From: Methanofervidicoccus sp. A16
GTDB taxonomy: Archaea > AGJL01 > Methanococci > Methanococcales > Methanococcaceae
Reading direction: 5' to 3'
DNA: 64,000 nt
NCBI RefSeq assembly: GCF_003351865.1
Contig: NZ_CP022242.1
Location: 1-64,000, forward strand
Shown here: positions 1 to 64,000 of the stretch, piece by piece
Numbering within the stretch: position 1 is the first letter of the stretch
Layout: every line of letters begins with the position of its first letter
Notes under the pieces: generated by a model
Told to the model about the DNA's origin: nothing
Seen by the model: the letters and a program-made list of their open reading frames with translations, nothing else
Databases searched by the model: none
Made by a program: the position numbers and the translations under genes

Positions 1-86
1 TTTTTGTTAATAATATTATTTATAAAAATATTTTTATTATTTTATCTAATTACACCTTAATGATAACACAAGACAGTATTATATTA

Positions 87-545
87 CTATTCAAAAACCT
101 TGGACATACACCCTGCAATAAACCCTGCTACAGCATCGTCTAAAAAGACACAGCCTTTTTTATCAAGTATTCCGATTACACCAGGTTTTTTTGCATCGTA
201 CCATCGAAAATTAAATATCCCCTTAGTTCCAGATATCTCGTTGGCAATAGCCATACCAATTACCTCATCTATGTATATATAGTTTGGATCCTCATGATAG
301 TTAAAAGGCAGATTTCCCTTAATACCCTCCTCTTCAAGTTTTAAGGCACATATCATCAATATCAACAGGTTAGGGTCTTCCAATTTCCTTAACATTATCT
401 CCTTAAGTTTCAGCCTTACATCCTCCTTATTTTCTGAGATACATAACTCCATAGCAGTATCTACCATGTCTTCCAAGTTTATTCCATATTTCTCTAAACC
501 CTTTAAAAGGAGATTTTTAGAGTTGTTGATTGGAGAATCGTTCAT
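87..545 (-). CDS. cobZ: PgpA-fold phosphatase, probable alpha-ribazole-phosphate phosphatase CobZ
   Basis: A 152-residue protein of the phosphatidylglycerophosphatase A fold. In methanogens this family includes CobZ, which removes the phosphate from alpha-ribazole 5'-phosphate late in cobamide (B12) assembly. The C-terminal half carries the family's conserved acidic motifs: IDEVIG near residue 92 and the FLDDAVAGFIAG stretch near 134-145. The start is fixed by AGGTGA a few bases before the ATG. It lies alone, reading toward the window edge. A role in lipid phosphate removal cannot be excluded from sequence alone, so the CobZ name rests on family membership in methanogens. Confidence 0.7.
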   Translation of the reverse strand: MNDSPINNSKNLLLKGLEKYGINLEDMVDTAMELCISENKEDVRLKLKEIMLRKLEDPNLLILMICALKLEEEGIKGNLPFNYHEDPNYIYIDEVIGMAIANEISGTKGIFNFRWYDAKKPGVIGILDKKGCVFLDDAVAGFIAGCMSKVFE

Positions 546-978
546 ATTGTCACCTTAAAGAATGAGAATCGAGGTTAATATTTCAATTTGTAGTTATGTA
601 TGTTATAATTTTAAAAATTAAAACTATATTAAAAATTAAAAGTATAGAGGGTTAGTATTAGAAATAAGTAAAATACTTAATAAAAGATCTTCCCTATAGC
701 CCGAATTCCTTCTTAGAAAAAATAAGAGATCCTAAAATAAAAGAACTGTTAAATACTGAAAAAAACATTGTACTCTTTTTTATACTGTTTTGTTATTTTT
801 ATACTAGTTAATAGGGTTTTTATTCTCTTTCTAATAATTATTTTTATTTTTTTATTATTTTTAATATTTAATATTTTTTTAGTCATAAATCTAATAACTA
901 ATATAAAAAAGAAAATAAAATATACCAGGATTCTCTACTTTTTAAGTCATTAACTATCTTTTTTTATCCAACTAACCT
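546..978. other. AT-rich intergenic stretch, no gene seen
   Basis: About 430 bases between the start of the cobZ-like gene and the end of gatE. The only open frame of note (768-953, plus strand, 61 codons) is a run of Ile, Leu and Phe from T-rich DNA and has no ribosome binding site. It should contain the promoter of the cobZ-like gene, but I see no clear TATA box that stands out from the A/T background. Confidence 0.5.
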
Positions 979-2898
979 TTACTTCTTTAATCTCTCCATT
1001 ATCTTAGATCTCAATATCTCACTTACAGTTTTACCGTCTATTCTACCTCTTAAAACTGCCATACACTTACCCATAAGGGCTCCCATGGATCCCATACCTT
1101 TGCTCTTAACAATCTCCATATTTTTATCAACTATATCCCCAATTATTCTCTCAGCCTCCTCCTTAGAGAGAGACTTAAGGCCCTTCATCTCCAGTATTTC
1201 ATCTAAACTCTTATCTGGGTATTCAGCAAATCCCTTAAGTACCTCAACTATAGCCTCCTTGGACATCTTACCTTCAGTCAATCCCTCAAATACCATCACA
1301 AAGTGATCCCTAGTAAGATTATCTATATTGTATCCCTCCCTTTTAATCTCCCTCAACGTATTCTCCAAGGTTGTTGCAATAAGAGTTGGTTTTATACTGT
1401 CCTTAAACCTCTTACACAACTCCTCGAAAAGTTGGACCCTTGGAGACGTTACAAGGATCTCTGCCAACTCCCTGTTAAGTTTGTACTCTCTTATAAACCT
1501 CTCTAACTTCTCCTCTGGCATCTCAGGAAGGTTGTTCTTTATACGTTTTAGGAGTTCCCTTTCCACCTTAATAGGTGGTATATCTGTCTCTGGATACATC
1601 CTGGCAGCCCCAGGTAATGGCCTTAGATATGTGGTATTTCCATTCTCAAGCGCCCTCCTCGTCTCCTCAGGTACTCCCTTAATAGCCTCTTTAGCCCTCT
1701 CTATAACTGCCTCAAGTGCTCTATCTACCTTTTCCTCCTCGTCTCCTATAAAGATAACAGCATCCTCGGGGGTTATCTCTATCCCAAGTTCCTCCTGAAT
1801 ATACTTCTTTATTTCCTCTACCTCCTCCTCAGTAATACCGTAGTTGGGAAGTTCATCTGTATGGAAGAGACCTCCAACCCCTGCGATAACCTTAGCCCTA
1901 TCTGACAACTCAGATCCCAACCTTCTACCTTCCTGTATCTCTCTACCGACAAGACCACCAAAGCCCTTTAATACAATTCCCTTTATTCTTCCACCTTTCT
2001 TTAATACTCTTTGCAGTACCTTACATTTGGTGTTTCTTAATACATCGGTGATATCTACCACTTTATCTATTACCTCAGCCCCTCTTTCCTTAAGTGTCTT
2101 AGATATCTCTAAGAGATTTACCTGCCTTACAACCTCCCTCTCAATTACCTTCTCTATGAGATCGAGATCCTGCACTCCTTTTATCTCTACCCTGGCACCA
2201 TCCCTTATAGATATGTTGATATCCTGTCTTATGGTACCAAGTCCCCTCTTCACCTTTCCAGTGGCTCTCAGTATCATTCCTATTCTCTTTGCAGTTTCTC
2301 TTCCCATCTTAGGTGAATCTATATCAGGCTCTGTGGAGATCTCTAAAAGAGGTATTCCCAACCTATCTACTCGATATTTTATATAATCTCTCCCCTCCTC
2401 TATCTTCCTAGAGGCATCCTCTTCTAAACATAGACTACTAATCCTAACCTTACCGCACTCTGTCTCCACGTATCCATCCTTACCTATGAACATGGTCCTT
2501 TGGAATCCTGAGGTATTGGAACCGTCTATAACGATCTTCCTCATGGTATGTATCTCATCTACCACATCCATATTCATCAGGAGGGCAACCTGCAGTGCAA
2601 CCTCTAACGCCTCCTGGGATGGTATATGAGGAGGTTCCTCGTCCAACTCCACTAAACAGGTGGTGTCGTTGTAGTACTGATATATATAGTACTTTCCCTT
2701 TTTCCACTCTATAAGGGCAGCCCTATCTACATCTCCCATCTCACTTTGGGATATCCTTAGTAATCTCTTAATTTCACCATGAGGTTCATCGTCCCTTAAC
2801 ACTGTTGGACAGTTGCAGAAAAGTTTTCTCTTGGTATCCAACTGTTGGTGTATCTCTAAACCTACCTTTAAACCTAACTTCTTATAGTCTAACTCCAC
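979..2898 (-). CDS. gatE: Glu-tRNA(Gln) amidotransferase subunit E
   Basis: GatE is the tRNA-binding, kinase-like subunit of the archaeal GatDE complex, which converts Glu-tRNA(Gln) to Gln-tRNA(Gln) with ammonia released by GatD. The 639-residue length is normal for the family. The N-terminus (KLGLKVGLEIHQQLDT) is the GatB/GatE signature, the middle holds the insertion typical of GatE, and the C-terminus ends in the YqeY-like tail domain (from about residue 490). The start is a GTG preceded by GGTGG. GatD is not in the window. The gene indicates that the organism makes Gln-tRNA indirectly. Confidence 0.96.
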   Translation of the reverse strand: MELDYKKLGLKVGLEIHQQLDTKRKLFCNCPTVLRDDEPHGEIKRLLRISQSEMGDVDRAALIEWKKGKYYIYQYYNDTTCLVELDEEPPHIPSQEALEVALQVALLMNMDVVDEIHTMRKIVIDGSNTSGFQRTMFIGKDGYVETECGKVRISSLCLEEDASRKIEEGRDYIKYRVDRLGIPLLEISTEPDIDSPKMGRETAKRIGMILRATGKVKRGLGTIRQDINISIRDGARVEIKGVQDLDLIEKVIEREVVRQVNLLEISKTLKERGAEVIDKVVDITDVLRNTKCKVLQRVLKKGGRIKGIVLKGFGGLVGREIQEGRRLGSELSDRAKVIAGVGGLFHTDELPNYGITEEEVEEIKKYIQEELGIEITPEDAVIFIGDEEEKVDRALEAVIERAKEAIKGVPEETRRALENGNTTYLRPLPGAARMYPETDIPPIKVERELLKRIKNNLPEMPEEKLERFIREYKLNRELAEILVTSPRVQLFEELCKRFKDSIKPTLIATTLENTLREIKREGYNIDNLTRDHFVMVFEGLTEGKMSKEAIVEVLKGFAEYPDKSLDEILEMKGLKSLSKEEAERIIGDIVDKNMEIVKSKGMGSMGALMGKCMAVLRGRIDGKTVSEILRSKIMERLKK

Positions 2899-2980
2899 CC
2901 TACCACCGCATAATATAATATATTTTAAAAAAGAAATTATTAATTATTATTAGAAAAAATTATAAAAAAGATTATACTGT

Positions 2981-3277
2981 TTAATTTTCATTTATAATAC
3001 TGTCCATAGTGGCTATAATGTTCTTTACCTTTGGATTTACGATGTAGTAGTGATTCCAGGTGCCCTCCTTCCTAGCCTTTATAAGTCCAGATTTTTTCAG
3101 TATATTCAGATGATGGGAAATAGTAGGTTGTGGTTTTTTTAACTCATCTATTATCTTACATACACACATACTCTCATTTTCACTTAGTAGTTTCAGTATC
3201 ATCAACCTAGTGGGATCTGCAAAGGCTTTAAATATTTCAGCCATTGTTTCATACTTACTTGCATCTAATTTATTCAT
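2981..3277 (-). CDS. ArsR/SmtB-family metal-responsive regulator
   Basis: A 98-residue winged-helix repressor. The recognition helix region is QPTISHHLNILKKSGLI (about residues 50-66). In front of it, Cys38 and Cys40 (MCVCKI) form the CxC metal box of ArsR/SmtB sensors that bind metal or metalloid through the alpha-3 helix. The ATG follows a GGTGG site. The upstream region has a 19-bp palindrome (3329-3347) spanning a TATA-like stretch, which suggests autorepression. The ligand cannot be read from sequence. The gene is isolated, and no arsenic or metal exporter lies next to it. Confidence 0.88.
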   Translation of the reverse strand: MNKLDASKYETMAEIFKAFADPTRLMILKLLSENESMCVCKIIDELKKPQPTISHHLNILKKSGLIKARKEGTWNHYYIVNPKVKNIIATMDSIINEN

Positions 3278-3328
3278 AATACCACCGCAGATATCTAAAC
3301 CCTAAAATAATAATCTTAAAATACACGA

Positions 3329-3347
3329 AATCTTATATATAGATTTC
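3329..3347. promoter_or_regulatory. Palindromic probable operator over the arsR promoter
   Basis: AAATCT-TATATAT-AGATTT is a perfect inverted repeat with six-base arms about 52 bases upstream of the ArsR-family start. Its centre is a TATA-like core, so a dimeric repressor binding here would block TBP. A role as the autoregulatory site of the neighbouring ArsR protein is inferred from position and symmetry. Confidence 0.45.
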
Positions 3348-3429
3348 TATATATTACTATATAAATATTTTTGTATATCTTCCCTACAACTCTATAAACA
3401 CAAAAGTACTCTCAAATCCTATTATTAAA

Positions 3430-3447
3430 ACAGTCGGGGAAAACTGT
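3430..3447 (-). terminator. Small hairpin downstream of mobB
   Basis: ACAGT and ACTGT arms pair around an eight-base loop. Read on the minus strand the hairpin is followed by TTTT, 46 bases after the mobB stop. The stem is only five base pairs, so this is a weak terminator candidate. Confidence 0.3.
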
Positions 3448-3492
3448 CAAAAATTTATTATCTTTATCAGTACGTCTATTTTTTGGATTTCT

Positions 3493-4185
3493 CTACTTCT
3501 TTATTTTTATAGAAATACTCCCTGGATCCTCTACTCCTTTTAGAGAAGACACAAGTCCAACAACAGTATTTTTAATAATCTTGGAAACAAAGGGATTTAA
3601 AGGTATCCTTCTTCCATCTACTACAAGTTCCACATCTGTAGACAACACACAGTCCTTCCAACTTAACTCTCCCTTAATTAACCTCTCAACAAACTCCCTA
3701 CAGTTGTAACCACAGTGTCCACAGTTGAGGTTGTATGTAGGAACAACACTTTTATCTAGGATCTCTTTAACAACGTTCTCCACATTATACTTCATATTTT
3801 CGACTACCATTATAGTATGGGAGTCTACAAGTTCCCTTCCCTCACTGTCTCTCACTGTAACTATCTTTGGTATATTTAACTCCTTCAACTTTTCTTTAAA
3901 CCCCTCTACTATCACCAAATCACTTTCTAATTTCGAAAGTATTTCTTCCAACTCCATAGTTCCATAGAAAAATGTAGTTTTGCCCCTAACATCTGAAAAA
4001 ACTGATACATCGGCGTACTCTTTAAATCTGTAGGTATCTGTTCCCTCCCTGTCTATCTCTACAGGGTGACCACTGTGTTTTACTGTAGCAACACTAATGC
4101 CCTTCTCTTTTAGGACTTTTAGTACATCACATATTAAGGTAGTTTTACCGGAGTTTTTAGGTCCTATCACTCCAACAACTCTCAA
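3493..4185 (-). CDS. mobB: MobB-like molybdopterin-guanine dinucleotide protein with C-terminal cysteine cluster
   Basis: A GTPase-like partner of MobA in building the guanine dinucleotide form of the molybdenum or tungsten pterin cofactor, used for example by formate dehydrogenase and formylmethanofuran dehydrogenase. The P-loop GPKNSGKTT is at residues 8-16. Past the usual MobB domain (about 1-150) lies C155-x2-C158-x3-C162-x16-C179, a pattern like a [4Fe-4S] binding loop, followed by a C-terminal tail to residue 230. The start is TTG, placed three bases after GGTGAT. The Fe-S-like addition is the odd feature, and its role is unknown. Confidence 0.88.
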   Translation of the reverse strand: MRVVGVIGPKNSGKTTLICDVLKVLKEKGISVATVKHSGHPVEIDREGTDTYRFKEYADVSVFSDVRGKTTFFYGTMELEEILSKLESDLVIVEGFKEKLKELNIPKIVTVRDSEGRELVDSHTIMVVENMKYNVENVVKEILDKSVVPTYNLNCGHCGYNCREFVERLIKGELSWKDCVLSTDVELVVDGRRIPLNPFVSKIIKNTVVGLVSSLKGVEDPGSISIKIKK

Positions 4186-4323
4186 AATATCACCGTTAAT
4201 TAATATACAACTATCATCCTTCTAAATAAAAATTAATCATCAGTGGAGAGTTCATTAAATAGATTTTACAAATCTCTAAAAATTTATTATTTATTTTATT
4301 TTTATAATAATTAAAAAATAAAA

Positions 4324-5538
4324 TTAAAATGTCTTTATCTCTCCACTTATTACTCTCTCCATAACTTCTGGAATTCTATCTAACCATTTTTTAGCAATAT
4401 CCTTTGCTTTTGGTTCTATATCTTCTAAGTTATAACCCTCCTCAGTTATAACCTCTATATCCAAGATCTTCGGTTCATTTATTGGTCTTCCTATTTGACT
4501 AAGTATTCTAACGTGGCACTCCTTAACTCCCTCTATCTTAGCAACGTCATTGGCTATTATATTGGCAAGTATGTTGTATATTTTCCCAACATGGTTTACT
4601 GGATTCTTACCACTGGCTGCCTCCATACTCATAGGTCTAAATGGTGTTATTAGACCATTTGCCCTGTTACCCCTTCCAACTGATCCATCATCTCCCATCT
4701 CTGCGGAAGTTCCAGTTACAGTTAGATATACACTGTTATCACTATCTGCAGTGTTTATACATACCTCCACTTCGTAATCTCCTGCAATCTCCTTAGCCAA
4801 CTTCTCCACTTTTTCCTTAACCTTTCTTTTTACCTCCCTGTACTCCTCAAGGGATTTTACATACCTGTCTATTACAGCCATGGCTATAGTTAAGGTGATT
4901 TTCTTTCCCTCCCTTAGACCCATAACCTTTATATCCTCTCCAACTGCAGGGATCTCTTCCTTTAACTCTTTACTGTTTAGGAATCTCTCCGTCTCTAAGA
5001 CTAGTCTCTCTGTGGTGCTAAGTGGGGCGTATCCCACTCCGAAGGAGGTGTCGTTTGCCAGAGGAATCTCAGATTTCTTCCTCTCAAATACCTCAATTAG
5101 ATCTGTAGAACCTTGTCCCATCCTACAGTCTACTATGACGTCTTTATCTACATCTATATTTCTCAGAGTCTTCTTTAGGTAGGATCTTGCGGCCTTAATG
5201 GCTACAGTTGCAGTGGGTAATTTAACGATCTCTCCTTTCTCCTTATCCAGTATCTGCATGGTAGCCCTTCCAGATATGAGGATGTAGATAGGGGCTACCA
5301 TATGGCCTCCTCCAAACTTTGGATAGGCATGACCTCCAACAAGTTCCACCTGATCTGTGTTGTGGTGAAGTATGGTACCTACCTTCTCCCTGTACATTTT
5401 ACAGAGTGCAGCACTTACACTTTCGGCTATACCGTCGCAGATACTGTCTGGATGACCTAAACCCTTTCTCTCTACGATCTCAATGTCTCTCTCCTCTACA
5501 GGAGTGATATCTAACTTCTTAACAACTATATTTGCCAC
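4324..5538 (-). CDS. mat: Archaeal S-adenosylmethionine synthetase
   Basis: Makes S-adenosylmethionine from methionine and ATP. This is the divergent archaeal MAT family (about 400 residues), not the bacterial MetK type. Recognisable parts are [17 protein letters not shown] near residues 24-40, the HHNTDQ segment near 60, and [18 protein letters not shown] near 280-300. It begins with GTG three bases after GGTGAT. It is divergent from the thiazole synthase gene, and the 170-base space between them must hold both promoters. SAM is a heavily used cofactor in a methanogen because of its many radical SAM enzymes and methyltransferases. Confidence 0.97.
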
Positions 5539-5699
5539 GATATCACCAAAAACTTTTTGCTTTTATAAAAAATTATAAAAAGACTAACTTTTATAAATTA
5601 ATTGTTGTATATGTGTTCTGGTATAATAAGGACTAATGATTGAATAATCGTATAAATTATTTAGTATATAAAAATAATATATAAAAATAAAAAATCTAG

Positions 5700-6497
<798 letters not shown>

Positions 6498-6575
6498 CTA
6501 TTTATTTTTTATTTTTCTATTATATATTTAGATGTATTAAGATCTATTATAAAAAATTACAAAATCTATGTGAAG

Positions 6576-7073
6576 ATGATGGAAAATATTAGAATTAGAA
6601 GGATGAAGGAAAATGATATCCCCCAGGTAATAAAGATAGAAGAAGATTCTTTTAAATATACATATCCACCACTGTTAATAATGCAGATACTGTCCTCCTT
6701 TCCAGAGGGATTTTTAGTTGCAGAGGATGAGAGAAACGAGAGGATAGTGGGCTATATTATGGGACTGATAGAGTGGGGACATGGACATATAATATCGATT
6801 GCAACCTCTAAAGAGTATAGAAAGAGGGGTATAGGCACTGCACTATTGAAGAAACTGGAAGATATTCTATTTAAAAAATACAACGTTGGGTATATAGCCT
6901 TAGAGGTGAGGTTTAACAACAGGGAGGCAAGGAGGTTCTACTATAAGAGGGGCTACAAGGATAAGAGACTACTACCAAGGTACTACGAAGATGGTACAGA
7001 TGCTATTTTAATGGTAAAGAGGAACCCATATATTGAAGTAACCAACACTCCAGTTATTGTTAGTATGTGGTAG
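6576..7073 (+). CDS. rimI: RimI/Ard1-like GNAT N-acetyltransferase
   Basis: A GNAT-fold acetyltransferase of the archaeal RimI/Ard1 type, which acetylates protein N-termini with acetyl-CoA. The acetyl-CoA loop is YRKRGIGTALL in the second half, followed by ALEVRFNNREARRFYYKRGY, the usual end of the domain. The first in-frame codon is a GTG six bases before this ATG. I chose the ATG, but no strong ribosome binding site separates the choices. The stop lies just before the ATG chosen for the radical SAM gene, so the two are probably cotranscribed. The substrates are not known. Confidence 0.85.
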   Translation: MMENIRIRRMKENDIPQVIKIEEDSFKYTYPPLLIMQILSSFPEGFLVAEDERNERIVGYIMGLIEWGHGHIISIATSKEYRKRGIGTALLKKLEDILFKKYNVGYIALEVRFNNREARRFYYKRGYKDKRLLPRYYEDGTDAILMVKRNPYIEVTNTPVIVSMW

Positions 7074-7075
7074 AG

Positions 7076-8419
7076 ATGAGGAGAATAACAATATACTCCC
7101 CTAACTGTTATACCTACGGCGCCATGACTGTTGGAGGGGTGCTAAAAGAGAAATTTAAAGATAGGTATGATATAAAACTTGTTAGACATTTGGATAATAA
7201 TACCCTAAACCTCTTTTTAAAATCTGATATTGTTATATTAAGTTTATACTCTACTTTACATATTTTAGACAATAAGTTAAAGGAAGTTATTGAATTTGTA
7301 AGAAAGCAAAGTAAAAAAAGAGATAAAAATATCAAAATTTACGTTGGAGGTCCTGTATCGGCATATCCGGAGGTAATTCTGGGAGAGATGAAAGTAGATG
7401 GGGTAATATTGGGGGAGGGGGAGATCTCAACACCAAATGTGATAGAGGGAGATAGAGAAGGTTTAGCATATCTAGAAAATGGAGAGGTGGTAATAAATGA
7501 GTTAAAGGAAAAACCGGAGTTGATTTCGAAACCCCTTATACCGAAGGATATAGGCAATCAAAACATTAGGGGGGCGAATGTATATATAGAAACCCATAGA
7601 GGATGCTTAGGTAACTGTACCTTCTGTCAAGTTCCAAGGTTCTTTGGGAGGAGGATAAGAAGTAAGCCCTTAGAACTTGTATTGGAGGAGGTAAAGGAGT
7701 TTAAAAGGAAAGGTGCTAAGAGGATAGCAGTTAGTGGAGGTACAGGGAGTCTTTACAACTTCAAGAAGGATGTAAATAAGAGTGCATTTATTGAACTCCT
7801 CGAAGGTATAGGGAATATTGTTGGAAGTAAGAATCTCTCTGTACCTGATATGAGGGTGGATTACGTTGATGAGGATATCCTAGATGCTATAAAGAGATAC
7901 ACCATCGGTTGGGTATTTTACGGTATAGAGAGTGGAAGTGACAGGATACTGAAATCCATGAGGAAGGGAACTAATAGAGAGAAGAACCTATACGCTATAC
8001 AACTGGCAAAAGAAAATGATGTAAAGGTGGGAGGTAGTTTCATAGTAGGTTACCCTGGGGAGAGGGAGATTGACTATCTACTAACTAAAGATTTTATAGT
8101 AGAGGCTGAGTTAGACGATGTCTTCGTATCCATCGCTGAACCTATACCTAAAACAGAGTTGTGCAACTTAGTACTTAAAACTCCCCTTGAGGAGAATCTA
8201 ACATTTAAACCTCATATGGGAGGTTATAGACGTTTTAATCTAACAGAGAGTGAGGCGAGATGTTTAGATCTTATGCTTCATGGTGAGCAGTGGAAACCTA
8301 AGCCCTCTGTTATTACAAAGAAGAAGTTTTTACTGTATTTAAATGAAACTAAGAGACAGGGAGAAGATATAAGGAATATTACAAGGTTGATATTTAGGTA
8401 TAGGAATTGTTTGATGTAA
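7076..8419 (+). CDS. B12-binding domain/radical SAM protein
   Basis: A radical SAM enzyme with an N-terminal Rossmann-like domain of the cobalamin-binding type (residues 1 to about 150; the GGPVSAYPE segment is typical). The Fe-S motif is C-x3-C-x2-C in RGCLGNCTFCQV, followed by a GG-containing strand (AVSGGTGS) and a GIESGSD motif. It resembles the MJ_0865-type family of methanogens. The reaction is unknown; cobalamin radical SAM enzymes mostly methylate unactivated carbons, so a methylation of a cofactor or protein is a reasonable guess. A GTG nine bases upstream is an alternative start. Confidence 0.82.
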   Translation: MRRITIYSPNCYTYGAMTVGGVLKEKFKDRYDIKLVRHLDNNTLNLFLKSDIVILSLYSTLHILDNKLKEVIEFVRKQSKKRDKNIKIYVGGPVSAYPEVILGEMKVDGVILGEGEISTPNVIEGDREGLAYLENGEVVINELKEKPELISKPLIPKDIGNQNIRGANVYIETHRGCLGNCTFCQVPRFFGRRIRSKPLELVLEEVKEFKRKGAKRIAVSGGTGSLYNFKKDVNKSAFIELLEGIGNIVGSKNLSVPDMRVDYVDEDILDAIKRYTIGWVFYGIESGSDRILKSMRKGTNREKNLYAIQLAKENDVKVGGSFIVGYPGEREIDYLLTKDFIVEAELDDVFVSIAEPIPKTELCNLVLKTPLEENLTFKPHMGGYRRFNLTESEARCLDLMLHGEQWKPKPSVITKKKFLLYLNETKRQGEDIRNITRLIFRYRNCLM

Positions 8420-8867
8420 TTATTAATAAAAAATTATATAAGGATAAACTACAGAAGGTACTTCGTAATATTGGTTTTTGATAAAAACCAACTAGAGTAA
8501 AAATAATAAGTAAAAATAAAAAACTCTATTTTAATTTACATACAATATTTTATTAAAGAATTATTTTTAACTCTTATCAAAAAAATAATTTAAAACTTAA
8601 AAAAATAGATACTAAGAAAATAAGAATATTTTATTAAAGAAGATTTGCTCCACTCCTTTAATATTTCATAGATATTTAAAGAAGAATGTCATTTGTTTAT
8701 AATCATTTCATAAGTGTTTAAGATTTTTATCTAATTTCAATAATCTTTATTTTATTGTAATTATTATAATAATTATTTGATAAAAGATTTATTTTTTAAT
8801 GAGATAAGAGCAATACAATAATAAAATAGTTAAATATATCAAATTAAACTTCGTATTTGGGAAGGTT
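8420..8867. other. AT-rich intergenic stretch with one hairpin
   Basis: About 450 bases between the radical SAM gene and the MscS gene. It holds the 9-bp hairpin at 8471-8491 and a short piece near 8645 (GATTTGCTCCACTCC) that resembles the inner core of the type A repeat described elsewhere, perhaps a relic. A TATA-like TTAAATATATC at about 8832 may serve the MscS gene. Confidence 0.4.
8471..8491 (+). terminator. Perfect 9-bp hairpin after the radical SAM gene
   Basis: TTGGTTTTT pairs with AAAAACCAA around a three-base loop, 52 bases beyond the stop codon. It lacks a following T-run, so it may be a processing or stability hairpin and not a true terminator. Confidence 0.35.
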
Positions 8868-9875
8868 ATGATAGATAGAAAAGTTCTATTTCGAGGTAAA
8901 TTTCTAATAAAGGTTTTAGCCCTCATTATAATTCTTTACTACTTAGGTATTAAGTTAAACATATATGAGTACCTCTCTTTCTTAGAGATGTATATCAACG
9001 AGATAATTATAAGTGTAGTCTTGATACTTGGCACCTTGATATTTTTAGATATCTCCCTTGAGTTAATAAAGGAATTCTTTGAAAAGAGAGGAGAGTTGAG
9101 GGATTATCCAATTTTCGCATCAGTTTTTAAATATACAACATGGTTTGTTGCTGGGTTAATTGGGCTCTCACTTATCTACAACGACATAGGTTCCCTTTTA
9201 ATGTCCCTTGGTATTATAGGTGCAGCCCTTACCTTTGCACTACAGAGACCTATTATGAACTTTGCAGGATGGATAAATATAGTTATAACTCGGCCCTTCA
9301 AGATAAACGACAGGGTATATATAAAGGACATAGGGATGGGAGATGTATACAAAATTGACACCATGCATATATATCTGAGGGAAGTTGTAGGAGAACCTAC
9401 TGGAAGAACCCTTATAATACCAAACGCCTACGTACTAACCAACTCCATAACAAACTATACCAGAGGATCTCCATATATCTGGGATAACGTAAAGGTAGTA
9501 GTTACCTACGAGAGCGACTTTGAGAAGGCGAAGAAGTTGGTTTTAGAAGCCTGTGAGGAGGTAGTTGGAGATCTTATGAAGGAGTTGGCAGAGATCTGGA
9601 GAAATAAACCTAGGCCCTTCACAAATGCAAAAGTCTACGATAGGCCTATTCTCAGAGTAAATTTTTTAGAGAGAGGTATTGAGTTGAAGGTTAGATACTT
9701 AGTAAATGCCTTCGAATGGGCAGAGGTAAAGACCAAGATCTTAAGTAAGATAATCGAGAAGATCAGGAAAGAAAAGGATGTAGAGATAGCCTACCCACAT
9801 ATGGAAGTTATATACAGACCTAAGTCAGAAAAAAGAGAGTGGAGAGGATCGTCTTTTGAGAACGATAACGATTAA
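8868..9875 (+). CDS. MscS-family mechanosensitive channel
   Basis: A membrane channel that opens under membrane tension and releases solutes on hypo-osmotic shock. Hydrophobic helices lie at about residues 11-32, 42-65 and 90-105. Next comes the pore-lining Gly/Ala-rich helix (LGIIGAALTFALQRPIMNFAGW) and the beta domain starting ITRPFKINDRVYI. The 335-residue length matches the small archaeal MscS channels characterised in Methanocaldococcus jannaschii. A second paralogue lies at 13317-14375. The ATG is preceded by a GGAAGG site. A charged C-terminal tail ends the protein. Confidence 0.92.
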   Translation: MIDRKVLFRGKFLIKVLALIIILYYLGIKLNIYEYLSFLEMYINEIIISVVLILGTLIFLDISLELIKEFFEKRGELRDYPIFASVFKYTTWFVAGLIGLSLIYNDIGSLLMSLGIIGAALTFALQRPIMNFAGWINIVITRPFKINDRVYIKDIGMGDVYKIDTMHIYLREVVGEPTGRTLIIPNAYVLTNSITNYTRGSPYIWDNVKVVVTYESDFEKAKKLVLEACEEVVGDLMKELAEIWRNKPRPFTNAKVYDRPILRVNFLERGIELKVRYLVNAFEWAEVKTKILSKIIEKIRKEKDVEIAYPHMEVIYRPKSEKREWRGSSFENDND

Positions 9876-10333
9876 AAATTTTAAATAGTGAAAAAGAAAA
9901 AAAATATTCCTAATAATTTAATATATATTTAAATTTAAAAAGATATCAGGGTATTTTTTCTCTCTTCCTAGTGTCAAGAACTTCCGAGATTAAGATGTTT
10001 TAAAATAAATTTTTTAATTTTAAAATCTTAATTCTAATTATAATATCATAATAATTAAACAATAATAATTAAATAAATTAAATAAATGAGAATATGAAAA
10101 TTAGTAACCAACAGCCCTGATAGAAGGATTTATTCCAACTTCCATAAAGTTTAAAGACATTCCAAAATAGCATTTAAAATCTCTTTAATCTGTCTCTGAA
10201 TACTTGTTTAAGATCTCGAAGAAAATTAGAATAAAGATTAGGATTTTCTCTAATTTTTATTTTAATCTGTTATTTTAATTTAATTAATTATTTTTACTAG
10301 ATTCTCAAGAGATTATTATAATACAGTCTTTAT
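9876..10333. other. AT-rich intergenic stretch between convergent genes
   Basis: About 460 bases between the ends of the MscS gene and the phosphohexomutase gene. It contains some less AT-rich patches (9955-9995 and 10100-10220) but no open frame with a ribosome binding site, no tRNA-like fold and no complete repeat element that I can recognise. Confidence 0.4.
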
Positions 10334-11680
10334 TTAATAACTACAATTCCTTAGAGCCTCTCTTACCAACTTAATACCTCTCTCTAGGAGATCCTTTGCA
10401 ATAGTGCTGCTCTTACCCTCAACCCTTATCCTTATACATGGTTCAGTTCCAGAGGGCCTTATAAGTACCCATCCATCTTCTAAGTTAAACCTAGCTCCAT
10501 CTACAGTCTCAGGAGTTTTTTGGAATACCTTCTCTCCGTACTCTATCACATACTTCATAACAGAGGATTTCTTACTCTCTTCACAGGGTATTTTTTCCCT
10601 TAGATTTACATAGGAGGGCACATCATCTAATAGGTTGCACAGTTTATTGTCGAAGTACTCCATCATCTCCAAAACCCTTAAACCAGATAGTATTCCATCT
10701 GGAGTTAGATGTACATCTCCATGGATCCAGGTACCAGAGGGCTCTCCTCCAAAGAGGGCGTTGTACTTAGACAGTGCCTGGGAGACTGCCACATCTCCAA
10801 CCTTGGTTCTAACAACTTTAACTTTATCTCCTAGGTATTCATCTAGGGACATAGAGGCATCCACTGTAGTTATTACTACATTACATCCTGTTTTTTCCAC
10901 TATATATTTAGAGAACACTGCAAGTAATTTGTCAAAATCTGCCATCCTTCCTCTCTCATCTATAGCCACCATCCTGTCTCCATCTCCATCATGGGCTATC
11001 CCTATGTAATCTCCTCCTCCTTCATTCAACCCTTTAACCACCCTCATAGTGTTCTGAAGGTTCGCCCCATTTGGTTCAGGCATTCTACCTATAAATCTTC
11101 CATCTATATGGGCATTTAGGGAAATGACATGGGATCCAACATCTGTAAATAGATAGGGAGATACTACAGAACTTGCTGCATTGGCACAGTCTACAACAAC
11201 ATGGAACTCCCTACTTATAGATAGATGTTTAAGAATATGTTCCCTATATTTCCTCAGTGCATTCTCATCTCTCAATACCTCTCCAACAGATTTCCAATCT
11301 GCCCTTTTAAAGTTGTTCTTAAATATTATCTCCTCGATCTCCTTCTCTTCCTCAGGACTGTAGGAAGTACCATCCCTTTTGAAAAGTTTTATACCGTTGT
11401 ACTCTGGAGGGTTATGAGAGGCAGTTATCATAATACCTACGTCATGGTTCCTTGTAGAAAAACCTAATGTTGGGGTAGGTGCAATACCTATATCTGTTAC
11501 TGTGGATCCTCCACTTAAGAGTCCTGATATTAGGGCACTCTTTATCATCTCCCCAGTAGTTCTGTTATCTCTGGCGACAACTACATCTTTCACCTTTTGA
11601 GATATAGCAAGACCTACCTTATAGGCAATCTTAGGATCTAGGTCCTTCATCCTTATACCTGAAGTTCCAAAGAGTTTCAT
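10334..11680 (-). CDS. glmM: Phosphoglucosamine mutase / phosphomannomutase family
   Basis: An alpha-D-phosphohexomutase of 448 residues. The N-terminus LFGTSGIR, the active-site serine Ser88 in TASHNPPEYNG, the metal loop HDGDGDRM near residue 240 and the phosphate-binding RPSGTEPCIRIRVE near the C-terminus are all present, so it should be active. Methanococcales have paired paralogues for glucosamine-1-phosphate and for mannose or glucose phosphates. The choice of glucosamine phosphate is likely but not proven from sequence. GAGGTTGAT precedes the ATG by three bases. Product sugars would feed UDP-GlcNAc, also the substrate of the epimerase at the right end of the window. Confidence 0.9.
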   Translation of the reverse strand: MKLFGTSGIRMKDLDPKIAYKVGLAISQKVKDVVVARDNRTTGEMIKSALISGLLSGGSTVTDIGIAPTPTLGFSTRNHDVGIMITASHNPPEYNGIKLFKRDGTSYSPEEEKEIEEIIFKNNFKRADWKSVGEVLRDENALRKYREHILKHLSISREFHVVVDCANAASSVVSPYLFTDVGSHVISLNAHIDGRFIGRMPEPNGANLQNTMRVVKGLNEGGGDYIGIAHDGDGDRMVAIDERGRMADFDKLLAVFSKYIVEKTGCNVVITTVDASMSLDEYLGDKVKVVRTKVGDVAVSQALSKYNALFGGEPSGTWIHGDVHLTPDGILSGLRVLEMMEYFDNKLCNLLDDVPSYVNLREKIPCEESKKSSVMKYVIEYGEKVFQKTPETVDGARFNLEDGWVLIRPSGTEPCIRIRVEGKSSTIAKDLLERGIKLVREALRNCSY

Positions 11681-11779
11681 GGTATCAACCTCAATTTCTA
11701 CTAAATCATTATAATATAATATAGTTTTTATTTTAATGATAATGAGATTTTTATATATCTATAGTTCAACGGTGAGACA

Positions 11780-12766
11780 GTGATCCTTGGAATGGATATA
11801 GGAGGAGCAAATACAAAGATAACTGAGTTAGAGGGAGGGTATTACAGGATACATCACATATACTTCCCAATGTGGAAGGAACATAAAAAACTTGTAGAGC
11901 TTCTAAGGAAGTATAACAGGGAAGATGTGGAAAAGGTTGGTATAGTTATGACGGCTGAACTTGTTGATGCATACAAAAGTAAGAGGGAAGGGGTGGAGGA
12001 TATACTAAATGCTGTGGAGAGGGCTTTTCCTGAAAAAGATATCTACGTTTTTGATGTAGATGGAAACTTTTTAGAGATAGACGTTGCCAAGAGGAACTAT
12101 AATAAAGTCTCTGCCTCAAATTGGACTGCCACTGCCTACTTTGTGATAAAGAATATCTGCGACAACTGTATACTTGTAGATATGGGCTCTACAACAACAG
12201 ATATTATACCTATAAAAAATGGAGAGATACTAACTGAAAAGACAGATCTAAAGAGACTGATGAATAACCAGTTGGTGTATGTGGGGGCACTTAGGACACC
12301 ACTTTCCTTCCTAACTAGTACTGTAATCTTTAGAGATCGTGAAACTAATATATCTTCGGAGTATTTCTCCATAACTGGAGATATAAACTTTATACTTAAT
12401 AAGATAGAGAGGGAGGATTACACCTGTGATACACCAGACGGTGCTCCAGTGGACAGGGAGAGTTGTATGAGGAGGGTGGCTAGGATTCTCTGTAGTGATT
12501 TAGAGGAGGTGGACGAGGAGGAGATCTTGGATATATCCTATCAACTCTATAAAAAACTCCTAGATATGATTAGGTACAATGTAGATTCTATCTCTGAGAG
12601 ATATAATATTAAAGACGTTGTAATTACAGGTCTTGGAGAGAGGATACTAAAGGAGGCTTTAGAGGGTTATAATATTGTTTCTATAGGAGAGAAGTACGGA
12701 AAAGAGGTATCTCTAAGTACTCCTAGTTTTGCAGTGGCTAAGTTGTTAGAGGATTATCAAAAGTGA
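11780..12766 (+). CDS. mfnF: MfnF, methanofuran biosynthesis ligase-like kinase-fold enzyme
   Basis: Belongs to the H4MPT-linked C1 transfer family with an actin/hydantoinase-like ATPase fold. In methanogens MfnF joins the aminomethylfuran phosphate and gamma-glutamyltyramine parts of methanofuran, the first C1 carrier of methanogenesis. ATP-fold motifs are DIGGANTKI at the N-terminus, the LVDMGSTTTDIIP loop near residues 131-143, and VVITGLGE near 283. The start is GTG, three bases after GGTGAG, with a TATA-like TTTTTATATATC about 30 bases upstream. The RNase P gene starts four bases after its stop, so the two form an operon. Confidence 0.9.
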   Translation: MILGMDIGGANTKITELEGGYYRIHHIYFPMWKEHKKLVELLRKYNREDVEKVGIVMTAELVDAYKSKREGVEDILNAVERAFPEKDIYVFDVDGNFLEIDVAKRNYNKVSASNWTATAYFVIKNICDNCILVDMGSTTTDIIPIKNGEILTEKTDLKRLMNNQLVYVGALRTPLSFLTSTVIFRDRETNISSEYFSITGDINFILNKIEREDYTCDTPDGAPVDRESCMRRVARILCSDLEEVDEEEILDISYQLYKKLLDMIRYNVDSISERYNIKDVVITGLGERILKEALEGYNIVSIGEKYGKEVSLSTPSFAVAKLLEDYQK

Positions 12767-12770
12767 AACT

Positions 12771-13169
12771 ATGGGATACAGTAAAAGGAAGATAAAAAAG
12801 ATAAAGAAGATAGCCCTGGAGAGAATAGATATTCTTATGAACCTCGCTGAAGAGGCCTACAGGAAGGGACGACTGGACAGAATGAGGAGGTATATAGAAC
12901 TAAGTAGAAGGATTGCAATGAAGGTAAGGGTGCGTTTTCCAAAGAAGTGGAAGAGAAGAATATGTAAGAAGTGTCTTACAATACTCATCTACGGTGAAAA
13001 CTGTAAGGTTAGGACAGTGAGTGATAAGAACTGCCCTCATGTATCTATAAAGTGTTTGAACTGTGGCAACGTTATTAAGATCCCTATGGTAAGGGAGAAA
13101 AAGTTAAAAAGAAGACTTAAAAGAATGGTTAAAAGTGATGGCAATACAAAGGATATTGAAAGGAAATAA
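12771..13169 (+). CDS. rnp4: Ribonuclease P protein component 4 (Rpp21/Rpr2)
   Basis: A protein subunit of archaeal RNase P, which removes the 5' leader of pre-tRNA. The basic N-terminal helices (KRKIKKIKKIALERIDILMNL and YRKGRLDRMRRYIELSRRIAMK) and the zinc ribbon formed by CKKC, a later CPH region and KCLNCGN match the Rpp21 family. The length of 132 residues fits. It follows mfnF after four bases, an odd pairing of methanofuran synthesis with tRNA processing that is probably just shared transcription. Confidence 0.93.
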   Translation: MGYSKRKIKKIKKIALERIDILMNLAEEAYRKGRLDRMRRYIELSRRIAMKVRVRFPKKWKRRICKKCLTILIYGENCKVRTVSDKNCPHVSIKCLNCGNVIKIPMVREKKLKRRLKRMVKSDGNTKDIERK

Positions 13170-13316
13170 TTTTATTTAGACTATTACTACAATTCCTATC
13201 ATAAAAATACTAATAAAAAAAATAAAAAATAAAAGAAGAGATTTTAAAAAACAGAAGTACTGTCAATAATATTTTGAAAGATAGATTAAAAATTTTTTAT
13301 AATTATTTTTTATTTT

Positions 13317-14375
13317 TTAATTATCTCTCTTAAGGTATATAGTCTCAGTTGGGAATGCCATCTCGATACCTTCTCTGTCAAAGGCCTCCTTGATCTTAAG
13401 ATTTATCTCATCTATGGTATTTAGATAGTAATCAAATCCAAAGTTTCTTATGAAGTATTCAACTCTGATATCTAAAGAGTATGTGTTAAACTTATAGAAA
13501 GTTATCCTTATTGGAGGTAATGTACCAGGATGTGCCTCTATTATTTCCTTAATGATCTCCTTGGCCCTCTTTATCTTCTCTACAGGTGTATCATAGGTTA
13601 ATCCAATATATACAAGTACCCTCCTCTTCCTCATCTCAGAGAAATTTTCAATGTTCGCATTTACAAGGGAGGTGTTAGGGACCACTATAAGGGAATCGTC
13701 GAAGGTTCTTATCTTTGTACTTCTCACCCCTATATCTTCAACTATCCCCTCTCCACCTTCAAACTTTATCCAGTCCTTTATCTTGAAGGGTTTATCTACA
13801 AATATGAGAATACCTGCTATAAAGTTTCTAATAGTATCCTGGGCTGCCAATGCAACTGCCAAACCTCCAATACCTAAACCTGCGAGAAGTGCTGTTATGT
13901 CATAACCTATTGTTTTTAAGGCAGTAAGTATTCCCAGTATCACAATTAGTATCTTTAACAACTTCTTAAGGGGAGATAACAACTGATCGTCGAATTTAGT
14001 CTCTGATTCCTCTACTATAGGTTGAATATAGTACTCTACTATATCGTCTAATAGATTCAGTGCAAACCATGTAAAACATAATATAACTACAACTTTGATA
14101 GAGTTATCTAACAGTATATGGAGATTGTATGGAAGTGTCAGAAACTTTAAACCAAAGTATATACATACCGTAAATATAAATATCGTCCCTGGAAATTCGG
14201 CGGCGTCTAAAAGGATATCGTCAAATTTGATCCTGGATTTGTTTACCAGATCTCTTAGATATCTCTTAATAATATATCTATATATCTTCGTCAATAGAAC
14301 CCCAAGGATGATAAAGAGGACAAATACCAAATACTGATATAAGGTACTATGAAGAAATAGATTTGGGATTTCCAT
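13317..14375 (-). CDS. MscS-family mechanosensitive channel, second paralogue
   Basis: A 352-residue MscS channel with more membrane segments than the first (about residues 12-34, 54-74, 86-107, 135-160 and the pore helix). The pore helix ALLAGLGIGGLAVALAAQDTIRNFIAGI has the Gly/Ala packing of MscS. It is followed by the beta domain starting VDKPFKIKDWIKF and the C-terminal alpha/beta domain ending AFPTETIYLK. This form keeps the closer resemblance to bacterial MscS. It reads toward the RNase P gene and ends 147 bases from it. Confidence 0.93.
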   Translation of the reverse strand: MEIPNLFLHSTLYQYLVFVLFIILGVLLTKIYRYIIKRYLRDLVNKSRIKFDDILLDAAEFPGTIFIFTVCIYFGLKFLTLPYNLHILLDNSIKVVVILCFTWFALNLLDDIVEYYIQPIVEESETKFDDQLLSPLKKLLKILIVILGILTALKTIGYDITALLAGLGIGGLAVALAAQDTIRNFIAGILIFVDKPFKIKDWIKFEGGEGIVEDIGVRSTKIRTFDDSLIVVPNTSLVNANIENFSEMRKRRVLVYIGLTYDTPVEKIKRAKEIIKEIIEAHPGTLPPIRITFYKFNTYSLDIRVEYFIRNFGFDYYLNTIDEINLKIKEAFDREGIEMAFPTETIYLKRDN

Positions 14376-14423
14376 TTAAAATCCCTCAGTATAATATAGA
14401 TTATAATTATTTAAATTAAAAAA

Positions 14424-15476
14424 TTATTTTTTATTTAATAATAACTTTTTAAATATATTATGATCCTTTAATTTCAATAATCTAAGTATTCTTAATACGT
14501 CTGTTTTAGATATAATGCCTTTCAGTCTGTTGTTTTTATCCAGAACGTAAACCCTATCGTCATTACCTAATTTAAATATTATATCGTTTAAAGTAGCATC
14601 CTCTGGTACTGTTACAGGTTGTTTCATAATATCTTTTATAAGTATTTTGTCACTTACAGTGGTGATGTCGTTAAAGGATACAGTTCCCACAAGTTTTCCA
14701 TCCTCTACAACTGGATAACCCATATATCTGTATTTGAATATCAGATATACCAAATCTTTAACAGTATCCTTGGGAGATACAGATACTATTCGAGGATTCA
14801 TAATATCCTTTGCCTTTATCTTGTTGAAGATCTCCTCTGTAACCAGTGCGTGGTACTCTTGAGTTGCCCCGTAGTATATAAAGAGGGCTATGAGAATGAG
14901 AATGATATTAAAAGAAAGAATACCGAAGAGAAGGAGGAGAAAGGAGAAATACTGACCTACTACCGATGCTATCTTGGTGGCCTCTATATAATCCATCTTT
15001 GAGGCTAGAAGGGCTCTGAGTATTCTACCACCATCCATTGGAAAGGCTGGAAGGAGGTTAAAGGCTCCTAAAAAAATATTTAAAATACCTACAGTAGTAA
15101 GTAGGGGGTAGTTCATGCCCCCTATATTTAATATAGGACCTTTTATAAAATTTGAAAGGGATATTAAGATTATACCTAAAAGGATACTAACTATTGGACC
15201 TGCAATAGCTATTTTTAACTCCCCCCTCTTAGGAATCTTATCCATCATTGCCATGCCTCCAATGGGGAGGAGGAGTATTTTTTCTATATATACTCCATAT
15301 CTTTTAGCCACATAGGAGTGGGCCAACTCATGTACTACTACAGATGCAAAGAGAAATATATAGAGTATGAGACCATCTAAACCCCAGAAGTAGTATACAA
15401 GTATGAGAAGTAGTATAAATGTTATATGAAGTTCTATAGGTATATTCATAACCTTGGCTATTCTAAATGACAGCAT
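14424..15476 (-). CDS. Site-2 protease family (M50) membrane metalloprotease with CBS pair
   Basis: An intramembrane zinc protease. The zinc motif HELAH is at residues 49-53 and the third ligand lies in NLLPAFPMDGGR (Asp148), both within membrane helices (about 15-37, 41-57, 88-110, 125-145 and 170-200). A pair of CBS domains (about 225-340) follows, which commonly binds adenosyl ligands and may tune activity. This layout matches the M. jannaschii S2P whose membrane domain structure is known. GGAGGTATT places the ATG. Its natural substrate is unknown; such proteases often cut membrane-held regulators. Confidence 0.94.
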   Translation of the reverse strand: MLSFRIAKVMNIPIELHITFILLLILVYYFWGLDGLILYIFLFASVVVHELAHSYVAKRYGVYIEKILLLPIGGMAMMDKIPKRGELKIAIAGPIVSILLGIILISLSNFIKGPILNIGGMNYPLLTTVGILNIFLGAFNLLPAFPMDGGRILRALLASKMDYIEATKIASVVGQYFSFLLLLFGILSFNIILILIALFIYYGATQEYHALVTEEIFNKIKAKDIMNPRIVSVSPKDTVKDLVYLIFKYRYMGYPVVEDGKLVGTVSFNDITTVSDKILIKDIMKQPVTVPEDATLNDIIFKLGNDDRVYVLDKNNRLKGIISKTDVLRILRLLKLKDHNIFKKLLLNKK

Positions 15477-15486
15477 AATACCTCCT

Positions 15487-16368
15487 TCAATGTTTTATAT
15501 CCAATCCTCTCCTTTTTAATTCTTCGTATATCTTTTCAGGGACCTCTGGGCACTTCAACAACTGAAGGGCTTTATCCTTATCTATCAATCCATACCTAAC
15601 CATGGCACAGATTCTTCTAAATTCAAAACTATATCCATACTTCTTATAAAACTCCTTTATTGCAGGTGCAAGGACTAAACAGTTGGTGGTATATCCTCCC
15701 AACTTAGGATCCTTCCAAGGGAGTTCCTTTAAGATTTTGCGCCTCTCCTCATCTGTTAACTTATAACCTGCCAGTAGTCTTACAACAGTTATCCCTCCCT
15801 CTAACCTCTTAAGGGAGGAGGTTCCAAAGGGTAATTCATGGCCTGTAACTATTACATCGATATTTAGCATCTTTGCAACTCTCCATACTTCCCTCATTAT
15901 ACGTTCAGAGCATTTTCTACAGGGAGACTCCCCCCTTGAAATAGTATCTTTGAACAGTTCTGTAAAATCTCTATTTAGGACTATCCAGTCTACATTTAAA
16001 TACCTTGTGATATTACGGCAGTTTTCAATGGCTTCATCTGAGATATAGTTGTTGTCTACTGTAACACATAGAGGATTTACCTTGAACTCTTTAACTAAAA
16101 GGTAAAGTGCTACAATGCTATCCTTTCCTCCAGAGAGGGCCATTATACAGTGGTATTTATTTTTCTTTTTTGTATTTTTTAGTATATCTTCTATCTCTTT
16201 TTTCATCTTTTGTGGGTCTCTAGGATATTTGATGGAGTAGTAGCATTCCATACAGATGTTTTTTCCCTGATAGTTTATTATCTTAGAAGTTTTACTGGTG
16301 TTGAGGCAGATTTCGCATTTTAATTCTTCTTCATTACTGATTTTTAGGGATCTACTATTTTCTTCCAT
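15487..16368 (-). CDS. PP-loop ATPase, TtcA/TtuA-like with N-terminal zinc motif
   Basis: A 293-residue N-type ATP pyrophosphatase. An N-terminal CxxC pair (Cys18/21 with Cys39/42) looks like a zinc ribbon, and the PP-loop SGGKDS is at residues 79-84. Cys149, Cys152 and Cys228 are spaced like the three cysteines that hold a [4Fe-4S] cluster in TtcA and TtuA tRNA thiolases. A sulfur-transfer or tRNA 2-thiolation role is therefore plausible, but the substrate is not shown; ammonia-transfer enzymes share this fold. The stop lies 10 bases before the protease start, so the two are likely cotranscribed. Confidence 0.75.
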   Translation of the reverse strand: MEENSRSLKISNEEELKCEICLNTSKTSKIINYQGKNICMECYYSIKYPRDPQKMKKEIEDILKNTKKKNKYHCIMALSGGKDSIVALYLLVKEFKVNPLCVTVDNNYISDEAIENCRNITRYLNVDWIVLNRDFTELFKDTISRGESPCRKCSERIMREVWRVAKMLNIDVIVTGHELPFGTSSLKRLEGGITVVRLLAGYKLTDEERRKILKELPWKDPKLGGYTTNCLVLAPAIKEFYKKYGYSFEFRRICAMVRYGLIDKDKALQLLKCPEVPEKIYEELKRRGLDIKH

Positions 16369-16519
16369 AGTATCATAAACTTTATTTATATTTATTATTC
16401 CTAGTTTCTATTCAAATAATAAAATTAATAATATTGAATTATTCTTTTTTTACTTTTTAAAAATGTAAATAAATTTTATAATAATAATAAAAATAATATA
16501 AAAAAATAATTAGTAAAAT

Positions 16520-17126
16520 ACCCTACTTCCCATCAAAAGGATAATTTAGAGAATAATAAAAATAAACCCTAATTCCCATCAAAAAATCCTGATAAGGATA
16601 ACAATAATTATAAAAATAAAAGTGTAAAAGGGAAGGTATAAAATCAGAATAAATAAAAGATAATCTCCTAGGGTGCTCTAAGATACTCTATGGAGTGGAG
16701 TAGATCCTTGCTAACAGGCTGGCTATTATTAATTTTTATTATAAAGTTTAAATATTTTCTCAGTCTTTTTATTATTCTTATTTTTATTATTTAAATCGTT
16801 ACTTTGATGGGAACTAAGGTAATAAAAATAAAAATAATTACAAAAATAATAATATTTTAAAATAAAAACCTCTATCACCCCAGATACAAAAAATTTTAAA
16901 AATAATATTGAAGGAAAATGATCCTCTGAATACCTTCTAATACAAGGGATTCAGAATAGGATTTTCTATCTTATCTAAGGGTTCGGAAAGATCTTAGAGT
17001 ATCTTATTTTTATAAAGATCTTAGAATATCAAATATTTTTATATTGATTATTTTCATTATGATTTTTATTATAATGATTATCATTATTCATTATTCTTTA
17101 ACTACTATTTTGGTGGGAACTAAGAT
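16520..17126 (-). repeat. Type B repeat element interrupted by a type A element
   Basis: Left end ACCCTACTTCCCATCAAAA and right end TTTGGTGGGAACTAAGAT are inverted repeats. The inner sequence (about 16860-17040) matches other type B copies at 26832, 27336, 60180 and 63836, including the GAAGGAAAATGATCCTCTG region. A complete type A element (16566-16820) sits 46 bases inside the left end. Without it the element is about 350 bp. I see no clear target duplication around the outer ends, so this copy is probably older. It fills most of the gap between the PP-loop gene and the DUF1786 gene. Confidence 0.75.
16566..16820 (+). repeat. Type A repeat element (MITE-like), nested in type B
   Basis: A 255-bp element with terminal inverted repeats ACCCTAATTCCCATCAAA and, at the far end, the complement of ACCTTAGTTCCCATCAAA. 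It is flanked on both sides by the same 11 bases AATAAAAATAA (16555-16565 and 16821-16831), as expected for a target duplication made on insertion, although the sequence is of low complexity. The core, about 16665-16735, contains the conserved GTGGAG(T/C)AGATCCTT block shared by all four type A copies. No coding capacity. Confidence 0.82.
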
Positions 17127-17345
17127 ATTTAAATAATAAAAAATAGTTTATAGGTTGAATTAAAGAGTATAGAAACACTCTTTTGTATTTTATAACACCT
17201 TATAACTATTTTTCTCTCTAGAAACTCTTCTAAAAGGATAAATACAACTTAAATAACAAATTGGTATCTTAATACTAATTAATTCCTTAACTTATAAGAT
17301 GGATATGGTGTTTTTATTCCTTTTACTATTTTATTTTTGAAATAT

Positions 17346-18368
17346 CTATCTCAATAATTTTTCTCTATTGTACTCAAAAGCCCCCAACAACCCTACACAT
17401 CCTGTAATCATAACATCTCCACCTGGATAGGCGTACCTTCCATACCTCTTAAACATCTCTCTATTTGGTCCTGTAATTAGTATCTCCTGAGGTTCAATCC
17501 CCTCTAACACTACAGCACCATGACCTCCATCTTCATATATATCTTCGTTTCTCAATGAGCCCTCTGCAAGTCTATCAACGATATCCTTTAACTTCTCAGG
17601 TGTGAGCATCCCAGTATGATGTTCAAATATGCCCTTTATCTTTCCATCTTTTATAGAAACTCCCAATGTATGACCGTTGCCAATATCTAAACCTATAAAT
17701 TCTTCTATTCCTTCCTCTATAGCATAGTCCAATATACCACATATAGAGGCCATCTTACTGTCCATTACAAATCCCTTATAGTTGGACTCCCTCAAGGTTT
17801 CCAGTATACTTTTAAACCTTGAAAATATGCCTTCCTCCTCTACTATTATATACTCTAATGGGTTGGAAGATCTTCTCAGTTGTTCCCTGAAGTAGTTGAA
17901 CCTTGTGATCCTATCACTTTGACCTTTGATATATCCATGATCCTGACATGCGACACCCACTATATCTGGCCTAAACTCCACCCCTATCTCCCTAAATATC
18001 TTTTTAAACATTTCAAAATCTAAATCCCTCAGTATTACATCTGGGCAGTCTACAGCATCTTTTAGTATTATTCCTCTCTTTGATACCTCCTCTAAGTCGT
18101 CTCTAACAGTCCTTGCACATCTTTTAGTCATTATAACCTTGTATCCTTTCTCTATATGTTGAAATATGGCTCTGTTAACAGGGCCCCCTCCCATTACTTT
18201 ACCATCTATCTTTAGATCTTTCTCCATCTTCAGTATCTTATCTGCAATTATTCTTGTAGGCGATGGAAGTATCAATTTTATGGCGTTCTCAATGTTACTT
18301 TTCTCCATGTCCAAGTAGAGGATATCTTGGGTACCTTTACCAATGTCTATACACATTATGTTCATCAT
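17346..18368 (-). CDS. DUF1786 family protein with actin/sugar-kinase-like ATPase fold
   Basis: A 340-residue methanogen-type protein of unknown function. It begins CIDIGKGTQDILYLD, the phosphate-1 loop of actin-like ATPases, and has FIGLDIGNGHTLGVSI near residue 223 as a second such loop and ILITGPNREMF near 295. The family has been labelled as related to pyruvate formate-lyase activation in databases, but nothing here supports that; no radical SAM cysteines are present. AGGTGA precedes the ATG. A 20-bp perfect palindrome lies 13 bases upstream of the start and may control it. Confidence 0.75.
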   Translation of the reverse strand: MMNIMCIDIGKGTQDILYLDMEKSNIENAIKLILPSPTRIIADKILKMEKDLKIDGKVMGGGPVNRAIFQHIEKGYKVIMTKRCARTVRDDLEEVSKRGIILKDAVDCPDVILRDLDFEMFKKIFREIGVEFRPDIVGVACQDHGYIKGQSDRITRFNYFREQLRRSSNPLEYIIVEEEGIFSRFKSILETLRESNYKGFVMDSKMASICGILDYAIEEGIEEFIGLDIGNGHTLGVSIKDGKIKGIFEHHTGMLTPEKLKDIVDRLAEGSLRNEDIYEDGGHGAVVLEGIEPQEILITGPNREMFKRYGRYAYPGGDVMITGCVGLLGAFEYNREKLLR

Positions 18369-18380
18369 AAGGTTTCACCT

Positions 18381-18400
18381 TAATTGTTATATAACAATTA
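18381..18400. promoter_or_regulatory. Perfect 20-bp palindrome between divergent genes
   Basis: TAATTGTTATATAACAATTA is its own reverse complement. It lies between the DUF1786 gene (minus) and the unrecognised pair (plus), with a TATA core at its centre. From the core to the plus-strand start is about 80 bases, which allows a promoter with a short leader. A dimeric repressor site or an mRNA hairpin for the minus-strand gene are the alternatives. Confidence 0.45.
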
Positions 18401-18471
18401 TTTAAAATATTTTAAAAATTAACATATAATAAAGCAATAAAACCATTTAAAAATTAATTAGTGTGGTTATA

Positions 18472-19449
18472 ATGAAAACAACAGAAACAATAAAAAGAAA
18501 GATACATTTTTATCAAGTATTATGGGTAAAAAATGATGATGAAAAGGTACAAAAAGATGGAAAATTTATTCAAACTATACTGAACAACATTACAAATCAG
18601 ATAAAAAGTAAATTTAGAACTTTTTTAGAGGGACAGCAAGAAATAGATGAGAATATACTATATCTTGAACGCTATGAGAGTCCTAATTTTAATCCAGATA
18701 GACTATTATATCGCATATCTAAAATAAGAAACAAAAACTTACCACTTATTTTTGATATAAAAGATAAGATTACATCTCCACTAGATTTAGATAAATATCA
18801 GGGATTATTTGAACCATCTCATTTTGTAATATTTGAAGGAAAGATAATTGGAGCAGAATATAACCATTATGGAGTGAGAAATATAAACTCTAAGTTAATG
18901 AAACTCATCAATAATTATTTGAGACAGAACTCTATCGAAGATATTAAAAGAGTCGAAATAAAGCCTATATTAAGAAAAGAAGTTTATGATATAATTGAAA
19001 AATTTGAAGAGATCAGGAGTATTAAAATTTCTATAGCTACAAACTATGCAAAACTATTAGCAAAAGAAGATCCCTTCAGTTATGGACAAATATTCTCTGC
19101 TGCTGAAATGGTAGATGATATGAAACTTCAAGTAATATTTTCTATAGGAAAAGGGAAAAAGGATGGAAGTCCTATAAAATTTGAAAAAATACTCATGTTA
19201 GTTAAAAAATTATTGTCAAGAGACGATAGTAGGAAAAACATTGATAGATTAGACATAAGAGGAAGATTAGGAGATAGTGAAAGTATAGAAACTATCAATA
19301 TTTTAGAGGAATTGATGCTAACTGAAAAAAGAGTTCCAAAGTTAGATAATAGAACAAAAGCAGTAGATTCTGAATCGATGTACAGAGAAATAATAAACTC
19401 CTATTTAGCGTTAAAGAAAGAACTTGAGGAATATATTAAACCCTGTTAG
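18472..19449 (+). CDS. Unrecognised soluble protein of a two-gene accessory module
   Basis: I do not recognise this 325-residue protein. It is soluble, rich in Lys, Ile and Glu, and has no signal peptide or membrane helix. Sequence landmarks are LPLIFDIKDKITSPLDLDKYQGLFEPSHFVIFEGKIIGAEYNHYG near residues 90-140, which reads like a conserved domain core, and a charged helical C-terminus. Codon choice (GAA and AAA much preferred to GAG and AAG) differs from the housekeeping neighbours and suggests transfer. A small membrane protein follows 23 bases later, and nested repeats lie nearby. Soluble-plus-membrane pairs like this occur among antiviral systems; that role is inference only. A GTG nine bases upstream is another possible start. 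Confidence 0.7.
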   Translation: MKTTETIKRKIHFYQVLWVKNDDEKVQKDGKFIQTILNNITNQIKSKFRTFLEGQQEIDENILYLERYESPNFNPDRLLYRISKIRNKNLPLIFDIKDKITSPLDLDKYQGLFEPSHFVIFEGKIIGAEYNHYGVRNINSKLMKLINNYLRQNSIEDIKRVEIKPILRKEVYDIIEKFEEIRSIKISIATNYAKLLAKEDPFSYGQIFSAAEMVDDMKLQVIFSIGKGKKDGSPIKFEKILMLVKKLLSRDDSRKNIDRLDIRGRLGDSESIETINILEELMLTEKRVPKLDNRTKAVDSESMYREIINSYLALKKELEEYIKPC

Positions 19450-19472
19450 ATATATAAAAGAAGTGATTTATT

Positions 19473-19913
19473 ATGAATATTTTCAAAGTAAAAGAACTTA
19501 AAAATGATTTTATTATAAGTACCATAGTTAGTATAATATTTTTTATTATAATCTATTATTTTAATTTACACTTTATCTTTCACAATATATATGATAGTTT
19601 AGAGGTTATAATAACAATCAGTATTACAATAACAGGTTTTCTTATAACTTCTTTAACGATTCTTTTAGTTTTTCCAGAGAATAGCAGAATAAAATTTATA
19701 AAGAACCATAAAGGGTATAAGTATATTTTTTATGCTTTTATTCTCTCAATAATGCTTTATATCGTCGTATCAATAATAAGTTTTATTTTAAAAATACTGA
19801 TATTTTTTAGATCATATTACTTCCTATTTTTATTAATTGTCATCTTCATCTGGGCTATTGTGTCCTTATTCCGCTGTATATGGCTACTTAAAAAGATGAT
19901 TGATATTCTATAA
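19473..19913 (+). CDS. Small four-helix membrane protein, partner of the preceding gene
   Basis: A 146-residue membrane protein that I cannot assign to a family. Hydrophobic stretches lie at about residues 13-36, 45-66, 82-110 and 112-135, so four membrane helices are likely, with a basic loop (NSRIKFIKNHKGYK) between the second and third. The second helix has the ITGFLITSLTILLVFPENSR pattern. It starts 23 bases after the soluble protein's stop and shares its AT-rich codon use, so the two form one unit. Small multi-helix membrane proteins act as effectors in several defence systems, but no motif here proves it. Confidence 0.7.
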   Translation: MNIFKVKELKNDFIISTIVSIIFFIIIYYFNLHFIFHNIYDSLEVIITISITITGFLITSLTILLVFPENSRIKFIKNHKGYKYIFYAFILSIMLYIVVSIISFILKILIFFRSYYFLFLLIVIFIWAIVSLFRCIWLLKKMIDIL

Positions 19914-19963
19914 TTTGGAAAATACTTAAAAACTTCATTGTGATTTATTACACACAGATACAA

Positions 19964-19976
19964 AAAGTATATATAG
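19964..19976 (+). promoter_or_regulatory. TATA box for the unknown gene pair at 20022
   Basis: AAAGTATATATAG lies about 50 bases before the start codon, giving an expected transcript start near 20000 and a leader of about 20 bases that holds GGTGAT. It is one of the cleanest archaeal TATA boxes in the window. Confidence 0.5.
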
Positions 19977-20021
19977 AACTTCAAATACACAAAACTAGGA
20001 AACTATAAAAAAGGTGATAAC

Positions 20022-20720
20022 GTGGCTGTAGAATCTAAGGAGGTTGAACTGGAGAACACCTTAGTATTTGAAACCTTAGGAAATCCAGAGAAGGAGAGAG
20101 AATTTAAATTAAAGTCTTTGAAGAAGTGGGGTTTTGACTTGATATTTGGAAAGATAGATGGTAGAGAGACCTACTTCACAGCGGAGTTGGAGGAAAAGAA
20201 GGCTGGAGACAAATTCTCCAGAGAGGGTAAAGAGTACGAGGTAATAGAGGTACTGGAAGAACTACCTAAGAATGTGGAGTTGTACGCCCATATAGAGATG
20301 GAGATGGGAAGGGCCTATATAGTATGTGAGTTAAGGGACGAGGATGGAGTAAATACCGAGGTGCTGAGGGTTCCTGCAGCCTCTCTACTCTATGCATTCT
20401 TTAAGAAGAACAAATTAGGAAATCTATTAAAGGCCGTAAGAAATGTTGGAATAAGTATTGAATTCTCCCAACAGAACGGTGTAGGTGGAAAACCACTTTC
20501 ATACCAGGAGTTACCTAACACACCTAGGAGATTTATTAGAAGTGTCAGGAAGGTTGAAAAGGAGACAGGATTTGGTAGATTGTCTATTGCATACTATGGA
20601 GAGACTAAAGATGGAGAACCAAGATTCTGGTACAGTTGGCTACTTCCTACAATAGCCCTATTCGATCTCACAATTGCAAAGAAGGTCAATCAAACCCTTG
20701 GTATATTAAAAGTAGATTAA
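20022..20720 (+). CDS. Unrecognised conserved-looking protein, first of a pair
   Basis: I do not recognise this 232-residue soluble protein. The first 110 residues are strongly acidic and strand-like (repeated short beta segments such as KWGFDLIFGKIDGRETYFTAELEE). The second half is basic and more helical (AFFKKNKLGNLLKAVRNVG and PRRFIRSVRKVEKE) and contains an aromatic patch near PRFWYSWLLP. There are no cysteine clusters or nucleotide loops. Start GTG follows GGTGAT by three bases. Codon use matches the core genes, so it looks native, unlike the pair just upstream. A small gene follows after ten bases. Confidence 0.75.
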   Translation: MAVESKEVELENTLVFETLGNPEKEREFKLKSLKKWGFDLIFGKIDGRETYFTAELEEKKAGDKFSREGKEYEVIEVLEELPKNVELYAHIEMEMGRAYIVCELRDEDGVNTEVLRVPAASLLYAFFKKNKLGNLLKAVRNVGISIEFSQQNGVGGKPLSYQELPNTPRRFIRSVRKVEKETGFGRLSIAYYGETKDGEPRFWYSWLLPTIALFDLTIAKKVNQTLGILKVD

Positions 20721-20730
20721 GGTGATAGTA

Positions 20731-20976
20731 ATGATATATGGGATACTGTTAAACATACCTGAAAAACATGCACCTAAGTACGAAGATATTATAAGGAGGA
20801 TCATTGGCGAAGGTATTGCAAGGGGAGATATACTATCATTTACAGAGGGTAGATACAAAGGAGACGTTGCATTTGTAATGCTTGCAAGATCTAGAAGGGC
20901 CGTAGAGAAGGTGTATGAACAGTTGAAGGAACACCCTATATATGTAAAGATCATTGAGATAGAAGGTAAGGAGTAA
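20731..20976 (+). CDS. Small unrecognised protein, second of a pair
   Basis: An 81-residue alpha/beta protein (MIYGILLNIPEKHAPKYEDII...) with a likely ferredoxin-like or ACT-like order of strands and helices; the family is not recognised. An in-frame GTG at 20722 overlaps the GGTGAT site itself, so the ATG four bases after that site is the better start. The site begins directly after the upstream stop codon, which points to coupled translation of the two genes and a shared task. Confidence 0.7.
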   Translation: MIYGILLNIPEKHAPKYEDIIRRIIGEGIARGDILSFTEGRYKGDVAFVMLARSRRAVEKVYEQLKEHPIYVKIIEIEGKE

Positions 20977-21150
20977 TTACTCTAAACTATGATTTTCATT
21001 AAAATAAACTGTTGTGAACAAAATTAATTATAACAACTAATCGAAGAGATTTTAAATAAAAAACAATAATTATAATAAAAATAGTTAGAATTGAAAAATA
21101 GAGAATCTTAACCTTACCTCTTAATGGGTTTTATACTCTTTTATTTTTTA

Positions 21151-21174
21151 TTTTTATAATAAATATTATAAAAA
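21151..21174. terminator. AT hairpin between convergent genes
   Basis: TTTTATAAT pairs with ATTATAAAA around a four-base loop, between the ends of the unknown pair and purM, which face each other. Position suggests a two-way terminator, but such hairpins arise easily in DNA this AT-rich. Confidence 0.3.
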
Positions 21175-21227
21175 TTAAATAAAGATCCACTCTATTTTAT
21201 TTGACATCTCTGATAAAAACTAAGATT

Positions 21228-22280
21228 TTACTCTACTATTATACTTTTATTTTTATATCTAACAACCACTTTATCCCTTATTTTTTCTCCTCCTATCTCT
21301 ACCTCTTTCACAATCCTACCTATAACGTAGGCGGGAATATGGTATTTCTCTGCAATCTCTATAACCTTCTCACTATCTTTTTTATCTACTATCACACAGA
21401 AACCTATACCCATGTTGAAGGTTCTAAACATCTCCTCATCTGGGACGTTTCCTATCCTTTGGATCTCCTTGAATACAGGATGGGGCTCAGGTAGGTTATC
21501 TATGAGATAGACAACATCTTTTTTTAATCTCCTCAACTTTCTAAATCCTCCCCCTGTAATATGGGCTAGTCCCTTAACCTTCACCTTTTCTATCATCTCC
21601 AATACTGGTTTTACGTATATCCTCGTAGGTGTCAATAACTCCTCTCCAACAGTTTTACCATGTGGTAGTTTATGGTGGATATCCATACCTCCAATTTCAA
21701 AGAACACCTTCCTAGCCAGGGACAACCCGTTACTGTGTATCCCACTACTTCTAAGACCTACTATAACATCTCCCTCCTTAATATCCCTTCCAGTTATTAC
21801 CTTATCCTTTCTCACAACTGCTAAAACTGTTCCTGCAATGTCTATTCCCTTTACAATATCTGGAAGTGTGGCAGTTTCTCCTCCAATGAGACTTATATTC
21901 GCCTCCTTCAACCCCTCATTTAATCCCTTACCTATCTGTCTCGCTATCTCTTCATCTATATCCTCAACTGCTATATAGTCCACAAGTGCAACAGGTTCCG
22001 CCCCTATAGAGATGGCGTCGTTGACGTTCATAGCTATCATATCTATAGGTACAGTGTCGTATCTATTGGCCATTTTTGCAACAACCATCTTACTTCCAAC
22101 TCCATCTGTACAGAGCACAAGATAGTAATCTCCAAATTCAATGGCACCTGCATAGTGTCCTATAAGTTCTTCACAGGGTTTGAACCTATCTGTTCTCTTG
22201 AAGGTTATCTGGGATATTAACGCTCTTATAATCCTATCCTCTTTGTATATATCTACTCCAGCATCTCTATAGGTTACCAT
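21228..22280 (-). CDS. purM: Phosphoribosylformylglycinamidine cyclo-ligase PurM
   Basis: Closes the imidazole ring of aminoimidazole ribotide, using ATP, in purine synthesis. The AIR-synthase fold motifs are present: TYRDAGVDI at the N-terminus, VLCTDGVGSKM near residue 55-65, the DYIAVE strand, GGETATLP near 135 and HITGGGF near 240. An in-frame GTG three codons upstream overlaps a weak TGAG site, so the ATG is used here (350 residues). purO lies 500 bases upstream on the same strand, and purL elsewhere in the window completes three pathway steps. Confidence 0.96.
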   Translation of the reverse strand: MVTYRDAGVDIYKEDRIIRALISQITFKRTDRFKPCEELIGHYAGAIEFGDYYLVLCTDGVGSKMVVAKMANRYDTVPIDMIAMNVNDAISIGAEPVALVDYIAVEDIDEEIARQIGKGLNEGLKEANISLIGGETATLPDIVKGIDIAGTVLAVVRKDKVITGRDIKEGDVIVGLRSSGIHSNGLSLARKVFFEIGGMDIHHKLPHGKTVGEELLTPTRIYVKPVLEMIEKVKVKGLAHITGGGFRKLRRLKKDVVYLIDNLPEPHPVFKEIQRIGNVPDEEMFRTFNMGIGFCVIVDKKDSEKVIEIAEKYHIPAYVIGRIVKEVEIGGEKIRDKVVVRYKNKSIIVE

Positions 22281-22779
22281 ACTTCTCACTGTTTTGATTG
22301 TTATAAAAATAGGTTTATAGTCGCTATATTAAAAATATATTACTGTTGTTCTGAACTTTGTAGTTGGGATTATAATAGTTAGGTAGTTTAGTACTTTTTT
22401 AGTTAGAGGGAATGATAAATTAGATTTAAAAAAGATTAAAATTAATATTAAAAATATTTAAAATAAAAATTAATAAATTTTAAAAAGAGGTTAAAAAATT
22501 TCTAAGAAAAAGGATTAATAAAAATAAACCCTGCTTCTCTGATAAAGGTTGTAATCAGGGAATAGAGACACTATATTTTACTTTTCACATATTATTATTT
22601 TTTTAACTAAGTATAGGTTTTAGTATTTTTATTTTTTGATTTTAATTACTCTTATTATATTTTTATTATTTTTTAGTCAGAATCCTCGATAGTTGTAGTT
22701 ATTTTAATTTATTTTGTTCATGCAGTATAAATTATAATTATTAAAATTAAAATAAATTTTTATTTATAGGACTTTCCTA
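22281..22779. other. AT-rich gap between purO and purM
   Basis: About 500 bases without a supported gene. A short inverted segment lies near 22530-22560 (ACCCTGCTTCTCTGATAAA followed by TGTAATCAGGGA), which may form a hairpin or be the worn end of a repeat element. T-rich DNA around 22570-22680 resembles the T-rich arm of the type C element but lacks its ends. Confidence 0.35.
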
Positions 22780-23394
22780 TTACCTCAAATTCAGAACCTC
22801 CATCTCTATTTTATCCCCATCTATAAGAGCAGTTGCACAACATACTGGATGTTCAAACTCCTTATATTCGAGAATATATTTACAGATTTCCCTTGGTGTC
22901 TCTCCTACTACAGGTATCTTCTGATCCTCTGAAATACTACAAACTCCATATGTACCTAAGTAGTATCCTATTCCATCTTTTAGAGGAACTTCACACACTC
23001 GTATATCTCTATCTGAAACGTATCCCAGGTATCCACCCTCTCTATATAAAATCCCTGCTATTCTGGGAGTTTTATACTCATCCTTCTCGTAATCCATTGT
23101 AGCAAGAGGATATATGAGGGCATCCCTCACTGGAAATCCCATCTCTATCTTATCCCCTATAACATCGGTATGGGAGCCATTAGTTGCAACTACATAGTTC
23201 CCTATAACCTTTAGGGCATTGTACATAATATAGGGATTTTTGAGGATGTCCTCTATACTCTCCGGTACTATAGTAACTGTATTATTCTTTAATACTGCCC
23301 TCCTATTTGGAAAACTTCTACTGGATACTCTGTAGGAGATAAATGGTTTCCCGTTCTCTGTCTTTCCCATAACTAAAAATCTACCTATGTAGAT
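22780..23394 (-). CDS. purO: Archaeal IMP cyclohydrolase PurO, start codon apparently ATC
   Basis: Converts FAICAR to IMP, the last purine step, in the archaeal way. Landmarks are YRVSSRSFPNRRA near the N-terminus and FEHPVCCATALIDG near the end. The family begins with M-Y-I-G-R-F-L-V. Here those residues are encoded in frame upstream of the first ATG (23370), but no ATG, GTG or TTG is available: the codons after the in-frame stop TGA (23404-23406) are GGT GAT ACT ATC TAC ATA. The ATC at 23394 lies exactly three bases after GGTGAT, the local spacing rule. The product from there is 204 residues. A sequencing error turning ATG into ATC is the main alternative. The site overlaps the queC stop, so translation is coupled. 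Confidence 0.85.
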   Translation of the reverse strand: MYIGRFLVMGKTENGKPFISYRVSSRSFPNRRAVLKNNTVTIVPESIEDILKNPYIMYNALKVIGNYVVATNGSHTDVIGDKIEMGFPVRDALIYPLATMDYEKDEYKTPRIAGILYREGGYLGYVSDRDIRVCEVPLKDGIGYYLGTYGVCSISEDQKIPVVGETPREICKYILEYKEFEHPVCCATALIDGDKIEMEVLNLR

Positions 23395-23398
23395 AGTA

Positions 23399-24103
23399 TC
23401 ACCTCAAGTACTTAGTAGGATCTTCAATACCTGCCTCCTTAAATGCCCTCTTCCTTCTGACGCAACTCTCACAGGTTCCACAGTGTAGGAAATCCTCTCC
23501 GTTGTCATGGTAGCAGGAATAACTGTACTTTAGAACCTCCACCCCAAGTTTCTCCTCAAGTTCCCTACCATATTTTACGATTTCAGTTTTATCTAAGTTG
23601 TAGAGTGGTGCTACCAGTTTAACTTCCCTTATTGTACCGTACTCCAAGAGACTGTTAAATCTATCTACAAACTCTAAGGTGTTATCTGGAAATGTAGTGC
23701 CCTCCTCTTTATTCAATCCTGTATATACTTCACCCCCTCCAAGGGACTCTGCAAAACTGGAGGCTATCGAGAACATGACTATATTACGTCCAGGCACCCA
23801 TACAGATCTCATAGTTTCTCTGGTTTTTTCCAAGTTATCTAGATCTTCCTCATTTAATTTGGGAACAGTTTTATCCCGCTCTGTTAAAGCACTTCCTCCA
23901 AACTCCCTCAGGAAGGGAAGTTTAATTACTTTATGCTTTGCACCTAATACCTCTGATATCTTTCTTGCAGAGTTTATCTCCCTAAGTACTGCCCTCTGCC
24001 CATAATCGAAGGTTATAGTATATATATCGTCATCCTTTGATTTTGCTACTAAGGTGGCTACTGTAGAGTCTAAACCTCCACTTAAGACACATACCTTGAC
24101 CAT
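23399..24103 (-). CDS. queC: 7-cyano-7-deazaguanine synthase QueC
   Basis: Makes preQ0 from 7-carboxy-7-deazaguanine with ammonia and ATP; in archaea preQ0 feeds archaeosine in tRNA. The PP-loop LSGGLDSTVA is near residues 7-16, and the zinc site CYHDNGEDFLHCGTCESC is near the C-terminus (about 197-214). The length of 234 is standard. GGAGGGTAAT precedes the ATG. Its stop TGA is part of the GAGGTGAT site used by purO, so queC and purO form an operon. Confidence 0.96.
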   Translation of the reverse strand: MVKVCVLSGGLDSTVATLVAKSKDDDIYTITFDYGQRAVLREINSARKISEVLGAKHKVIKLPFLREFGGSALTERDKTVPKLNEEDLDNLEKTRETMRSVWVPGRNIVMFSIASSFAESLGGGEVYTGLNKEEGTTFPDNTLEFVDRFNSLLEYGTIREVKLVAPLYNLDKTEIVKYGRELEEKLGVEVLKYSYSCYHDNGEDFLHCGTCESCVRRKRAFKEAGIEDPTKYLR

Positions 24104-24479
24104 GATTACCCTCCATAATAGTATAGTCTAGTTTGATTCATCAATCCTATATCGATATAATTAAATTTAAATTAAAATAATATATTGATACCCTAGTTCC
24201 CACCAAAGTGATTATATAAAAAATAATAATAAAATAAGAATATTAATAATATTTACCTCTATCAGAATTTTATTCATTTTATTATTTCTCTTAGAAACTT
24301 TTATTATTTTTTTTATTATAATAATCATTTTTATTATTATTCTTCTAACACAATCTTGATGGGAACTGGGGTTATATTGATAATAATAAAAATAATAAAA
24401 AAGAAGAGTTATTTATATGCATCTTAAGGAAGCGATTTTACTTCCTCTTTTAGGTATTCATTCTTTTTTAACCAATTAA
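24104..24479. other. Gap holding the type C repeat
   Basis: The space between the queC start and the UPF0210 stop is taken up by the type C element at 24190-24372. Outside it I see only AT-rich DNA, including the expected queC promoter region near 24120-24180. Confidence 0.5.
24190..24372 (+). repeat. Type C repeat element (short MITE-like)
   Basis: A 183-bp element with ends ACCCTAGTTCCCACCAAA and CTTGATGGGAACTGGGGT, the same inverted terminal repeats as the longer types A and B but with a different, T-rich interior. It is flanked on both sides by TATATTGAT (24181-24189 and 24373-24381), an exact 9-bp target duplication that is not low-complexity. This is the clearest insertion footprint in the window. 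Confidence 0.85.
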
Positions 24480-25856
24480 TTAATTCGTCAAAGAGTGTAT
24501 AGGCGAAGGTACTCTACCACCTCTCTTTATAAACTCCTCGGAAGAATATTCATTTACAGCCATTATAGGTGCCCTACCTAACAACCCACCGTAATCTACG
24601 TAGTCACCAACGTCCTTACCTGGTACAGGTATTATTCTAACTGCAGTAGTCTTTTTATTTATCACGCCTATTGCCATCTCATCTGCTATTATTGCAGATA
24701 TTGTAGAGGCAGGTGTCTTCCCAGGTATTGCTATCATATCCAGTCCCACTGAACATACAGAGGTCATAGCTTCCAACTTCTCCAAACTCAACGCCCCCTC
24801 CTCTACAGCCCTTATCATACCTGCATCTTCACTTACTGGAATAAAGGAACCACTTAAACCTCCAACATAACTTGCCGCCATGGCACCCCCCTTCTTAACT
24901 GCATCGTTTAATATTGCAAGTGCCGCAGTACTCCCATGGGCTCCACATCTCTCTAACCCCATAGCCTCTAATATGTTTGCCACACTGTCTCCCCTTGCAG
25001 GTGTTGGAGCGAGGGAGAGATCTACAATTCCAAAGGGAACATTTAACTCCTTGGATACCTCCCTACCTATAAGTTCTCCGACTCTCGTTATCTTAAAGGC
25101 AGTTTTTTTAATCTCGTTGTATAAGGTGCCTATATCTTTCCCTTTCAACTTCTCGACAACAGCCCTTACAACTCCAGGTCCCGACACCCCTACGTTTATC
25201 ACCACATCCCCCTCTCCAACTCCATGGAAGGCACCTGCCATAAAGGGATTGTCCTCAGGTGCATTTGCAAATACCACCAACTTGGCACATCCGATGGCCT
25301 TCTCTGTCCTCTCTGCAGTCTCCTTTATGATCTCCCCCATCCTCTTTATGGCGGTCATGTTTATTCCACTTTTAGTACTTGCAACATTCACCGAGGAACA
25401 TACTCTCTTAGTCTTACTCATCATATGAGGTATAGAGTCTATAAGTATTCCCTCCTCCCAGGTTGTATCCTTATGAACAAGTGCAGAGTATCCCCCGATG
25501 AAATCCACCCCTATATCCTTGGCAGCCCTGTCTAAGGTTTCCCCTACCTTTACACACTCTTTAATAGCCTCCTCCCTATCCATTCCCTTTATAGCACCTC
25601 CCACTACTATACTGATGGGAGTAACTGCAACCCTCTTTGTAACTATTGGGATACCGTACTTCTTTGATACCCTCTCAGATACACTTACAAGATCTTTAGC
25701 CTTTGATACTATTTTCTCGTATATATTTTCTCTCAATCTATCTATATCCTCGGAGACACAGTCCCTCAGATTTATACCCATTGTAACTGCTCTAATGTCT
25801 AAATTCTCGTACTCTATCATCCTAATAGTTTCAAGTATCTCCTCTGGAACGTACAT
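24480..25856 (-). CDS. UPF0210 (DUF711) family protein
   Basis: A 458-residue protein of a widespread family with unknown reaction, related by fold to the glycyl-radical PFL superfamily. Conserved stretches are [38 protein letters not shown] and the Gly-rich [23 protein letters not shown] four codons upstream overlaps the GAGGGAT site, so I use the ATG three bases after that site. It follows dcd by about 18 bases on the same strand and probably shares its transcript. Confidence 0.88.
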
Positions 25857-25874
25857 CCTATCCCTCAAATCATT

Positions 25875-26480
25875 TTATTTATATTCTTTAAATATAAGAG
25901 ACGGTGTTACAGATCTCTGTTCACTATACTTGGAGTTCTTTCTATCACAGTAGCCAATATTTACAGGAGAGGTGGTCTTTGAGAATATCAACTGCCCTAT
26001 TCTCTGCCCCTTGTAGAGAATAACAGGTTTATCGTATGCAACTATCTCTAAGGTTATCCTTCCCCTAAACCCTGCGTCTATCCATCCAGCAGTTTGATGG
26101 GACTGTAAAAATACCCTACCAAAGGAACTCCTCCCCTGATATTGTGCACATATGTTATTTGAAAGTTTTATATACTCTGTAGTAGTACCCAGTATCCCCC
26201 TGTTTACCACTACATCTACGTTGTATTTCTCTTTGTAGTACTCTATTTTATCTTCATCTAACCTATGACATAGGGGACATACCATTATAGCCCTTTTTAT
26301 CTTAAATTTTTCATGATCCAGTTCTCTTCTTAGGTCGTAGACTTCGTCCTTATATACGATAAACTCATCTCCAAGGGTAACATCGTAGGAGCAAGGTCCA
26401 AGGAAATCTGGATTAAAAGGTTCTATAGATATCTCTCCCAACTCCATATAGTGGAGAATGTCTCTGTCACTTAGTATCAT
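25875..26480 (-). CDS. dcd: Bifunctional dCTP deaminase/dUTPase
   Basis: Converts dCTP directly to dUMP in methanogens of this group, supplying thymidylate synthesis and keeping uracil out of DNA. Family motifs are GPCSYDVTLGDEF near residue 30 (of this start), GRSSFGR, and the catalytic QTAGWIDAGFRGRITLEI near 130-147. The 201-residue form starts at an ATG five bases after GGTGG; an in-frame GTG overlaps that site. Bifunctionality is inferred from the close M. jannaschii enzyme. Confidence 0.92.
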   Translation of the reverse strand: MILSDRDILHYMELGEISIEPFNPDFLGPCSYDVTLGDEFIVYKDEVYDLRRELDHEKFKIKRAIMVCPLCHRLDEDKIEYYKEKYNVDVVVNRGILGTTTEYIKLSNNICAQYQGRSSFGRVFLQSHQTAGWIDAGFRGRITLEIVAYDKPVILYKGQRIGQLIFSKTTSPVNIGYCDRKNSKYSEQRSVTPSLIFKEYK

Positions 26481-26572
26481 AACTTCCACCAATAAGAGAT
26501 TACTTGTACTGTAAAAATGATAGTTAAATTAAATTATTTCACTATTAAAATTATTATGGTTATATGCTGTAT

Positions 26573-27252
26573 CTCTTAGTTCTCATTAGAATTAAAAAAG
26601 ATAATAAAGTAATAATTTTATAAAATATTATAACAATTAAATAAAAAATAACAAAGAAGTGTTTAAAATAAAAAACCTCTACCTACCTTATTTAAATGTT
26701 AAATACTGAAATATATGGATATTCTACTCTACCTCTAAATTTTCTACATACCGAGTATGCAACTGTTGGTTATCTTTATCAAAAAAAGAACTTCCCAATC
26801 CTATTCCCAGTATCCAAAAAATTATAATATAACCTTAGTCCCTACCAAGTAGTGATTAAAAGAACTATGAAAAAATGAAAAATAATAATAATTGTTATAA
26901 TAATAAAAATCATGATTAAAATAATCAGTATAAAACTATATAAAAACTATTAAACATTCTAGGATCTTTCTGAACACTTAGGTAAGATAGGAGATCTTAC
27001 TCTGATATTCACTACTAGAAGGTTTACAGAGGATCATTCTCCTTCAATCTTCTTTTTAAAATTTTTTCTACATCTGGGATAATAGAAGTTTCTGTTTTTT
27101 AAATATTTTCTTTAATCTTTAATTTTATTATTTTTATAATAATTTTTATTTTTATTATTCTCTAAATTATCCTTTTGATGGGAAGTAGGGTTATAATATA
27201 AATTTAAATATCCCTATGAGTTTCTTATTTACTATTTTAATGAGAACTAAAA
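26573..27252 (-). repeat. Decayed B-like repeat element with a newer B copy inside
   Basis: Ends TTAGTTCTCATTAGAAT (left) and ATTTTAATGAGAACTAAAA (right) are inverted repeats related to, but diverged from, the family ends. The left part contains AAGTGTTTAAAATAAAAAACC near 26660-26680, which matches the interior of reverse-oriented type B copies. The complete element at 26832-27191 lies inside it. Boundaries are approximate. Confidence 0.45.
26832..27191 (+). repeat. Type B repeat element, full length
   Basis: A 360-bp element starting ACCTTAGTCCCTACCAAG and ending TTTTGATGGGAAGTAGGGT, flanked by TATAATATA on both sides (26823-26831 and 27192-27200), an exact 9-bp duplication. Its core (about 26940-27090) shares CTAGGATCTTT, AGATAGGAGATCTTACTCTGATAT and CCTTCAATCTTCTTTTTAAAA blocks with the other type B copies. 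No open reading frame of note. Confidence 0.85.
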
Positions 27253-27335
27253 TATAACAATATTAAATTTAAACCTATAGCTTAAATAACTACTCATCAT
27301 GAGAATAAAAAATTTATAATAATAAAAAAATTTTA

Positions 27336-27633
27336 ACCTTAGTTCCCACCAAGTAGTGATTAAAAGAATAATGAAAACAATCAATATAAAAACTATTAAA
27401 TATTCTAGGATCTTTTTAATCACTTAGTTAAGATAGAAAACCTTACTCTGATATCCAATTATATTGGAAGGTATACAGAGAACCATTCCCTTCCAATCTT
27501 CTTTTTAAAATTTTATATCTGAGATTATAGAAGTTTTTATTTTAAACATTATTCTTTATTTTTTATTTTTATTATTAATTTTTATAATTATTTTAATTAT
27601 TCTTTAAACTATCCTTTTGATGGGAACTAGGGT
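27336..27633 (+). repeat. Type B repeat element, shorter copy
   Basis: A 298-bp element beginning ACCTTAGTTCCCACCAAG and ending TTTTGATGGGAACTAGGGT in the same orientation as its neighbour, with small internal deletions. It is flanked by AAAAATTTTA on both sides (27326-27335 and 27634-27643). Two copies about 145 bases apart, each with its own duplication, show independent insertions and not a tandem duplication. Confidence 0.85.
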
Positions 27634-27783
27634 AAAAATTTTAATAAAAATAGTTAAAATCACAAAAAATAGTTAAATAACAGTTAAGTTAAGTATATTG
27701 AAAAAGAACTATCTTCTTATTTTTTTTAGAATTACCTAGACAGTTAAAATATTTTATTTTTATTATATTCTACAAAAAAGTTG

Positions 27784-28314
27784 CTATTTTCTAACTACAA
27801 CCTTCTTTCTTTCCGACGGTATAACTTTTATCTTTGCATCAGGGTAATCTCTGTAAAGAGTTTTTCCTTCAAACAACCTATCTAGAAATATAGCAAGGGC
27901 TGCGATCTCTGAATGGGGCTGATTACCTATAGAAATGTTGTAATCTGCTAACTCATAGATCTCCTTTGGTACCTTTTCTCCTCCAACTACCACTAAAATA
28001 TCCTTTCCCTCTTTAAGAAGCTCTCTTATAGTGTCTATTCTCTCATTTACACTTTCACCGTACATAGTTAGATGTATTACAATCCCTCTCTTTTTAAAAC
28101 TTCTTACATACCCTTTCCAAGATTCAACTACCTCAAATTTAAAATTACCACCCCAGTTTTCCACAACCTTACTTATACTCTCCTTTACATGGTCGTCCTC
28201 CGAGGTAAATAGGATCTTATCTGCCCCCAATGCCCTAGCAGTTAATGCCACATGGGTGGATGTTCTCCTGTCCCTTTCCCCTCTATGCCCTAACCTTAAC
28301 ACCTCTACAACCAT
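27784..28314 (-). CDS. trm56: tRNA (cytidine-56-2'-O)-methyltransferase aTrm56
   Basis: A SPOUT-class enzyme that methylates the ribose of C56 in the T-loop of archaeal tRNAs, using SAM. The family N-terminus VEVLRLGHRGERDRRTSTHVALTARALGA and the knot region VVVGGEKVPKEIYELADYNISIGNQPHSEIAALAIFLDRLF are intact; 176 residues is standard. It lies 56 bases downstream of the cheC genes on the same strand and may be cotranscribed with the taxis genes, without any functional tie. Confidence 0.94.
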   Translation of the reverse strand: MVVEVLRLGHRGERDRRTSTHVALTARALGADKILFTSEDDHVKESISKVVENWGGNFKFEVVESWKGYVRSFKKRGIVIHLTMYGESVNERIDTIRELLKEGKDILVVVGGEKVPKEIYELADYNISIGNQPHSEIAALAIFLDRLFEGKTLYRDYPDAKIKVIPSERKKVVVRK

Positions 28315-28370
28315 TGGAATACACCTTGATATAAAAAATTAACAAAAAAATAAATAATAAAAAAAGGTAA

Positions 28371-28976
28371 TTATAGATTATCTAGCTGTTCTATAGTGGT
28401 TGGATCTATTAGAATTAGTATATTACAGTTTATAGGATATTTTCCTAAAATGTGTATTTTATTATCAAAAATTAGGGCTATATCTATTTGTTCTGCCATT
28501 TCTACGACTAATGACTCAACCACTGAAAACCCACTGTCTTTAATAAATTCAGGTGTTGTTATATTTATCTCACTCTTGAGGGCATTTGCAAAAACATTTA
28601 AAAAAGAGGCTACAACTATATTTGCTACTTCATTCATTACAGAAACTTCCATCTCTTTGTAATCAGGTAGTTCAGATTTATTCACTAAACTGTCCCATAG
28701 TATATCTATAAGTAACATCTTCTCCAACTTTACAGCATCCTCTTCAGGAAGTAACATCAAGGATTTACCACTAAGTATACCCTCAAAATCAATACGAACA
28801 ACTTTGTATACCCTGTCATCAAACTGCTCAACGAGAAACTCCAAGGGAGTGAATCTTACACCTAAAAATTGGACATCTGTTGTTTCTCCTGTCAATTCTG
28901 TGAAGGATTTGGCAATATTCTCTGAGGCTTCTCTACCAATATTTATAAGTTTTCTCATAGATTCTAAAATTCCCAT
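28371..28976 (-). CDS. cheC: CheC-family CheY-P phosphatase, shorter copy
   Basis: CheC proteins remove phosphate from phosphorylated CheY, resetting the taxis signal. This 201-residue copy has one full catalytic motif, S-x3-E-x2-N-x22-P (SVMNEVANI...TTP, about residues 107-137), while the first half lacks the matching motif that bacterial CheC usually has. It starts 26 bases after the longer paralogue's stop, so the pair arose by duplication and is cotranscribed. Confidence 0.88.
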   Translation of the reverse strand: MGILESMRKLINIGREASENIAKSFTELTGETTDVQFLGVRFTPLEFLVEQFDDRVYKVVRIDFEGILSGKSLMLLPEEDAVKLEKMLLIDILWDSLVNKSELPDYKEMEVSVMNEVANIVVASFLNVFANALKSEINITTPEFIKDSGFSVVESLVVEMAEQIDIALIFDNKIHILGKYPINCNILILIDPTTIEQLDNL

Positions 28977-29002
28977 ACTCTCCCTCGATAGTACCGGAGA
29001 AT

Positions 29003-29725
29003 TTATATCTTTTGGAACAGAGTATTCAGAGAATCTGGAGGCATTATTATTAAAACTTCAAAACCAGAACCTATTCCCTGGGAGTATAACTTAGACTTGA
29101 AGGTTAGAATTATGTCGTTGTCGCCAGTATTATGATCTTTAAAAATCTTCTCTATGATCTCCCTTTCCGATCCTTTGATAAAGAATGGAGGAGACATAGT
29201 TAATGACGTCTTCATAAAATTAGCTAAGGTATCCACATAGGCAGATATTATTAAATTACATGCCTCATTTATTGCAGAGATTTTCATATCATCGAGAACA
29301 TTATCATCACTACCATCATCCATACCAATCTCTGCCAACATAGATTTTGAAAGTTTTAGTGCAGACTCTTCAGAGAATATTAAAATTCCTACTCCTTCAA
29401 TTTCACCACTAAAGTTTATACCTGTAAATATCTTTTCTTCATCTTTTAACTCCTTTTTAATCTCATAAGGAGTGATAAGCATAACACTTACTACCCCTAT
29501 CTCAACAGGGTTGCCAGTTAGATTTGTTATAAAATCAGCAGCCTTTTTAGCAGCACATTTACCGATTTTCTCAATTTTACCCAACCCCAAGAGATAAAAG
29601 TTTCTGACAAAATTAGATCTCTTATCATTATTTGAATTATTTTCACCCATTATTTCCTCGTTGATTATACTTTCCATTATAATTTCCCAAGATTTTGGTG
29701 AGATGAATACATTCCCTCTTTTCAT
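29003..29725 (-). CDS. cheC: CheC-family CheY-P phosphatase, longer copy
   Basis: A 240-residue paralogue of the neighbouring CheC. It carries SAINEACNL followed 22 residues later by proline, again one complete S-x3-E-x2-N-x22-P site, and no intact site in the first half. The N-terminus has an extra 35-40 residues (rich in Ser, Asn and Glu) before the region shared with the shorter copy. It lies between cheY and the second cheC. Two single-site CheC proteins could divide the phosphatase task or form a heterodimer. Confidence 0.88.
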   Translation of the reverse strand: MKRGNVFISPKSWEIIMESIINEEIMGENNSNNDKRSNFVRNFYLLGLGKIEKIGKCAAKKAADFITNLTGNPVEIGVVSVMLITPYEIKKELKDEEKIFTGINFSGEIEGVGILIFSEESALKLSKSMLAEIGMDDGSDDNVLDDMKISAINEACNLIISAYVDTLANFMKTSLTMSPPFFIKGSEREIIEKIFKDHNTGDNDIILTFKSKLYSQGIGSGFEVLIIMPPDSLNTLFQKI

Positions 29726-29799
29726 ATAAAACCCTATTAAAGATTTTTTAAATTTACATTAATTATATTATAAAAAATAGTAATATAAAAGTATCGTTC

Positions 29800-30174
29800 T
29801 TAATCTGGGAATAATTTGTTAAGTTGTTCCAAAATCTTTGGAGCCTGGAAAGGTTTTACAATGTACCCATCTGCACCTGCTTCGATGGCTTCGATCATCT
29901 TTTTTTCCTGATCTACAGAGGTACACATAACTATTTTTATGTCAGGGAATTCTTTTTTTATTCTCCTTGTAGCCTCTATACCGTCCATTTCTGGCATTAC
30001 TATGTCCATAGTTATTAGATCAGGTTTTAACTCCCTAGCTTTTTCAATAGCCTCTTTTCCGTTTGATGCTTCACCTACTACTACGTATTTATTTGTAGAT
30101 GAAAGGATCTTCTTTAAAATGTTTCTCATAAAGGCCGAGTCATCTACTACCAATGTACGTACAATTTTAGTCAT
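29800..30174 (-). CDS. cheY: Chemotaxis response regulator CheY
   Basis: A single receiver domain of 124 residues. The acidic pocket Asp11/Asp12, phosphate-accepting Asp57 (LITMDIVMPEMDG), Thr85-Ser86 and Lys107 (IVKPF) are all present. In archaea phosphorylated CheY acts through adaptor CheF on the archaellum motor. cheF lies just upstream and the CheC phosphatases just downstream, so signal, adaptor and reset are encoded together. The kinase CheA and receptors are not in the window. Confidence 0.96.
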   Translation of the reverse strand: MTKIVRTLVVDDSAFMRNILKKILSSTNKYVVVGEASNGKEAIEKARELKPDLITMDIVMPEMDGIEATRRIKKEFPDIKIVMCTSVDQEKKMIEAIEAGADGYIVKPFQAPKILEQLNKLFPD

Positions 30175-30240
30175 TTTTTCACCTGATTTATTTTTATACC
30201 CTGATTAATTAATGTTCAGCAAATATATATTTTAAGAGGA

Positions 30241-31293
30241 TTAGAAGTTAGATATAATATAATTGGTAATTGCCCTACCTTTTTCTGTTAATTCAGTTTC
30301 TTTTCTTATTCTTACTAATTTGAGGTATCCTTTATCAATTAATTTATCCAATATTCGTTCCACCTCATCAACATCTAATCCCATCACATTGGGCAATTCA
30401 AGGGAGGAGATACCTGTATATAATGCAGTTAGTATCTCCTGTTCTTCAGGTTCTAACTGTTCCACTTCACTCTTTATTTTATCTCCACTCCAAGTTTCAG
30501 ATGCCAACTGAGATACTAGTTCATCCTCTGTTTTAGGAAGTAAATCTTTGACTAATTTTCCATATTTTGTTAACGTAGCGATGTATCTAAGGACAAACAA
30601 TCTTTCCCTTTCAGGTATATAAAGATATGAAGTTACAGATTCACCACCTTTCAACTGTTTTATCTCCAATACAGTTAGTTCTTCATTTTCAACTGTTTTC
30701 TTTTCAAGTGAAATAGACTCTAAATTACTAAATAAATTATATACTTTTGGCTTTCCTCCAGAAGTCACTGCTACCGCTAGAACTAACTCATTAACTACTT
30801 TTAATCCTTTCTTTACAGGTCTTTGGGCAAATACTAACATACCATCTTCCCACTTTGCCGAGGGATCTACAGAACCTCCCTTAATTACCTCATACTGTAC
30901 TTTAACCTCTTTTTTATTCAACAACACATAAAATACTTTTTTCAAAAAAGAATTTATTAGTGTTTTACCATAGAGAGAGGTTTCAGGGGCGAATCCTATA
31001 ATATCCTTATCACTATCTGGCAACTGTATAGTTATAGAAGAGTAATACCTTATGTCATCTAATGTACTCTTTGCAATCTCTATAGCCCTTCTAGGTAATT
31101 CTGCACCTACATCTACCACATATTTTAATTCTGCTTCAATAGATTTATTTTCAAATTCAAATAAAATTCTATCAGTATATAAAGTTATTTTAATTTTGCT
31201 CCATTTGGTAAAAGGGTCTCTTAGAGTGTAGGGGTTTATTATAATTCCTTTACCTTCAAATTTTGCAACTTCTTTAGAAGAGGTCCTTGCCAT
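30241..31293 (-). CDS. cheF: Archaeal taxis adaptor CheF
   Basis: CheF (formerly DUF439) is the archaeal adaptor that links CheY to the archaellum motor switch. This 350-residue protein has the family layout: a beta-rich N-terminal part (TKWSKIKITLYTDRILFEFE) and a C-terminal winged-helix-like end (ILTALYTGISSLELPNVMGLDVDEVERILDKLIDKGYLKLVRI). It is the first gene of the taxis cluster, divergent from the CitG-like gene. A GTG nine bases upstream is an alternative start. Confidence 0.9.
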   Translation of the reverse strand: MARTSSKEVAKFEGKGIIINPYTLRDPFTKWSKIKITLYTDRILFEFENKSIEAELKYVVDVGAELPRRAIEIAKSTLDDIRYYSSITIQLPDSDKDIIGFAPETSLYGKTLINSFLKKVFYVLLNKKEVKVQYEVIKGGSVDPSAKWEDGMLVFAQRPVKKGLKVVNELVLAVAVTSGGKPKVYNLFSNLESISLEKKTVENEELTVLEIKQLKGGESVTSYLYIPERERLFVLRYIATLTKYGKLVKDLLPKTEDELVSQLASETWSGDKIKSEVEQLEPEEQEILTALYTGISSLELPNVMGLDVDEVERILDKLIDKGYLKLVRIRKETELTEKGRAITNYIISNF

Positions 31294-31366
31294 GAAAACC
31301 ACACTCTTTAATCTTTCATATAATTTTTAATATTATAATTCTTTAATACTAAGTATAATTTTAATC

Positions 31367-31376
31367 TTTATATAAA
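31367..31376 (+). promoter_or_regulatory. TATA box for the CitG-like gene
   Basis: TTTATATAAA lies about 45-50 bases before the ATG, so a transcript would start near 31395-31400. It stands in the 126-base space between divergent genes and could also help the cheF promoter on the other strand. Confidence 0.4.
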
Positions 31377-31419
31377 TTTTTAGATTGATATTTAAACCTT
31401 TAGTATTTTTGGTGGTGTT

Positions 31420-32304
31420 ATGGATCCATGGGATATAATGAAAAGTTCTCAAATAGCCTGTGTCCTCGAGGTCAGTAGTTTTAAACCTGGAAATGTACAT
31501 AGATACAGGGATTTTTCAGATATAAAGTATCACCACTTTCTCACTTCAGGTATAGCCTTTGGTGATGTAATATATAAGGCTGCTCAGGATAGTAAAAATA
31601 TTGGAAAATATATAAAGATGGCAGTTATTCAATCAAGGAGGTGGTCTCCTTCCAATGCCAACTTAGGAATAATCATGTTACATGTTCCCATTGCAATGGG
31701 TGCAGGAAATATAGATAACTTTGACAGTAGTAAATTGAGGAAAGAGATGATACGTCTATCGAAGAACACAACTGTAGAAGATAGTTTAAATGTTTACGAT
31801 GCCATAAGTATAGCCATGCCAAATTTGAACCCTCCAAAAAGAGGTCCAGATGTTAAAGAAGAAGATGCCAAGAAGAGATTAATCGAGGAGAACATGACAC
31901 TCTATCATGTATTTAAGATATCCTCTGAGTGGGATAATATATCTAAGGAGTGGACTGAAGGGTTTAAAATTTCATTTGAAGGCTATGAATTGTTGAAGAA
32001 TTACTACCTGGAAGAGAGGGATATAAATTGGGCAATAACTAAGACGTATATTCATCTTCTATCTAAGTACCCTGATACTTTGATTGCAAGGAAGAATAAC
32101 TTAGAGATATCTAAGGAGGTTTCCAAAATTGCAATGGAGATACGGAATAATGGATACAAAAAGGAAGATATTGAAAAATTTGATAGTTATCTATCGAAAG
32201 ATGGAAATAGGTTAAACCCAGGTACTACTGCAGATATAGTTGCAGCCTCTTTAATGATCTTTCTCTTGGATAGAATAGATAGTAAGGATACAATACTCTG
32301 GTAG
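31420..32304 (+). CDS. CitG/MdcB-like triphosphoribosyl-dephospho-CoA synthase family protein
   Basis: A 294-residue member of the CitG family, whose bacterial members make the triphosphoribosyl-dephospho-CoA precursor of citrate or malonate lyase prosthetic groups. Family signatures are [16 protein letters not shown] near residues 17-32, [15 protein letters not shown] near 79-93 and the C-terminal [19 protein letters not shown]. No citrate lyase is nearby, so the archaeal product may be a different CoA-derived nucleotide. The gene reads toward the 3' end of the rRNA operon. Confidence 0.85.
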
Positions 32305-32380
32305 TACTTTTTACTATTTATAACACATTTAAATATATTGATATTGTAATCTATAAAAAATATCATTCACCACGTATTTT

Positions 32381-32424
32381 GGCCCCATAAGCCCCCGTAC
32401 CTTTAGGTGTCCAGGTACTCCTAT

Positions 32425-32428
<4 letters not shown>
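32381..32428 (-). other. 3' strand of the 23S rRNA processing stem
   Basis: The block GGCCCCATAAGCCCCCGTAC plus the 18-base block at 32411-32428 pair with 35399-35446 on the other side of 23S. The mismatched segments between the paired blocks (CTTTAGGTGT here) form the bulge-helix-bulge cut by the archaeal splicing endonuclease. Confidence 0.75.
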
Positions 32429-35398
<2,970 letters not shown>

Positions 35399-35400
<2 letters not shown>

Positions 35401-35446
35401 ATATAGGAGTACCTGGATATCACCAGGTACGGGGGCTTATGGGGCC
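35399..35446 (-). other. 5' strand of the 23S rRNA processing stem
   Basis: Pairs with 32381-32428: an 18-bp arm next to the rRNA and a 20-bp arm outside it, separated by the bulge-helix-bulge site. It lies between the tRNA-Ala and the 23S 5' end. Confidence 0.75.
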
Positions 35447-35508
35447 CTCATCTCCCTTCGGGCTATCGATCCATGACCCCCAAGATCATGGATCGAAAAA
35501 AATAAAAG

Positions 35509-35581
<73 letters not shown>

Positions 35582-35583
35582 AT

Positions 35584-35623
35584 GATGTAAGCCTGCAACC
35601 ATTTAGTGCCTGGTAACGACCGG
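35584..35623 (-). other. 3' strand of the 16S rRNA processing stem
   Basis: Two blocks (17 bases at 35584-35600 and 15 bases at 35609-35623) are complementary to 37165-37181 and 37143-37157. The unpaired bases between them on both strands make the bulge-helix-bulge cleavage site. Confidence 0.75.
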
Positions 35624-35632
35624 CTTTTTTCC

Positions 35633-37121
<1,489 letters not shown>

Positions 37122-37142
37122 TAAAATGGAGTACGGTCACTT

Positions 37143-37182
37143 CCGGTCGTTACCAGGTATCACTTGGTTGCAGGCTTACATC
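37143..37182 (-). other. 5' strand of the 16S rRNA processing stem
   Basis: Pairs with 35584-35623 around the whole 16S gene, with the bulge-helix-bulge in the middle. It marks the leader of the pre-rRNA. Confidence 0.75.
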
Positions 37183-37261
37183 CAACCTAAGTCCTCGACT
37201 TAGGTTATCACTCCTTTGCATAAAATAACACCGTACAGAATGTTGTATTGTTTTTAGGATT

Positions 37262-37290
37262 AGAACAATAGGGTTAATATAAGTTGAATG
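37262..37290 (-). promoter_or_regulatory. Possible rRNA operon promoter
   Basis: Read on the minus strand, AACTTATATTAACCC is a TATA-like element about 100 bases upstream of the 16S processing stem. It is the best match in the leader region, but other AT-rich segments farther upstream could serve instead. Confidence 0.3.
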
Positions 37291-37299
37291 TTAATAAGA

Positions 37300-38036
37300 T
37301 AGATAATTTCCAAAAAGAAATGCTGATCTCTGACCAGACATTTAATGAAATTTTTTAATAACTGAACTCTAACTCTTTTTTCTCCAGTACTTAAAAATAT
37401 CTTGAGGGTAAAAAGTATAGATAATGGGAGACTTTTTCTCTTTTTATTGTTTTAAATATTTCGTGCTTTAATTTAGTCTTTACTACAGTAAGAATAGTAA
37501 AAATAAAAACAATGGAAGAAAGGAGAATCCATTAAAAGTACATAGATATAATGTATAACAATAACCCCGATGTATTGAAAAAATTGTAATGAAACACAAA
37601 TAATAAGAATTTTATTTATAATTTTTTTATTTTTATAACAATATATCATTTATTATATTATAAAGAAATAAGGATTTTTAATAAATAAAAAATATTATTA
37701 AACCCGTAATGATCTATAACTAATAATAACCACGATTTCATTAAAATTTGAATAAAATATAAAAATAATAATAAAAATTATTATATTCTAAAAATAATAA
37801 CTAAAATCATGATTATAAAGATATTTAAGCCCCATAACTCCCACTAAAATTCTGATAAAAAATAATAAAAATGAGAAATAAGAAGATAAGAGAATTTAAA
37901 AAATAAAAAGTAGTTAAAAATTAAAAATTAAAAAAGAATATTTTTCTCTACTTTACTCTTATTATAATATATAATACCATTAATAGTTATAAAGAGTTTC
38001 CAAATTGAGATTATCAGACAATTAACATTATATTTA
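37300..38036. other. AT-rich region upstream of the rRNA operon
   Basis: No gene seen. Around 37829-37860 a segment CCATAACTCCCACTAAAATTCTGATAAA resembles, with changes, the left end of the type A element and may be a relic. The rest is low-complexity A/T sequence that separates the rRNA promoter from the intact type A copy at 38037. Confidence 0.4.
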
Positions 38037-38293
38037 ACCCTAATTCCCATCAAAAAATCCTGATAAGAATAACAATAATTATAAAAAGTATAAAAGGATG
38101 ATATAAAATCAGAATAAATAAAAGATAATCTCCTAGAATGTTCTAAGATACTATAGAAGTGGAGCAGATCCTTCTTAGCAGGTTGCTATTATTAATTTTG
38201 TTAAAAGTTATTATATTTTAATAATATTTTAATATTTTTTCAGTTTTTATTTATTTTTATTATTTAAATCATTACTTTGATGGGAATTAAGAT
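38037..38293 (+). repeat. Type A repeat element
   Basis: A 257-bp copy with ends ACCCTAATTCCCATCAAA and TTTGATGGGAATTAAGAT. The core contains CTAAGA and TCTTAG arms that can pair around the conserved GTGGAGCAGATCC block. No target duplication is evident, so it may be old or have lost a few bases. It ends 19 bases past the helicase stop codon. Confidence 0.8.
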
Positions 38294-38311
38294 AAATTAA
38301 AATATTTTAAA

Positions 38312-40804
38312 TTATTGTTTTTTATATTTTTTAGACTCGTAAGGGTTAGAAATTTTTCTCTTATAGTATTCTGCGTCCTTAGAGACCTTCCTGTTATATA
38401 TAGATCCTATCCTCTCTATGGCATCAAGTACTTTTATGGTATTCTCCAAGTAGTTATATATATCTCCTGGATAGGTCTGGAGGTTCAATGTATTGTATAT
38501 ATGCTTAGATATCTGCAGTGGTGTTTTCCCACTTGTCCTTAAATTAACTATATACTTAGAGAAGTACCTGACAATGTCCTCCTCTATCATACCTTCGAAC
38601 TCCATTATCCAGGGCAGTACTCTATCTCTCAGGTTCCTGTCTGTTATCTTATCCATGTTCTCCTTTATTATCTCGAAGGCGTCTATAAATTTCGTAGGTA
38701 TATTGACGTTGATAACCTTACTTATCCTATTTTTAAGGCCCATTGGGATATATACCCCCTCAAATGGATTGACTAAGGATATTAGATCTAAAATTGGGAG
38801 ATCTAAATTCTTCCTTATAACCTCTGCATCCTCTGGGTATAGGAAAGATATCCCTGTAAAGTAGCCGTACTTAGTGACAGTTATATCTCCCCTCTCCTCC
38901 ACCATCCCGTACTCCTTAAGTTTATTGAGTATATAGTCTAAACTGTAATTACTTCCCATCAAGGGAACCTTAGACAGTAGTTCCCTCTTTCTATACCTTT
39001 TAATACTATCGTAATACCTTCCATATTTCTCGATGGCACATAAACTTGCTAATATCTGCTCCATCTCCTCCTTCTCCTCGTAAATTACACCTACATCCTC
39101 AGGTTCAGAACTTAACAGTTGGAATGCTACCTCGTCCTCACTCCTCTCCATCTTTGCATGATACCTCCTACCTATCTCTATCAACATATACACCTTTCCC
39201 ATGTCGTGCATCCCCTTCCTACCTGCCCTCCCACATATCTGCTGGAACTCTGAAGGTGTGAGCCAATCGCCCCCCATGGCTAAACTCTCCAAGATGACAG
39301 TTGACGCAGGAAAATCTACCCCTGCCGCAAGGGCGGCAGTTGTAACTACACACATAACCTCCTGATTTATGAACTTCTCCTCTACAACCCTCCTCCTCCT
39401 GTACTCCATACCTCCATGGTAGTACTCGGACTTTATACCCTTAGAGTTTAGAAACCTTGAAATGTATTCCGCCCTCTTCCTGGAGTATGTGAATATCAAA
39501 CTCTGCCCCCTATAACCGTACTTAGATCTTACGTTAAACTCCCTCTTTACTATCTCCCTGATCGTATTAAGTTTTTGATACTCGTTTTTAGCAAATAGGA
39601 TATGCCTCTCCAAGGGCACTGGACGGCCACTGTAGGTTATAAGATGGGCACCTAAGCGTTTAGAGAGTTCCCTCGGATTCCCTACAGTGGCAGAGAGGTA
39701 TATCATCTGCATATCCTCCCCCATCCTCTTGAGAAACCTCAACCTACCTATAAGCCCATCTAAGCGGGCTCCCCTCTCCTCCATATTCAAAGAGTGGACC
39801 TCGTCTATTACAACAGTTCCAATACCTTTTAACCTACCTGATCTTATAAGGTAGTCTATACCCTCGTAGGTTCCAACGATGATATCGCTATCTAAGTCAG
39901 TATTTACATCCTCACATCTCCCCTCGTATAACCTCCCAGTACCTACTCTTAAACTTACACTTAATCCTATTTCCCTGTAGCGCTCCCTGAACTCTAAATA
40001 CTTCTGATTTGCCAGGGCTACTAAGGGCACCAGGTATAGGAACTTCCCCTTACCCTCAAGTATGTTCTTTATACCTGCCAACTCCCCTATAAGTGTCTTC
40101 CCAGAGGAGGTAGCAGAGGTTACTAAGAGATCCCTACCTTTCAACAGTCCTCCCTTAACTGTAAGTGTTTGTACAGGTAGTAGTTCCTTTATACCTCTCT
40201 TTTTTATTATCTTTTTTAATTCATCTGGGATATCCAACTCCTCAACTTTGTAGTTTCTAATACTATCTTCTTCACCTCCAGTTAAAACATCGTATCTCGT
40301 TAATTCAGGGTTACCTACAGGGTTCTTAGATGTTAATAGATTTAAAACCTTATTTACGTCCCTAAATCTCTTAAGTAACGTCTCTATGAACCTCTTCCCA
40401 ATATTTACCTCCTCTTTAACCTCCTCAACTGCACAATCTAGACATATATATCTATCATAGTGGAGATACCTATCCTCCTCTAGTATGGTGTATCTTCCCT
40501 TTATTAGACAGTAAGGACATAACTCCACAAGTTCATACTTTATATTTTTACTTTTTAGAAACTCCTCCAACTTTAGGGAGTCCTCCTTACTTAGAAGTAC
40601 CTTATCACAGTTCCTCAGGATATCCACTACCTTGGAGGGCTGTATAGGTTTTATATTTCCTTCCTTTTCTTCCCTACATCTGTACAGATCTATCCTCTTA
40701 CCTACCTCCCTAAGGAGACAGTGGTATTTAACGTTATTTTTAATATCGAGGATCTCCAATTCTTGTTTCTGTTTCTTCTTTTTCAACTTCCTCATTATTA
40801 TCAA
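38312..40804 (-). CDS. Ski2-like superfamily 2 helicase (ASH-Ski2 type)
   Basis: An 830-residue ATP-dependent helicase of the archaeal Ski2 group, associated in archaea with RNA-processing and decay factors. An N-terminal four-cysteine zinc site (Cys96, 99, 121 and 124) precedes the motor. Walker A is ATSSGKT at 231-237, the DEVH box is at 334-337, SAT at 371-373, and motif VI QICGRAGR at 522-529. C-terminal winged-helix and helical parts follow. The N-terminal zinc motif separates it from the DNA helicase Hel308. Start TTG follows GGTGAA by three bases; an ATG nine bases later is also possible. Confidence 0.88.
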   Translation of the reverse strand: MIIMRKLKKKKQKQELEILDIKNNVKYHCLLREVGKRIDLYRCREEKEGNIKPIQPSKVVDILRNCDKVLLSKEDSLKLEEFLKSKNIKYELVELCPYCLIKGRYTILEEDRYLHYDRYICLDCAVEEVKEEVNIGKRFIETLLKRFRDVNKVLNLLTSKNPVGNPELTRYDVLTGGEEDSIRNYKVEELDIPDELKKIIKKRGIKELLPVQTLTVKGGLLKGRDLLVTSATSSGKTLIGELAGIKNILEGKGKFLYLVPLVALANQKYLEFRERYREIGLSVSLRVGTGRLYEGRCEDVNTDLDSDIIVGTYEGIDYLIRSGRLKGIGTVVIDEVHSLNMEERGARLDGLIGRLRFLKRMGEDMQMIYLSATVGNPRELSKRLGAHLITYSGRPVPLERHILFAKNEYQKLNTIREIVKREFNVRSKYGYRGQSLIFTYSRKRAEYISRFLNSKGIKSEYYHGGMEYRRRRVVEEKFINQEVMCVVTTAALAAGVDFPASTVILESLAMGGDWLTPSEFQQICGRAGRKGMHDMGKVYMLIEIGRRYHAKMERSEDEVAFQLLSSEPEDVGVIYEEKEEMEQILASLCAIEKYGRYYDSIKRYRKRELLSKVPLMGSNYSLDYILNKLKEYGMVEERGDITVTKYGYFTGISFLYPEDAEVIRKNLDLPILDLISLVNPFEGVYIPMGLKNRISKVINVNIPTKFIDAFEIIKENMDKITDRNLRDRVLPWIMEFEGMIEEDIVRYFSKYIVNLRTSGKTPLQISKHIYNTLNLQTYPGDIYNYLENTIKVLDAIERIGSIYNRKVSKDAEYYKRKISNPYESKKYKKQ

Positions 40805-40904
40805 GGTTTCACCTATTTATAATTATAAATAATAATTATTAATAAAAATTAAAATATGGAATAAAATTATTATTTCAATAACAACACTATTATTGGAGGG
40901 TAAT

Positions 40905-43112
40905 ATGGACATCGAGGATCTGAAGTATATAGAGAAGAAACTAGGTAGAAAACCTAACGATGTTGAAATTGGGATGTTTGAAAACCTCTGGAGTGAGCAC
41001 TGTTCCTATAGAAGTACAAAAAATATTCTTAAGTTATTCAGTAAAACTATAAAGGACGATCAGAACATAGTCATAGGTCCTGGAGATGACGCCGCTGTGA
41101 TAAGAGTAGATAAAGAAACTGGCCTATGTATAGCATTGGCAATGGAGAGTCATAACCACCCTTCTTATATAGATCCCTACAACGGTGCTGCCACAGGTGT
41201 TGGGGGAATAGTTAGAGATATTATCTCCATGAATGCAAAACCTATTGCACTTTTAGACTCTCTTAGGTTTGGTGATATCGAGGGAGAGATGGGGGATAAG
41301 GTTAGGTGGCTTGTGGAGGGGGTGGTTAGTGGTATCAGTGATTACGGGAATAGGATCGGTGTGCCAACTGTAGGGGGAGAGTGTGAGTTTCACAGTTCCT
41401 ACAACTACAACAACCTTGTAAATGTTGTCTGTGTAGGTATTGTAAGGGAAGGAGAGGTTATAACGGGAAAGGCTAAGGAACCAAATTTATCCCTTATACT
41501 TGTGGGGAGTACTGGAAGGGATGGAATAGGAGGGGCATCCTTCGCCTCTAAGGATCTCACAAGTGATAGTGAGGAGGATAGGCCAAGTGTTCAGATAGGG
41601 GATGCCTTTGTAGGGAAGTGTCTAATAGATAGTGTATTGGAGGCCTGTAAAACTGGAAAGGTAAAGGCTATGAAGGATTTAGGGGCTGCAGGGCTTACCT
41701 CTGCATGTTCAGAGATGTGCTACGGTGGAGGTGTTGGTGCGGAGATACACTTAGAGAGGGTTATCTTAAGGGAGGAGGGGATGACTCCCTACGAGATATT
41801 AGTATCGGAATCCCAGGAGAGGATGTTGTTGGCAGTAGAGAAAGGAGGGGAGGAGGAGGTAATAGAGGTATTTAAGAAGTACGAACTTCCTGCATCTGTT
41901 ATAGGTTGGACTACAGATACTAAGAGGATCGTAGTTAAGATGCATGGTAAGAAGGTTGTAGATCTACCTCTAGATCTACTCTGTGGAGCACCACCTATAG
42001 AGAGGAGGGAGAACCCCTCTATATTTGAGGAGTACATAGACAGTAATAAAGTTAAGATGCCTGAAGATCTTGGAGAGGTACTGTTAAAACTACTTGGAAG
42101 TCCAAATATCGCCTCAAAGAGATGGATATACGAGAGATACGATCACGAAGTACAACTGAGAACTGTTGTAAAACCTGGAATGGACTCTGCAGTACTTAGG
42201 TTTATGGAGTGTCCTCCAAAGGCATTGGCACTTACAACGGACTGTAATCCAAACTTCTGTAAGTTAAATCCTTACGTAGGTAGTGTATATACAGTATGTG
42301 AAGGTGTTAGAAACCTTGCAACTGTAGGGGCAAAACCTATAGGGATGTTGGACAACTTGAACTTTGGAAACCCAGAGAAACCTGAGAGGATGTATCAGTT
42401 GAAGAAGTGTGTTGAGGGATTGGCCAACTGTGCAGAGTTTTTCAACATCCCAGTTGTAGGGGGGAATGTAAGTCTCTACAACGAGACTGTAATAGATGGT
42501 AGGGAGTATCCTATAAATCCAACACCTACTATATGCCTGGTAGGTATTATAGATAACGTGGAGATGGTGCCCTCTATACACAGTAAGGTGGAGGAAGGGG
42601 ATGTTATTATAATAACAAATGAAACGAAGGATGAGATGGGGGGAAGTGAGTACTTCAGATACATCCATAAGATAGAGAAGGGTATTGTACCAAGGTGCAA
42701 CTTGGAGAAGGAGAAAAGGATATACGATACAGTGGTTGATCTCGTAGGTAAGGGACTGATAAGTTATGCAACTGACTGTTCAAGGGGAGGTTTAGGTGTA
42801 GGGTTGGCGAGACTCTGTATTATGAATAGGATAGGTGCAGAGGTATATTTAGGAGATTACAATAAAAACAACTTAAGGGATGATATACTTCTGTTCTCAG
42901 AGACTTCAGGGAGAATATTACTCGTTGTGAAGGAGGAGAATGTGGAGAGGGTTCTTAGTGCCTTAGGTGAGAATGGATATACTATTGGAAAGGTTGGAGG
43001 GAATTCGTTGAAGGTGTATAACCAAGATAGGGAGATCATCAACTTAGGTGTAAGGGAGATGGTGGATGTTTATGAAAAGAGTTTCTATAGGATAATGGGA
43101 GACATGGATTAA
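40905..43112 (+). CDS. purL: Phosphoribosylformylglycinamidine synthase subunit PurL
   Basis: Catalyses the ATP-dependent amination of FGAR in purine synthesis, with PurQ and PurS in a three-part complex. It has the small PurL layout of 735 residues: [14 protein letters not shown] at the N-terminus, [32 protein letters not shown] near residue 80-105, and the second AIR-synthase-like half with [14 protein letters not shown] and [11 protein letters not shown]. An in-frame TTG is part of the site; the ATG follows GGAGGGT closely. PurQ and PurS are not in the window. Confidence 0.97.
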
Positions 43113-43443
43113 TAGTTTACAATTTGGAATTTTAAATTATTAAATTATCTTTAAAGGAGAAAATAGGTGAATATGTTTTTACATCTCTTTTCTCTTTTTG
43201 TTATTATAATATAAAATTATAATAAAATTATTAAACATTATTGAAAAATACTTAAAAAAGATAGATAACCTCCTTCAAGACCTAAGAGACTAAAAAGACA
43301 GGAATTCTTTTCAATACTAATATAGTGTTATTATTATCACCAATAATGATTATAACTCATTTTATACCATGGTTATTACATTATGAATTATATTTAAATA
43401 TTAAAATTATAACAATAAATACTAAAAAATAAAAAGTGGAAGT
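43113..43443. other. AT-rich gap before the KH-domain gene
   Basis: About 330 bases. I see no open frame with a ribosome binding site and no repeat element ends. The promoter of the KH-domain gene should lie in the final 100 bases. Confidence 0.4.
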
Positions 43444-44010
43444 ATGATGATGGAAGGAAATGTAGAGGTTGTAAAGATACCGAAAGAAAGGATTGGAGTA
43501 TTAATTGGGAAAGAGGGTGGAGTGAAGAAGAGAATTGAGAAGGAACTGGGAGTACAACTCAAAATTAACCAGGAGGGAGAGGTAACCATCTTTTCAACCA
43601 AGGATACTAAGGATCCACTGGCCCTGTGGAAGGGAAGGGATATTGTAAGGGCAATAGGAAGAGGTTTTAATCCAGAAAAGGCTTTAAAATTAGTTTCAGA
43701 TGATTACGTCCTCGAGATTATAGATATATCTGATTATGCAAATACTCCCAATGCCCTAAGGAGGCTTAAAGGTAGAATTATAGGCAGTGGTGGAAAGTCT
43801 AGAAGGTATATCGAGGATCTGACAGAGACCTATGTATCAGTTTATGGGAAGACTGTGGCGATATTAGGAGAGTACGAACCTGTTCAGGTAGCCAAAGAGG
43901 CTGTATATATGATCCTAAGAGGTTCTTCCCATTCAAAAATGTACAAATTCCTAGAGAGCCATAGGAGGGAGATAAAGAGAAGAAGCATGGAACTCTGGAA
44001 AAAGGATTAA
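43444..44010 (+). CDS. KH-domain RNA-binding protein, archaeal Pno1/Dim2
   Basis: A two-KH-domain protein of 188 residues, the archaeal counterpart of Pno1/Dim2, which helps small-subunit rRNA maturation and 3'-end recognition. The first KH loop is IGVLIGKEGGVKKRI (about 17-31) and the second GRIIGSGGKSRRYIE (about 110-124). Between them is the family stretch GRDIVRAIGRGFNPEKAL. The neighbouring rlmE on the other strand, also an rRNA factor, ends 76 bases away. Confidence 0.92.
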   Translation: MMMEGNVEVVKIPKERIGVLIGKEGGVKKRIEKELGVQLKINQEGEVTIFSTKDTKDPLALWKGRDIVRAIGRGFNPEKALKLVSDDYVLEIIDISDYANTPNALRRLKGRIIGSGGKSRRYIEDLTETYVSVYGKTVAILGEYEPVQVAKEAVYMILRGSSHSKMYKFLESHRREIKRRSMELWKKD

Positions 44011-44085
44011 GCGGTTATTACAGTTTAGTAGTGAAGTTCCCTATATTTTTAATTTATATTACTGGAAAAAAGAATTATAGTATAG

Positions 44086-44892
44086 TTATGATGGATTGCT
44101 CTTTCTCATCTCCTTTATCTTCTTTATCAAGGATCCCTTTCCACCCTCCAACGTAAGTTTTACACCCTTTCTTTTACATCCATCTTCTTCCTTCTTCTCC
44201 TCTCCATCGTTATTACAAAGTGGACATTCTTTAACTAAGGTCAATATAGGAGAATCTACATTCATGTCGAAGGTCTTTCCTAGGAATCTCTTACCAATCA
44301 CGTACACCTCTGCACTACTGCCCCTTGATGCCTTAGGCTTACTGATATAGACCTTTTTAAAGTAATTCCTAACAAGATCCACGTAATCGTTAAATAAACT
44401 ACCCTGAAATACCTTAACTAGGAAGTTGCCACCCTCCTTTAAAAGTTTAGTAGCCACTATAAGAGCCACTGTGGTAAGTTCTACAGATCTACTGTGATCC
44501 ACATCCCAGACTCCAGTTATATTTGGAGAGGCATCTGATACCACAACATCCGCCTTGGAGGGCAGATAGGAGAGTATTTTCTCTAAGGTTTCCCTCTTAG
44601 TCATATCTCCCTTAATGGTAATTACATTCTCATAGCCTAGAGGTTTAACACTCTGGAGATCTACACCTACAACAAATCCCTTCTCTCCTACTATAGATCT
44701 TACAGCCTGTAGCCATCCTCCTGGAGCACATCCTAGATCTACAACAACATTTCCCTCCTTTATAATCCTGAATTTCTCATTTAACTGCATTAGTTTATAT
44801 ACAGCCCTGGAACGGTAGTTGTTTTTCTTCGCAAGGTTATAGTATAGATCTTTCTTTCTTTGAAGTAGCCATCTTTTATCCTTTCTTCCCAT
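44086..44892 (-). CDS. rlmE: 23S rRNA (uridine-2'-O)-methyltransferase RlmE
   Basis: An FtsJ-type enzyme that methylates the ribose of a uridine in the A loop of 23S rRNA. The N-terminal [21 protein letters not shown], the SAM loop [13 protein letters not shown] (about 49-61), the catalytic Lys/Asp stretch with [18 protein letters not shown], and [11 protein letters not shown] are all present. After the core (to about 205) comes a variable tail with CPLCNN and a lysine-rich end, where other archaeal homologues carry a TRAM domain. It starts 18 bases after the Sua5 stop and forms an operon with it. Confidence 0.94.
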
Positions 44893-44910
44893 AGTATTAC
44901 CTCCTTATTT

Positions 44911-45531
44911 TTATTCCTCCTTTACAACCCTCTCTATCTCCCTAAAATCCACTGCACCCTCCCTTATAAGTTCCACCTTACCATCAACAACTTTGATCAC
45001 AGTGGAGGGCTTCCTATAGGGACATGCCCCTGTATCTATTATTAAATCCACCCTCTCCCTTATTCTATCATCTATCTCCCCAACAGATGTAGGTGGCTTC
45101 TCTCCACTTATATTTGCACTTGTGGCAGTTAGTGGTACTATAGAGAGTTCCCTTATTATATCGCTCTTTGGCACCCTTATACCGATGTATTCCTTTGATA
45201 GAGTATCGGGAATAGTATCCTTCTTCTTCAATACTATCGTTAGAGGACCAGGGAGGAACCTCTCTACAATCTTCCTACTTACATCATCTAGGTAGGCATA
45301 CCTTTCAATATCTTTGATGTCCCTCAAAAAGATAGACACAGGTTTGCCCCTCTCCCTCTCCTTTATACTATACACTCTCTCAAGGGCAGACTCATCTAAG
45401 GCATTTGCACATAAACCGTATAGTGTGTCTGTTCCACAGACGAATACCTTGCCCTCTAGTATAATCTTTTTAATATAGTCGAAGTGCTTTTTTAACTCAT
45501 CGAGTGTTTTTATTTTTAGTATTTTTACCAT
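44911..45531 (-). CDS. Threonylcarbamoyl-AMP synthase (Sua5/YrdC family)
   Basis: Makes threonylcarbamoyl-AMP from threonine, bicarbonate and ATP for the t6A base at tRNA position 37. The YrdC core is complete: VFVCGTDTLYGLCANA, KERERGKPVSIF, PLTIVLKK, GIRVPKSDIIRELS and TATSANISGEKPPT. At 206 residues it lacks the extra C-terminal Sua5 domain, so it is the short form. AGGTGA places the ATG. It is first in an operon with rlmE. Confidence 0.94.
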   Translation of the reverse strand: MVKILKIKTLDELKKHFDYIKKIILEGKVFVCGTDTLYGLCANALDESALERVYSIKERERGKPVSIFLRDIKDIERYAYLDDVSRKIVERFLPGPLTIVLKKKDTIPDTLSKEYIGIRVPKSDIIRELSIVPLTATSANISGEKPPTSVGEIDDRIRERVDLIIDTGACPYRKPSTVIKVVDGKVELIREGAVDFREIERVVKEE

Positions 45532-45729
45532 TTTTTCACCTTATTTTAATCTTAATTGTAATAATAATTAGAATAAAAATAATTAAGAGATAAAAACTAT
45601 TAAAAAAAGATTATCAGAGATCACCTTAGTTCTTTAGTATCTAGTATATGCCGGGAGATATGAACTTATTTTACTTTTATTTAGTTTCATTATTTTATGA
45701 TTTTAATTATTCTTATTATTATAATATTT

Positions 45730-45990
45730 ACCCTACTTCCCATCAAAAAATCCTGATAAAAATAATAGTAATTATAATAAAAGTAATAAATATAATAAAA
45801 GAATAAGAGATAAATAGTCTCTCCTGGGATACTCTAAGACGCTATAGAAGTGGAGCAGATTCTTTCTAATAGATTGTTATTATTAATTTTTATAAGGTAT
45901 TAAATATTATAAGATATAAATTTTAATATTTTCCCAGTCTTTTTTATTATTTTTTATTATTTAAATCATTACTTTGATGGGAATTAAGGT
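45730..45990 (+). repeat. Type A repeat element
   Basis: A 261-bp copy with ends ACCCTACTTCCCATCAAA and TTTGATGGGAATTAAGGT, and the conserved core (GCTATAGAAGTGGAGCAGAT near 45840). No exact target duplication is visible at its two ends. It joins directly to a type C-like fragment on the right, so the left end of that element may have been lost when this copy inserted. Confidence 0.8.
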
Positions 45991-46122
45991 TATTCACTTC
46001 TTTTTTATTTCTATCCCTTCAGAATTATTTTATTGTTATTATTTTTTCCTAATTTTAATTATTTTTATAGTGATTATTATTTTTATTATTCTTCTAATTA
46101 ACAATTTTAATGGGAAGTGGGT
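45991..46122 (+). repeat. Right part of a type C-like repeat
   Basis: The T-rich interior and right end TTTTAATGGGAAGTGGGT match the right half of the type C element at 24190-24372 (shared run ATTATTCTTCTAA). A matching left end is not seen, so this is a fragment next to the type A copy. Confidence 0.55.
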
Positions 46123-46253
46123 TTATTATATTATTTTTTTATTGAAAGTTTTCTATACTGTTTTTCAGTATAAATTAATTTTATTTTATGACTATAAATG
46201 AAAAATTTCGAATATATACCTCCTAGTGTTTAATACGTTTTAAGAGTTATTTC

Positions 46254-47477
46254 TTATGTTCTGTAATTTTTAATAAGGGTGTTATCTTTATTATACCCCT
46301 GACATACATCATTAAGGGGACAATCTTCACATTTTGGCTCATCATGGTTATAACAGTATTTAGTACCTATGTACATCAGTCCGTCATCGAAGTCTCCCAC
46401 AGAGAAGTCATATCCATCTTTATTCAGTTTATAAATAAGGAGATTTGGCACTCTTTGTATCTCCATAGATCGAGGTTTCCCCATTTTCAAATATTCTCGA
46501 ACTACAACCAAGTAATCATGGAAAAACTCTGAATCAGTTGAGATTCCCTTTACCTTTTTACCACGGATATTAGTTACCCGAATATAATTAACTCCACCTT
46601 TGCCCTTCCCCTTCTGAATTACATTCCACTTTTCATAATCCTTCAAAGTGGCTAACTCCAAAAGAAAACCTGTTCTAAAGAGGACTCGCCCTGCATTACT
46701 ATCTAAAGGTACCTCGTATGAGATACCTGTCCACCCCTTATCATCCTTTCTATGTTTCACAAGTCCAAAAGTACTTACGTATAACTTAGCAAATAGATGG
46801 CAACCTTTATAACCAATTGCACTACCGAGGCCGTATCTCTCGTTATCTTTTAGTTGTTGGGACATAATTTCAGCAGAGGAATGGGATTCTAGATGATCAA
46901 CTAATACCTGTGGAGAACTTTCACACTTTGAATTCAAATCCTTCTCTAACAGTAAGAACATAGCTAAAGGTACTCCCCATCTATGTATAGCATAGTCCAA
47001 TACCTGTTTAGTGGATACTATACCACGCATAGACTGGGTAAAAAATAGATTGTACTTACTAGGTGATGATTTATTTTCCAAGGCCCATTTTTCTGCCCGA
47101 ATCTCTTTAATAGAGTTATGTTTAGATATCATCTCATCTATAGAGATATTTAATTCGTTGAAAAAATCTGTAGGTCTATGAAATATTCTTATTTCTTTTC
47201 GATAAAGGGATGTAGTTACCTCCTTAAGTAGTTCCCTAACTCCAACTATATCAGGTCCCTGATCCAGTACAACATTTACCAACAAATACCTAGTTAAAAT
47301 CTCTCGTCTTGTAAATTTACCGTCGTACTCATCTAACTCATCGTATTTTAAATTCCCCTCCCTGTCAAAGTAGTGTTTAAAGGGTTCCACTTCATAAACA
47401 GGTGGTGTTTCCCTTTTTTCCCTTCCAATCTCAACTAATCTCTTTGTAATATCTAAAAGAAAATCCCAATTAACCAT
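46254..47477 (-). CDS. Putative restriction-like partner of a DNA methyltransferase, with C-terminal Fe-S cysteine motif
   Basis: I do not recognise the 407-residue family with certainty. Its place, overlapping the methyltransferase gene by eight bases, and its AT-rich codon use make a restriction endonuclease or linked repair enzyme likely. The C-terminus has Cys375-x7-Cys383-x2-Cys386-x5-Cys392, close to the C-x6-C-x2-C-x5-C cluster of endonuclease III-type glycosylases. No helix-hairpin-helix or PD-(D/E)xK motif is plain, although the N-terminal ILTRYLLVNVVLDQGPDIVGVRELL loosely resembles the start of such a glycosylase fold. The ATG after GGGAGGAT is preferred to an in-frame ATG eight codons upstream. 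Confidence 0.7.
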   Translation of the reverse strand: MVNWDFLLDITKRLVEIGREKRETPPVYEVEPFKHYFDREGNLKYDELDEYDGKFTRREILTRYLLVNVVLDQGPDIVGVRELLKEVTTSLYRKEIRIFHRPTDFFNELNISIDEMISKHNSIKEIRAEKWALENKSSPSKYNLFFTQSMRGIVSTKQVLDYAIHRWGVPLAMFLLLEKDLNSKCESSPQVLVDHLESHSSAEIMSQQLKDNERYGLGSAIGYKGCHLFAKLYVSTFGLVKHRKDDKGWTGISYEVPLDSNAGRVLFRTGFLLELATLKDYEKWNVIQKGKGKGGVNYIRVTNIRGKKVKGISTDSEFFHDYLVVVREYLKMGKPRSMEIQRVPNLLIYKLNKDGYDFSVGDFDDGLMYIGTKYCYNHDEPKCEDCPLNDVCQGYNKDNTLIKNYRT

Positions 47478-48234
47478 CTCTATCCTCCCGTCCTTCACCA
47501 TTTATCCATTTAAATAGATTTATCTGGACATTGGATAGTCTTTTTTTGGCAAATTCGTAGTACTCCGGTACTATCTCAAATCCAATGTAGTGTCTTCCCA
47601 ACATTTTAGATACCACTGCCACAGTACCTGAACCTAGGAAGGGATCTAAAACTATATCTCCCTCATCACTACTGAACAGAATTATCTTTTTTACAAGTTC
47701 TATCGGTAGTTTTGTAGGTGTTTTTATCTTTCCAGTCCAGTACTCCCTGTTGATGATCCATACATCCTCTGGATAATGCTCGATTTTATTGAATTTGTAT
47801 CTTTTCTCATCTTTAACTACAAAAAGTATATGGTAATGACTTGTTACGTATTTTCTCTTTGTAAATACTCCAAATTGATACTTCCATATAATATGATTTA
47901 TTGTTATAAAACCTACATCATCCAATGCATTTAGAACATCTTTTAAATTAGTCCATCCAGAGAAAACATACATACTTCCACTTCTCTTCAAAACACGGTA
48001 CGCCTCCTCCATCCAAGTTCGTGTAAATTCGTAGTATTTTTCCTTAGGGATCTCGTTATAACCCTCTAAGACATTTTCCTCACTTCTGTTGTAATTACTA
48101 CGTCTTGCTTTAAAATCAATGGCAAAAGGTGGATCAGTTACTATTAAATCTATGGAATCGGATGGCAGATCTTTCATTAACTTTAAGGCATCTCCACAGT
48201 ATATTTCATCAACTTTAAATTTTCCCAGTTTCAT
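47470..48234 (-). CDS. DNA methyltransferase, beta class (N4-cytosine or N6-adenine)
   Basis: A 254-residue SAM-dependent DNA modification enzyme. The catalytic motif DPPF (residues 34-37, TDPPFAID) comes first and the SAM-binding DPFLGSGT (197-204) comes near the C-terminus, the order of the beta class; the target-recognition region lies between. DPPF does not settle whether cytosine N4 or adenine N6 is modified. It overlaps its partner gene by eight bases, so translation is coupled. The pair sits among repeats, consistent with a mobile restriction-modification unit. The target sequence is unknown. Confidence 0.9.
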   Translation of the reverse strand: MKLGKFKVDEIYCGDALKLMKDLPSDSIDLIVTDPPFAIDFKARRSNYNRSEENVLEGYNEIPKEKYYEFTRTWMEEAYRVLKRSGSMYVFSGWTNLKDVLNALDDVGFITINHIIWKYQFGVFTKRKYVTSHYHILFVVKDEKRYKFNKIEHYPEDVWIINREYWTGKIKTPTKLPIELVKKIILFSSDEGDIVLDPFLGSGTVAVVSKMLGRHYIGFEIVPEYYEFAKKRLSNVQINLFKWINGEGREDRDG

Positions 48235-48306
48235 CCTATTACCTTAGTTTTTAAATCTTATAAAAATAATTATAATAATTAAAATAAGATAAAAATAATA
48301 AAAATT

Positions 48307-49074
48307 TTATTTCACAGTACAATACTCCAAAACCTTTGCACATTGACAGTTTTTTTCCCTACTAAGAGCGTGTTCTATAAAGTCCTCCACTATCCCTATT
48401 AACTTCTCCTCCACCTTTCTTATAACTTCAAAAACTTCATCCACTGTTAGTTTATCCTTAGATATCCCTGCAGCGTAGTTTGTCACTGTACAAAGTGAGG
48501 CGTAGCATAATCCCAACTCCTTTGCCAGTGCTACCTCAGGATAGCCTGTCATACCTACTACATCCCCAAGGGTCCTGTAGAATCTTATCTCAGATTTCGT
48601 CTCAAATCTTGGTCCCTCTGTACAGATATATACCCCTTCATTGTAGGGATAACCTCTCCTATCCAGTACATCCCTTAAAATGTTCATAACCTCTGGACAG
48701 TAAGGTTCTGAAAGATCTATATGAACTACCTTGCCATCCTCACCGTCGTAATATGTGGATATTCTATTTTTAGTAAACTCCATAAAGTCCTGAGGTATGA
48801 AAAACGTCCCAGGTTTAATATGCTCCTTTAAAGAGCCAACAGAGTTTATACTTAATATCCTCTCTACTCCTAACATCTTAAGTGCGTAGATATTTGCCCT
48901 GTAGTTAATCCTATGAGGTGGAATACTGTGGTTTAAACCATGCCTAAATAGGAGTACTACACTGTCTTCCCTATCTATCAACACCTTTACCTTCCCGTAC
49001 TTGGTGTTTATTACCTCTTCTTTACCCCTCCTTAGAACTGAAGATATCCCCGTCCCTCCTATTATTCCTATTAT
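48307..49074 (-). CDS. S-methyl-5'-thioinosine phosphorylase, start codon apparently ATA
   Basis: A purine nucleoside phosphorylase of the MTAP/MTIP family. In M. jannaschii the homologue splits methylthioinosine, made from methylthioadenosine by DadD. Landmarks are LLFRHGLNHSIPPHRINYRANIYAL, STYYDGED, CTEGPRFETKSEIRFYR and the GMTGYPEVALA motif. The family N-terminus IGIIGGTGISSVLRRGKEEV is encoded in frame upstream of the first usual start, a TTG at 48984, but between the in-frame TGA (49084-49086) and that motif there is no ATG, GTG or TTG. The codons are GGT GAT AGT ATA ATA GGA. ATA at 49074, three bases after GGTGAT, gives 255 residues, the normal family length. Confidence 0.85.
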   Translation of the reverse strand: MIGIIGGTGISSVLRRGKEEVINTKYGKVKVLIDREDSVVLLFRHGLNHSIPPHRINYRANIYALKMLGVERILSINSVGSLKEHIKPGTFFIPQDFMEFTKNRISTYYDGEDGKVVHIDLSEPYCPEVMNILRDVLDRRGYPYNEGVYICTEGPRFETKSEIRFYRTLGDVVGMTGYPEVALAKELGLCYASLCTVTNYAAGISKDKLTVDEVFEVIRKVEEKLIGIVEDFIEHALSREKNCQCAKVLEYCTVK

Positions 49075-49083
49075 ACTATCACC

Positions 49084-49509
49084 TCATTCTTCCTGTAGAG
49101 TTTTACAGTCTAAGAAAAATATATCCCCATCTTCCGAGACACTTACAATAAAAGGTTTTTTAACTATTCTTCTCTCTATATTATCTTTCATATTTCTATA
49201 TATGAGATCTACCAATTCCAAGGAGTTATACTTTACATGTATATTCAACTTATTACATTCTTCATATATCATTTTAGGAATTTGAAATACGTCAGTATTC
49301 TCTTTAACAGTCAGTCGTAAAGGAGCAATTATACTCTCATATATTTTTAAGGTATTTTTTGCCTTTTCGATATTTTCCCTTGCCCTCTTCTCTATCATAC
49401 ATATATTTGCCTTAGTGGTGTTCATTAAATTGGCTATCTCTTCTAAGGTCAAACCTTTTCTCCGTAGTTTAAGTACTTTTATCTGAGTATCTGTTAGAAA
49501 AGATTCCAT
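49084..49509 (-). CDS. Tfx-family DNA-binding regulator
   Basis: A 141-residue methanogen regulator like Tfx of Methanothermobacter, which binds near the molybdenum formylmethanofuran dehydrogenase operon. The N-terminal helix-turn-helix is LTDTQIKVLKLRRKGLTLEEIANLMNTTKANICMIEKRARENIEKAKNTL; the acidic C-terminal domain may sense a ligand. Its stop TGA is part of the ribosome binding site of the phosphorylase gene, so the two are translated together. What it controls here is unknown. Confidence 0.9.
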   Translation of the reverse strand: MESFLTDTQIKVLKLRRKGLTLEEIANLMNTTKANICMIEKRARENIEKAKNTLKIYESIIAPLRLTVKENTDVFQIPKMIYEECNKLNIHVKYNSLELVDLIYRNMKDNIERRIVKKPFIVSVSEDGDIFFLDCKTLQEE

Positions 49510-50046
49510 ATTTATCCCACTTATCGCTGGATATTGATATTAATTTTAATAATATTATAATAAATTGCCTCTCTAAAGTTGGTACTGTTTTAAGATGTTT
49601 TTAATAAATAATTTTAAATGAATATGTCCAAGATATTAGAGATAGTTTAATTTTGTTCCCATTAAAAGAGTTATTAAAAAAGATAATAAAATTAAAATTA
49701 TTATAAAGATTAAAAATTAATTTAGTAAAAAAGAACTTTAAAACTTTTGTGGGACAATCCTAAAAACAGGATAAGATGTGAGAATTTTCTCGTGATATTT
49801 AGGACATTAAGAGTTATAGTTGGAAAGAAATAGAAAATTTTTCTCTCCTTTTAATGTTTAGTGGTAGAGAATGGGAAATTATCCAGATTTATACAACTGA
49901 AATAAATATTTATTTGTAATTATTTTATAAATTAATTTTTATTAGATATTTTTTGAGAACTGAAAATTATAATTACGATTAATAAGATTACGTATCCCCC
50001 ATTCTTCTCAAAAAATTATTTTAGTAAGAGTATAGCGGTGATAACA
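49510..50046. other. Gap with possible small hairpins and a repeat relic
   Basis: About 540 bases. TTGTTCCCATTAAAAG near 49654 looks like a worn end of the repeat family. Between 49742 and 49870 the sequence is less AT-rich and contains two short inverted repeats, ATCCT...AGGAT (49758-49773) and GAGAATTTTCTC (49782-49793). This might be an untranslated RNA, but support is weak. Confidence 0.3.
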
Positions 50047-51339
50047 ATGGACATACTTATTAAAGACCTAGATTACGCTGTAGACACTAATTTAAACGTC
50101 TATAAAGATATAGATATACTTATCAGAAGAGATGAAGATGGTAGAAAGATAACATTACATAGAGGCAGGAACCTCCTAGAGAAATTCAACTTAAATGAAA
50201 AAGATCTAAAAATAATTAACGGAGATAAGAAATGTGCAATACCTGGATTAAGCAATAATCACACCCATATACCTATGACTCTCCTAAGGGGAATAGCAGA
50301 TGATATGATATTACAAAACTGGTTAAGGGAGAAGATATGGCCTAATGAGGCTAAACTAACAGGGGAGGATGTGTACTATGGGGCGCTACTTGGATGTTTA
50401 GAGATGTTAAGATTTGGTGTAACCTCATTTAACGATATGTACTTTTTTCCTGAGGAGATAGTTAGGGCTACTAAGGAGGTAGGTATAAAGGGATCTATAG
50501 GCTTTCCCATAATAGACTTTGGCACACCTCAATGTAAGGACTTGGATAAACTTCTAAGTAACTGTGAAAAATTTATAAGAGAATATATTGAAGAGAAGAA
50601 GATTAAACCAGTTGTAGCTCCTCACGCTCCTTACACATGTTCAAAGGATACATATATTCGGTGTAAAGAGATATCCCAGGAGTACAACGTCCCTATACAT
50701 ACCCATCTATCTGAAACAAGGTATGAAGTTGTAGAGATGGAGAATAAGATGGGAATGAGGCCTGTGGAGTACCTGGAGAGTATAGGGATTTTGGGAGACA
50801 ATCTTATAACTGCCCACTGTGTATGGGTTACAAAGGAGGAGGTAAAGAGACTTGGGAAGTATAAGGTAAAGGTAGTCCACTGTCCAGGGAGTAATATGAA
50901 ACTTGCCAGTGGAGGGGTTATGCCCCTTGTGGAGATGTTAAGAGAGGGTGTATCTCTATCCCTTGGGACAGATGGACCTGCTAGCAACAACAACTTAGAT
51001 ATGTTGGAGGAAATGAAGATCTGTGCACTACTCCATAAGGCACACAGATGGGATCCTAGAGTGGGGGATGTAGATACTGTCCTACGTATGGCATTTAACA
51101 GTGAATCTATAGGGTTTGAAAATAGAGATGTGGTGCTTTTAGATCTTACGAGTCCTCATCTTAGGCCTGTACATAATATAAAATCCAATATAGTATATTC
51201 TGCAAATGGGAATGACGTAGATACTGTAATTGTAGATGGAGAGGTGCTACTGGAGGATAAAAAATTCCTGAGAATGGACGATAAAGATCTAAGGGATATC
51301 TATAGTAAGGTAGATAAGATAGTAAAAAAGTTTGAATAA
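50047..51339 (+). CDS. dadD: 5'-deoxyadenosine deaminase DadD (MTA/SAH deaminase family)
   Basis: A metal-dependent amidohydrolase of 430 residues. In M. jannaschii DadD deaminates 5'-deoxyadenosine, S-adenosylhomocysteine and methylthioadenosine. Zinc ligands are in the HTH triplet (His72 and His74, NNHTHIPMTLLRG), in THLSETRYE, in ITAHCVWV and in the LGTDGPASNN aspartate motif. The ATG follows GGTGAT by four bases; an in-frame GTG overlaps the site. The methylthioinosine phosphorylase that would use its product is 1 kb away in the opposite direction. Confidence 0.93.
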   Translation: MDILIKDLDYAVDTNLNVYKDIDILIRRDEDGRKITLHRGRNLLEKFNLNEKDLKIINGDKKCAIPGLSNNHTHIPMTLLRGIADDMILQNWLREKIWPNEAKLTGEDVYYGALLGCLEMLRFGVTSFNDMYFFPEEIVRATKEVGIKGSIGFPIIDFGTPQCKDLDKLLSNCEKFIREYIEEKKIKPVVAPHAPYTCSKDTYIRCKEISQEYNVPIHTHLSETRYEVVEMENKMGMRPVEYLESIGILGDNLITAHCVWVTKEEVKRLGKYKVKVVHCPGSNMKLASGGVMPLVEMLREGVSLSLGTDGPASNNNLDMLEEMKICALLHKAHRWDPRVGDVDTVLRMAFNSESIGFENRDVVLLDLTSPHLRPVHNIKSNIVYSANGNDVDTVIVDGEVLLEDKKFLRMDDKDLRDIYSKVDKIVKKFE

Positions 51340-51984
51340 AACTCTGGTTTTATTAAAATTTATTAAAAAAGGAGAAAAAGATTTAACAAAAATTATTTAT
51401 TACTAGACAACACCATTGAGAACCTTAATAAGGAATATAATATAATAAGAATAAAACCTAATAAAGAAATTAATACAGGTAAAAAAAACAAAATCTATTT
51501 TCACCTCTTCAACTATCCTTAGAACAACAGAAAATGTGTAGAATTTTATTAATTCTTCTTAAGAAATTTACTTTTTTTATTTTTTATTATATTTTTATAA
51601 ATTTTAAAATTATTATATTCATGGCTACAGTAAAGAGTTAATACGGTAAAAAAGTAAAATCTCACCGTTATACCTTTTGAAGATCCCACATTTAAAAAAA
51701 CAGAGAGATAGATTTATATGTTAAATTATACTTCATTTTTAGTCAGTTGTTCTCTTTAATTTATTTTTGATTTACAACAGGCTTATGAAAATAAAGAATA
51801 ATATACAGAAATCATACAGTCCATAAAAATATTTTAATATTAATATCCTATTAAGTTTTTCATCAACACATCCCTTCTAAGGTTAAATTAAAATAATAAA
51901 AATTTAATCTTTTGTAATAATCAACTTTTTATAATCTTATATAAAAGTTAAAAACATTAATAGGGATTAAACGGTGAAAATTAA
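51340..51984. other. AT-rich gap, nothing recognised
   Basis: About 645 bases between dadD and the PHP-domain gene. I see no credible small gene, no repeat ends and no strong structure. A TATA-like TTTTATAATC about 60 bases before the PHP gene may be its promoter. Confidence 0.4.
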
Positions 51985-52680
51985 ATGAAAGTAGATATGC
52001 ATGTCCACACTATAAACTCCAGTTGTTCCCTGAATCCCATAAGATTGCTGAAGAAGTTATGCTCAAAGATGGGAATACTCCCTATGATATGTGATCACAA
52101 CAAACTTACAAAAACAGATTTTGGAATACCTGGAGAGGAGATATCTACAGATAGAGGTGAATTTATAGGCCTATTTTTAAATGAAACTGTAAAAGACAGA
52201 GATATCTTTGAGGCCATGGATAAGGTAAAGGAGCAGGGAGGGTTGATATATCTGCCCCATCCATTTGATGAAAAGAGGGTTAGGTCCCTCTGTAGATACA
52301 ACATACTTAACGATAAAGATTTTAAAAAAAGGGTAGATATTGTAGAGGTCTTTAACAGCAGATGTGAAGACAACAGGCCTAACGAACTGGCCTACGAATA
52401 CGCCAAAATAAACAACATGCTCATGGGTGTAGGAAGTGATTCCCATTTTCCCTGGGAATTGGGCAACGCATATCTAATAGTTGAAGAATTTGACAGGGAT
52501 AACCCCAAGGAGTTTTTAAAGGTACTTAAGAAAAACAACAAGAATGGTTTTAAGTATTATGGGAAGTTAGGGAGTCCTGTAAATATGTTATGTAGCAAAC
52601 TTTCCAAGAGAATAAACAAATCAGGCTCTCTGAGGATCCCAAAGTTGAAGTTTAACAAGGATATGATAAGATACCTGTAA
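51985..52680 (+). CDS. PHP-domain metal-dependent phosphoesterase
   Basis: A 231-residue PHP-fold protein. Metal ligands are visible in [14 protein letters not shown] at the N-terminus, ICDHNKL near residue 36, LPHPFD near 94, EVFNSR near 121 and [12 protein letters not shown] near 148. Such proteins hydrolyse phosphodiesters or phosphomonoesters; the substrate is unknown. The stop is 11 bases before the aspS ATG, whose GGAGG site lies between, so the two genes form an operon. Confidence 0.85.
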
Positions 52681-52691
52681 GGAGGAATAAC

Positions 52692-54020
52692 ATGGATGTG
52701 AATGTGGATAGTTTAGGCACCTGGAGGAGGACACACTATACAAGTGAGATAGATGGAGAGATGGATGGAGAGGAAGTAATAGTAATGGGATGGGTAAATT
52801 CCATAAGGAAGTTAGGTAAGTTGGTATTTATAATACTGAGAGACAGGGAGGGGATGATACAGGTAGTCATTCCAAAGCAGAAGGTTCCTGAGGAGGTATT
52901 CAAGATAGGAAAATCCCTTGGAAGGGAGGATGTAGTTGCTATTAAGGGTAAGGTGGTGGCAAACGAGAAGGCTCCTGGGGGATGTGAGATAATACCTATA
53001 GAGATCAAGGTGCTGAACAGGGCTAAGTCTCCCCTCCCACTGGATCCCTCAGAGAAGGTACCTGCAGATTTAGATACAAGACTTGATAACAGATTTTTGG
53101 ATCTTAGAAGACCTAAGATAACTGCACTCTTTAAACTAAGATCTGAGATGTTGAGAGTTGTAAGAAACACCTTCTATCAGGAGGGTTTTATAGAGGTTAA
53201 TACACCGAAACTTGTGGCAAGTGCTACAGAGGGAGGTACAGAACTCTTTCCAATATCCTACTTTGAGAGGGAGGCATTCTTAAGTCAGAGTCCCCAGTTG
53301 TACAAACAGATGTTGATGGCTGCAGGCTTTGATAGAGTATTTGAGATAGGACCTATATTTAGGGCTGAGGAGCACAACACAAGGAGACACCTAAACGAGG
53401 CGGTATCTATAGACTGTGAGATGTCTTTCTCAGATGATAAGGGTGCCATGGAAATGCTCGAGAAGGTGGTATACAACACCCTTGTTCATTTAAAGGATCA
53501 CTGTAAGAGGGAAATGGAGGTATTGGATATAGATCTAAAGATACCAGATATTCCATTCCCAAGACTTACATACGACGAGGCTGTTGATATTATAAACGCC
53601 AAAGGTGTGGAGATGGAATGGGGAGAGGATCTTTCAAGGGCAGGGGAGAAGGCGTTAGGGGAGTATATGGAGGGGTTCTACTTTATAACTGATTGGCCCA
53701 GAGACATTAGGCCCTTCTATACCTTACCAAAGGAGGAAGATCCAAAACTCTGTAAGGCATTCGATCTTATGTATAAAGATCTGGAGATCGCCTCAGGTGC
53801 CCAGAGAAACCACATATACGATCTCTTGGTGGATAGTATTAAGAGGATGGGTTTGAATCCTGAGAGTTTCGAGAGTTATCTTCAGGCTTTTAGATACGGG
53901 ATGCCACCTCATGCAGGTTGGGGGTTAGGTGCAGATAGGTTTATGATGGTGTTGGGGGGACAGAAGAACATCAGGGAGTGTGTTCTCTTCCCAAGGGATA
54001 GACATAGACTTACACCTTAA
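52692..54020 (+). CDS. aspS: Aspartyl-tRNA synthetase, archaeal type
   Basis: A class II synthetase of 442 residues. The N-terminal OB fold ([32 protein letters not shown]) reads the anticodon. Class II motifs 2 and 3 are seen in [30 protein letters not shown] and [31 protein letters not shown]. Archaeal enzymes of this type in organisms without AsnRS also charge tRNA-Asn with aspartate, which is then amidated; whether that applies here depends on genes outside the window. Confidence 0.96.
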
Positions 54021-54080
54021 AGTAATAAATATTAAAATAAAAATAATAATCATTATTATAATAAAATTTAGGTGAAAATT

Positions 54081-54368
54081 ATGGTATCTAAAGAGGATAT
54101 AATAAATGCTCTAAAAAAGGTTATAGACCCTCATATGGGGATAAGTATTGTAGATATGGGGTTGGTAAAGAACGTAGAGATAGACGAGGAGAACAACGTC
54201 TCCTTTGAGTTGATACCTACAAACCCTGCATGTATGAGTGTAATGGGAATGGCGTTGGGGGCAAAGGAGGAGGTTAAGAAGATAGATGGGGTAAAGGATG
54301 TTAAGGTTGTTGTAAAGGGGCATATAATGGAGGAGGACATTAACAAGATCGTAAATAACAGTAAATGA
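54081..54368 (+). CDS. MIP18/SufT-like DUF59 protein (Fe-S assembly family)
   Basis: A 95-residue protein of the DUF59 family, whose members help iron-sulfur cluster assembly or delivery. The family core VIDPHMGISIVDMGLVKNVEI and the single cysteine in PTNPACMSVMGMALG are present. A GTG nine bases upstream overlaps the GGTGA site, so the ATG is used. It sits between two tRNA synthetase genes without obvious functional link. Confidence 0.88.
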   Translation: MVSKEDIINALKKVIDPHMGISIVDMGLVKNVEIDEENNVSFELIPTNPACMSVMGMALGAKEEVKKIDGVKDVKVVVKGHIMEEDINKIVNNSK

Positions 54369-54398
54369 TAACTATTTTTCTTTTTTTAAGGTGGAAGG

Positions 54399-55649
54399 AT
54401 GTTTAGTAGGCCCAAGGGGACGAGGGATTTTTTACCTAAGGAGATGAAGAAGAGGAGGATCGTAGAGGAAAAACTTAGGAAGGTTTTTGAGAGTTATAAC
54501 TTCAAGGAGATACTTACACCTACCTTTGAGAGTTTTCAACTACTGTCTAAGAAGACTGGGGAGGAGATAAGGAGACAACTCTTTGTATTTAAGGATCATG
54601 GAGGTAGGGAGATGGGCCTTAGGCCTGAGATCACATCATCTGTTGTTAGACTCTATCTAAATGAACTTAAAAACTACCCTAAACCTTTAAAACTCTACTA
54701 CTTTGCAAACTGCTTTAGATACGAGAACCCTCAGGCTGGGAGGTACAGGGAGTTTTGGCAGATGGGCTGTGAGTTGATAGGTAGTAAGTATCCCATAGCA
54801 GATGGGGAGGTTATAAACCTTGCCATGGACGGCTTAGATGCTGTAGGTTTGGAGTACGAGACTCATATAGGACATTTAGGGGTACTTAAGGGAGTATTTG
54901 AGAGGTTTAACATCTCGGAGGAGGAGGAGTTGAATATAAGGAGATTAATAGATAAGGAGGATTACAGGGGACTTGGGGATTACTTGGAGAGTATAGAGAC
55001 CTCCCAGGAGTTAAAAGATACAGTATTCACCTTATTGAAATTTAAGGGAGATAGGGAGATACTGGGAGAGGTAAAGGAGGTATTAAAAGACTATCCTCTA
55101 TCACTCCAGGCTTTAGAGAACTTAGAGGAGATACTAGAGTTTGTAAAGAAGGAGGATGTAGTTATAAATTTCGGGATAGCGAGGGGATTGGATTACTACA
55201 CAGGTATGGTATTTGAGATATACGGGAAGAGGGAGGGGGCTAAGCAGGTATGTGGTGGGGGTAGATACGACAACCTCATAGAACTCTTTGGAGGGGAGCC
55301 TACACCTGCAGTTGGTTTTGCCTATGGGTTTGACAGGATAATGTTGAATATCCCTGATTTTGAGGTAGAGGAGGAGGTTATACTGATAGTACCTGTTAAG
55401 AAGGATAGGGGTTTATTGAAGAGATCTTTACAGATTGCAGATGAACTTAGGAGAAAGGGGAAGGTTGTAGAGGTAGATCTGATGAACAGGAGGTTGAACA
55501 AGGCACTTAACTACGCCAACGCCCTTGGGATTAAAAAGGTTGTAATTGTGGGTGAGAGGGAGTTGGAGAAGGGGATGGTGTTAGTAAGAGATATGAGAAC
55601 TGGAGAACAGGTAGGTGTAAAGTTGGAGGAGTTAGGAGAGTTTGTTTAA
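54399..55649 (+). CDS. hisS: Histidyl-tRNA synthetase
   Basis: A class II synthetase of 416 residues. Motif 1 region [10 protein letters not shown] opens the protein, followed by [15 protein letters not shown], the motif 2 [21 protein letters not shown], the histidine-binding [13 protein letters not shown], and motif 3 [14 protein letters not shown]. The C-terminal anticodon-binding domain is from about 325 on ([29 protein letters not shown]). The ATG follows AAGGTGG. Confidence 0.97.
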
Positions 55650-55660
55650 CAGAACAATAG

Positions 55661-56235
55661 TAGATGTTAGTTCCTATCTAAAAATTCTGAATAAAATAAA
55701 AAATAATAATATATTTATAAAAAATTAATGAGAAACTGTTTTTAAAATAAAATACCTCTATATATTTCAAAATCGATTTTACTTTCTACTCTCCTAGTTA
55801 TTGAGGAAGGAATATAATCCTCCCACCATGATTAACACTATCCTTTAACTACAACGGTAAATATTATTTATATCATGGTAGAATTTTCTAATCTTATCTT
55901 ATGTTCAAGAAAAAACATTTTAGAGATAGATATAGTTAATAACTCACTTCCTTTTTTATGTGTTTAGTTAATGTTTTTTCAATTAAAATTTAATCTAATA
56001 ATAATATCAATAAAAAAGAGTTAGTGCTAATAAATAAAATTGTTTATATCTCTTTGGGATATCTTGAGCACTAGAAAAGCAAAGTATGATTTTTATCAAC
56101 CCTTCTTCTTAGGATATTTTATTTTTCTTTATTTTATTACTTTTTGTTTTTATTACATTCTGTTTTTTACTATTACTATTAAGTTGAGAATTTTTAATTA
56201 CTATATTATTATTTTAATGAAATTAAGATTATTAA
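55661..56235 (-). repeat. Probable relic of a B-like repeat element
   Basis: TTAGTTCCTATCTAAAAATTC at the left and TTTTAATGAAATTAAGATT at the right are inverted and resemble worn family ends. The left part includes TTTTTAAAATAAAATACCTC, as in reverse-oriented type B copies. It lies in a 919-base gap (55650-56568) in which I see no gene; the hydrophobic open frame at 56040-56258 is a by-product of T-rich sequence. Confidence 0.3.
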
Positions 56236-56568
56236 TATTATTTTTAAAAATAAAATAAAAATTAAAAAATTATAACTCCTATTTTCTTATTAGAATTCCT
56301 CGACATCTAGAAAGCGTCAATTTTTTGCTGGCCATGATTTTTACATGATAATAGAGCCAATAAAATCTTTCTAAGTAAAAAAAAAAGGATTAGCAAGTTT
56401 ATCTCCATATATCCCAGATATTCCAGAAAGAACATGGTGATTTATTTTCACCTATGGTTTACTCCTTTATAAATTATTGAAATTTTTATTTTTATTAAAA
56501 GTTTTTGAATATTATTTTTAAACATCAATCACTTAAGATATATCGACAACACTTTTAAGGTTAAAGTT

Positions 56569-57120
56569 ATGATCCATATTAAGGATGAAATAGGAGTACT
56601 AGGAATAGATGATGGGCCCTTCAGTAAGGAGAGTAAAGAGGTACTCCTAATAGGTACCTACTACAGGGGTAATAGAATATTGGATGGTGTTTATTTTAAA
56701 AGAATTGAAAAGGACGGTATGGATTCTACAGAAAAGATCGTTGAGATTGTAAAGGGAAAGCATGAAAAAAAGATAAATGTAATATTTTTAGATGGTATAA
56801 CCTTTGGAGGCTTTAATATTGCAGATATTCACAAGATATATGAGAAAACTAATATTCCAGTGGTTGCTGTAATGAACAACCTGCCAGACTATGAAAAAAT
56901 AGAGAGGGCTCTGATGAAATACTTTAAAGACTATGAAAGCAGGATATCTATATTACGTTCCTTACCAAAGCCTGAAAAATTTGATGATATATATCTCCAG
57001 TACGTAGGAATAGAGAGAAAAACCTTAGAGTTGATTATTAAAAAAACGAGATTGAAAAGTAAAGTTCCTGAATGTTTAAGGGTGTCTCATCTCATAGGGA
57101 GAGGTTTTCTCTACCTTTAA
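56569..57120 (+). CDS. DUF99 (UPF0215) family protein
   Basis: A 183-residue archaeal protein of the DUF99 family, related in fold to endonuclease V. Conserved stretches are IGVLGIDDGPF, VIFLDGITFGGFNIADI and a long basic C-terminal part ending VPECLRVSHLIGRGFL. DGITFGGFN is the family hallmark, with the acidic residue expected at the metal site. Function is not established. It ends two bases before the stop of the convergent MBL gene. Confidence 0.88.
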   Translation: MIHIKDEIGVLGIDDGPFSKESKEVLLIGTYYRGNRILDGVYFKRIEKDGMDSTEKIVEIVKGKHEKKINVIFLDGITFGGFNIADIHKIYEKTNIPVVAVMNNLPDYEKIERALMKYFKDYESRISILRSLPKPEKFDDIYLQYVGIERKTLELIIKKTRLKSKVPECLRVSHLIGRGFLYL

Positions 57121-57122
57121 AA

Positions 57123-57749
57123 CTACAATCCCAGTAGTAAAGATTTTATATCTAGGTTGTGAGTATAGGCATCCTCTCCATGTCCAGGTAGTATTTTAGA
57201 TATACCTCTCTCCTCAATTATCCTCTGGAGTTTTAAAATTGAAGATTTTAACTCTTCTAAGTTTCCAGTGGGAAAATCCCACCTACCTACACCATGGGCA
57301 AATAGGGTATCTCCAGTTATCAGATAGTTGCCACATATTAAAGATATACTGCCTTTGGTATGGCCAGGAGTTTCTACAACCTCGATATTGCACCTCCTTA
57401 ACTCCTCTAAAACCTCCTCTAAGGGTATAACCTCCCTTGGAGGAACCATCTTACTGTTGAAGAGTGGAGCAAGTGTAATATCACTACCTCTCCTTAAGAC
57501 CTCTACCTCTGCATTATGAATTATAACAGGTACATGGAAGTGATCCTCGTAGAGATAATCTCCTCCTGTATGATCGTAGTGGCAATGGGTGTTTATTATA
57601 AAGTCTATATCCTTTACAATACTTTCCATTTCTTCTAAGGTAGAAAGGAAGCCCTCTGGCATTCCAGGATCTACGAGAATATTTCTTTTACCTACTATAA
57701 GGTATTTGTTGCACTCGTATCCTTTTCCCTCTATTTTGTATATTTTCAT
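57123..57749 (-). CDS. Metallo-beta-lactamase fold hydrolase (glyoxalase II-like)
   Basis: A 208-residue zinc hydrolase. The metal motif THCHYDHTGGD (about 54-64) is HxHxDH, with further ligands in TPGHTKGSIS, ITGDTLFAHGVGRWDFPTG and LPGHGEDA. It resembles glyoxalase II-like thioester hydrolases, but the substrate is not known. It is convergent with the DUF99 gene. Confidence 0.88.
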   Translation of the reverse strand: MKIYKIEGKGYECNKYLIVGKRNILVDPGMPEGFLSTLEEMESIVKDIDFIINTHCHYDHTGGDYLYEDHFHVPVIIHNAEVEVLRRGSDITLAPLFNSKMVPPREVIPLEEVLEELRRCNIEVVETPGHTKGSISLICGNYLITGDTLFAHGVGRWDFPTGNLEELKSSILKLQRIIEERGISKILPGHGEDAYTHNLDIKSLLLGL

Positions 57750-57889
57750 GTTATCTCTTTTATTATTTTTAATTAGTAGATTTATAGATAAAAATAATAA
57801 TTATAATAATAAAAATATGATAAATAAAAATTATTATTGACTCCGGAATTCTCTAACGATTATAAAAGGGTTTAAAAATATGTATTTAC

Positions 57890-58561
57890 TTAATCCCTAA
57901 CAATTACAAACCTTCCCGCTGAGGAGTGCCTGGGATGTGCAGATATCCCTAATTCTTTTAGATACTTATAGGTATAGGTATCCCTTCCATGGATAAAAAC
58001 CTCTCCTAAATCCTCTGGAGTGTTTATATCTATTGAGATGTAAAAAGAAGAATAGATGTATAATTTTACCTTATTTCTTCTACATAGTTCACAATGTTTT
58101 AAAAAACTAAAACCTTCATAAGATGGTTTTATAACATCTTTAGGGTTTAAAATTAGTAGATTTGTTCCTCCTCCTCTTGATGGACATATAAGTACAGATC
58201 TCTTCCTATTCTCCACCTTTTCTATCAATCTACTAATATCCTCTTTCCTAATAAGAGGCACATCTGCAGGTACTATCGCTACTGTATCATCTTCTATCCT
58301 CCCAATGGCGTATTGGAGAGCATCGTTGAGGTCTTTGGTATCATTTTCTAATATCGGTATAATTCCCAACTCCCTTGAAAATGAGAGTATATCCTTATCT
58401 TTACTTACAACGTAGATACTATTACAGGCATTTTTCAACCCAGTGTAAACATCCAAGAGCATGTTTTTTATAAGATTTTCTCTCTCATCAGGTGTTAAAA
58501 TATCCTTTAATCGTGATTTTGCAGATTTTAAAGGTGAGACAGGGATTACTACTGAAGACAT
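57890..58561 (-). CDS. cofC: 2-phospho-L-lactate guanylyltransferase CofC
   Basis: Activates 2-phospho-L-lactate (or a related phosphoacid) with GTP for coenzyme F420 synthesis, the hydride carrier of methanogenesis. The nucleotidyltransferase N-terminus VIPVSPLKSAKSRLKDILTPDERENLIKNML, the DTVAIVPADVPLI metal strand near residue 93 and SRGGGTNLLILNP near 129 match the CofC family; 223 residues is normal. It has its own short promoter region, divergent from the CBS protein gene. Confidence 0.94.
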   Translation of the reverse strand: MSSVVIPVSPLKSAKSRLKDILTPDERENLIKNMLLDVYTGLKNACNSIYVVSKDKDILSFSRELGIIPILENDTKDLNDALQYAIGRIEDDTVAIVPADVPLIRKEDISRLIEKVENRKRSVLICPSRGGGTNLLILNPKDVIKPSYEGFSFLKHCELCRRNKVKLYIYSSFYISIDINTPEDLGEVFIHGRDTYTYKYLKELGISAHPRHSSAGRFVIVRD

Positions 58562-58669
58562 CTTCTCACATTACCTACTGTTGGTAATTAGAAAGGTGTA
58601 TTATGTTAAAAAACTTTAAATATTCTAAATAAAATATAAACTTCTTTTGACAACATTGAGGTGAGAAGG

Positions 58670-59872
58670 ATGTTAAATGAACCAATAATAGAGATAGCCA
58701 CAAAGGATCCAGTTACAATTACTCCAGATACTCCAATATCCAAGGCCATAGGGATAATGGAAAAGCACCACTTCCACAATCTGATAGTATTAGATGAAGA
58801 AGGAAATATATACCTAGTCACTATGCACGATCTACTGTTAGCATCATCTATAAACGAAAATGTAGAGACCCTAATGTTCAAACCACACTGTGTAAATCAG
58901 AACACTCCTGTAATAGATGCTATATGTGAGATAATAGACAGTGGTCAAAGAGCGGCACCAGTGGTAGATGACGAAGAAAAATTGGTGGGTATCGTTACAG
59001 ATTACGATATAATGAGTAGGGTAGGTAGATCTGAACTCTTAAAAGATGTTAAAATAACCAAGGTAATGACTAGAGATCCTATAACTATATATGAGTATGA
59101 GAGTATAGGTAAGGCTAGGAGTTTAATGAGGAAACATAACATAGGTAGGTTGATAGTACTGGATAGAGACGGTAAGCCTGTAGGGATGGTTACAGAGGAC
59201 GATATACTGAGGAAGATATACAAACCTAAAAGGAGAATGACACTAGGGGAGGTAGTGGGAGAGAAGATTCCAAGAATGTCTCAGCCTGTTTCCCTTATTA
59301 TGAGTACTCCTCTAATAACTGCAGATATTGACTCCACCATCCCAGAGGTTGCCAGAATCATGGAGAAGTACGATATAAGGGGAGTTCCCATCATGAAAAA
59401 GGGAATATTGAAGGGGATAGTTACAAGAGTAGACATAATGAAATATATCAGGGAACTGAGAAAGGAGAGGGTTGTAGAGGTGGAGATCTACGGTGAATTT
59501 GATGAGGATATGAAGGAACTGGCAGAGAGAATACTGATGACAGAGGTTAAGAAGATAGTTAAGTACTCTGGAAAACTTCACTGGATAAAGATAGCAGTAA
59601 AGAAGGAGCATGACAAAGGAGGAGTGCCCTACTATCATGTTAAGGTATACGTTAAGACTCCTAGAAAACTCTATGTAGGAGAGGGACGTCCCAAGTTGTC
59701 CACCAGTAAGAGAATGGAGATGGAGGAAGAGGATATCATATTAGTAACGGAAAAACAGAGATGGGACTTTATCGAAGTATTGAAGGATGCCTTAGATTCA
59801 GTTCTGAAACAGATAGAGATAGATAAGGAGAGAGAACATCCTAAACATGCGAAAAGGATTATAGAAGAATAA
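58670..59872 (+). CDS. Four-CBS-domain protein with extra C-terminal domain
   Basis: A 400-residue protein with four CBS domains (about 5-60, 66-120, 132-188 and 208-265), shown by repeated phrases such as GIMEKHHFHNLIVLDEEG, VGIVTDYDIMSRV, VGMVTEDDILRKI and KGIVTRVDIMKYI. CBS quartets usually bind adenine nucleotides or SAM. After them comes a charged alpha/beta domain (about 270-400) with VVEVEIYGEFDEDMKELAERI and YYHVKVYVKTPRKLYVGEG, reminiscent of ribosome-hibernation or RNA-binding folds, but I cannot name it. The ATG after GAGGTGAGAAGG is preferred to a GTG that overlaps the site. Confidence 0.8.
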   Translation: MLNEPIIEIATKDPVTITPDTPISKAIGIMEKHHFHNLIVLDEEGNIYLVTMHDLLLASSINENVETLMFKPHCVNQNTPVIDAICEIIDSGQRAAPVVDDEEKLVGIVTDYDIMSRVGRSELLKDVKITKVMTRDPITIYEYESIGKARSLMRKHNIGRLIVLDRDGKPVGMVTEDDILRKIYKPKRRMTLGEVVGEKIPRMSQPVSLIMSTPLITADIDSTIPEVARIMEKYDIRGVPIMKKGILKGIVTRVDIMKYIRELRKERVVEVEIYGEFDEDMKELAERILMTEVKKIVKYSGKLHWIKIAVKKEHDKGGVPYYHVKVYVKTPRKLYVGEGRPKLSTSKRMEMEEEDIILVTEKQRWDFIEVLKDALDSVLKQIEIDKEREHPKHAKRIIEE

Positions 59873-60179
59873 ATTATTTTTTATTTTTTAATAGATTTAT
59901 TAATTCTACTTAAGTCTTGGTCATAAAAATTCTAAGATATTTAACAACGTGTATGTTTTATGAAACATCCATGGCTGGGATCTCTTATTAAATCACTACT
60001 TAAGTCTCTGAAAAAATATTTCATACTTCTATTATCATATATTATTATAAAAATAATAACGATAAAAAATAGTAAAATAGTTAAAAAGTAGATTTAAAAA
60101 ACAAAAAATATACAAATATATTTATCTTCTACTTCTGAATATTGAAGGAAAGGGGCGATTTTCTAAATATAATTATATT
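59873..60179. other. AT-rich gap to the left of the nested repeat
   Basis: About 300 bases after the CBS-protein stop with no supported gene or repeat end. Its last nine bases (60171-60179) are the left target duplication of the type B element that follows. Confidence 0.4.
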
Positions 60180-60790
60180 ACTCTAGTTCCCATCATAAGA
60201 ATAGTTTAAAGGATAATAAAAAATATATACCTTAATTCCCATCAAAGTAATGATTTAAATAATAAAAAATAATAAAAACTGAAAAAATATTAAAATATTA
60301 TTAAAATATAATACTTTTAACAAAATTAATAATAGCAACTGTTAAGAAGGATCTGCTCCACTTCTCCATAGTGTCTTAGAGCGTCCCAGGAGGAGATTAT
60401 TTATCTCTTATTTTGATTTTAATACCATCTTTTTATACTTTTATTATAATTATTATTCTTATCAGAATTTTTTTGATGGGAATTAGGGTAAATATATTAT
60501 AAAAATAATAAAAAGAATTTAAAATAAAAACTTCTATTATCCTAGATATAACATTTTAAAAATAATATTAAAGGAGAATGATCCTCTGTATATCTTTTAA
60601 TACAAGAATTCAGAGTAAGATCTCCTATCTTATCTAAAGATTCGGAAAGATCCTAAGGGTATTTAATAGTTTTTATTTTTATATAGATTTTATACTGATT
60701 ATTTTAATCATGATTTTTATTATTATAACAATTATTATTATTTTTCATTTTTTCATTGTTCTTTTAATCACTACTGATGGGAACTAAGGT
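60180..60790 (-). repeat. Type B repeat element interrupted by a type A element
   Basis: Ends ACTCTAGTTCCCATCATAAG and TACTGATGGGAACTAAGGT. The outer target duplication AATTATATT is exact (60171-60179 and 60791-60799). A complete type A element (60229-60489) lies 49 bases in from the left end, nearly the same place as in the 16520 copy but in the opposite orientation. The type B interior (60500-60780) matches the other copies closely. Confidence 0.88.
60229..60489 (-). repeat. Type A repeat element nested in type B
   Basis: A 261-bp reverse copy with ends ACCTTAATTCCCATCAAA and TTTGATGGGAATTAGGGT, flanked by AAATATAT on both sides (60221-60228 and 60490-60497). The core reads AGAAGGATCTGCTCCACTTC in this orientation. 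Its separate duplication shows that it inserted after the surrounding type B element. Confidence 0.88.
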
Positions 60791-61003
60791 AATTATATTA
60801 TTATTTATTTTGATCTATTTATTCTCATCAGGGTTTTTATTTTTTAATTTTACCTCTTATCATTTACCATTAATTTTAATTATTAAATTTTTTATTATAA
60901 CTCTTCTGACATCCACACATATTTAGCAACAAAAACTATATAAAATTAAATAATTATAAAAATTTAATAATACTGATATCACTTATTTTGGAAGGGTAAT
61001 AAC

Positions 61004-61429
61004 ATGGTCGATATGGATAGAATTAGTGTATCTCTACCTACAAAACTACTGGAAGAGTTCGATAAGGTAATATCTGAAAGGGGCTACGCATGTAGAAGTG
61101 AGGCAATAAGAGACGCCATAAGGGATTACATTGTTAAGCATAAGTGGATACGTAGTTTAGAGGGGGAAAGGATAGGCAATATATCTATTATATATAGCCA
61201 TCACTCTCCTGAATTGATGAAGAAATTAACAACTATCCAGCATTCCTATACAGATCTAATTATAGCAACCCTCCATATGCATTTAGATCATGAACACTGT
61301 ATGGAGGTAATCCTTGTAAGGGGGGATGCAAAGAGAATAAAGGAACTTACAGACAAATTGGCATCTCAAAAGGGAGTTAAATATGTTAAATTGACAGTAA
61401 TGGCGCCTGGTGGCAAAATCCCTGAGTAA
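61004..61429 (+). CDS. nikR: Nickel-responsive regulator NikR
   Basis: A 141-residue ribbon-helix-helix repressor of nickel uptake. The N-terminal DNA-binding strand and helices are DRISVSLPTKLLEEFDKVISERGYACRSEAIRDAIRDYI. The high-affinity nickel site is complete: His80, His91, His93 and Cys99, with the same spacing (11, 2 and 6) as E. coli NikR. Methanogens need nickel for F430 and hydrogenases. GGAAGGGTAAT precedes the ATG by three bases. The controlled transporter is not in the window. Confidence 0.96.
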   Translation: MVDMDRISVSLPTKLLEEFDKVISERGYACRSEAIRDAIRDYIVKHKWIRSLEGERIGNISIIYSHHSPELMKKLTTIQHSYTDLIIATLHMHLDHEHCMEVILVRGDAKRIKELTDKLASQKGVKYVKLTVMAPGGKIPE

Positions 61430-61430
61430 A

Positions 61431-62249
61431 TTATTCCACAACCTCAAAACCTCTACTTTCTAACTCTTTTCTCTTTTTCTTTATAGTTTTTACAACCTTC
61501 TCCTCATCCTCTATCGCTATAAAGTTCAAGGTATGTTTTGTATCCCTATAGAAGGGAGGTTTCTCAATATTTAGATTCCCATCTACGTACTTTACAAGAG
61601 ATTCATTTAAAAATAAACTGTATCCCTTTTTAACTAACTCTATACCTTGAATGGGATCCTTGACAACTTTCCTTACCCTAAAATATATACCTCTACTTTT
61701 CAACACATTCCACAGGATCCTCTGAGGAGAGTACCTTACCCCTATTAAGTTCTTTACATCGAATTTATCTCTGTACACCATTACCATATAGTCGTATACC
61801 ACAGGTATAGGATCTCCTAACCTATAACTCCAGTAGGGATCGTCTATACCGAGGATTTTTACCATTCCCATCCTGTAGAGTTTTAGGATGTTGTCAAATG
61901 AGGATATTATTATATTGTCGAACAGCATCCTACCTATCTCACTAGATATAAACCCGCAGGCTATAAAGGAGGTTTCTCCCATCCTTCTCTTTATTCTCTG
62001 ATAGTACTCAAGGATCTCCTGTCCCTCCTCAGTAACAACAGTTCCAGAGGTTGAAGATTGGATAATCTTTATTCCTAACTTCTTCTCAAGTCTTTTTATC
62101 TGGATATTCACTGAAGAGGTAGGTATATTGAGTATTTTGGCAACTTTGTTCTGGGATTTTGTTTTTAGGAGTAGTTCTATTATTTTTATCTGATTTTCAG
62201 TTATCTCCTTTCCTCTGTATTTTATGTTTATCTTACTGGAGAGATCCAT
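61431..62249 (-). CDS. LysR-type transcriptional regulator, methanococcal type
   Basis: A 272-residue regulator. The winged-helix DNA-binding part is at residues 15-85 (ENQIKIIELLLKTKSQNKVAKILNIPTSSVNIQIKRLEKKLGIKII), followed by a shortened substrate-binding-like domain. It resembles the LysR-type proteins of Methanococcales, one of which (HrsM in M. maripaludis) controls the selenium-dependent switch of hydrogenase and other genes. Whether this is that orthologue is uncertain. It is convergent with nikR, with only one base between the stops. Confidence 0.82.
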   Translation of the reverse strand: MDLSSKINIKYRGKEITENQIKIIELLLKTKSQNKVAKILNIPTSSVNIQIKRLEKKLGIKIIQSSTSGTVVTEEGQEILEYYQRIKRRMGETSFIACGFISSEIGRMLFDNIIISSFDNILKLYRMGMVKILGIDDPYWSYRLGDPIPVVYDYMVMVYRDKFDVKNLIGVRYSPQRILWNVLKSRGIYFRVRKVVKDPIQGIELVKKGYSLFLNESLVKYVDGNLNIEKPPFYRDTKHTLNFIAIEDEEKVVKTIKKKRKELESRGFEVVE

Positions 62250-62505
62250 GTTATCTTTAAGTTCGATTATTTGCTATAGCCTGGTTTTTATTAAAGTAAT
62301 AGTTAAAAATAAAAAATATAATAAAAAGTATTATTATCAAAAAAATTATTTTAACACTAAAAAGAATGATTCTTAGAGGAGTTTTTCCGATTTATTTTTT
62401 CATTTTTTTAGGTAAGTATCCAAAGAATCTCTCTGGATATAACATCGTTTTTTATTATTTTTTAATTAGTAATAATAGTTTTTTTAAATATCATTCTTAT
62501 ATGCC

Positions 62506-63630
62506 CTACCTTTCCATGGATGAGTCGTATCCCTCTACCAGTATTTTAACAATACGCTCTCCACTTTTACCATCTCCAAAGGGATTTCTCCAGTTCCTAC
62601 TTCTCCTAAGCATAGTATCTACTGCCTCTAAAATGTCTCCCTTCTCCACATCTACCAATATATTACTTCCAACTTCCAAGGTTTCTGGGCGCTCTGTATT
62701 CTTCCTTAAGGTGATACAGGGAACCTTCAATATACATGCCTCCTCCTGTACCCCTCCACTGTCTGTTAATATCAACTTGGCGTACTTCTCCAGGATGAGG
62801 AATTTAAAGTACCCTATTGGTTCAAGTATCTTTATATTACTATTTTTTAACTTATCCCAAAGGCAGTATTTCTTTAACTTATTTTCTGTCCTTGGATGGG
62901 CTGGAAATACAACAGTCTTGTCGTAGTACTCTGCCACTTTAAGTATCCCCTCTACTATACTCTTCAACCTCCTCCTGTTATCTGTATTCTCCGCCCTATG
63001 GATGGTAAGTAAAAAGTAATCCCTATCTCTAACTATATCTAACATCTCTTCCTCAAAGATCTCCTCCTTTCTCCTTTCTGCAATTTCAATATTCTGAAGT
63101 GTAGCATCTACTATGGTGTTCCCAACGAGAAAAACATTCTCCCTTATACCTTCTCTTCTAAGATTCTCCTCTGCAACCTTTGTAGGTACAAAGAGGTAGT
63201 TAGATATATGATCTGTTAAAACCCTGTTTATCTCCTCTGGCATACCTCTGTCGTAACTCCTCAGTCCTGCCTCAACATGGGCAACTTTTATTCCCAACTT
63301 CGAAGATGCAAGGGCTCCCGCAAGGGTGGAATTTGTATCTCCCTGGACAACTACTATATCAGGTTTTTCTCTTATTAAAACCCTTTCTATCCCTTCAAGC
63401 ATCCTCCCTGTCTGTTTCCCATGGGAGGCAGATCCTACTCCTAAGTTGTACTTAGGTTCTGGAAGGTTTAACTCCTTAAAAAAGATACGATCTAAGTTTT
63501 CAGAGTAGTGTTGATTGGTGTGTATAATAAAGTATTCGATATCGTTGTTTTTAAATTCCTCTAACTTTCTTATTATAGGAGATAATTTTATTATCTCGGG
63601 ACGGGTTCCAAGGACTATCCCAACTTTCAT
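62506..63630 (-). CDS. wecB: UDP-N-acetylglucosamine 2-epimerase WecB
   Basis: Interconverts UDP-GlcNAc and UDP-ManNAc for surface glycans, such as those on the S-layer and archaellins of methanococci. The GT-B-like fold motifs are intact: GTRPEIIKLSPIIRKL at the N-terminus, HTNQHYSENLDRIFF, VQGDTNSTLAGALASSKLGIKVAHVEAGLRS near 94-124, HPRTENKL and LTDSGGVQEEAC near 285. The length of 374 residues is normal. It starts with ATG after GGTGTT. Confidence 0.95.
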   Translation of the reverse strand: MKVGIVLGTRPEIIKLSPIIRKLEEFKNNDIEYFIIHTNQHYSENLDRIFFKELNLPEPKYNLGVGSASHGKQTGRMLEGIERVLIREKPDIVVVQGDTNSTLAGALASSKLGIKVAHVEAGLRSYDRGMPEEINRVLTDHISNYLFVPTKVAEENLRREGIRENVFLVGNTIVDATLQNIEIAERRKEEIFEEEMLDIVRDRDYFLLTIHRAENTDNRRRLKSIVEGILKVAEYYDKTVVFPAHPRTENKLKKYCLWDKLKNSNIKILEPIGYFKFLILEKYAKLILTDSGGVQEEACILKVPCITLRKNTERPETLEVGSNILVDVEKGDILEAVDTMLRRSRNWRNPFGDGKSGERIVKILVEGYDSSMER

Positions 63631-63835
63631 TTAGAACACCAATAAGGGTATTACAAATTTTATATTAAACTTATAAAATAACTAGCATATAAAGGAGAAG
63701 GAATCTCTATGTTGGGAGTTGGATCTATTTTTTCCTATTTCCTTATTTTTACCTAAACTGAGGTTATTGATAAATTTTTAATCATTATTTTTATTTTAAT
63801 TTAATTTATATTAATGTTAAAAAATATTATTATAA

Positions 63836-64000
63836 ACCTTAGGTCCCATCAAAAGGATAGTTTAAAGAATAATAAAAATAATTATAAAAATAAAAAATAA
63901 AAAAATGTTTAAAATAAAACTTCTATAACCCAGATATAACATTTTAAAAAGAAGATTGAAGGAGAAAAATCTTCATAATAAAATTAATGATAGCAGACTG
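63836..64000 (-). repeat. Repeat element cut by the window edge, B-to-A mosaic
   Basis: Starts ACCTTAGGTCCCATCAAAAGG and follows type B (reverse) through TGTTTAAAATAAAACTTC and GATTGAAGGAGAAAAATC. From about 63976 it switches to AAAATTAATGATAGC, which belongs to the type A interior. Unlike the copies at 16520 and 60180 it has no type A insert near the left end. The right end is outside the window. Confidence 0.65.

What the first reader, a model, noticed from the sequence alone, without database searches (positions are those of the whole stretch)
48307..49090. Methylthioinosine phosphorylase gene has no usual start codon; ATA is the likely initiator
Seen: the conserved family N-terminus IGIIGGTGISSVL is encoded, but between it and an in-frame TGA (49084-49086) the codons are GGT GAT AGT ATA. 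GGTGAT with a three-base gap is the site that sets the start of mat, mobB and the gene at 20022. The first ATA fits the place of the initiator methionine. Known: N-terminal Gly-rich phosphate loop GGTG is needed in this enzyme family, so a TTG start at 48984 would remove a catalytic part. Inference: initiation at ATA in a wild-type archaeal gene, perhaps as low-rate, controlled translation.
Basis: partly seen in the sequence, partly recalled or inferred. Interest (0 to 1): 0.82.

Follow-up and report, generated by a model that had tools for sequence, protein, structure and literature searches.

The report
Conserved AUA start codon in archaeon
A purine-salvage gene in a heat-loving methane-producing archaeon begins with the codon AUA instead of AUG, GUG or UUG; the same AUA is kept in seven related species, and at least four other genes of this genome start with AUA or AUC in the same way, which gene-finding software does not look for.

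Summary
The MTIP/MTAP-family gene (minus strand, 48307-49074) has no ATG, GTG or TTG between the in-frame TGA (49084-49086) and a GTG at codon 31. The family's initiator position holds ATA, three bases after GGTGAT. It is not a sequencing error: ATA sits at that position in all seven genomes of one well-supported clade (73-100% protein identity, independent assemblies). The nearest relatives have TTG, GTG or ATG at the same place behind the same Shine-Dalgarno (SD) site. Next in-frame canonical codons are not conserved (codons 10 to 65).

The gene is not alone. A scan of 864 kb of this genome found other genes with SD + 3 nt + AUH (H = A, C or U) and no usable canonical start: purO (AUC, in this window at 23394), an AK6/Fap7-like nucleotide kinase (AUA; AUA or AUU across the family), a glycosyltransferase (AUA), a RimK-like ATP-grasp gene (AUC) and, less surely, nifN (AUU). 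The third base drifts between species while AU stays.

Best explanation: Met-tRNAi(CAU) starts translation at AUH, aided by a strong SD and, in five of six genes, by a ribosome just released from the gene upstream. AUU/AUA starts are known in bacteria; I found no archaeal precedent in the papers held. Protein-level proof is lacking.

The parts
48307..49074 (-). Methylthioinosine/methylthioadenosine phosphorylase (PNP_UDP_1) coding sequence, 255 codons + TAA, beginning with ATA
49072..49074 (-). ATA in the initiator position
   Evidence: conserved in 7 genomes
49078..49085 (-). Shine-Dalgarno site GAGGTGAT, 3 nt before ATA; overlaps the tfx stop codon
   Evidence: pairs with the 16S 3' end
49084..49509 (-). 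Upstream co-directional tfx gene (Tfx-family DNA-binding protein); its TGA (49084-49086) is 9 nt before ATA and in the same frame
48982..48984 (-). First in-frame canonical codon (GTG, codon 31); rejected as the start because it removes the GGTG loop and is not conserved
22780..23394 (-). purO (archaeal IMP cyclohydrolase), second AUH-start gene of the window, beginning with ATC (23392-23394)
23398..23405 (-). Shine-Dalgarno site GAGGTGAT of purO; contains the TGA stop of queC (23399-23401)
23399..24103 (-). queC-like gene upstream of purO; its stop lies inside the purO SD site
35633..35643 (-). Anti-Shine-Dalgarno sequence ATCACCTCCTT at the 3' end of 16S rRNA

Best explanation
The gene is an intact MTIP/MTAP-family phosphorylase whose translation begins at AUA (window 49074, minus strand). 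It belongs to a small set of genes in this archaeal family that start with AUH (AUA, AUC or AUU) rather than AUG/GUG/UUG. Shown by sequence: the initiator position, its conservation, the strong SD at 3 nt spacing, the lack of any other conserved start, and repetition in other genes. Inferred: the ordinary initiator Met-tRNA (anticodon CAU) pairs with A and U and tolerates a mismatch at the third base, so the protein begins with methionine. The SD-anti-SD pairing, and in most cases a ribosome that has just ended the upstream gene on top of the SD, hold the small subunit in place and make up for the weak codon. Yield is probably below that of AUG; whether it is regulated is unknown.
For: (1) ATA at the same column in G000, G028, G022, G025, G026, G030 and G027, always GGTGAT/GGTGG + 3 nt + ATA; TTG in the same-genus G024, G029 and G023; GTG/ATG/TTG in the rest of the order. 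(2) The seven form one clade. (3) The next canonical codon lies at codon 31, 47, 16, 65, 10, 40 and 21 in the seven genomes. (4) Codons 2-30 evolve as coding sequence, pN/pS 0.17. (5) Of 14 strict SD + 3 nt sites lying before any canonical codon in four sampled genomes of the order, 12 are ATH against a 16% background share, P about 2e-8. (6) purO: ATC, ATT and ATC in G000, G022 and G025, ATG or GTG in other lineages. AK6-like kinase: AUA/AUU in nine genomes with no other usable start, ATG in Methanocaldococcus. RimK-like gene: ATC/ATT in five unambiguous genomes, ATG in genus g2. (7) One canonical initiator tRNA-Met (A1-U72, GGG/CCC anticodon stem, CAU); none of the tRNAs typed has initiator features with another anticodon. 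(8) Five of six AUH genes in G000 follow a co-directional stop within 16 nt, against 95 of 378 SD-led canonical genes (Fisher P 0.005, post hoc). In MTIP all seven ATA genes lie directly behind a coding frame (tfx in G000), while the TTG genes of G024, G029, G033 and G023 do not.
Against: No protein N-terminus or ribosome footprint was available. Some orthologues with AUH in the right column are ambiguous: with 4-nt spacing an in-frame GTG lies inside the SD (kinase in G024, G029, G034, G035; purO in G027, G030), or a TTG follows two codons later (kinase in G026, G030, G032). ATA is also the commonest Ile codon here (4773 of 7946), so its invariance across seven genomes is weaker evidence than the absence of ATG. 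Coupling is not universal: the RimK-like gene of G000 has no close upstream stop.
Confidence: 0.88

Rival explanations
1. Translation starts at an internal canonical codon (GTG 48984 or TTG 48981), giving a shorter protein.
For: It is the first canonical start that annotation software would find.
Against: It removes 30 residues including the GGTG loop, which aligns with MTAPs of solved structure. Its position is not conserved, and G025 has no canonical codon before codon 65. No SD-led canonical start exists in the frame. Codons 2-30 are under purifying selection.
Confidence: 0.03
2. The stop of tfx is read through (TGA as selenocysteine or another residue), making a Tfx-MTIP fusion.
For: In G000, G028, G022 and G025 the tfx TGA and MTIP share a frame.
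Against: In G026 and G027 the upstream stop is TAA; in G030 the frames differ (TAG at -11). Only 9-12 bases separate the two genes and they hold the SD. In sister lineages the phosphorylase starts on its own behind the same SD.
Confidence: 0.02
3. Sequencing or assembly error: the true codon is ATG.
For: A single-base change would restore ATG.
Against: Seven independent genomes show ATA with different synonymous surroundings, and the same class of start recurs in other genes.
Confidence: 0.01
4. The gene is a pseudogene that lost its start codon.
For: A lost start codon is a common first lesion.
Against: The frame is open over 255 codons, purifying selection is strong, the family model is matched full length, and the start codon has been stable through the divergence of seven species.
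Confidence: 0.02
5. AUA is the start, but as a regulatory device (translation kept low and tuned through start-codon stringency, as for bacterial infC or ccpN) rather than a tolerated neutral variant. This is a reading on top of the best explanation, not an exclusive rival.
For: Conservation over a clade; in bacteria such codons give about 10-30% of AUG output and can respond to conditions (PMC13009471).
Against: The genes have unrelated functions, and the third base drifts between A, C and U in purO, the kinase, the glycosyltransferase and the RimK-like gene, which looks more like tolerance than tuning. Expression was not testable.
Confidence: 0.25

Closest known systems
Bacterial genes with AUU/AUA starts: E. 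coli infC and pcnB (AUU), S. aureus infC, ccpN and citZ (AUA) and cvfC1 (AUU) (PMC13009471; E. coli starts checked)
   Same: Near-cognate codon differing from AUG at the third base, extended SD, conservation in relatives, start position fixed by family N-terminus.
   Different: Those are bacteria, where IF3 discriminates against such codons (PMC4611024). Here it is an archaeon using aIF1/aIF2, several metabolic genes are involved, AUC is used too, and most lie directly behind another gene.
GUG/UUG starts in archaea
   Same: Initiator tRNA with one mismatch, SD-led.
   Different: The mismatch is at the third codon base, and standard gene finders do not consider such codons.
Methanocaldococcus and Methanococcus MTIP/MTAP orthologues
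   Same: Same enzyme family, same N-terminus, same SD and spacing.
   Different: They start with GTG, ATG or TTG; the four TTG genes checked for neighbours do not lie directly behind another gene.

Membership tests
MTAP/MTIP (PF01048; TIGR01694; NF006599/PRK09136) | Full-length match to the family model | tested here: met
   PF01048 166.7 bits over the 25.1 cut-off; NF006599 (methylthioinosine phosphorylase) 224 over 223. TIGR01694 (MTAP) 268.2 is just under its 274.85 cut-off, so the exact substrate is open.
MTAP/MTIP (PF01048; TIGR01694; NF006599/PRK09136) | N-terminal GGTG/GGSG loop | tested here: met
   IGIIGGTG encoded; aligned with MTAPs of solved structure.
MTAP/MTIP (PF01048; TIGR01694; NF006599/PRK09136) | Enzyme activity on methylthioinosine | not testable with these tools
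   No assay; the assignment to MTIP rather than MTAP rests on family models only.
Genes with AUH (non-canonical) start codons | No AUG/GUG/UUG usable at the family's N-terminus | tested here: met
Genes with AUH (non-canonical) start codons | AUH at the initiator position behind an SD, conserved in relatives | tested here: met
Genes with AUH (non-canonical) start codons | Protein N-terminus or ribosome footprint at AUH | not testable with these tools
   No proteomic or ribosome-profiling data held.
Genes with AUH (non-canonical) start codons | Lower yield than AUG, dependence on initiation-factor stringency | not testable with these tools
   Shown for S. aureus, not for this organism.
Dedicated initiator tRNA for AUH | Initiator-type tRNA with an anticodon other than CAU | tested here: not met
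   35 tRNAs found; one initiator (A1-U72, GGG/CCC stem) with CAU; no other initiator-type tRNA among those typed, one tRNA (907158) not examined.

The most novel reading that the evidence does not exclude
Methanococcales, above all Methanococcaceae, use AUA, AUC and AUU as a regular minor class of start codons (of the order of 0.7% of genes in this genome), with the third base free to drift. It would be enabled by strong SD pairing and termination-coupled reinitiation and perhaps by relaxed third-base screening in the archaeal initiation complex; one kinase gene has kept an AUH start through the family, including Methanococcus.
Probability: 0.55. Interest if true: 0.75.

Novelty: new variant of a known kind. 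Interest (0 to 1): 0.63.

Why it matters
In vitro work found that archaeal aIF1 acts against non-AUG starts (stated in PMC6237735 and PMC8211752). A conserved set of natural AUA/AUC/AUU genes in a family that includes genetically tractable Methanococcus species would make start-codon stringency in archaea directly testable in vivo. Standard start models (ATG/GTG/TTG) would truncate or drop such proteins, here removing the P-loop of a kinase and the GGTG loop of a phosphorylase.

Tried and rejected
A pairwise orthologue scan against G024 was swamped by antisense frames and rRNA and gave only about 80 usable genes, but first showed the RimK-like gene. SD length is only slightly greater before AUH than before canonical codons (5.8 vs 5.2, P 0.06), so 'stronger SD compensates' is weak. 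The phylum search returned only the same order, so there is no other-archaea control. E. coli (300 kb) showed no ATH excess under the same rule (0 of 2 sites), but the rule is tuned to the archaeal SD and also misses infC and pcnB. Read-through, internal start, error and pseudogene were rejected as given under rivals. Hecht et al. 2017 (initiation from all 64 codons) is not in the library. Searches for archaeal AUA/AUU/AUC starts found no report; the library lacks most subscription journals.

Full report
WHAT IS THERE. On the minus strand the frame that encodes IGIIGGTGISSVL... runs from an in-frame TGA (49084-49086) to TAA (48307-48309). Between that TGA and the first canonical start codon, GTG at 48984 (codon 31), there is no ATG, GTG or TTG. 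The protein matches PF01048 and the methylthioinosine phosphorylase model NF006599 just over its cut-off, and falls just under the MTAP cut-off. The TGA is the stop codon of the upstream tfx gene. The SD site GAGGTGAT overlaps it and ends 3 nt before ATA. The 16S rRNA in the same window ends in GGATCACCTCCTT, the matching anti-SD. In 864 kb of this genome the same 3-nt spacing is the commonest before ATG (166 of about 316).

IS ATA THE START? In the 30 orthologues whose N-terminus I read, the codon at the M of MIGIIGGTG is ATA in seven, TTG in nine, ATG in eight and GTG in six. The seven ATA genomes are all in the query's genus and form one clade with 99/97 support. Bacterial and other archaeal relatives whose start aligns have ATG. 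In the ATA clade the next in-frame canonical codon lies at codon 31, 47, 16, 65, 10, 40 and 21, so no alternative start is conserved, and all of them would remove the GGTG loop (residues 6-9). Among five close ATA genomes, codons 2-30 show pN/pS 0.17. The upstream stop is TGA, TAA or TAG, and in G030 lies in another frame, which excludes conserved read-through.

IT IS NOT ALONE. Using codon-usage scores I defined 716 gene-like frames in 864 kb of the genome and asked which codons stand at SD + 3 nt ahead of the first canonical codon. The clear cases are: MTIP (ATA); purO in this window (ATC at 23392-23394, family start MYIGRFLV); an AK6/Fap7-like kinase (ATA, genome position 487566, P-loop GTPGVGKS right behind it); a GT2 glycosyltransferase (ATA, 208439); a RimK-like ATP-grasp protein (ATC, 116666). 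A nitrogenase-cofactor gene of the nifN type (ATT, 353374) is likely. A seventh hit (ATA, 554619-554906) is probably chance. Over four genomes of the order, 12 of 14 such strict sites are ATH, against a background share of 16% (P about 2e-8). The sites are few and include the gene under study; without it 11 of 13 remain.

Orthologues: purO has ATC, ATT, ATC in G000, G022, G025 and ATG or GTG in other lineages (ATA, but ambiguous, in G027 and G030). The kinase has AUA or AUU in every Methanococcaceae genome read, and ATG in Methanocaldococcus; in nine of these no other usable start exists (G000, G028, G022, G025, G023, G033, G015, G018, G017). The RimK-like gene has ATC/ATT in five unambiguous genomes and ATG in genus g2. 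The glycosyltransferase has ATA and ATC in G000 and G032, ATT in G030 (ambiguous), ATG elsewhere. A and U stay; the third base moves among A, C and U. Several other orthologues are ambiguous because a GTG lies in frame inside the SD when the spacing is 4 nt, or a TTG follows two codons later; I do not count them. From memory, the exact chromosome lengths of G018, G017, G024, G035 and G023 match M. vannielii, M. maripaludis C5, M. okinawensis, M. igneus and M. aeolicus; this is a lead, not a test.

HOW IT MAY WORK. The genome has one initiator tRNA with the normal features and anticodon CAU, and I saw no initiator-type tRNA with another anticodon among those typed. AUH would then be read with a third-base mismatch (inferred). 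Five of the six genes in G000 lie within 16 nt of the stop of a co-directional gene, against 25% of SD-led canonical genes (Fisher P 0.005, post hoc). In purO and the glycosyltransferase the upstream TGA lies inside the SD itself. In the MTIP family every ATA gene is directly behind a coding frame (tfx in G000), and the TTG genes of four sister genomes are not. A ribosome released on the SD would be well placed to start on a weak codon. This is a hypothesis: the RimK-like gene of G000 lacks such a neighbour. SD length differs little between AUH and canonical sites.

WHAT IS KNOWN. In bacteria AUU, AUC and AUA starts exist and are screened by IF3 (PMC4611024). S. aureus infC and ccpN (AUA) and cvfC1 (AUU) have conserved non-canonical starts with extended SD; the reporters tested (ccpN, cvfC1, citZ) give about 10-30% of AUG output (PMC13009471). 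In archaea aIF1 is reported to act against non-AUG starts in vitro. I found no description of natural AUA/AUC/AUU starts in archaea in the papers held, which is not proof that none exists. I therefore rate it a new variant of a known kind.

LIMITS. No protein data; 57% of the genome was scanned; the scan misses AUH starts with weak SD, so the count is a lower bound; the only outside control is E. coli. Whether the low-yield codon has a regulatory purpose is open; the drift of the third base speaks mildly for tolerance rather than tuning.

Noticed in passing
window 22780-23394 (-): purO (IMP cyclohydrolase) starts with ATC in this genome, ATT/ATC in G022/G025, ATG or GTG in other lineages; queC stop lies inside its SD.
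   Followed up: yes
G000:C1 487018-487566 (-), L261-L282: AK6/Fap7-like nucleotide kinase with AUA/AUU start across Methanococcaceae, ATG in Methanocaldococcus; annotated starts in databases may be truncated past the P-loop.
   Followed up: partly
G000:C1 208439, 116666 (+), 353374 (-): GT2 glycosyltransferase (ATA), RimK-like ATP-grasp (ATC) and nifN-type gene (ATT) with non-canonical starts.
   Followed up: partly
L131-L150 (G024:C2 480001-880000), L321-L340 (G017:C1 100001-500000), L341-L360 (G004:C1 100001-500000): Further AUH-start candidates in relatives: a dCTP deaminase-like gene (ATT) in G024, a HAD-like gene (ATT) and another gene (ATC) in G017, a membrane/signal-peptidase-like gene (ATT) in G004.
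   Followed up: no
G000:C1 about 185460-185640 (-): Frame-broken fragments of a GTPase (GYPNVGKSSLINSLTG ... KLLDTPG) that is intact in G024: a degraded gene remnant.
   Followed up: partly
window 46254-48234 (-): N6/N4 DNA methylase (PF01555, Type II MTase models) overlapping a 415-aa frame of unknown family with a Cys cluster like that of MutY C-terminal iron-sulfur loops; looks like a restriction-modification pair.
   Followed up: no
window 50038-51339 (+): An amidohydrolase that looks like the methanogen 5'-deoxyadenosine/methylthioadenosine deaminase family lies close to the phosphorylase, on the other strand (recalled, not tested).
   Followed up: no
L292, L293, L295 (nifN-type orthologues): The match to the nifN-type protein spans one TAA in G030, G031 and G024; not examined.
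   Followed up: no
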